Shown here: in pieces, positions 1 to 22,316 of the stretch
Layout: every line of letters starts with the position of its first letter
How positions within the stretch are numbered: position 1 is the stretch's first letter
From: a virus
Length of the DNA: 22,316 nt
IMG/VR virus record: IMGVR_UViG_3300031963_011940
Location: 1-22,316 of that record
Direction: 5' to 3' (one strand)
Notes under the pieces: generated by a model
Told to the model about the DNA's origin: nothing
Database searches by the model: none
What the model saw: the letters and a program-made list of their open reading frames with translations, nothing else
Position numbers and translations under genes: made by a program

Positions 1-1
1 T

Positions 2-3000
2 TCCTTGACTATTTTCAAATCAGAATCACCATATAACAATGTATTTGTTGATAATATCGGTTCTTTCTATAACGACGGGCATTTATCATTAGATACACTT
101 ATACCATCACCGCAAAATGGTGCATTTACTTTTGAGTGTTATTTCAAATATGATGAAACAGACGGATACCATATAATATGGGACGGGAGGGCTGACTCAG
201 GCAACGAGGATAATAGATTTGTTATACTTATTAATAATACCAATATTGTGCAGTTTTATTATGTCAATTTTCAATATAGATTGCCGGCGTATACGCCCAC
301 TGACTGGGTAGGAATGTACCATGATATAGGCACAGTAACACCAAATACATGGCATCATATTGCTCTTTCACGGCCTGACGGGGGTGGTAGTTCAAGCACT
401 AACTATGTTTCTGCTTTTATAAATGGAATATATAAAAATAGATTTTTATTAAAATGGGATCAGAGAAATGATAATACAGGTATACAAATTTGGAATTGGG
501 GCGCTAAACAAAGAATAGGCGGTACAAATAGGAATTCATTTGTAATAGAAGGACAACAAGGTGCTGAAGCTGTTACTATAAAAGATATTAAAATTAAAAA
601 TTTTCGCATAACAGACAATTTATTATATAATAGTAACTTTACACCATCACCATTAAATGAACCTTTGGCGAACACGCTTAATACAAAGCTCTTATTAAAT
701 TTCACTGGAAATACTGATATAATATATGAAAAGAATAGAAGACAAATTCATCTTGGCGGTGATCCCAGAATTCTAGCAAACAATATTGAAGGTAGAGGAA
801 GTATAAATTTTGATGGTTTTAGCTATATTAGAATAGGTAGATTATTTGATATAACACCAACTAATTTTACAATACAGTGTAAATTTAAACTTAATGCAGA
901 TAAGGCAGGTGGGTGGGCTACAATCATGAGTAATAGATCTGGTGATAATTACAGATCATGGTTACTTGCACATAGAGGCGATACTTCTTTGGGCATAGCT
1001 TTTTACTACTCTGAAAATAACACAAGCTGGCAAAGTGGTTCTCCGTGGATACTTGTGCCGCAATCACAAGTGACTTATAATACGGTATATGATATAGCAT
1101 TACAGGTAAGCAATTCTACTATAACTGCATATGTAAATGGAATAGCAGTAAGCGCAGCACCTCTTACTACCGGGCAAATAATATCCATGACCGATAGAAT
1201 ATTGGTAGGTAGTGATTTTGGTCATGTTGATAGATATTTCAAGGGATCTATGGACAATATATGTATACATAACAGAGCATTGTATACAGGAAATTTTACA
1301 CCCGCACCTACTTATTATTATAATAAAGATGCCATAATTTGGATAGATGGTAATGGAGCTAGTAGTGCAGATTTTAATAAATCTCAAGTAGGATTTGTCG
1401 ACGGCAGTGGTAATACTACATTTACAAATAACGGGAATTGTTGTTTATTGAAGGAATACGTTAGAGATTACAGAAGTTATATTGTAGGTCCCAATGATGG
1501 GAGTTTTAAAAACGTAACATTAGATTATATTGATAGACCGAGATCTGAAAAATACTATATAAGCAATTCAACTGATTTTACCGTAGAAAGTTGGGTCAAG
1601 TCAAATACTGCTACTAATCAAGGTATTTTAAATATATTTGATGGTGGATTGAGTTTTGGTTTATCTGCTGGTAAACCTTTCCTAGGTAAGACTAATGGGC
1701 CTATTTTACTATCATCTATATCAGCTGTGAATGGTGTAGACAGTAATTGGCATCACTTAGCAGTGTCTAGATCTGCGGGTACTTTATCACTATTCGTAGA
1801 TGGTCGTTTAAGTGCTTCTACTACGGATACTACTGAATTCTCAGCTGGCAAATTAAGACTTTTTGGCGATTTTGGTGATCCTGTAAACATATTTGACGGA
1901 TACTTAGCTGATATTAGATTGACCAATGGACAAGCGCTTTACACATCTACATTTACTCCACCAACAGCTACGATTACAAATACAAGTAACGGCGGCGCCT
2001 CACCTTCTGTAACACCGATAGCTCCCAATGTTGTTTTGTTGTATGCCGATAATCCATCAGTAAATCCAACGAGTGTTATTACTTATCCAACACTCGGTGG
2101 TAATGCTGTTTTAACACAAGCGCCATCAGCAGAATTTAGCCCATTCATGCCAGAAGAAACATATAATCCCGTTACTCACGGAGGTAGTATTTATTTTGAT
2201 GGCACTAATGATTTAGTTTCTGTTAGTGAAAGAACAACTGAATTTACTTTTGGTACAGGAGATTTCAATGTAGAATTTTGGTTTTATCCAACAAACGTTG
2301 CAGCCAACCATGCTCCGTTATTAACTTGGCAAGATAGTAGTGATTTAGCTGACGGTATTATGATTAAATTTGCGACATCTACTAAATTGCAAGTTTTATT
2401 AGGAAATGATAATACTGAAAGTGTTACATTGGAATCAGAAGGTACTTATCTCAATCAATGGTCACATATAGCAGTGTCAAGAAAAAATAATGTTTATCGT
2501 TTATTTGTTAATGGTAATTTACGAAGATCAGCATTTTTTGCTGGATTAAATTTATCGAATGATAATGATAAATTGAAAATAGGAGAAGCTTGTAAAGGAT
2601 ATATCGCCGATGTGCGTGTTGTCAAAGGACAGGCTTTATATGTAGAAGACTTCACGCCATCTAATACATCTCTGACATTAACAAATAAAGGTGCCACAGG
2701 TCCTGGTGCAGTTGAATTAACAACCACACCTAATTTATTAATAAAAGGTATTAAATCTGGAGTTTATGATGGTTCGGCTAATAATAATATTCTTCAAGAA
2801 GGTAGTATTTTTACGGTTAGTTTAGCCGATACTATTAATGCAGATGCCAATTATACCGATAATGCCTTGAAATTTAACGGTGTATTCAGCAATAATTATT
2901 TGGTATTGCCTGCATCACCCGCTTTAGATTTAGCGGGTGATTTTTGGATTGATTTTTGGATGAACACAACAAAATGGAAAAGAGATACTATCAGCAGACG

Positions 3001-6000
3001 TATATTGACTTTAGGAAGCGTAAGCTCAGTTAGTGCTTTCCATGTTTGTTTAAATGCAACCGGTACTGATAAAAAATTACAAATATTTTCAAATACTAAC
3101 ATCCTTTCATCAAATTTTGATTATGCAGACGGGCTATGGCATCATGTAGGTATAGGTAGAAGTGGTTCTACTTTATCCCTTTATCGTGATGGTGTACTAG
3201 ATACTTCTGCTGTCAACACAGTCAATTATAATTCGGGCGTAGCAAACAGCTCTTATATTGGTATATATGGTGACGCCACACCAAACAAGGGACGCTATGA
3301 CGGGAAATTAGTTGGATTGCGAATTATTAATGGCGAATGCGTACATACTAGTAATTATAGTATTCCTGCAGAACCAGCTACATTAACTAGTGACGGCGGC
3401 ACAGGAACCAATAACCTCGGCAATGTATCATTATTCATGAAATTGAATAATATTGTATCGCCGGTTAATAACCATGTTATAACATCAGAGGTACAATCTT
3501 TAACGGGAGCAATCAGTAATCCAAAAACAGGCATATTCACTACTTACAATAACATTGTTAGTTCTAATTCTATTCCTACGGTAGCACAAGGTGCACCTGC
3601 GGGCTCAAGAAGTATATACTTTGATGCTACTAATAATAGCCATATAGTTGTACCTACTACTAATTTACAAATGAATGGGGATTGGACTATAGAAGGATAT
3701 TTTAGACCCATATCTGGTACAAGCGAAGGTGGCTTTAATAGGATACTGATGAATTTTGATACTGCAGGTGACAATTTACAGCTATCATATCTCAATGGCG
3801 AAATGTATCTAAGTCATACAGCATTCACCTTAAAATTGCCTTATTCAGAAGGCGTTTGGCGACATGTAGCTGCATGCAGAAAGGGCAATGAAATTTCATT
3901 ATATTCTGCCGGGCAGAGAGTTGCTGGATCTACTATTACTTTAGACAATGCAAACATAGGTAAAGTATTTAAAAACGCTGCAACATTCACGCTTGGCGGT
4001 GCACAATCTTCTCCCACATCTGGTAGTTATCATGGTTTTATGTATCGACCACGTATTATAGACGGTAGAGCGTTGTACGACGGTAATTTTAACACGAACA
4101 TACCACTGGCTTCAACATTATCTGCTACTGCCGATACTGTATTCTTATATGTAGATGCGACTAGTGATGTTTATTATAGACCAGGCCACTTAGAAAAAGT
4201 AGTGATTGGCGGGTCTGTCTCAAATGAGAATGTCATCGACCCCATTACTATTACCACATCATTAAGTTATTGGGCACTTAACAACGTATCGATACAAAAT
4301 TATGGAACATTTACTTCACCTACTACATCCAATAATACATTTAATATTACCAATAATGGATTAAAAATAGGTTCAGGCGGCACTTTTATTCTCTCATCGG
4401 CCCCGGGATATCGAAAAGTATTAAATATGGATGAATCCAGAATTCATGTTTTAGCGGGTGGCGCGTTAGATATTAGAGGCCAACAAAAAACAATAAAAGC
4501 TACTTTAACGGGTGACCATACAGCAACACGTAGTGTATTCACACTTAATGAAACACCAACAAACTGGTTATCGGGTGATAGTTTAATATTTTTACCCCCG
4601 TCTGCAAACAGCGCACAATTTGAAGAATTATCTACAAAAAGTGTTTTAACCAATAGACTTTCTACAACTACCAATTCATTATATGCACACCAGTATCTGG
4701 CTGGTATACCTTCTATAGCAAATGCCACAAGAAATTTTGCTATTAAAGGATTATCAACCAATCGAAGAGGGTGGCTGCAGTTTGATAAAACATCAAATAC
4801 ATATATTTGCGATACTGAATTCGAGCATTTAGGCAGAAGCACATCTAAAAAAGTTGGATCAATAGTTTTAAATGTTAAACCCGGTGGTAGTTTCCTATTG
4901 TCGGGATGTTATTTAGACGGTTCAACCAGTACTGGAGTTGATGCTACAACCCTATATGGCAGGTCAAGTAATGTAACCATAAGAGATACCGTTTTTTATA
5001 AATACGCTGGTAATGCATTTGCCTTTAATAATATAGCTGATAATTTTAATATTAATGATAATATAATATTGCGGTCAGGAAAAAATGGCATTAAATTGCA
5101 AAACGCTACATTGGGAGAAACATGCAATTTTACTAATAATATTTCATTGGGAAATACTGAAAGGGGAACCTATATAGAAAATGCTGAAGGAAATATAGAA
5201 GGATCTGTTAACTGGTATAACACACAGGGCGGATTATACTTAGCTAAACCCACAACGGGTGAAAATAAAGACATGTCTGATGAAGACATCGAAATAACAG
5301 AAGAAGCAACAACTAATTTAGTATCTTTTGATACTCCTCTGAGTGAACAATATCCTGATGAAACAAGTACTTTTCCTTTCACAAAACGCCTGATATGGCC
5401 CGGTAATTCAAAATATATTTTCCTCGATGATTTCACTATAGAAGCATTCTTAAAATTTAGTGTAAATAATACCAATGCATTTAATTTGATGGGGAATTAT
5501 TCCGAAGCTGAATTGGGTGCTATTATTTTATCGTATCAATCAAATACACAGACATTTAGATTAAAAACATATGAAACAACCTTTACAACAAGAGCATCAG
5601 CTACTTTACCATATTTGCCGATAAATACTTGGCATCATATTGCAATATGCCGAAAAGATGATTCTATATCGGTATATCTTAATGGATCTAGAATAATGCT
5701 ATATAATTCTTCTTTCGAATATAAAGCGACTGATGGAGGTATTGCTTTGGGGTGGGGTACTGATCTTACTAATAAAGGTGTATATGGATTCCGCATATTA
5801 AATAGAGCAGAATATGACTCCGTAGATACAATTACAGTACCTTCAACTCCATTTGTTTTTGACAACGAGACATTATTATTATATAAAAGAACGGTAAAAA
5901 CCGGCGTTACTAAAATTAATAATATTTTGAATAATATTAATGGCGTAGGTGGTATGTTTATTGACAATAGTTCCCCCAGCTTAAAAAATACAACAATATC

Positions 6001-6967
6001 TAATATAAGTTGTACAAAAAATACAGGTTATGGAATATCAATTGATGGTTCTAATGTAGATTACAGAGAAGCTAATTCATTAACAGCAATAGATATTTTA
6101 ACAAGAAATAATGATACCATTGGATTAAATCTGAATAATATGACAGGAGTATTAACTGGTGTATTAGCAATTGACAATTCAACAACTAATATACAGCTGA
6201 AGTTGGGTGATGGAATAACTAAGGTAAAATCTGTTACTGGTTTGGTTGCTTCGAATATTCCTAATATGATTATATATTCTTCGAAAAGCTTTAGGCCAGT
6301 TATATTTGATGATATCTATTTGAATAAGAATACTACAATGACATCAGCTTATAGTGCCGTGCCGTTGCATATTAGAGAAACAGATTTCTTGAATTTCCAT
6401 TTTGATAATTCAACTCTTGCTGCTGTTAGTACGGGATTCGCAGTGACATTAAGTGGTACAGTATTAGGTACTTATCAATTCTCAAATACAGTTACCACAG
6501 ATGCTGGAGTCCAGAACCTCTCTTGCTTACCTCCTGATAATATTAAGTCCGGCGGGATCATATTCATGAATAAAAATAAAAATAAAGGTAGTCATGAATC
6601 ATTCTATAGAAAAGGAAAGAGAGCAACAGATACATCAGTAGTAGCAGGTAATATAGCAGAAAAAATTACACCTAGCTCATTAACAGATAGATTCAAATCT
6701 GGTAGCAAATTCGTAGCAGTAAGTTCAAATGACGCTGTAAAAATAAGAATGAAAGTTACAACAACAGTAAATGGAGACGCCCGTTTAATGTTGAAGAAAA
6801 ATAGTTCACTTGGATTTGATGATGATGTATTACTATATCCAATATCTAACTCATCAACATTCACTACTACTTCGCCTTCTGCATCAGGAGTTGGTATAAT
6901 GGAATTCTTTGTTGATTGTACCGGTACAACTGGATCAGTCATCATTGACGATTGGAAAGCAAAATAA
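2..6967 (+). CDS. Giant multi-LamG / G8-like / beta-helix adhesin, probable tail fibre (5' partial)
   Basis: The frame is open to the left edge. The first possible start is a TTG at 5, but the true start is probably outside, so at least 2,320 residues are present. Seven concanavalin-like (LamG type 3) domains are visible at about residues 39-220, 266-435, 517-655, 727-890, 955-1120, 1202-1365 and 1801-1960. Most carry a 'WHHIAxSR'-like core and end in an 'ALYxxxFTP'-like strand. Domain 2 lacks the WHH core. Residues about 1382-1545 look like the G8/CEMIP arrangement: a strand-rich IGG...GGTF segment, then 'GGALDIRG', then 'NWLSGDSLIF' followed by a Q-x-E-E motif. Parallel beta-helix-like Asn/Gly-rich sequence follows at about 1583-1750 and again at 1966-2160, with LamG 7 between. 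The C-terminus ends in 'IIDDW'. LamG and beta-helix folds usually bind or process glycans. A receptor-binding or host-surface-binding virion role is inferred. Enzymatic activity cannot be judged. Confidence 0.85.
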   Translation, partial: SLTIFKSESPYNNVFVDNIGSFYNDGHLSLDTLIPSPQNGAFTFECYFKYDETDGYHIIWDGRADSGNEDNRFVILINNTNIVQFYYVNFQYRLPAYTPTDWVGMYHDIGTVTPNTWHHIALSRPDGGGSSSTNYVSAFINGIYKNRFLLKWDQRNDNTGIQIWNWGAKQRIGGTNRNSFVIEGQQGAEAVTIKDIKIKNFRITDNLLYNSNFTPSPLNEPLANTLNTKLLLNFTGNTDIIYEKNRRQIHLGGDPRILANNIEGRGSINFDGFSYIRIGRLFDITPTNFTIQCKFKLNADKAGGWATIMSNRSGDNYRSWLLAHRGDTSLGIAFYYSENNTSWQSGSPWILVPQSQVTYNTVYDIALQVSNSTITAYVNGIAVSAAPLTTGQIISMTDRILVGSDFGHVDRYFKGSMDNICIHNRALYTGNFTPAPTYYYNKDAIIWIDGNGASSADFNKSQVGFVDGSGNTTFTNNGNCCLLKEYVRDYRSYIVGPNDGSFKNVTLDYIDRPRSEKYYISNSTDFTVESWVKSNTATNQGILNIFDGGLSFGLSAGKPFLGKTNGPILLSSISAVNGVDSNWHHLAVSRSAGTLSLFVDGRLSASTTDTTEFSAGKLRLFGDFGDPVNIFDGYLADIRLTNGQALYTSTFTPPTATITNTSNGGASPSVTPIAPNVVLLYADNPSVNPTSVITYPTLGGNAVLTQAPSAEFSPFMPEETYNPVTHGGSIYFDGTNDLVSVSERTTEFTFGTGDFNVEFWFYPTNVAANHAPLLTWQDSSDLADGIMIKFATSTKLQVLLGNDNTESVTLESEGTYLNQWSHIAVSRKNNVYRLFVNGNLRRSAFFAGLNLSNDNDKLKIGEACKGYIADVRVVKGQALYVEDFTPSNTSLTLTNKGATGPGAVELTTTPNLLIKGIKSGVYDGSANNNILQEGSIFTVSLADTINADANYTDNALKFNGVFSNNYLVLPASPALDLAGDFWIDFWMNTTKWKRDTISRRILTLGSVSSVSAFHVCLNATGTDKKLQIFSNTNILSSNFDYADGLWHHVGIGRSGSTLSLYRDGVLDTSAVNTVNYNSGVANSSYIGIYGDATPNKGRYDGKLVGLRIINGECVHTSNYSIPAEPATLTSDGGTGTNNLGNVSLFMKLNNIVSPVNNHVITSEVQSLTGAISNPKTGIFTTYNNIVSSNSIPTVAQGAPAGSRSIYFDATNNSHIVVPTTNLQMNGDWTIEGYFRPISGTSEGGFNRILMNFDTAGDNLQLSYLNGEMYLSHTAFTLKLPYSEGVWRHVAACRKGNEISLYSAGQRVAGSTITLDNANIGKVFKNAATFTLGGAQSSPTSGSYHGFMYRPRIIDGRALYDGNFNTNIPLASTLSATADTVFLYVDATSDVYYRPGHLEKVVIGGSVSNENVIDPITITTSLSYWALNNVSIQNYGTFTSPTTSNNTFNITNNGLKIGSGGTFILSSAPGYRKVLNMDESRIHVLAGGALDIRGQQKTIKATLTGDHTATRSVFTLNETPTNWLSGDSLIFLPPSANSAQFEELSTKSVLTNRLSTTTNSLYAHQYLAGIPSIANATRNFAIKGLSTNRRGWLQFDKTSNTYICDTEFEHLGRSTSKKVGSIVLNVKPGGSFLLSGCYLDGSTSTGVDATTLYGRSSNVTIRDTVFYKYAGNAFAFNNIADNFNINDNIILRSGKNGIKLQNATLGETCNFTNNISLGNTERGTYIENAEGNIEGSVNWYNTQGGLYLAKPTTGENKDMSDEDIEITEEATTNLVSFDTPLSEQYPDETSTFPFTKRLIWPGNSKYIFLDDFTIEAFLKFSVNNTNAFNLMGNYSEAELGAIILSYQSNTQTFRLKTYETTFTTRASATLPYLPINTWHHIAICRKDDSISVYLNGSRIMLYNSSFEYKATDGGIALGWGTDLTNKGVYGFRILNRAEYDSVDTITVPSTPFVFDNETLLLYKRTVKTGVTKINNILNNINGVGGMFIDNSSPSLKNTTISNISCTKNTGYGISIDGSNVDYREANSLTAIDILTRNNDTIGLNLNNMTGVLTGVLAIDNSTTNIQLKLGDGITKVKSVTGLVASNIPNMIIYSSKSFRPVIFDDIYLNKNTTMTSAYSAVPLHIRETDFLNFHFDNSTLAAVSTGFAVTLSGTVLGTYQFSNTVTTDAGVQNLSCLPPDNIKSGGIIFMNKNKNKGSHESFYRKGKRATDTSVVAGNIAEKITPSSLTDRFKSGSKFVAVSSNDAVKIRMKVTTTVNGDARLMLKKNSSLGFDDDVLLYPISNSSTFTTTSPSASGVGIMEFFVDCTGTTGSVIIDDWKAK

Positions 6968-6984
6968 CAATATAATAAAAATAT

Positions 6985-7176
6985 ATGGCTAACATTGATA
7001 TAAATGGAAATTTAGACTACTGGTATGAAGGAGAAGGTTCTACCAGTATTGGGCAAACAAGTGAAGATATTGGTATTCAAGAATATTGGTTTATGGGTGC
7101 TCCTACGGGGTACCTCATAGATTCTGAATTGATTGAAAATCAACCTTTTGCGTTTGCTGTGATGATTGGGTTCTAA
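6985..7176 (+). CDS. Small 63-aa protein with two YW-G motifs, likely virion-associated
   Basis: This is a short ORF 17 nt after the giant adhesin, on the same strand and probably the same transcript. The upstream sequence is TATAATAAAAATAT directly before ATG, with no Shine-Dalgarno. The protein contains two similar segments, 'LDYWYEGEG' (about residues 10-18) and 'QEYWFMGAP' (about 31-39), which suggests an internal duplication of a short strand-turn unit. There is no signal peptide or membrane segment. Its stop codon interlocks with that of the convergent gene on the minus strand. I do not recognise a named family. Position beside fibre genes suggests a minor structural protein, which is inference only. 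Confidence 0.7.
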   Translation: MANIDINGNLDYWYEGEGSTSIGQTSEDIGIQEYWFMGAPTGYLIDSELIENQPFAFAVMIGF

Positions 7177-7700
7177 ACCCTCTCACATTTTAAAAGCACT
7201 GTCACGCGGTCAATATTTTCCGCTGACAGTGCTTTTATTATTAATATATTGTCTTTCTGAAGATACTCTTCCCAATCAAGAACATCTAAGTCTCGGTTCT
7301 TAATATCATTGGTTATAAATGGTTTATTACCATTACAGATAGAAACCATATTGGGATAATTGTCGTAATCACAAGTTTGAATATCTAATAAAACAGATCC
7401 AGTAACAGTTGCTAAAAGAGTCCAGGCAACAACATTAAGATTGAATGGAACAGTAAAATAATTGACATCTTCACCCCCTACTAGGGATTCGGGCGTATTT
7501 ATGTCATAAGAAATGGTATAATATTCTCTTCCGCCTATAGGAATGATATTGGTAGCGTCACCGGCACCATTTTCACCACTACCATAGTATAATACATCAT
7601 TTATTTCATTGAATGCCAGTTCACCATTTTTTAAACTAGAAGGGGCTCCCGCGGATCCTACCCTTCTACGTTTTATCTTTATCGTACTATATTCTGGCAT
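7173..7700 (-). CDS. Fibre-type protein with N-terminal IKIKRR/GELAFNE module
   Basis: The protein has 175 residues from the ATG at 7700. The frame extends to a GTG at 7712, but that codon abuts the late-type promoter box (7713-7718), so ATG 7700 is the likelier start. The N-terminus (about residues 6-55) reads 'IKIKRRRVG', then 'LKNGELAFNEINDVLYYG', then a Gly/Asn-rich turn. Modules of this type are common at the N-termini of phage tail-fibre and virion-appendage proteins. The remainder is strand-rich and may form a beta-sandwich. The 60-aa gene at 15974-16156 is a second copy of the module alone. The last 15 or so codons are built into an inverted repeat that may act as a terminator for both strands. 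No enzyme motif is seen. A minor tail or fibre attachment role is inferred. Confidence 0.75.
   Translation of the reverse strand: MPEYSTIKIKRRRVGSAGAPSSLKNGELAFNEINDVLYYGSGENGAGDATNIIPIGGREYYTISYDINTPESLVGGEDVNYFTVPFNLNVVAWTLLATVTGSVLLDIQTCDYDNYPNMVSICNGNKPFITNDIKNRDLDVLDWEEYLQKDNILIIKALSAENIDRVTVLLKCERV
7192..7236. terminator. Putative bidirectional terminator hairpin inside a coding end
   Basis: AAAAGCACTGTCA (7192-7204) is perfectly complementary to TGACAGTGCTTTT (7224-7236). After a bulged C, GCGG (7206-7209) pairs with CCGC (7220-7223), leaving a loop of about 10 nt. T-rich sequence follows on the plus strand (CTTTTATTATTA) and on the minus strand (CTTTTAAAATG). The hairpin lies just past the stop of the plus-strand 63-aa gene and within the last codons of the convergent minus-strand gene. 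Confidence 0.75.
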
Positions 7701-7712
7701 GGTCAGTATCAC

Positions 7713-7720
7713 TATTTATG
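7713..7720 (-). promoter_or_regulatory. Late-type promoter box CATAAATA
   Basis: Read on the minus strand this is GCATAAATA, directly preceding GTG and 12 nt before ATG 7700. It resembles the T4 late promoter TATAAATA. If transcription starts about 5-6 nt downstream, the leader to ATG 7700 is only about 6-7 nt and the GTG at 7712 lies outside the mRNA. Confidence 0.6.
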
Positions 7721-7757
7721 CAATGATCAAAAAAATAAAAGCATATGATGAGCAATG

Positions 7758-7767
7758 TAAATAAATA
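7758..7767 (+). promoter_or_regulatory. Late-type promoter TAAATAAATA, 5 nt before ATG
   Basis: Two overlapping TAAATA boxes are present. The second (7762-7767) ends 5 nt before ATG 7773. This is the same spacing as at six other genes in the window. No ribosome-binding sequence lies between box and start. Confidence 0.6.
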
Positions 7768-7772
7768 AAAAT

Positions 7773-10700
7773 ATGGGAATTGAAAAAGTAACACAACAAC
7801 AAAGATTTACTTCAGATAATGTCATTGTTGGAGCAGATAGTAACCCTTTAGATACTGGACTATCTGTTTATGGGAAGATTACTAATACAGAAAGAATAAG
7901 TTCACGGGGTGAAATATACACAGATCGAAATTTAATTGCAACTGGAAATATTTCGGCCACCGATGCATCTTTTACGGGATTTCTATATGTTACCGGTGGG
8001 ATAGTTGCGCCGGGATTAACCACAGATGTTTCTCCTGATAAAATTAAAACAACTGGCGCAAAATTAAATGATGTTTTAAAAGTGACCGAAAATGCCGGTG
8101 TAACAGCCTATGCTCCTTCTCGTGTAAATGTAGAAGAATTATCATCAACAGCTATTTCACTTTTAGATGGAGCAACTATCAATTATGATGGAAATAATCA
8201 AACTTTTGTTGTAAAAAATCCTGAAGAAGCAATTGTATATGAATCTAGTTATATTAAACAATTAGCTAAATCTACTTGTGGCGATCTCACAAATCCCGGG
8301 TATGCGGCTATTACAAATGACAGTAGGGTAATAGCTTGGGGGCACTTACCTCAAAATATATTTGGTAGTACCGCCGTTGTTTCACCTTATGAGAACATAA
8401 GAGTACCATTTTGGGCAGAATATGATGGGCGTACGGGTGGGAGTGATTTTAGACCTTATGGTGGTGATATATTAGATACTTTGTCTGGTACAAGTATCGT
8501 TGATTTATACTGGAGTAACAATTGCGCCATGGCACTTCTTTCAAGTTCTAATGATAGTATAGATGGTACTGTTTGGGTAGCTGGTTATAACGCCAAAGGC
8601 TGGGGCGTTAACGACGGTCTAAGTCCCCAATCGGTTGTAAAAAATAAATTTGGTGGGTTATTTGCATTGGGCACTCTCACCTTTAATACCAGCGCAACAG
8701 TGGGGGGATCTAAAGCCATTACTGGATTAATTTTATTAAATGGAGAAAAGGATATTTGCGGCATTCAAAAATATTCTTCTACGCCGCAACAAGATATTAT
8801 TATTGATAAAACAAATTCACCTGAATTATCATCAGATTCATTTTATTATGTATCATTATTACCAAATGCAGGCAATTCTAATGCATCTATAAGGAGAATT
8901 AATCATTATGGTGAATTAGTGTCTTCACATAGCTATGCTGCAAATACATCGGGTCACCAATTATTAAATGCGACAGGTATTGCTATGGTCTCAGGAGATA
9001 ATGGAAAGAATTTATTATATGTGTGTGATACGGCGACAAATCAAAGAAAAATAAAAATATTTGATATTACGAATATTGCAGCAGGTGTTACACCATATAC
9101 AACAACTGAAATGATTTTAGTAACTGCCATTGGCACCGGCACCCAAAATCATATAGATGGAGACACAGATGGTCTTGTGGCACCAGTTTTTCATACATTA
9201 AAAAGAATTGCAATTGATCCGACAAATCATAGAATTGCTTATGTAACTGACCAACACAGGATAAAAAGAATATGGAGAAAAGATAATGGTCATTATAAAG
9301 TAAGGACTATTTCTAATGAAAATCCGGGTGATGAGACAGGTATATTCTCAGCGGCACCTGGCGCGGCGGTTGCAAGATTCACTGATCCATTCGGAATAGC
9401 AATATCTAATAATGGTAAAAATTTATTTATTGCAGATACTACGACTAAAAAAATACAAAAAGTTACCATCACAACTAATGATGAAAATAATTTTGATGGC
9501 ATCTCTGAATATTATGTAAATACAAATGTTGATCAGCCAGCACAATTTAATTTTCCTAAAGGAATAACAAAAGATAATAATGGAAATATATATATAGCAG
9601 ATAGTTCTAACAATGTAATTAGAAAAATAATTTATGATAATGTAAATAAATCTTATGGTAAAGTTACTACGATAGCCGGAAATCCAAACGGACCCGCGAT
9701 CGCAGCTGCAGCAGCCAATATACAATCAACTACCGGAAAATTATCAGCTGTGCGATTTAATGATCCCAGAGGTATAGCTTTTTCGCCTTCGGAAAATTCA
9801 TTATACGTAACAAACAAAGGAACACATTCAATCAGCAAAATAAGTTTAGATCCTGCCCTTTCTGCATTGATAGCTGTAAGTGCTATAGGTGCCACTACTA
9901 CTGGCGGTGTTTTATCAGGCGAAGGATTGAGTGGTAGTTTAGCAAAATTTTGGAATCCAATAAACTTATGTTATGGTGAAAGGAGCGGCAATAAATATAT
10001 TTGGGTAGTTAATAACAATGAAAAAATTACTTCTGGAAGTTTTAATAGTTGGCATTATATAAAGCAAATAGAAATCCAAGCTAATCACAATTACAAAATA
10101 ACAAATCTTACAAAAACTTGGGGTGATTATTCTAAAACCACTACACCCCTATCAACTAATTATCCCGCCATAAGTACTTTATTGCATAATCCACGTGCAA
10201 TTGTGTATGATTCAACTAGTGATTCATTATATTTTTCAAATAAAGGAACATCTATTCAAAAAATAAAATTTTCAGATAATAAAATTTATACAGTAGCAGG
10301 TGCAGCGACAGCTTCAAATTTAGCGGGTCCGGCTCTAGATGCTCGTTTTAGAGATATTAGTGGTTTGGCAATAAGTGGAACAGATATGTTCGTTGTGGAT
10401 GGCGGTAATAAAAAGATATGGAGAATAGAAAACTTCAGTTCGGATATACCCTCTAATAGAATAGTATCAGAATATATAGGAACTGGAGGTGCAGCTAATG
10501 CTAAGGATGTAAATGGTTATGGAGCACAGATTAAATTTTCTTTGCCTTCATACATGTTAGGTGGGAATGATAATGATTTTATTATTTCTACTTCAAATTT
10601 TATAAAAAGATTATATAAAAATGAAGATAATAATATTAATCTCGAAACTATTAATGGCACAGAAGCAAAGGGTTATGTTAATACCATAACAACAACATTA

Positions 10701-11918
10701 AATTGGACGCCGCGGGGTCTTTTTATGGATGATGAAGATAGACTATTCTATACTGAAACAACAAACAGTCAAGTTGGTTATATTAATAATAAAATAATTT
10801 ATCCATATTTAAATATGCCAGCTGGTGGAATAGGAATTGGAGCTGGGTATGATGAATCAACATGCGGTTTTATTAAGGTTATCGCGAAAGACCAAGACGG
10901 AAATGAACCAAAATTTAAAAGTATTAAAATGGTTAGTGATAAGGGCAGATCGTCTAGTCGTTTCACAGCTATATTTGGTGCATTAGATACAGAAGATTCT
11001 TTGTGGTTATGGGGCTATAGCCCGGACGGGGCATTTGGCAATGGTTTTGTAAACGAAATGGGTCCAACTAAAATTTATCAATTTGAAAAAAATGTAAAAG
11101 ATTTTGCTATTAATTGTGCTACATCTCAGGGTAGTGGCAGAACATTGATTTCTATAATAACTAAAGATAATAAATTATTTACAGCTGGTGATAATAGTGA
11201 TGGACAGCTTGGTAGGGGCATTTCCGCACAATACGATGAATCTTTTAAAATATTCAGACAATGCAAAAAAGATGGAGCAGATGTGAATGATGCGGATAAA
11301 CTTATTGATTCTATATCAATTGGATATAAAAATAATTTATATATCAGTACTTTATCTACTGTATGGGCATGCGGTGATCATGCATGTGGTATATTGGGGA
11401 GAGGACCTTTAGGTGTCAAAGATCCTTATTTTAAAGAGGTTGATAATCTCACTAATATAAAACAAATAGTAGGAACACTCAATAGTACATATGGTTATGT
11501 GAGTGGGAATGTATTTGCATTAAAAGACGATGGCGCGTTATATGCTTGGGGCAATAATTTTAAAGGAGTATGCTTAGTAAATAATGATTCAGATTCAATT
11601 ATATATACTCCAACCGCATGTTATAATTTCGAAGAAAGAGACGTAGTTAAAAATGCAAAAATTGTCATCACAAATAAAGATCCTCTTTCTGGACAATTTA
11701 AAATAACATATCTAGACAAAGATAATAATTTATACATTGGTGGATACAAAACAGAAGCTGAATTACCTAAGTTACCACCATTTATACCTTATTTTAGAAA
11801 ATTCAATATGAAGAATATAATGAGTGATGTATGTTTAGTAAATGAAAATGCAATTTTCAGAAAATCAAACGGCACTGTATATACGGTGAATTCTTTCGGG
11901 GCTAAGAAAGTGTTTTAA
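7773..11918 (+). CDS. NHL-propeller protein with flanking RCC1-like blades, probable tail fibre/receptor-binding protein
   Basis: The protein has 1,381 residues. The N-terminal roughly 75 residues ('LSVYGKITNT...GEIYTDRNLIATGN') resemble the repeating shaft segments of phage fibre proteins and match the style of the fibre gene at 21221. RCC1-like blades follow: 'RVIAWGHLP' (about 186) and 'GTVWVAGYN' (about 266). Residues about 400-890 hold NHL-like repeats: 'DPFGIAIS...LFIADTTTKKI', 'FPKGITKD...IYIADSSNNVI', 'DPRGIAFS...LYVTNKGTHSI', 'NPRAIVYD...LYFSNKGTS', 'ISGLAIS...MFVVDGGNKKI'. RCC1 blades then resume: 'SLWLWGYSPDG' (about 1077), 'KLFTAGDNSDG' (about 1135), 'TVWACGDHACG' (about 1197), 'ALYAWGNNFKG' (about 1257), with weaker blades beyond. 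NHL and RCC1 folds are beta-propellers used for binding. I infer a virion surface protein. The late-type box before the ATG fits a structural role. Confidence 0.82.
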   Translation: MGIEKVTQQQRFTSDNVIVGADSNPLDTGLSVYGKITNTERISSRGEIYTDRNLIATGNISATDASFTGFLYVTGGIVAPGLTTDVSPDKIKTTGAKLNDVLKVTENAGVTAYAPSRVNVEELSSTAISLLDGATINYDGNNQTFVVKNPEEAIVYESSYIKQLAKSTCGDLTNPGYAAITNDSRVIAWGHLPQNIFGSTAVVSPYENIRVPFWAEYDGRTGGSDFRPYGGDILDTLSGTSIVDLYWSNNCAMALLSSSNDSIDGTVWVAGYNAKGWGVNDGLSPQSVVKNKFGGLFALGTLTFNTSATVGGSKAITGLILLNGEKDICGIQKYSSTPQQDIIIDKTNSPELSSDSFYYVSLLPNAGNSNASIRRINHYGELVSSHSYAANTSGHQLLNATGIAMVSGDNGKNLLYVCDTATNQRKIKIFDITNIAAGVTPYTTTEMILVTAIGTGTQNHIDGDTDGLVAPVFHTLKRIAIDPTNHRIAYVTDQHRIKRIWRKDNGHYKVRTISNENPGDETGIFSAAPGAAVARFTDPFGIAISNNGKNLFIADTTTKKIQKVTITTNDENNFDGISEYYVNTNVDQPAQFNFPKGITKDNNGNIYIADSSNNVIRKIIYDNVNKSYGKVTTIAGNPNGPAIAAAAANIQSTTGKLSAVRFNDPRGIAFSPSENSLYVTNKGTHSISKISLDPALSALIAVSAIGATTTGGVLSGEGLSGSLAKFWNPINLCYGERSGNKYIWVVNNNEKITSGSFNSWHYIKQIEIQANHNYKITNLTKTWGDYSKTTTPLSTNYPAISTLLHNPRAIVYDSTSDSLYFSNKGTSIQKIKFSDNKIYTVAGAATASNLAGPALDARFRDISGLAISGTDMFVVDGGNKKIWRIENFSSDIPSNRIVSEYIGTGGAANAKDVNGYGAQIKFSLPSYMLGGNDNDFIISTSNFIKRLYKNEDNNINLETINGTEAKGYVNTITTTLNWTPRGLFMDDEDRLFYTETTNSQVGYINNKIIYPYLNMPAGGIGIGAGYDESTCGFIKVIAKDQDGNEPKFKSIKMVSDKGRSSSRFTAIFGALDTEDSLWLWGYSPDGAFGNGFVNEMGPTKIYQFEKNVKDFAINCATSQGSGRTLISIITKDNKLFTAGDNSDGQLGRGISAQYDESFKIFRQCKKDGADVNDADKLIDSISIGYKNNLYISTLSTVWACGDHACGILGRGPLGVKDPYFKEVDNLTNIKQIVGTLNSTYGYVSGNVFALKDDGALYAWGNNFKGVCLVNNDSDSIIYTPTACYNFEERDVVKNAKIVITNKDPLSGQFKITYLDKDNNLYIGGYKTEAELPKLPPFIPYFRKFNMKNIMSDVCLVNENAIFRKSNGTVYTVNSFGAKKVF

Positions 11919-12382
11919 TCTTGTTTATCTTCTGGTAATTCAATATCACGTTCCTTAGCTACAGATTTCATTTTAGAGAGATAAACTATCATGGTTTCAG
12001 GTCTCTTTCCTCCGTGTTGAAAATCATTTCTTCTATTAATCAAATCCTTATAAATTTTCTTAAAACGCTCTTCTGAAATATCATAAAGATCAACATCTTT
12101 ATCTTCTCCAGAATATTTTTCTTCATTGTTTTGTAAGTAATCAATAAAGTCATCAAATTTCGACTGCTTTTCGGGAGAAGTAGAATAACCCAATTTTGTC
12201 ATTCTTGCCCAGTTTAATACTCTTCCTAAATTAGCCTTAGTAGGACTATCGTTAATGAATCTTTTTACAAATGCAATTTTCTCATCAACATCTTTGATTT
12301 TCTTGGCATCCGTTCTAGCATCTTGCCATTCAGTATTAAATTTATTAACAGTCTCTGTGTAGAATTGTTTAAAAGAACTCAT
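11915..12382 (-). CDS. Hypothetical charged 155-aa protein
   Basis: The protein starts 'MSSFKQFYTETVNKF' and is rich in Lys, Asp and Glu, with predicted helices throughout. There is no signal peptide, membrane segment or Cys cluster. Many proteins of T4-like and other large phages begin with a similar 'xxFKQF' segment, but I do not recognise this one. It lies 4 nt downstream of the MSMEG_6728-like gene on the same strand. It nevertheless has its own TAAATA box 5 nt before its ATG, overlapping the stop codon of the upstream gene. Its stop interlocks with that of the 1381-aa gene on the other strand. It is probably a small, late-expressed soluble protein of unknown function. Confidence 0.7.
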   Translation of the reverse strand: MSSFKQFYTETVNKFNTEWQDARTDAKKIKDVDEKIAFVKRFINDSPTKANLGRVLNWARMTKLGYSTSPEKQSKFDDFIDYLQNNEEKYSGEDKDVDLYDISEERFKKIYKDLINRRNDFQHGGKRPETMIVYLSKMKSVAKERDIELPEDKQD

Positions 12383-12386
12383 GTTG

Positions 12387-12842
12387 TTATTTACTCCATT
12401 TTATACCATGTCTACAATCTGGCCAGATATAACCAACAGAAGGATCTGCTTCTGGAAACACCTCTCCATAAAATACCGGATCCTTTTTCTTTAGAACACA
12501 TTGATGGGTGTAATGAATTTCTTCGTCTCCAAACCAAAAGGGTAATTCATTATTAGAAGAGAAAAAGTCCTTATAAAAAGCAATTTGGTCTTCAGTATTG
12601 TCTTTATATCCTCGTCTTTTCCATTCTCGGCAAGAAACAATTCCATATTCTACTAACTGATTAAAGTGCCCCCACCACATCCATTTGCATGGATCCCTAA
12701 ACCCTAATGTCTTATCTTGATCAGGCTTCATTTGGAATGATCTCAAAATACCCAAAACTTCTGCTCTTTGTTTTCCTAGTCTTCTATAATCCAAGACTCT
12801 TAAAGATTTTTCATAATCAGGATAAGGAAGAAATGTTTGCAT
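12387..12842 (-). CDS. MSMEG_6728-family conserved protein
   Basis: The protein has 151 residues from ATG 12842. It begins 'MQTFLPYPDYEKSLRVLDYRR' and continues 'LGKQRAEVLGILRSF'. Further on are 'DPCKWMWWGHFNQLVEYG', 'EWKRRGYKD', 'LPFWFGDEEIHYTHQCVL' and a closing 'YIWP'. These blocks are hallmarks of a conserved family (MSMEG_6728-type) of about 150-180 residues found in bacteria and phages. Some phage genomes label such proteins as pyrimidine-dimer glycosylase-like, but I cannot see the T4 endonuclease V active site. The function is unproven. The frame extends upstream to 12917, but the family's 'MQTFLPYPD' start and the divergent neighbour favour 12842. Its start region faces the 214-aa gene across a 14-nt palindrome. 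Confidence 0.85.
   Translation of the reverse strand: MQTFLPYPDYEKSLRVLDYRRLGKQRAEVLGILRSFQMKPDQDKTLGFRDPCKWMWWGHFNQLVEYGIVSCREWKRRGYKDNTEDQIAFYKDFFSSNNELPFWFGDEEIHYTHQCVLKKKDPVFYGEVFPEADPSVGYIWPDCRHGIKWSK
12388..12393 (-). promoter_or_regulatory. Late-type promoter box TAAATA, 5 nt before ATG
   Basis: On the minus strand this reads TAAATA-ACAAC-ATG (ATG at 12382). The box overlaps the TAA stop (12389-12387) of the preceding gene. The spacing to ATG is the same 5 nt as at the other late-type sites. Confidence 0.55.
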
Positions 12843-12857
12843 GGTTAATAAGTTCAG

Positions 12858-12871
12858 GGGTTTCGAAACCC
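12858..12871. promoter_or_regulatory. 14-nt palindrome GGGTTTCGAAACCC between divergent genes
   Basis: This is a perfect palindrome in the 43-nt gap between ATG 12842 (-) and ATG 12886 (+). Each half contains GAAACCC, the motif found before three other genes. It therefore presents the motif to both divergent genes and may also be an operator. Confidence 0.55.
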
Positions 12872-12879
12872 AATATATT
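12865..12879 (+). promoter_or_regulatory. GAAACC-N3-TATATT promoter-like element
   Basis: GAAACCCAATATATT lies 6 nt before ATG 12886. The hexamer TATATT is in the place that TAAAAT takes in the three sister elements (13537, 14723, 18096). The spacing to ATG equals that at 18117. It supports 12886 over the earlier in-frame ATG at 12841. Confidence 0.5.
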
Positions 12880-12885
12880 GATAAC

Positions 12886-13530
12886 ATGTTTAGAGTTGAA
12901 AAAATTGATAAGCTCAATGAGCTTAGTAGGCGGGCAAAATATGATAAAGCCTATATGGATGAACTTAAATTAGTAGCATTTACTTTGAATAAAGAGATTG
13001 ATCAAGATGAAAAACACAACTTTAATATTATTTTTGATTTTATCAAATCAAAAGATGCTGAGTATTTTTCTATTTTGAATGATGGATTTCATTGCAATGT
13101 TCCAATAAAGAGTGATGTGTTCGGACCAGATTGGAATGTTACTATAAGCTATCGTTCTTCTTATTATAATATTAATAAAAAAATGGGTTATTGGGGTTGT
13201 CATCTTTTCAGACAGAATACAGAATATAAAGGCTTATATGTAAAGAAAGGAAACACATATAAACGATATACAAAAAGAAAAGATATTTTAAATTTTTATT
13301 TCGATAAAGGATTGGGTACAACTACTACACAATTGCCTCTACCTGCACCTGAATTCAATAATGAAACCGCCATTGACATTAAAACCAATCTAGAGATGAT
13401 TCCTCGTTTTGTAACTAAGAGCATTATTATTACTAATCTTAAATTGATTCGTCGTTTTGTTAAAATTTATCATTGGAATGGAAAAGAAGAAATTGTCAGA
13501 GAACTTAAAAAGTATTCACACATCAGATAA
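12886..13530 (+). CDS. Hypothetical 214-aa protein
   Basis: The protein starts 'MFRVEKIDKLNELSRRAKY'. An in-frame ATG exists at 12841, but it overlaps the start codon of the divergent gene and lies upstream of the promoter-like element, so 12886 is preferred. The N-terminal third looks helical and charged. The middle has an aromatic stretch, 'ISYRSSYYNINKKMGYWG', with Cys and His nearby. The C-terminus is basic. There is no signal peptide or membrane segment. I do not recognise a family. It is the first gene of the plus-strand block that leads to the MoxR and VWA genes and carries the same promoter-like element as they do, so it may belong to the same expression class. Confidence 0.65.
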   Translation: MFRVEKIDKLNELSRRAKYDKAYMDELKLVAFTLNKEIDQDEKHNFNIIFDFIKSKDAEYFSILNDGFHCNVPIKSDVFGPDWNVTISYRSSYYNINKKMGYWGCHLFRQNTEYKGLYVKKGNTYKRYTKRKDILNFYFDKGLGTTTTQLPLPAPEFNNETAIDIKTNLEMIPRFVTKSIIITNLKLIRRFVKIYHWNGKEEIVRELKKYSHIR

Positions 13531-13536
13531 TCATCT

Positions 13537-13551
13537 GAAACCCCCTAAAAT
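13537..13551 (+). promoter_or_regulatory. GAAACC-N3-TAAAAT promoter-like element before moxR-like gene
   Basis: GAAACCCCCTAAAAT lies in the short gap upstream of the MoxR gene, 20 nt before its ATG. A weak hairpin (TCAGAT 13523-13528 with ATCTGA 13533-13538) overlaps its left edge and the stop of the previous gene. Confidence 0.55.
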
Positions 13552-13571
13552 TTAAACATCAATTAAAACAT

Positions 13572-14663
13572 ATGGCTACTACATCAAACACCACAATCAG
13601 AACCATCAGTCCGAAATCAGCAACCAAAGCAATTAAGCGTGCGATGTCTAAGCGTCGTCCAATTATGCTCTGGGGTCCTCCGGGAATCGGTAAGAGTGAC
13701 GTTGTTGCACAAATCGGTGCAGAACAAGGTCGCGAAGTAATCGACATTCGTCTGGCTCTCTGGGATCCTACGGATATTAAGGGAATGCCTTACCTTAATG
13801 AAAAAGACGGCACCATGAATTGGGCTCCTCCAAGTGAATTGCCGCATGATCCAAATAGCAAAGCAATTGTCTTCTTGGACGAAATTGTTTCGGCACCTCC
13901 TGCTGTTCAAGCTGCAGCTTATCAGTTGATCTTGAATCGCCGTGTAGGTAAGTATCGTCTGCCAGATGGTGTAGACATTGTAGCTGCAGGTAATCGTGAA
14001 GGTGATCGCGGCGTTACCTATAAGATGCCCGCTCCATTGGCTTCGCGGTTTATTCATCTCGAAATGACAGTGTCTAATGATGACTGGGTAGATTGGGCTG
14101 TGAATCATAATGTTCATCCCGACGTTATTGGTTATATTTCTTTCGCAAAGCAAGATCTTTTTAATTTTGATCCCCAATCTCCATCCCGTTCTTTTGCATG
14201 TCCGCGTACCTGGAATTTCGTATCTGATCTTCTCTGGGATGAAGATGAAGATGTTAATTCTTTGACAGATCTCGTATCGGGAGCTATTGGAGATGGATTG
14301 GCTTTGAAGTTCGTAGCACATCGTAAGCTTTGTGGTAAGTTACCTAAGGCAATTGATATTCTTGAAGGTAAAGTAACAGAGCTTAAGAATAAAGAAAGTC
14401 GTGAAGTCTCTGCAATGTATTCTCTGACGGTTTCTCTCTGTTATGAATTGAAAGAATTGGCAAATGCTAAGACGAAGAAATGGCATGATTATGCTGATCG
14501 CTACTTCCGTTTCATGATGGATAATTTTCCAACAGAATTGGTTATCATGGGTGCTAAGGTGGCTTTGACTAATTATGAATTGGATATTGATCCAAAGAAG
14601 CTAACCTCGTTTGATGATTTCTTTAATAAGTATGGTAAGTATGTTTTTGATAGTAATGATTGA
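13572..14663 (+). CDS. MoxR-type AAA+ ATPase
   Basis: The protein has 363 residues. Walker A is 'GPPGIGKS' at residues 35-42, Walker B is 'AIVFLDEI' at about 98-105, and a sensor-1 strand 'VDIVAAGNREGDRG' begins at about 134. The order and spacing fit the MoxR/AAA_5 class of AAA+ ATPases. Such ATPases typically act with a VWA-domain partner, remodelling protein complexes or inserting metal cofactors. The partner is present at 14745. A strong terminator and a fresh promoter-like element separate the two genes. Arginine is encoded almost entirely by CGT/CGC here, unlike the AGA-rich fibre genes, which may mean high expression or a different origin. The role in the phage is unknown. Virion assembly or host takeover are both possible. 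Confidence 0.93.
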   Translation: MATTSNTTIRTISPKSATKAIKRAMSKRRPIMLWGPPGIGKSDVVAQIGAEQGREVIDIRLALWDPTDIKGMPYLNEKDGTMNWAPPSELPHDPNSKAIVFLDEIVSAPPAVQAAAYQLILNRRVGKYRLPDGVDIVAAGNREGDRGVTYKMPAPLASRFIHLEMTVSNDDWVDWAVNHNVHPDVIGYISFAKQDLFNFDPQSPSRSFACPRTWNFVSDLLWDEDEDVNSLTDLVSGAIGDGLALKFVAHRKLCGKLPKAIDILEGKVTELKNKESREVSAMYSLTVSLCYELKELANAKTKKWHDYADRYFRFMMDNFPTELVIMGAKVALTNYELDIDPKKLTSFDDFFNKYGKYVFDSND

Positions 14664-14675
14664 TAAGTAGCCTAT

Positions 14676-14721
14676 AATGAGAGCTATCTATACGGGTGTA
14701 TAGATAGCTCTCATTTCTTTT
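14676..14721 (+). terminator. Strong intrinsic terminator
   Basis: ATGAGAGCTATCTATAC (14677-14693) pairs perfectly with GTATAGATAGCTCTCAT (14698-14714) around a GGGT loop. An additional A-T pair at 14676/14715 gives 18 bp. TTCTTTT follows. It lies 13 nt after the stop of the MoxR gene. Confidence 0.93.
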
Positions 14722-14722
14722 A

Positions 14723-14737
14723 GAAACCCCATAAAAT
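14723..14737 (+). promoter_or_regulatory. GAAACC-N3-TAAAAT promoter-like element before VWA gene
   Basis: GAAACCCCATAAAAT starts 2 nt after the terminator's T-run. TAAAAT ends 7 nt before ATG 14745. It is the second of three near-identical elements with the same internal offset. Confidence 0.6.
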
Positions 14738-14744
14738 AATTCAT

Positions 14745-15977
14745 ATGAAAAAGAAGCTCGAAAAGATTGAAAATATTAATATTCCAGCTGTTGAAGAAAA
14801 ATTGGTCAAGGCAGCTGTTTCGTTGCTAATTAAGCATCCTTTCTTTGGTCAGATGGTTCCGCACCTCAAACGTACTCGCGCAGAGGATTGGTGTGATACG
14901 GCTGCAACAGATGGTCGTAATTTCTTTTATAATCCAGCATTCATTCATGCACTCTCTACACAAGAGACGGTGTTTCTCTATGCACATGAAGTGCTTCATA
15001 ATTGTTTTGAGCATCATATTCGTAGAGGAAATAGAGAACCTAAGCTTTGGAATGTTGCTGCAGACTTTGCTATTAATCTAATTCTCTCCGATAATAATAT
15101 CGGAAAGCAAATTCCCGGTACTCTCTTAGACCAACAATTCAGAGATCTATCTGCCGAGCAAATCTATGATAAGATTAAAGAAGAATTGGATAAGAATAAT
15201 ACATTTGCCGGTATGACGTTAGATGAGATGGTAGAAAAACTTCTGGATGAACATCTTTCTGGCGGTAAGGATGATGATGAGAAAGATGGTAAGGGTAAAG
15301 GAAAGCGTCCTAATATGGAAGGCATGACAGAAGAAGAAAAGCAAAAACTTCGCGATGAAATCAAATCACAGCTAATGGCAGCTGCTCAGAATTGTGCTGG
15401 TAATATTCCAAAGGGAATGGGCCGTATTATTGAAGGATTATCTTCACCGAAAATGAATTGGAGAGAAATTCTTCGTAATCAAATTCAAAGCACTATTCGC
15501 TCTGATTATTCTTTTCTTACACCTTCTAAGAAAGGCATGTCTACACCATTTAAATTACCGGGCATGAAGAGAGATGAAACTCTAGACATTTGTGTCGGTA
15601 TTGATGCTTCTGGATCTATTAATGAAGATGATTTAAAAGCATTCTTGAGTGAGATTTATGGTATTATGTCACAGTATAGTGATTATCAAATTCATGTATG
15701 GAGTTATGATACGGTTGTATATAATCCCGAAGTCTTCCGAGCTGATGAAGGAAGAGATATTTCTACTTATGAGGTAAAGGGCGGCGGAGGTACCGATTTC
15801 AATGCATCATATGAATATATGAAAGATAATTCTATTGACGCAAAACTTTATATTAATTTCACCGATTTGTATCCAGGTAATGGATTTGGTGATCCAACCT
15901 ATTGTGATACTATTTTCGTAGTTAGAGGTAACAATAAAGACACAGCACCATTCGGATTAACCATCCGGATGGATTAG
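14745..15977 (+). CDS. DUF2201-type metallopeptidase-like / VWA-domain protein, MoxR partner
   Basis: The protein has 410 residues in two parts. The N-terminal part has the zinc-peptidase-type motif HEVLH (residues 81-85) followed by 'FEHH' and 'WNVAADFAINLIL', as in the DUF2201 N-terminal (VWA-associated metallopeptidase-like) family. A charged Lys/Glu/Asp-rich linker spans about residues 170-210. The C-terminal part is a VWA-like domain with an intact MIDAS: D-A-S-G-S at 287-291 and the Thr-Asp of 'GGGGTDF' at 350-351. Proteins of this type usually sit next to a MoxR ATPase, as here. The known pairing suggests a chaperone-like complex. Whether the peptidase site is active cannot be told. 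The gene has its own promoter-like element, and its TAG stop interlocks with the stop of the convergent 60-aa gene. Confidence 0.92.
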   Translation: MKKKLEKIENINIPAVEEKLVKAAVSLLIKHPFFGQMVPHLKRTRAEDWCDTAATDGRNFFYNPAFIHALSTQETVFLYAHEVLHNCFEHHIRRGNREPKLWNVAADFAINLILSDNNIGKQIPGTLLDQQFRDLSAEQIYDKIKEELDKNNTFAGMTLDEMVEKLLDEHLSGGKDDDEKDGKGKGKRPNMEGMTEEEKQKLRDEIKSQLMAAAQNCAGNIPKGMGRIIEGLSSPKMNWREILRNQIQSTIRSDYSFLTPSKKGMSTPFKLPGMKRDETLDICVGIDASGSINEDDLKAFLSEIYGIMSQYSDYQIHVWSYDTVVYNPEVFRADEGRDISTYEVKGGGGTDFNASYEYMKDNSIDAKLYINFTDLYPGNGFGDPTYCDTIFVVRGNNKDTAPFGLTIRMD

Positions 15978-16156
15978 AGAACCGGAATAGCTGAAGTAGA
16001 TAATGTATCAGTACTAGTACCAGAAAGATCTTGAATTTCTGTACCTATATAAAGAGTGTTATCTAATTCATTAAAAGCTAATTCACCCGGATCTAAAACA
16101 GTGGGTGGTCCTGGATCACCCGCTAAACGCCTTTTAATTTGCCATACAAAAGCCAT
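15974..16156 (-). CDS. 60-aa stand-alone GELAFNE fibre module
   Basis: The protein starts 'MAFVWQIKRRLAGDPGPPTV' and continues 'LDPGELAFNELDNTLYIGTEIQ'. This matches the N-terminal module of the 175-aa protein at 7173-7700 (IKIKRR...GELAFNEINDVLYYG) but stops soon after it. The frame is open to 16258, but ATG 16156 is preceded by a TAAATA box at exactly 5 nt, and the longer form would overlap the DUF1501 gene. It may be a small attachment or capping protein, or a shortened paralogue of a fibre gene that keeps its own late-type promoter. No stop or frameshift inside the module suggests decay. Confidence 0.7.
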   Translation of the reverse strand: MAFVWQIKRRLAGDPGPPTVLDPGELAFNELDNTLYIGTEIQDLSGTSTDTLSTSAIPVL

Positions 16157-16161
16157 AAAAA

Positions 16162-16167
16162 TATTTA
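16162..16167 (-). promoter_or_regulatory. Late-type promoter box TAAATA, 5 nt before ATG
   Basis: On the minus strand this reads CCTAAATA-TTTTT-ATG (ATG at 16156). It lies back to back with the box of the DUF1501 gene at 16193-16198. Confidence 0.6.
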
Positions 16168-16192
16168 GGTGAAATAGTTTCCAAATAATTGA

Positions 16193-16198
16193 TAAATA
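16193..16198 (+). promoter_or_regulatory. Late-type promoter box TAAATA before DUF1501 gene
   Basis: This reads GATAAATA-ATAAT-ATG, with ATG at 16204. The 5-nt spacing is the same as before the fibre genes, which puts the DUF1501 gene in the late-type expression class. Confidence 0.6.
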
Positions 16199-16203
16199 AT
16201 AAT

Positions 16204-17469
16204 ATGAATAGAAGAGATTTCCTCTATGCTGGCCTCTTCGGAGGGTTGGGCCTAACAACCGGTGATGTTCTTAGAGCTCAGTCTGAGTCTAAGATTTCTG
16301 CTAAAGCACAGTCAATTATTCACATTTACTTGCCGGGCGGCGCAGCAGCACAAGAAACATGGGATCCAAAAATACATGCTCCTATTGAATTCAGAGGTCC
16401 ATTAGGTTCAGTTCAAACAAGTATACCCGGGGTACACTTCTCTGAGTATATGAAAGAAACAGCTAAGATTGCTAACAAGATCACAGTTGTTCGTTCTATG
16501 ACTCACGGGGAAGCAGCACATGAACGCGGAACACATAATATGTTTACTGGATATCGCCCTTCTCCTGCTATTAAGTATCCTTCTTTTGGTTCTGTTGTGG
16601 CACATGAATTTGGAAGTAGAAATTATCTTCCTCCTTATGTTTGTGTTCCGAATATGAATTCTGAAGATGCCGGTACCGGATATCTTTCAAAAGCTTTTGG
16701 TCCCTTCTCATTAGGATCAGACCCAGCATCAAAAGATTTTGCTGTTAGAGATTTAAAAATGAATGCAGGTGTAGACGAAGCTAGATTCAATCGCCGCCGT
16801 AGTATTCTAGAAACAGTAGATAATCATTTCCGTTCTATTGAAGGTGCTGATGCCATTGCATCTATGAACAAGTTTTATCAACAAGCGTATGATCTTGTTT
16901 CTTCTCAACAAGCCAGAGAAGCATTTGAACTTTCTAAAGAACCAGAACATATTCGTAATGCTTATGGTCAAACACAAGCTGGTCAAAGATTCTTAATGGC
17001 AAGAAGATTAGTAGAAGCTGGAGTAAGATTCGTTTCTGTTGTTTATGGTGGATGGGATCATCATGCTGCTATCGGCGCTAATATCAAAAATCAATTACCA
17101 GCATTCGATCAAGCATATGCTGCGTTAATTAAAGATCTAGAACAAAGAGGAATGCTTAATGATACAATCGTAATGGTATCTTCTGAATTCGGCAGAACTC
17201 CTAAGATCAATAAAGATGCCGGCAGAGACCATTGGCCAAGAGTATTCTCAGTAGCTTTTGCAGGTGGTGGATTTAAGGAAGGCTATATTCATGGAGCATC
17301 CAATGCTACGGGTGCTGAACCAGAAGAAAAACCTTTGACCGTTGAAAATATGGCTGCTACTATCTATAATCAAATTGGTATCGACCCTACTAAACATTTG
17401 ATGTCGGATGGAAATAGACCAGTATCTATTGTTTATAATGGAACCGTCGAACAAGACTTATTAGCTTAA
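16204..17469 (+). CDS. DUF1501 family Tat-exported protein
   Basis: The protein has 421 residues, about full length for the family. A TTG upstream (16189) would overlap the promoter box, so ATG 16204 is chosen. The N-terminus is a twin-arginine signal: N-R-R-D-F-L at residues 2-7, then a Gly/Leu-rich hydrophobic stretch to about residue 20. DUF1501 hallmarks follow: 'IYLPGGAAAQETWDPK', 'GEAAHERGTHNMFTGYRPSP' from 102, 'GGWDHH' at 282-287, 'SEFGRTP' at 327-333 and 'GRDHWP' at 340-345. The His/Asp-rich motifs resemble the metal site of the alkaline phosphatase/sulfatase superfamily, to which DUF1501 is usually assigned. The family is expanded in Planctomycetota and Verrucomicrobiota, usually beside c-type cytochrome (DUF1549/DUF1553) genes, which are absent here. 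The substrate is unknown. I infer capture from a host. Confidence 0.95.
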   Translation: MNRRDFLYAGLFGGLGLTTGDVLRAQSESKISAKAQSIIHIYLPGGAAAQETWDPKIHAPIEFRGPLGSVQTSIPGVHFSEYMKETAKIANKITVVRSMTHGEAAHERGTHNMFTGYRPSPAIKYPSFGSVVAHEFGSRNYLPPYVCVPNMNSEDAGTGYLSKAFGPFSLGSDPASKDFAVRDLKMNAGVDEARFNRRRSILETVDNHFRSIEGADAIASMNKFYQQAYDLVSSQQAREAFELSKEPEHIRNAYGQTQAGQRFLMARRLVEAGVRFVSVVYGGWDHHAAIGANIKNQLPAFDQAYAALIKDLEQRGMLNDTIVMVSSEFGRTPKINKDAGRDHWPRVFSVAFAGGGFKEGYIHGASNATGAEPEEKPLTVENMAATIYNQIGIDPTKHLMSDGNRPVSIVYNGTVEQDLLA

Positions 17470-17473
17470 TTTT

Positions 17474-18094
17474 ATGGATCAATATAGAGTAACACAAATT
17501 ATTCAAGAACTCATTAATGATAAAAATAATGAGTTATCACAATTAAACAATTATCTTAGTGAAGCACAGACTAGTTCTTGGAACTATGTGAATCCCCAAG
17601 ATTACCAAAATATGGTAAACGAAAAGGATATGGCATGGGGCAGAGTAAGTGATTTACAAAATCAATTAACTTCTGTACAACAAAACTATGATATGTTTGT
17701 ATCTAATTCTTCTAATTCAACTGCAGAGTTAGATGCTATGCGTTCTGTTTTAGAAGCTGTACGAGGTGAAAGGGATTTTTTCCAATCACAATTAGAATCT
17801 AAAGATTCATCTATTGCAGATCTGTCTAATACAGTAGAATCAAAAAATGTCGAATTGGCATCTATTCAAGGTTCTGTTAATGATTTGCAAATTAAAATTA
17901 CAGAACAAAATACTATTGTAGCAGATTTAAATTCACAACTTAATACAAAGCAAGAAGAAATTCTTTCATTGAAACAAAAGTTAGGAGACTTTGAAAGTAA
18001 GCTCCTTAATCTTAAAAGTAAAATCAAAGCCGAAATGGAAGAAGCTACTAGCGAAGTTGAAGAAGCTTTTGAAGAATCTAATTTGATTGATTAG
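17474..18094 (+). CDS. Coiled-coil protein, 206 aa
   Basis: It begins 4 nt after the DUF1501 stop, so the two are very likely on one mRNA. The sequence is dominated by heptad-like patterns rich in Leu, Gln, Glu and Ser ('LESKDSSIADLSNTVESKN', 'LNTKQEEILSLKQKLG'), from about residue 50 to the end. The tail is acidic ('EEATSEVEEAFEESN'). There is no signal peptide, transmembrane segment or enzymatic motif. It may be a long, elongated dimer or trimer. Coiled coils of this type occur in phage structural and scaffold proteins, but no family is recognised. Its link to the DUF1501 protein is by position only. Confidence 0.75.
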   Translation: MDQYRVTQIIQELINDKNNELSQLNNYLSEAQTSSWNYVNPQDYQNMVNEKDMAWGRVSDLQNQLTSVQQNYDMFVSNSSNSTAELDAMRSVLEAVRGERDFFQSQLESKDSSIADLSNTVESKNVELASIQGSVNDLQIKITEQNTIVADLNSQLNTKQEEILSLKQKLGDFESKLLNLKSKIKAEMEEATSEVEEAFEESNLID

Positions 18095-18095
18095 G

Positions 18096-18110
18096 GAAAC
18101 CATTTAAAAT
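18096..18110 (+). promoter_or_regulatory. GAAACC-N3-TAAAAT promoter-like element before lipoprotein operon
   Basis: GAAACCATTTAAAAT is followed by GAGGAT and ATG 18117. It has the same 9-nt offset between the two boxes as the elements at 13537 and 14723. GAGG also offers the only start-proximal purine-rich sequence in the window that could serve as a weak ribosome-binding site. Confidence 0.6.
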
Positions 18111-18116
18111 GAGGAT

Positions 18117-18686
18117 ATGAAAAAAATCCTCATTTGTTCAGTCCTAGTAGGAGCCACACTTATCTCTTGCACAGAGAAGACAGATGTGGCTCTCACTGTT
18201 TTTAGAGATAAGCAAGAAGATAAATTGTTGCAGCAAGTGGGTGAAGGAGAAGCTGCTATTGAATTTTATCGTAGGCAATATGGTGTACTAAAAGAAAGGT
18301 TAGTACGACTTAGGACTATGGAAATTCTTTTTCAGAAGCAAGCAGATCAAGCCATGGCAGACGGTAAGATTACCCGATCGTCTTTCTTGGATCAAAAGTT
18401 AGCGATGCTTCATGATAGGATTCCAAAAGCCGAAAAAGAGCTAAATGGCTTCTATGAAGTTCTAGAAAGGAAAAGAGAAGAGATTCGTTTAATCAAAGAC
18501 GAAACATATATCAATACTGCCATGGCTAAGACTACTGCGGATCTACCTGCTGTATCTGCTTATGAAAAACGAAAAGAAACCATAGATAATCTTGTTGAAT
18601 CACTAAGAGAAAAAGCTAGTAGATCTGAAGCTCTATTGCAAGTATCTCTTAATGAAGAAAGAATGATCCAAAATGAAACTAAGTAA
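18117..18686 (+). CDS. Coiled-coil lipoprotein, 189 aa
   Basis: The N-terminus 'MKKILICSVLVGATLISC' is a classical lipoprotein signal with lipobox L-I-S-C and the lipidated Cys at residue 18. The mature part is highly charged and helical with heptad patterns ('GEGEAAIEFYRRQYGVLKERL', 'EKELNGFYEVLERKREEI'). It should be exported and membrane-anchored in the host envelope. It heads an operon with a second lipoprotein (14-nt overlap) and a UVDE endonuclease. I do not recognise the family. Phage-encoded lipoproteins often block superinfection or serve lysis (outer spanins), but those are usually shorter and neither role is shown here. Possibly host-derived. Confidence 0.82.
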   Translation: MKKILICSVLVGATLISCTEKTDVALTVFRDKQEDKLLQQVGEGEAAIEFYRRQYGVLKERLVRLRTMEILFQKQADQAMADGKITRSSFLDQKLAMLHDRIPKAEKELNGFYEVLERKREEIRLIKDETYINTAMAKTTADLPAVSAYEKRKETIDNLVESLREKASRSEALLQVSLNEERMIQNETK

Positions 18687-19425
18687 AATTATTCCTCTTA
18701 TTGCAATTTTTCTAGTTGCATGTGAACCAGAAAAGAAGATATTCATCCCCGATGATGTAATTCTTGAGTATACACCTACTCTTCTAACAAAAAAAGAAGC
18801 CTTTGAATTTCGTATTCAAAAAATTAAAGAAGAAAAAGCATTATTCGAAAAGCTCTATAGAGAAATTCAATCACCGAATGCTAGAGAGAATACTTACTTA
18901 AAAATTAGAGAATTAGATAAGGAAGAAGCAAAATTAAAAAATCAATTATTTAATATTTTAAATATTGCAGAAGATAATGCTGTTAAGAAACATGACAGCC
19001 TATTACCAGTAAATGATGAATATTTAAATGATAAAACATTGCAGTCAGAAAAAGTATCATATCCTTTCTGGCAACCAAATGGCGAACCAATTCTTTATCC
19101 TAATATCAATAAATTTGATGTTGTAAAGGAATTTAAATATGTAGAAAAATTCAAAGGACATTTTGATGAAAAAAATATTTGGAGAATTTATAACAAATAC
19201 CCTCAAGTATTAGACATTCGTACACCAGCTGGTTGGAGATATTGGCAATTAGTCCAGTCTGCTTGTTGCCATTTGTCTACATACGTACCAACAGAAGATT
19301 GTTTAATGGATCTAGCTAAAGAAATTTACGAAGAAAGGGGTATTAAAGATCATGAAACCCTTCATTATAAGTATGGTTATCAGAGACCAGATCATGTTTT
19401 AAAATGGAATAAAAATAGTCTATGA
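18673..19425 (+). CDS. Second lipoprotein, 250 aa
   Basis: The start overlaps the previous gene by 14 nt. 'MKLSKIIPLIAIFLVAC' is a lipoprotein signal with lipobox L-V-A-C (Cys 17). The next 100 residues are charged helices ('AFEFRIQKIKEEKALFEKLY', 'LDKEEAKLKNQL'), resembling the coiled-coil plan of the preceding lipoprotein. The C-terminal half is different: globular and aromatic-rich ('PFWQPNGEPILYP', 'TPAGWRYWQLVQSACCHLS'), with a Cys pair and a further Cys. The two products may act together at the envelope. It ends in an ATGA overlap with the UVDE gene. No family recognised. Confidence 0.8.
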   Translation: MKLSKIIPLIAIFLVACEPEKKIFIPDDVILEYTPTLLTKKEAFEFRIQKIKEEKALFEKLYREIQSPNARENTYLKIRELDKEEAKLKNQLFNILNIAEDNAVKKHDSLLPVNDEYLNDKTLQSEKVSYPFWQPNGEPILYPNINKFDVVKEFKYVEKFKGHFDEKNIWRIYNKYPQVLDIRTPAGWRYWQLVQSACCHLSTYVPTEDCLMDLAKEIYEERGIKDHETLHYKYGYQRPDHVLKWNKNSL

Positions 19426-20312
19426 GATTAGGATTATGTTGTTTATTGTTGGGTAACGAAGCTAGTGAATTTAGGTCTACTACAGTTACGTGGGCTAAAA
19501 AGAATAATGATAAAATATACAATAAATTAAAAAATATATATGATCATAATTTAAATGAATTATGTAAAGTAGTAGATTATTGTATTAATAATAATATTTG
19601 GCATTATAGAATTTCATCTTCTTTATTCCCGTTAGCTGATCTTGAACCTTATTCTGATTACTTCAACGATTATATCGATAATAAAGAATATTGGTTGATG
19701 TCAAGAAAAAAAATTAATGAATTTATTTCTTTGGGTGGCAGACTGTCAATGCATCCTTCACAATTTTGTATTATTACTAATCCTGATAAAAAAATATCTT
19801 CTTCTTCATTAACTAATCTTGAAATGCATGGCGCTATCATGTCAAATTTAGGAATTCATGAGAACTTTCAATATCCCATCAACATTCATCTCTCTAATGG
19901 CAAAAGATCTCAGGAAGCTATCAATGCGGCGCTTTTAAATATAGATAAATTATCAATGAAAGTTCGTGCCAGACTAGTATTCGAAAATGAAGATAAAAGT
20001 TACTGGACTTGGCAAAAAATACATAGAGCTTTTCCCAATACTCCTATTACCTTAGATTATCATCATAGATTGATTAATAATGAAGGAGAGCCAGAATGGA
20101 AAGCTCATGAAGCATGCGTCGGCTCTTGGACTAGATATGGAGTAAAAGCCCTATTCCATTATAGTGAAGGTAGAGATCATTCATTAGATAGATCTCATTC
20201 TGATTATATTAATGAATTACCGCGATATTCTGATATGGATTTAGAAATTGAAGCTAAACAAAAAAATCTAGCTATCTTAGATATAAGAAACAAACAATAT
20301 ATTTTTGACTAA
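19422..20312 (+). CDS. uvsE: UV-damage endonuclease, UVDE/UvsE family
   Basis: The protein has 296 residues, near the usual length of bacterial UVDE. It is a metal-dependent TIM-barrel enzyme that nicks DNA 5' of UV photoproducts and some other lesions. The visible family motifs, which carry the expected metal ligands, are 'HYRISSSLFP', 'MHPSQF' (His 111), 'NIHLS' (His 156), 'FENED' (Glu 188), 'LDYHH' (Asp 212, His 215), 'FHYSEG' (His 246) and 'DLEIEAKQK' (Glu 275 or 277). The start overlaps the stop of the second lipoprotein gene as ATGA, so translation is probably coupled. In a phage it would repair sunlight damage to the viral genome. That suits an aquatic surface habitat, which is inference. 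Its grouping with lipoproteins is unusual. Confidence 0.95.
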   Translation: MRLGLCCLLLGNEASEFRSTTVTWAKKNNDKIYNKLKNIYDHNLNELCKVVDYCINNNIWHYRISSSLFPLADLEPYSDYFNDYIDNKEYWLMSRKKINEFISLGGRLSMHPSQFCIITNPDKKISSSSLTNLEMHGAIMSNLGIHENFQYPINIHLSNGKRSQEAINAALLNIDKLSMKVRARLVFENEDKSYWTWQKIHRAFPNTPITLDYHHRLINNEGEPEWKAHEACVGSWTRYGVKALFHYSEGRDHSLDRSHSDYINELPRYSDMDLEIEAKQKNLAILDIRNKQYIFD

Positions 20313-20315
20313 ATA
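20310..20315 (+). promoter_or_regulatory. Late-type promoter box TAAATA, 5 nt before ATG
   Basis: This reads CTAAATA-ATTTT-ATG, with ATG at 20321. The box incorporates the TAA stop codon of the UVDE gene. Confidence 0.5.
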
Positions 20316-20320
20316 ATTTT

Positions 20321-20506
20321 ATGTCTGAAGATCTTCAAATGAAGGTTTCTATCTTAGAACAAGATATAATTTCTTTAAAATTTCAAAAAGAATGTCTTGA
20401 AAAAGAAAATGACAAATTAAAATTAGAACTTAAAAAGTATGCCACACATTGTAAACATCACGGAGATAGAATATGTAACACCAACTGCGGAAGGTGTTCA
20501 AGATGA
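20321..20506 (+). CDS. 61-aa coiled coil with Cys/His-rich tail
   Basis: Residues 1-40 form a heptad-patterned helix ('VSILEQDIISLKFQKECLEKE'). The last 20 hold a dense Cys/His cluster (HCKHHGDRICNTNCGRC) that could bind a metal. Start choice is supported by the TAAATA box 5 nt upstream. It lies 8 nt after the UVDE stop. The next ORF begins inside its 3' end in another frame. No family recognised. It may be a small regulatory or assembly protein. Confidence 0.6.
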   Translation: MSEDLQMKVSILEQDIISLKFQKECLEKENDKLKLELKKYATHCKHHGDRICNTNCGRCSR

Positions 20507-20657
20507 TAGACCAACATTTCTTACTTTCGGTGTAGAAGAAAATATCAATAAAGAATACATCGAAAAAGAATTTGCTGAGCATATTAAAGAATATACCGGG
20601 CATGAAGTAAAATCATTTCGTTATGATTTTACTTATACAGAGAATTTAGAAGATTAA
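20439..20657 (+). CDS. 72-aa hypothetical protein overlapping the preceding gene
   Basis: It starts with ATG inside the 3' end of the 61-aa gene, overlapping it by 68 nt in the +1 frame. The acidic product ('FGVEENINKEYIEKEFAEHI', 'FRYDFTYTENLED') looks like a small alpha/beta protein, with no signal or membrane segment. A shorter form starting at a non-ATG codon beyond the overlap cannot be excluded, nor can a frameshift product joined to the 61-aa protein. Its TAA interlocks with the stop of the convergent gene. Unknown function. Confidence 0.5.
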   Translation: MPHIVNITEIEYVTPTAEGVQDDRPTFLTFGVEENINKEYIEKEFAEHIKEYTGHEVKSFRYDFTYTENLED

Positions 20658-21187
20658 CCTTGGTTAGACCATACAGCGTGTATGGTACATGCCGCGGAAG
20701 CTGACAAAGAAATTTCATTAGTATTTGCAACTAATTCAAGGTCTAATGCCATGCCTGGACTCAATACAAAACTGGTTAATGATCCGGTTCTACGAAGAGC
20801 AACACTTTGACCTGTAAATACATCGCCAGAATCATTAACAATAGATATTTTCTTTGCGGCATTAGATGGGAACGCCCCGAAAGAGGTACCGACATTATAT
20901 TCTATAATATTCCAGTTATTAGTTGTGAGAGGCGTTACCACGGTAGTACCACCGCCGCCTCCCGTACCACCGGCTATATCACCGGCATTTACAATATAAG
21001 TTAAAACGGCGGTGTGTGGATATACATCAACAGATGAAGTGGGCTCTACACCAGTTTCAGCATAGGCAACACGGGTTGTTGACACATATGGAAATCTAGT
21101 ATCTGTATCACTAATTTTAATGAATTTACCATATTCCAATGAAGCTGGATTATTACGTACATCGGTATCAAAATCGGTATATGCCAT
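20654..21187 (-). CDS. 177-aa virion-type protein with glycine linker
   Basis: The N-terminal half ('MAYTDFDTDVRNNPASLEYG', 'FPYVSTTRVAYAE') is followed by a flexible 'GGTGGGGG' linker at about residues 77-84. The C-terminal half is strand-rich ('SIVNDSGDVFTGQSVALRR', 'SFVLSPGMALDLELV') and looks like a small beta-sandwich. There is no signal peptide or enzyme motif. Two domains joined by a Gly linker, a late-type promoter and position between fibre genes suggest a minor tail or head-decoration protein. No specific family recognised. Confidence 0.7.
   Translation of the reverse strand: MAYTDFDTDVRNNPASLEYGKFIKISDTDTRFPYVSTTRVAYAETGVEPTSSVDVYPHTAVLTYIVNAGDIAGGTGGGGGTTVVTPLTTNNWNIIEYNVGTSFGAFPSNAAKKISIVNDSGDVFTGQSVALRRTGSLTSFVLSPGMALDLELVANTNEISLSASAACTIHAVWSNQG
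20668..20686. terminator. Hairpin at a convergent junction, possible terminator
   Basis: ACCATACA (20668-20675) pairs perfectly with TGTATGGT (20679-20686) around a GCG loop, within the last codons of the minus-strand gene and 10 nt past the plus-strand stop. There is no T-run on either side, so its role as a terminator is uncertain. Confidence 0.35.
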
Positions 21188-21192
21188 ACAAT

Positions 21193-21200
21193 TATTTATG
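21193..21200 (-). promoter_or_regulatory. Late-type promoter box CATAAATA, 5 nt before ATG
   Basis: On the minus strand this reads GCATAAATA-ATTGT-ATG (ATG at 21187). It is nearly identical to the box at 7713-7720 and back to back with the box of the divergent fibre gene. Confidence 0.6.
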
Positions 21201-21207
21201 CTTTTGA

Positions 21208-21215
21208 AATAAATA
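21208..21215 (+). promoter_or_regulatory. Late-type promoter box AATAAATA, 5 nt before ATG
   Basis: This reads AATAAATA-AAAGC-ATG, with ATG at 21221. The same 5-nt spacing is seen at the other late-type starts. Only 33 nt separate the two divergent genes here. Confidence 0.6.
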
Positions 21216-21220
21216 AAAGC

Positions 21221-22316
21221 ATGCCCAGTATTACATTTCCTTCGGGGAGTATATTAACCCCCACTGTATTAGAACTATCTACTAACCTAGCTAGTCTTTA
21301 CAGCACTGTGTGCGGAGAAAGTGCAAATTGGGGTAATGCCCTGCCTTTAGATCATTCTAAATGGGATGCTACGTTTGATACGGTAAGTACTTTGAGTGGA
21401 GATTGGAATAGTGTTTACTCTGCAGTTTCTATCAACAGTGGATCATGGTCGTATCAAGGTAATGATATTAAACCATTAACTGCAGGATGGCAAAATACCT
21501 ATGGTACAGTATCTTCACTTAGTTCAAATTGGGATGCTACGTTTGATACGGTAAGTACTTTGAGTGGAGATTGGAATAGTGTTTACTCTGCAGTTTCTAT
21601 CAACAGTGGATCATGGCAAAATACTTATGGTACAGTATCTTCTCTTAGTTCAAATTGGGATGCTACCTATGCATTAATGTCAAGTAATTCTGCTAATTGG
21701 GACGGCGCATATACCACTTTAAATGATGTATCAGCTAGTTTTGGCGATTCATTAACTTGGGTTAAAAATAATTCTTCAACAATGTATGTTGATAGATTAG
21801 GAGTTAATACAGACATTAATTTATTGGCAAATAATTTAAAATTAGCAGTTCAAGGTGATACTGTAATATATGGAAATTTATCTTCACTGGGTACTACAAC
21901 ATTAGTAAATGTTACGGCAAACGTAACTGATGCATTATCAGTTGTTAATCCTGGATTCGGTGCACCCAATGCAATATTCATAAGTCAGGGGGGTCCTGGC
22001 GCCGGTATAAAGATGAACAACGCCGGATCCGGACCTATGATGACATTGGAAGGAAATGGGAATGTGGGTATAGGTACAGGAACACCTAATGAGAAACTGA
22101 CAGTAAATGGCAATATTTCTGGTAATGGTGTGATATATGCCTCGGGTGGAAATAGTAATTTATGGAATTCATCTACTACTTTATTTGCTGGATATTCTGC
22201 TGTTTGGCAAAGCAATGTAGTAACAACTAGTTCTTCATCGGGTCGATGGAATGCAGCTTATAGTTCTTTGACAGGTACTAGTGCTAAGTGGGATAATACA
22301 TTCAATGTTGTATCTT
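21221..22316 (+). CDS. Repeat-rich tail-fibre protein (3' partial)
   Basis: The frame stays open from ATG 21221 to the window end, at least 365 residues. Residues about 35-165 are tandem units with a Trp roughly every 14 residues ('SSNWDATFDTVSTLSGDW', 'NSVYSAVSINSGSW'), a repeat style typical of long trimeric phage fibres. Then comes a strand-rich shaft with 'VGIGTGTPNEKLTVNGNISG', the pattern often found ahead of S74-type chaperone domains. 'NLWNSSTTLFAGYSAVW' follows, and then more Trp repeats running off the edge. Part of the repeat region is duplicated at the DNA level. It is very likely a tail-fibre or receptor-binding shaft protein. Its C-terminal domain is outside the window. Confidence 0.85.
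   Translation, partial: MPSITFPSGSILTPTVLELSTNLASLYSTVCGESANWGNALPLDHSKWDATFDTVSTLSGDWNSVYSAVSINSGSWSYQGNDIKPLTAGWQNTYGTVSSLSSNWDATFDTVSTLSGDWNSVYSAVSINSGSWQNTYGTVSSLSSNWDATYALMSSNSANWDGAYTTLNDVSASFGDSLTWVKNNSSTMYVDRLGVNTDINLLANNLKLAVQGDTVIYGNLSSLGTTTLVNVTANVTDALSVVNPGFGAPNAIFISQGGPGAGIKMNNAGSGPMMTLEGNGNVGIGTGTPNEKLTVNGNISGNGVIYASGGNSNLWNSSTTLFAGYSAVWQSNVVTTSSSSGRWNAAYSSLTGTSAKWDNTFNVVS
21362..21448 (+). repeat. 87-nt direct repeat, copy 1
   Basis: This stretch, from TGGGATGCTACGTTTGATAC to CAGTGGATCATGG, recurs without a mismatch at 21530-21616. It encodes 29 residues containing two Trp units of the fibre repeat. Confidence 0.9.
21530..21616 (+). repeat. 87-nt direct repeat, copy 2
   Basis: Identical to 21362-21448, offset by 168 nt. 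An adjoining shorter repeat (21488-21542, recurring at 21614-21668 with two mismatches) shows that the array was assembled by more than one duplication. Confidence 0.9.

Follow-up and report, generated by a model that had tools for sequence, protein, structure and literature searches.

GAAACC-N3-TAAAAT, a probable early promoter class with start-codon-proximal placement in uncultured T4-type phages

Results

A repeated bipartite motif and its neighbouring genes

The window analysed here is the whole 22,316-nt stretch of the viral record IMGVR_UViG_3300031963_011940 (positions 1 to 22,316), from a family of uncultured T4-type phages with Verrucomicrobiota as the likely host phylum. In this 22-kb window the motif GAAACC-N3-TAAAAT occurs as three exact copies and one variant, all on the plus strand and directly preceding non-structural genes. 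The variant (GAAACC-CAA-TATATT, GAAACCCAATATATT; 12865..12879, +) lies 6 nt from the ATG at 12886 of a gene for a 214-aa protein (12886..13530, +) that returned no match in a family search. The exact sites stand 20 nt from the start at 13572 of a MoxR-type AAA ATPase (GAAACC-CCC-TAAAAT, GAAACCCCCTAAAAT; site 13537..13551, +; gene 13572..14663, +; predicted leader ~14 nt), 7 nt from the ATG at 14745 of a DUF2201 metallopeptidase-like/VWA protein (GAAACC-CCA-TAAAAT, GAAACCCCATAAAAT; site 14723..14737, +; gene 14745..15977, +) and 6 nt from the ATG at 18117 of a 189-aa protein (GAAACC-ATT-TAAAAT, GAAACCATTTAAAAT; site 18096..18110, +; gene 18117..18686, +), which the initial annotation termed a lipoprotein and whose orthologue in the relative G032 is 39% identical. 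The positions and box-to-ATG distances (6, 20, 7 and 6 nt) given in that annotation were all recovered, as was the constant offset between the boxes, which is 3 nt at all four sites and fixed in relatives. If the same ORF is read from an earlier ATG, at 12841, the 12865 site falls inside it, but the start at 12886 is supported by the orthologue in G003, where the site reads GAAACC-CTT-TAAATT. A one-mismatch match at 18675 falls within the beginning of a coding sequence and was treated as chance.

A divergent GAAACC box (GAAACC-CCT-GAACTT; 12850..12864, −), the putative partner of the 12865 site, precedes a gene for a pyrimidine dimer DNA glycosylase of the T4 denV type (12387..12842, −; Pfam PF03013, E 9e-14). 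Its second box is weak in the window and reads TATCTT, 5 nt from the ATG, in G003. The back-to-back GAAACC pair between these divergent genes forms a palindrome (GGTTTCGAAACC; 12859..12870) that is kept in G001 and G003. A terminator-like hairpin (14676..14715, +; −27.3 kcal/mol, z −8.7), the flank of which is visible in G001 and G003, lies 3′ of the MoxR gene and just 5′ of the VWA site.

A separate late-type class

The box TAAATA stands 5 nt from a gene start at seven positions in the window, on the plus strand at 7762..7767 (ATG 7773), 16193..16198 (DUF1501 gene, 16204), 20310..20315 (61-aa gene, 20321) and 21210..21215 (ATG 21221; the gene runs off the window), and on the minus strand at 12388..12393 (155-aa gene, start 12382), 16162..16167 (60-aa gene, start 16156) and 21193..21198 (177-aa gene, start 21187). 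These TAAATA-N5 sites, at −11 to −6, together with a gp55-type sigma, have the features of T4-type late promoters. The gp55-like sigma (phrog_234, E 2e-27 and 6e-24) is encoded in four of nine related records and not on the window; no more than one sigma-like protein was found in any of the nine, gp55-like in the four positive records.

As the initial annotation had observed, TAAATA is absent from the late position at all four genes behind the GAAACC sites. Across 274 genes, 34 had the GAAACC motif, 61 the TAAATA box and none both (P = 1e-4, assuming that genes are independent). The GAAACC class includes a 540-aa helicase, KaiC/RecA-like, ExoX-C-like and denV-like genes, as well as a 119-aa gene that precedes a ThyX-like one.

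Frequency, spacing and placement

Dinucleotide shuffling of the window (100 replicates) gave on average 0.02 exact sites and never as many as the three observed. With up to two mismatches, nine matches were found against a mean of 5.5, a count reached by 12 of the 100 shuffles and thus not unusual, and weight was therefore placed on exact sites and on relatives. In G000, G001, G003 and G004 combined, nine exact copies were present (900 letter permutations of the pattern averaged 0.048 copies, with a maximum of 3), and when the spacer of GAWACC-Nk-TAAAAT was varied from 0 to 24, 12 matches occurred at k = 3 and one each at 17 and 22.

Occurrence upstream of genes as opposed to inside coding sequence had been proposed as the test of the motif, and in six records all 18 exact copies ended 0–30 nt before a gene start (windows that make up 2.0% of positions) and none lay within coding sequence. 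A looser form of the motif was upstream of gene starts in 31 of 34 cases in the same records, where a 4-nt spacer and reversed boxes gave no matches and a 2-nt spacer gave four, all in coding sequence. The distance from box to ATG was 5–7 nt for 24 of the 34 GAAACC-class genes and 1 or 18–28 nt for the other ten.

Conservation and distribution among relatives

Between diverged orthologous pairs, identity was 89/90 for GAAACC and 83/90 for TAAAAT, compared to 22/45 for the spacer, 149/225 for the 15 nt upstream and 44/75 for the 5 nt downstream. The class is densest in G036, with seven exact sites before tiny tandem genes in one 2.2-kb stretch; six of these sites are not independent, since the upstream flank ACCATCY is common to them. 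This flank, confined to G036 and G051, was rejected as part of the core motif. Both records are linked to the window lineage by homologues shared in G031–G033 and by carrying the motif and the late box with N5, and their direct protein matches to G000–G004 are few and short.

The motif was not enriched in the larger relatives G031–G033. G032 has a class of its own, TTG-N3-TTCCCC-N11-TAA(T/G)AT, mostly 6 nt from the ATG and likewise before tiny tandem genes; 22 of its 39 sites retain the TTG where a −35 would lie. For three GAAACC-class genes the G032 orthologue bears this TTCCCC-type promoter; for three others with G032 matches, namely the helicase (G032 start uncertain) and two with variant boxes, the TTCCC element was absent. 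Named jumbo phages, including PA5oct, Phosso, Atu_ph07 and XaC1, had no exact copy in 23 records. Matches in G010 and G011 were rejected as chance, being inside coding sequence (repeated genes in G010). The records behind 23 of 46 further matching stretches were scanned whole, and among the matches listed most single ones look unrelated.

A −10-like box in place of a two-hexamer promoter

The second box resembles a −10 element, which would put GAAACC at about −21 to −16. The initial annotation's view of a second promoter-like class with this geometry is borne out by placement, conservation and separation from the late class, and its statement that GAAACC resembles neither a −35 box nor the T4 MotA box also stands. 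At 16–18 bp above the −10 the mean best match to TTGACA was 2.61 (background, 2.55), and TTG was present in 2 of 18 sites. An extended −10 (TGn) was not found, with T at spacer position 1 in 1/18 and G at position 2 in 3/18. In every exact site 3 bp separate GAAACC from the −10, compared to the 12 ± 1 bp of the MotA box in T4 middle promoters (PMC2988021). A hairpin promoter of the virion RNA polymerase type was rejected, as three folded sites had no consistent stem-loop.

Discussion

GAAACC-N3-TAAAAT is most readily interpreted as the promoter of an early/prereplicative gene class in this T4-type lineage, with a probability of roughly 0.75, its activity being predicted from sequence. TAAAAT would serve host RNA polymerase as its −10 element (−12 to −7). 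GAAACC (−21 to −16) would take the place of the missing −35 as a further specificity determinant, for which a dedicated factor is the probable reader. Early/prereplicative timing is suggested by gene content and by the tiny genes clustered in G036. Transcripts would start ~7 nt after TAAAAT, on or beside the A of the ATG at most GAAACC-class genes and mostly 12–22 nt upstream of it at the remainder. At late genes the gp55-like sigma would read TAAATA, 5 nt from the ATG, with +1 on the A of the ATG.

Both classes thus usually put the predicted +1 at the ATG or next to it, and few genes have Shine-Dalgarno motifs (6% here, 49% in other T4-type phages); most genes with a GAAACC or TAAATA promoter are therefore probably leaderless, though not universally, because ten of the 34 GAAACC-class genes fall outside 5–7 nt. 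This prediction of leaderless mRNA, from the nearness of both classes to the ATG, was absent from the initial annotation. A TANNNT motif 12 bp before the start codon is a published mark of bacterial leaderless promoters (PMC3160421), and the 24 class genes at 5–7 nt have the first T at about this distance. The likeness to leaderless promoters of Deinococcus-Thermus and other bacteria extends to the TANNNT, the 6 nt to the ATG and the scarce Shine-Dalgarno sites; in those bacteria a −10 motif can suffice alone (PMC12340547), whereas here an invariant GAAACC is attached.

A further model, at somewhat below even odds, is that a virion-borne or immediate-early phage factor redirects host polymerase to promoters without a −35 by reading GAAACC within the −10/−35 spacer (−21 to −16), and that early and late promoters at the ATG yield leaderless, Shine-Dalgarno-free mRNA for most genes with their own promoter. 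Separate recognition factors had been suggested for the two classes: the late half is supported by the gp55-like sigma in relatives, but no phage protein reading GAAACC, and no MotA, AsiA or second sigma, was found in searches of nine records, which also covered sigma region 2. Phmmer with T4 MotA and AsiA against the ORFs of these incomplete genomes gave no match (the T4 control was found), and the PF09114 profile was silent, as were its positive controls.

It is possible, if unlikely, that these are middle-type promoters, in which an activator made early by the phage binds GAAACC and stands in for the −35 contact, in the manner of T4 MotA with AsiA. T4 middle promoters share the logic of a host −10 plus a short phage element without a −35 (PMC2988021), and the GAAACC class also concerns DNA replication, repair and nucleotide metabolism. 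However, the element is unrelated in sequence and differs in spacing, the MotA and AsiA searches were empty, and the densest use, before tiny tandem genes, resembles an immediate-early region. About equally doubtful is that the host holoenzyme itself reads GAAACC-N3-TAAAAT with no phage factor. T4 immediate-early genes need host polymerase or a virion-borne factor, and the corresponding G032 class often keeps its TTG, but in 19 genomes of the candidate host phyla Verrucomicrobiota and Planctomycetota GAAACCNNNTANANT had fewer matches than its reversed control (56 vs 106), and the motif was rejected as a host promoter motif.

It is improbable that the motif is an mRNA element (a translation signal or repressor site). 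Its nearness to the ATG and the near absence of Shine-Dalgarno sites would suit such an element, but TANNNT at this distance marks leaderless promoters (PMC3160421), the distance to the ATG differs between genes and reaches 28 nt against a constant 3-nt spacer, and the terminator-like hairpin ahead of the VWA site calls for a promoter there. More improbable still is recognition of the entire 15-mer by a single-subunit RNA polymerase encoded by the phage; promoters of such enzymes are compact, like the 15-bp motif, but PF00940 found nothing in nine records that include the 227-kb G032, with controls silent and the window-lineage genome incomplete. Chance matches in an AT-rich genome, with which the two-mismatch count agrees, are refuted for the exact sites by those copies, their fixed spacing, placement and conservation.

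Among known systems, T4 middle promoters have in common with the GAAACC class the retained −10, a short element in place of the −35, and DNA-metabolism genes. T4 early promoters (sigma70 −35/TGn/−10) are alike in their probable use for early tiny genes; their layout is matched by the G032 class, whereas the GAAACC class has no −35. The TAAATA class resembles T4 late promoters (TATAAATA, gp55), and relatives encode a gp55-like sigma, but in T4-type late promoters elsewhere TAAATA peaks 28–30 nt from the ATG, compared to 5–6 nt here. In the PeSL promoter/stem-loop cassettes of T4-type phages, small early genes each have a promoter cassette; per-gene promoters before small early genes and the repeated flanks of G036 are similar, but the folded GAAACC sites had no consistent stem-loop.

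Neither the motif nor a leaderless T4-type phage was described in the titles and abstract openings of the open-access literature searched. If the interpretation is correct, phages whose host phylum is almost unstudied would use a geometry absent from that literature, a −10 with a spacer box 3 bp away and no −35, and would place two promoter classes at the start codon, while T4-type relatives keep ~23-nt leaders and Shine-Dalgarno sites. They would offer a testable system for RNA polymerase redirection without −35 contacts and for how far phages depend on leaderless translation, and would exemplify turnover of promoter specificity between related phages (GAAACC here, TTCCCC in G032). In such phages the motifs would also be of practical use in predicting where genes start and to which expression class they belong.

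Motif sites in the window and its relatives

A re-scan of the window, itself a complete IMG/VR record, recovered the four plus-strand sites with the positions and ATG distances reported in the initial annotation, at 12865, 13537, 14723 and 18096, preceding genes for a 214-aa protein (12886), a MoxR-type ATPase (13572), a VWA/DUF2201 protein (14745) and a 189-aa "lipoprotein" (18117). Three of the four are exact GAAACC-N3-TAAAAT, compared to a mean of 0.02 in 100 dinucleotide shuffles, none of which reached three. With two mismatches allowed, the match count was within chance and looser window matches therefore carry no weight; the hit at 18675, with one mismatch, falls within the first part of a coding sequence. 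Back-to-back GAAACC boxes at 12859–12870 (GGTTTCGAAACC), a palindrome kept in related phage records G001 and G003, separate a denV-like gene from the 214-aa gene. Upstream of the VWA promoter is a hairpin resembling a terminator (−27.3 kcal/mol, z −8.7), so the VWA gene requires its own promoter. The window also holds two UV-damage repair enzymes within 22 kb, Pyr_excise (12387–12842, minus strand) and UvdE (19422–20309), and two minus-strand proteins (7173–7700 and 15974–16156) that have an IKRR...GELAFNE...LY-G stretch in common, as if a single module had been used twice.

Close relatives were reached via the window's DUF1501 gene: G001 (31.8 kb), G003 (46.2 kb), G004 (20.2 kb) and G002 (21.1 kb; 99.9% identical to G001 and left out of counts), with DNA identity of ~79–94% over the main shared blocks. 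These carry orthologous GAAACC sites and additional ones, in sequence outside that seen for the initial annotation, including GATACC-CCT-TAAAAT before a 156-aa ExoX-C-like gene, GAAACC-CTT-TATAAT before a 119-aa gene (followed by a putative ThyX-like gene, so labelled from a reading of its sequence) and GAAACC-CGA-TATAAT before a KaiC/RecA-like gene. An IMG/VR scan for GAAACCCNNTAAAAT-N5..7-ATG returned 46 stretches and led to records G036 (28.3 kb) and G051 (63.5 kb), one end of the latter being similar to that of G036.

Spacing, placement and conservation

The exact pattern occurred nine times in the window, G001, G003 and G004, while 900 letter-permuted patterns had a mean of 0.048 and a highest other count of three. 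For GAWACC-Nk-TAAAAT in the same records, 12 matches fell at k = 3 and, across k = 0–2 and 4–24, one each at 17 and 22. A comparison of upstream with coding positions, proposed in the initial annotation and run over six records (these four, G036 and G051), upheld the upstream placement: all 18 exact copies (12 distinct loci, as six-record counts take in orthologues) end 0–30 nt before a predicted gene start, positions that make up 2.0% of the sequence. Gene starts came from a simple rule that takes the longest ORF opening with ATG, and individual starts may be wrong. The looser form did so in 31 of 34 cases; two exceptions are the 214-aa site under a longer ORF reading and the third is near the window's left end. 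Among diverged orthologues, identity was 89/90 for GAAACC and 83/90 for TAAAAT, compared to 22/45 in the 3-nt spacer, 149/225 in the 15 nt upstream and 44/75 in the 5 nt downstream, a pattern in which selection is seen to hold both boxes and the spacer length, but not the spacer sequence.

Proposed promoter geometry and the late class

If TAAAAT is the −10 element (−12 to −7), GAAACC lies at −21 to −16, and the unusual geometry first proposed for these sites was borne out. Upstream of the −10 region of the 18 aligned sites, no column approached the information of the boxes except a short ATC(T) adjoining GAAACC, largely from repeated flanks in G036. The best −35 match was at background (2.61 vs 2.55), with TTG in 2/18 sites; in the TTCCC class of the 227-kb relative G032, TTG was at the right spacing in 22/39.

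The GAAACC class also held up as distinct from the late TAAATA class, whose window boxes are at 7762, 12393(−), 16167(−), 16193, 20310, 21198(−) and 21210. Gene prediction gave 274 genes across the six records: a GAAACC site lay no more than 50 nt away in 34, TAAATA stood 4–7 nt from ATG in 61, and no gene had both (P ~1e-4 assuming independent genes, which orthologues are not). GAAACC or its variants precede MoxR, VWA, helicase, KaiC/RecA-like, ExoX-C-like and denV-like genes; TAAATA precedes DUF1501, a gene that we take to be PSD1-like, and several others. The TAAATA class is explained by a late sigma resembling gp55 (phrog_234; E = 2e-27 in G032, 6e-24 in G051), which is present in G031, G032, G033 and G051 and had no match in the other five searched records, all short fragments. 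DUF1501 genes, which are characteristic of Planctomycetota and Verrucomicrobiota, occur under late-type promoters in phage genomes (window, 16204–17466); in the window, G032 and G033 alike, the gene belongs to the TAAATA class. G001 and G003 additionally encode another DUF1501-like protein and a PSD1-like one of 992 aa.

Predicted leaderless transcripts

Where a TAAATA box lay in the 50 nt upstream of a gene, it was 5–6 nt from ATG in 51/69 cases (six records) and 51/120 (G031–G033), a spacing seen in the window, G001–G004, G036, G051 and G031–G033; in other T4-type phages (79 loci) it was at 5–6 nt in 5/223 genes and at 27–30 nt in 93, with the peak at 28–30 nt. The 8-bp T4 late box is described as starting at −13 (PMC2988020), which would put +1 of TAAATA + 5 nt on the A of ATG, and TANNNT lying ~12 bp ahead of a start codon is given as a sign of leaderless bacterial genes (PMC3160421, PMC12340547). 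For the GAAACC class, the box-to-ATG distance was 5–7 nt in 24/34 sites and 1 or 18–28 nt in the other ten. Shine-Dalgarno-like motifs preceded 12/199 genes in the six records and 19/440 in G031–G033, compared to 657/1344 in other T4-type phages. Predicted leaderless expression is a further finding, probably more general than the GAAACC class.

Probable early use, reading factor and host

G036 has seven exact copies within 2.2 kb, preceding genes of ~65–95 aa (4/7 with 6 nt to ATG). A 540-aa helicase has the motif in five further loci (L109, L167, L403, L404, L414) and, in G051, a variant differing by one letter; G051 shares 38, 37 and 27 match pairs with G031, G032 and G033, respectively (fewer for G036). 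G032 instead carries TTG-N3-TTCCCC-N11-TAA(T/G)AT, in most cases 6 nt from ATG and likewise clustered ahead of very small tandem genes at 60–76 kb. In G032 the TTCCC class precedes the orthologues of three GAAACC-type genes (lipoprotein, KaiC/RecA-like and 109-aa), but not those of the helicase (G032 start uncertain), a 167-aa gene and the G051 59201 gene (variant boxes). The GAAACC class is read as the early or prereplicative class of this lineage, a timing that we infer. Across L366–L368 (G032, 40001–100000), and most densely at 60–76 kb, the different early-like class of G032 reads TTG-N3-TTCCCC-N11-TAA(T/G)AT-N6-ATG(ATG), with TTCCCC just below the −35. Tandem, apparently paralogous genes of ~60–100 aa (L398, 5717–7690; L420, 3307–4525; G001 in window orientation, 29936–30368) share a W(M/L)(L/M)AK(I/L)KYG-like tail, and several start codons overlap the end of the preceding gene.

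A host promoter motif was rejected by count (56 matches vs 106 for the reversed control in 19 Verrucomicrobiota and Planctomycetota genomes). MotA and AsiA were not found among the ORFs of nine records, nor was a second sigma region 2 in the nine records searched; PF00940 was silent in phage records and controls alike. Among bacteria, the DUF1501 protein matched Chthoniobacteraceae best (69–70%), then other Verrucomicrobiota and Planctomycetota, and the host is therefore probably a member of the Verrucomicrobiota.

Overall, the GAAACC observation of the initial annotation is confirmed. Its interpretation is right on the class, its separateness and its unusual geometry, whereas timing and factor are proposed, and the GAAACC class would extend the known promoter classes of T4-type phages. 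Immediate-early use would require the polymerase of the host, possibly aided by a factor carried in the virion.

Follow-up and report, generated by a model that had tools for sequence, protein, structure and literature searches.

Introduction

DUF1501 and the PSCyt/DUF1549/DUF1553 proteins form large families of the bacteria of the PVC group and have no established function. In planctomycetes, DUF1501 genes are paired with PSCyt genes, which carry the PSCyt1, DUF1549 (PSCyt2) and DUF1553 (PSD1) domains, and in freshwater Verrucomicrobia PSCyt genes neighbour genes for sulfatases and CBM proteins (PMC5615132). DUF1501 proteins with a Tat motif are also encoded with a conserved partner, DUF1800, beside bacterial chitin synthases (PMC5122149). 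Here we show that a virus that probably infects Verrucomicrobiota carries an intact DUF1501 gene whose product is predicted to be exported, and that related viruses carry it with a second DUF1501 gene and a matching diheme cytochrome gene, suggesting that viruses have repeatedly taken over this bacterial envelope module.

A full-length DUF1501 gene in a viral record

The window, i.e. the whole stretch of DNA analysed (22,316 nucleotides of IMG/VR record IMGVR_UViG_3300031963_011940), contains a single DUF1501 gene, at positions 16204–17469 on the (+) strand. Its 421-aa product, referred to as DUF1501-A, matches Pfam DUF1501 (PF07394) with E=1.3e-110 and 370.7 bits, well above the curated cut-off of 27, over profile positions 1–385 of 390. 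Its N-terminus, MNRRDFLYAGLFGGLGL, carries a Tat signal (residues 1–26) with a twin-arginine motif, which is conserved in 94–100% of every viral and host group examined; export itself was not assayed. A TAAATA motif resembling the T4 late promoter (16193–16198, +) precedes the start codon by five bases (TAAATA-N5-ATG), the same spacing being found before DUF1501-A in relatives. Six of 18 candidate gene starts in the window, including those of fibre genes, have this motif at exactly −11, whereas we calculate that about 0.01 would be expected from its 33 occurrences on both strands. Promoter activity was not tested and no transcript was measured; if this is the promoter, a T4-type −10 box so close to the start codon (16193–16204, 21210–21221 and similar sites in the window; L015:2843 and L015:292 in another locus) would make late mRNAs nearly leaderless. 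The observation made in the earlier note, that of a full-length DUF1501 gene with intact motifs, a Tat signal and the same upstream signal as the fibre genes, is thus confirmed.

DUF1501-A is followed after 4 bases by a gene for a 206-aa coiled-coil protein (17474–18094, +), likely co-transcribed with it; searches with this protein returned only coiled-coil matches, and its NCBIfam and PADLOC hits are coiled-coil noise. Next come genes for two predicted lipoproteins, of 189 aa (18117–18686, +; lipobox LISC) and 250 aa (18673–19425, +; lipobox LVAC), the second overlapping the first, and the run ends with a gene for a UV-damage endonuclease (UvdE; 19422–20312, +; PF03851, E=8.5e-44). The coiled-coil and lipoprotein genes are syntenic in relatives. 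Upstream lie a MoxR-type AAA ATPase gene (13572–14663, +; PHROG 1297, E=1e-102) and a gene for a DUF2201 metallopeptidase/VWA-like protein (14745–15977, +; PF13203, E=2e-39; PHROG 1314). A DenV-like pyrimidine-dimer glycosylase (12387–12917, −; PF03013) gives this phage two UV-repair genes. The window ends inside a fibre-like gene (21221–22316, +), which has the same TAAATA-N5-ATG signal.

The earlier note had made its reading conditional on the record being viral rather than a chimera or a bacterial chromosome. Viral origin is supported by the LamG-type and other fibre genes and by the MoxR/DUF2201 pair; the DUF2201 protein has relatives in 750 isolated phages, among them Escherichia, Vibrio and Pseudomonas phages, and the pair also lies on a 154-kb contig that has a T4 portal. 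Neither gp23 nor portal was found in the window or its close relatives, all of which are fragments, so that, despite the late-type signal, the attribution to T4-like phages is neither established nor excluded by these markers. The same gene order around DUF1501-A occurs in IMG/VR contigs from four other samples, which led us to reject a chimera.

Related phages carry a second DUF1501 gene and a diheme cytochrome gene

In these relatives, the gene run continues beyond the point where the window stops. A second DUF1501 gene (B; 454 aa, about 29% identical to A) follows 5–7 kb downstream of A and, in the three contigs that reach far enough (G001, G003 and G004), ThyX and a 992-aa PSCyt1-DUF1549-DUF1553 protein follow; G002 ends before them. 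Both CxxCH haem motifs of the latter protein are invariant across 21 phage and host sequences, whereas its predicted structure (pLDDT 56) was not used. In this group, TAAATA also precedes B (at −12/−13) and the PSCyt gene (at −11); it lies at −11 before A in several other lineages. That the window's own phage has B and PSCyt is inferred from these relatives: both are absent from the 22-kb window, which ends in the fibre gene, so that its membership of a DUF1501–DUF1549/1553 module is left undecided. Our first assumption, that A alone marks the phage, was dropped once B and PSCyt were found.

A search with an alignment of A found at least 140 viral stretches, of which 80 were kept, in several phage lineages; a search with B found 55. 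Arrangements include (i) A and B adjacent; (ii) PSCyt1-DUF1549-DUF1553 and B directly adjacent, as in bacteria, on viral contigs of up to 171 kb (loci L129–L150); (iii) a metalloprotease-like gene (M12/M10 matches) with a hydrophobic N-terminus between A and B (contig G006; L018:250–1737); (iv) three to four DUF1501 paralogs close together in marine phages with DNA polymerase III alpha genes (L070:8754–14430, L084, L089 and L102), some of which form viral-only clades in our tree. Of 40 records searched, most of them over 40 kb, 12 have a terminase match (8 over the curated cut-off), and of 45, 7 have T4 gp23, on contigs with DUF1501-A and/or -B; the 227-kb record G010 has A, B, terminase and gp23 together. 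A motif scan not tuned to A yielded at least 91 full-length viral DUF1501s (28 A, 6 B and 57 others among 91), a sample whose rows are related by descent; one lies on a very AT-rich contig of 319,857 bases (L345; GC 0.24).

No isolated phage in INPHARED matches A, B or PSCyt, and PHROGs has no match for A. Literature searches on DUF1501 and phages turned up a listing of an unrelated 61-aa Pseudomonas phage protein with a CDD hit, and none was found for DUF1549 with virus; as far as these searches reach, no paper reports either family as a full gene in phages.

Phylogeny and selective constraint

A phylogeny had been proposed in the note as a means to place the gene. The closest bacterial genes are from Verrucomicrobiota (70% identity) and, in a quick tree of 196 DUF1501 proteins, the window protein falls in a clade of 15 viral A proteins (SH-aLRT 97) sister to 10 Verrucomicrobiota proteins (99); a second viral A clade, of 14, nests by Planctomycetota. 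Eight host/virus switches are needed inside the A clade. The direction from host to phage is inferred from nesting, the root being a midpoint, and is not shown. Thirty host genomes chosen for having A carry 14 to 378 first-look DUF1501 candidates but usually a single A (above 640 bits), whereas A accounts for 28 of the 91 viral proteins mentioned above. A is not universal in the phylum: in an even sample, only 3 of 145 genomes have it at E<=1e-180.

Between window-type phages, dN/dS is 0.023 for A, 0.023 for B and 0.031 for PSCyt, indicative of strong purifying selection. The corresponding values are 0.019 for MoxR, 0.069 for DUF2201 and 0.05–0.15 for the genes from after A to UvdE (0.05 for the 189-aa lipoprotein).

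A predicted alkaline-phosphatase-superfamily fold with an altered metal pair

Structure prediction, which the note had suggested as a test for an alkaline phosphatase-like metal site, gave an AlphaFold2 model (pLDDT 83, pTM 0.83) whose core matches NPP phosphodiesterases, PafA and sulfatases in the PDB. A sequence search of solved structures gave no significant relative. H106, D285, H287, E328, D342 and H343 are invariant in viral A copies, and H106, D285, H287, E328, F329 and H343 are invariant or nearly so in host A, host B and all viral groups; likewise, the residues invariant in host copies (H106, D285, H287, E328, FGR and GRDH) are all present in the window protein and in nearly all viral copies of each group. 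Loss of conserved metal-site residues from the phage copy, which would have spoken against the note's reading, was therefore not observed: the phage copy lacks nothing conserved in the family. However, the sulfatase alignment puts S-E-F-G over the metal S-D-H-G, so that the canonical Asp-His metal pair of the superfamily reads Glu-Phe in hosts and phages alike. Catalysis may thus differ or be absent, and we found no DUF1501 protein with a tested activity; the metal site was not built in the model and its geometry was not measured. Catalytic membership of the superfamily is hence an open matter, even though the predicted core fold agrees with it.

Possible roles of the phage-borne proteins

The interpretation given in the earlier note is partly supported. 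Its claims of a phage-encoded, full-length protein with a Tat signal, a late-type signal, a link to a PVC (Verrucomicrobiota-like) host and, as it had proposed to test, an alkaline-phosphatase-like fold are supported. On the other hand, it placed DUF1549/DUF1553 in bacteria only, whereas the phages carry that partner too; the canonical metal pair is replaced; the virion-linked role it considered is not supported; and action on surface polymers is still a guess.

Our preferred reading, which we hold tentatively, is that a Verrucomicrobiota-type bacterial DUF1501 gene was captured by a T4-like phage and kept as a working late gene. The sequences themselves show an intact family member, the Tat signal, the late-type signal, strong purifying selection, linkage in relatives to B and to a diheme PSCyt1-DUF1549-DUF1553 protein with the same signal, and repeated occurrence across unrelated phages. 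The rest is inference: after late transcription, the protein would fold in the cytoplasm, pass through the host Tat system and work in the periplasm or envelope, next to the two predicted lipoproteins and beside the exported diheme cytochrome, as a metal-dependent hydrolase/transferase of the alkaline-phosphatase superfamily, its hydrolase nature being inferred from the fold. Together, these proteins would act on the host's own envelope or periplasmic polymer late in infection, helping release or blocking re-adsorption; the substrate is unknown and this final purpose is the least certain step. An even bolder version, which we regard as unlikely though not excluded, is that phages of Verrucomicrobiota and Planctomycetota carry a dedicated late envelope apparatus built from exported DUF1501 enzymes (A and B, up to four paralogs) and a diheme PSCyt cytochrome, i.e. 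a redox-coupled exported machine used to dismantle or remodel the PVC cell envelope, a phage strategy not described before.

The most serious alternative, which is possible but somewhat less favoured, is that of an auxiliary metabolic module, in which the exported DUF1501 proteins and the cytochrome keep the infected host's scavenging of phosphate, sulfate or carbohydrate, or its periplasmic electron flow, running to feed phage production. Consistent with this idea, host DUF1501-A sits in an operon with a PPC-domain protein and a DUF1549/DUF1553 cytochrome, host PSCyt genes neighbour sulfatases and CBM proteins (PMC5615132), and the predicted fold is that of the alkaline-phosphatase superfamily. 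Kinship with host genes is shown, but no metabolic role was assayed here and no substrate is known; moreover, the late-type signal and the gene run with fibres and lipoproteins fit a late envelope role better than replication-phase metabolism.

The other explanations seem less likely. Superinfection exclusion, whereby the exported proteins and the two lipoproteins would alter the host surface or receptor so that other phages cannot enter, would fit the gene run (A, coiled coil, lipoprotein, lipoprotein) and the strong conservation, but late timing is unusual for exclusion by a lytic phage and no similarity to known defence proteins was found apart from coiled-coil noise; we deem it unlikely. 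A virion-associated enzyme acting on host surface polymers at adsorption is more doubtful still: the TAAATA signal is shared with the fibre genes and, in contig G009, A and B lie upstream of collagen-like tail fibres, but the conserved Tat signal sends the protein out of the cytoplasm, where virions assemble, and no fusion to a structural domain was seen. Finally, the records are metagenomic and incomplete, and many IMG/VR contigs carry no terminase or gp23 match, which could point to bacterial DNA joined to a phage contig or to bacterial contigs miscalled as viral. This seems very improbable given the same arrangement in four other samples, with dS of about 0.7–1.1 between two of them and the window, the presence of A, B, TerL and gp23 on the single contig G010, and the GC content of the viral loci (mostly 0.24–0.45), compared to about 0.46–0.70 in hosts.

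That phages repeatedly hold the same, usually single-copy ortholog (A), with B and a cytochrome, and preserve them at dN/dS of about 0.02–0.03 says that these proteins do something a phage needs. It offers a handle on the function of these families, in the form of small sets of two to four genes with a late-type signal, as well as a host marker for uncultured phages, the DUF1501 clade pointing to Verrucomicrobiota or Planctomycetota.

Comparison with known systems

Host-derived exported genes carried by phages are already known; what differs here is the cargo, which has not been described before as far as our searches reach. The closest relatives of the window protein, the DUF1501-A proteins of Verrucomicrobiota (Chthoniobacteraceae/Verrucomicrobiaceae, e.g. 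loci L160 and L174), share about 70% identity, the Tat signal and the conserved residues with it and form its sister clade. In several hosts, however, the gene lies in an operon with a gene for a PPC-domain protein (about 820 aa) and then one for a DUF1549/DUF1553 cytochrome (e.g. host loci L174 and L226), whereas the phage gene lies with a coiled coil, two lipoproteins and UvdE, without a PPC partner seen. Like the planctomycete PSCyt–DUF1501 gene pairs, the phage relatives encode a complete PSCyt1-DUF1549-DUF1553 protein with both haem motifs and a DUF1501-B, the two genes being adjacent in some phages; they differ in being encoded by phages and, in the window group, in being preceded by phage late-type signals and split by ThyX and a small gene. 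The DUF1501–DUF1800 pairs beside chitin synthases (PMC5122149) also combine a Tat-motif DUF1501 with a conserved partner gene, but the partner is DUF1800, which was not seen here, and the location is a bacterial chromosome. As to the NPP phosphodiesterases, PafA and sulfatases, they share the predicted core fold with DUF1501-A (VIA Z 17–19 over about 245–280 residues), with only 12–16% identity to NPP and PafA, the replacement of the Asp-His metal pair by Glu-Phe and a helical stretch at about residues 190–260 setting the phage protein apart.
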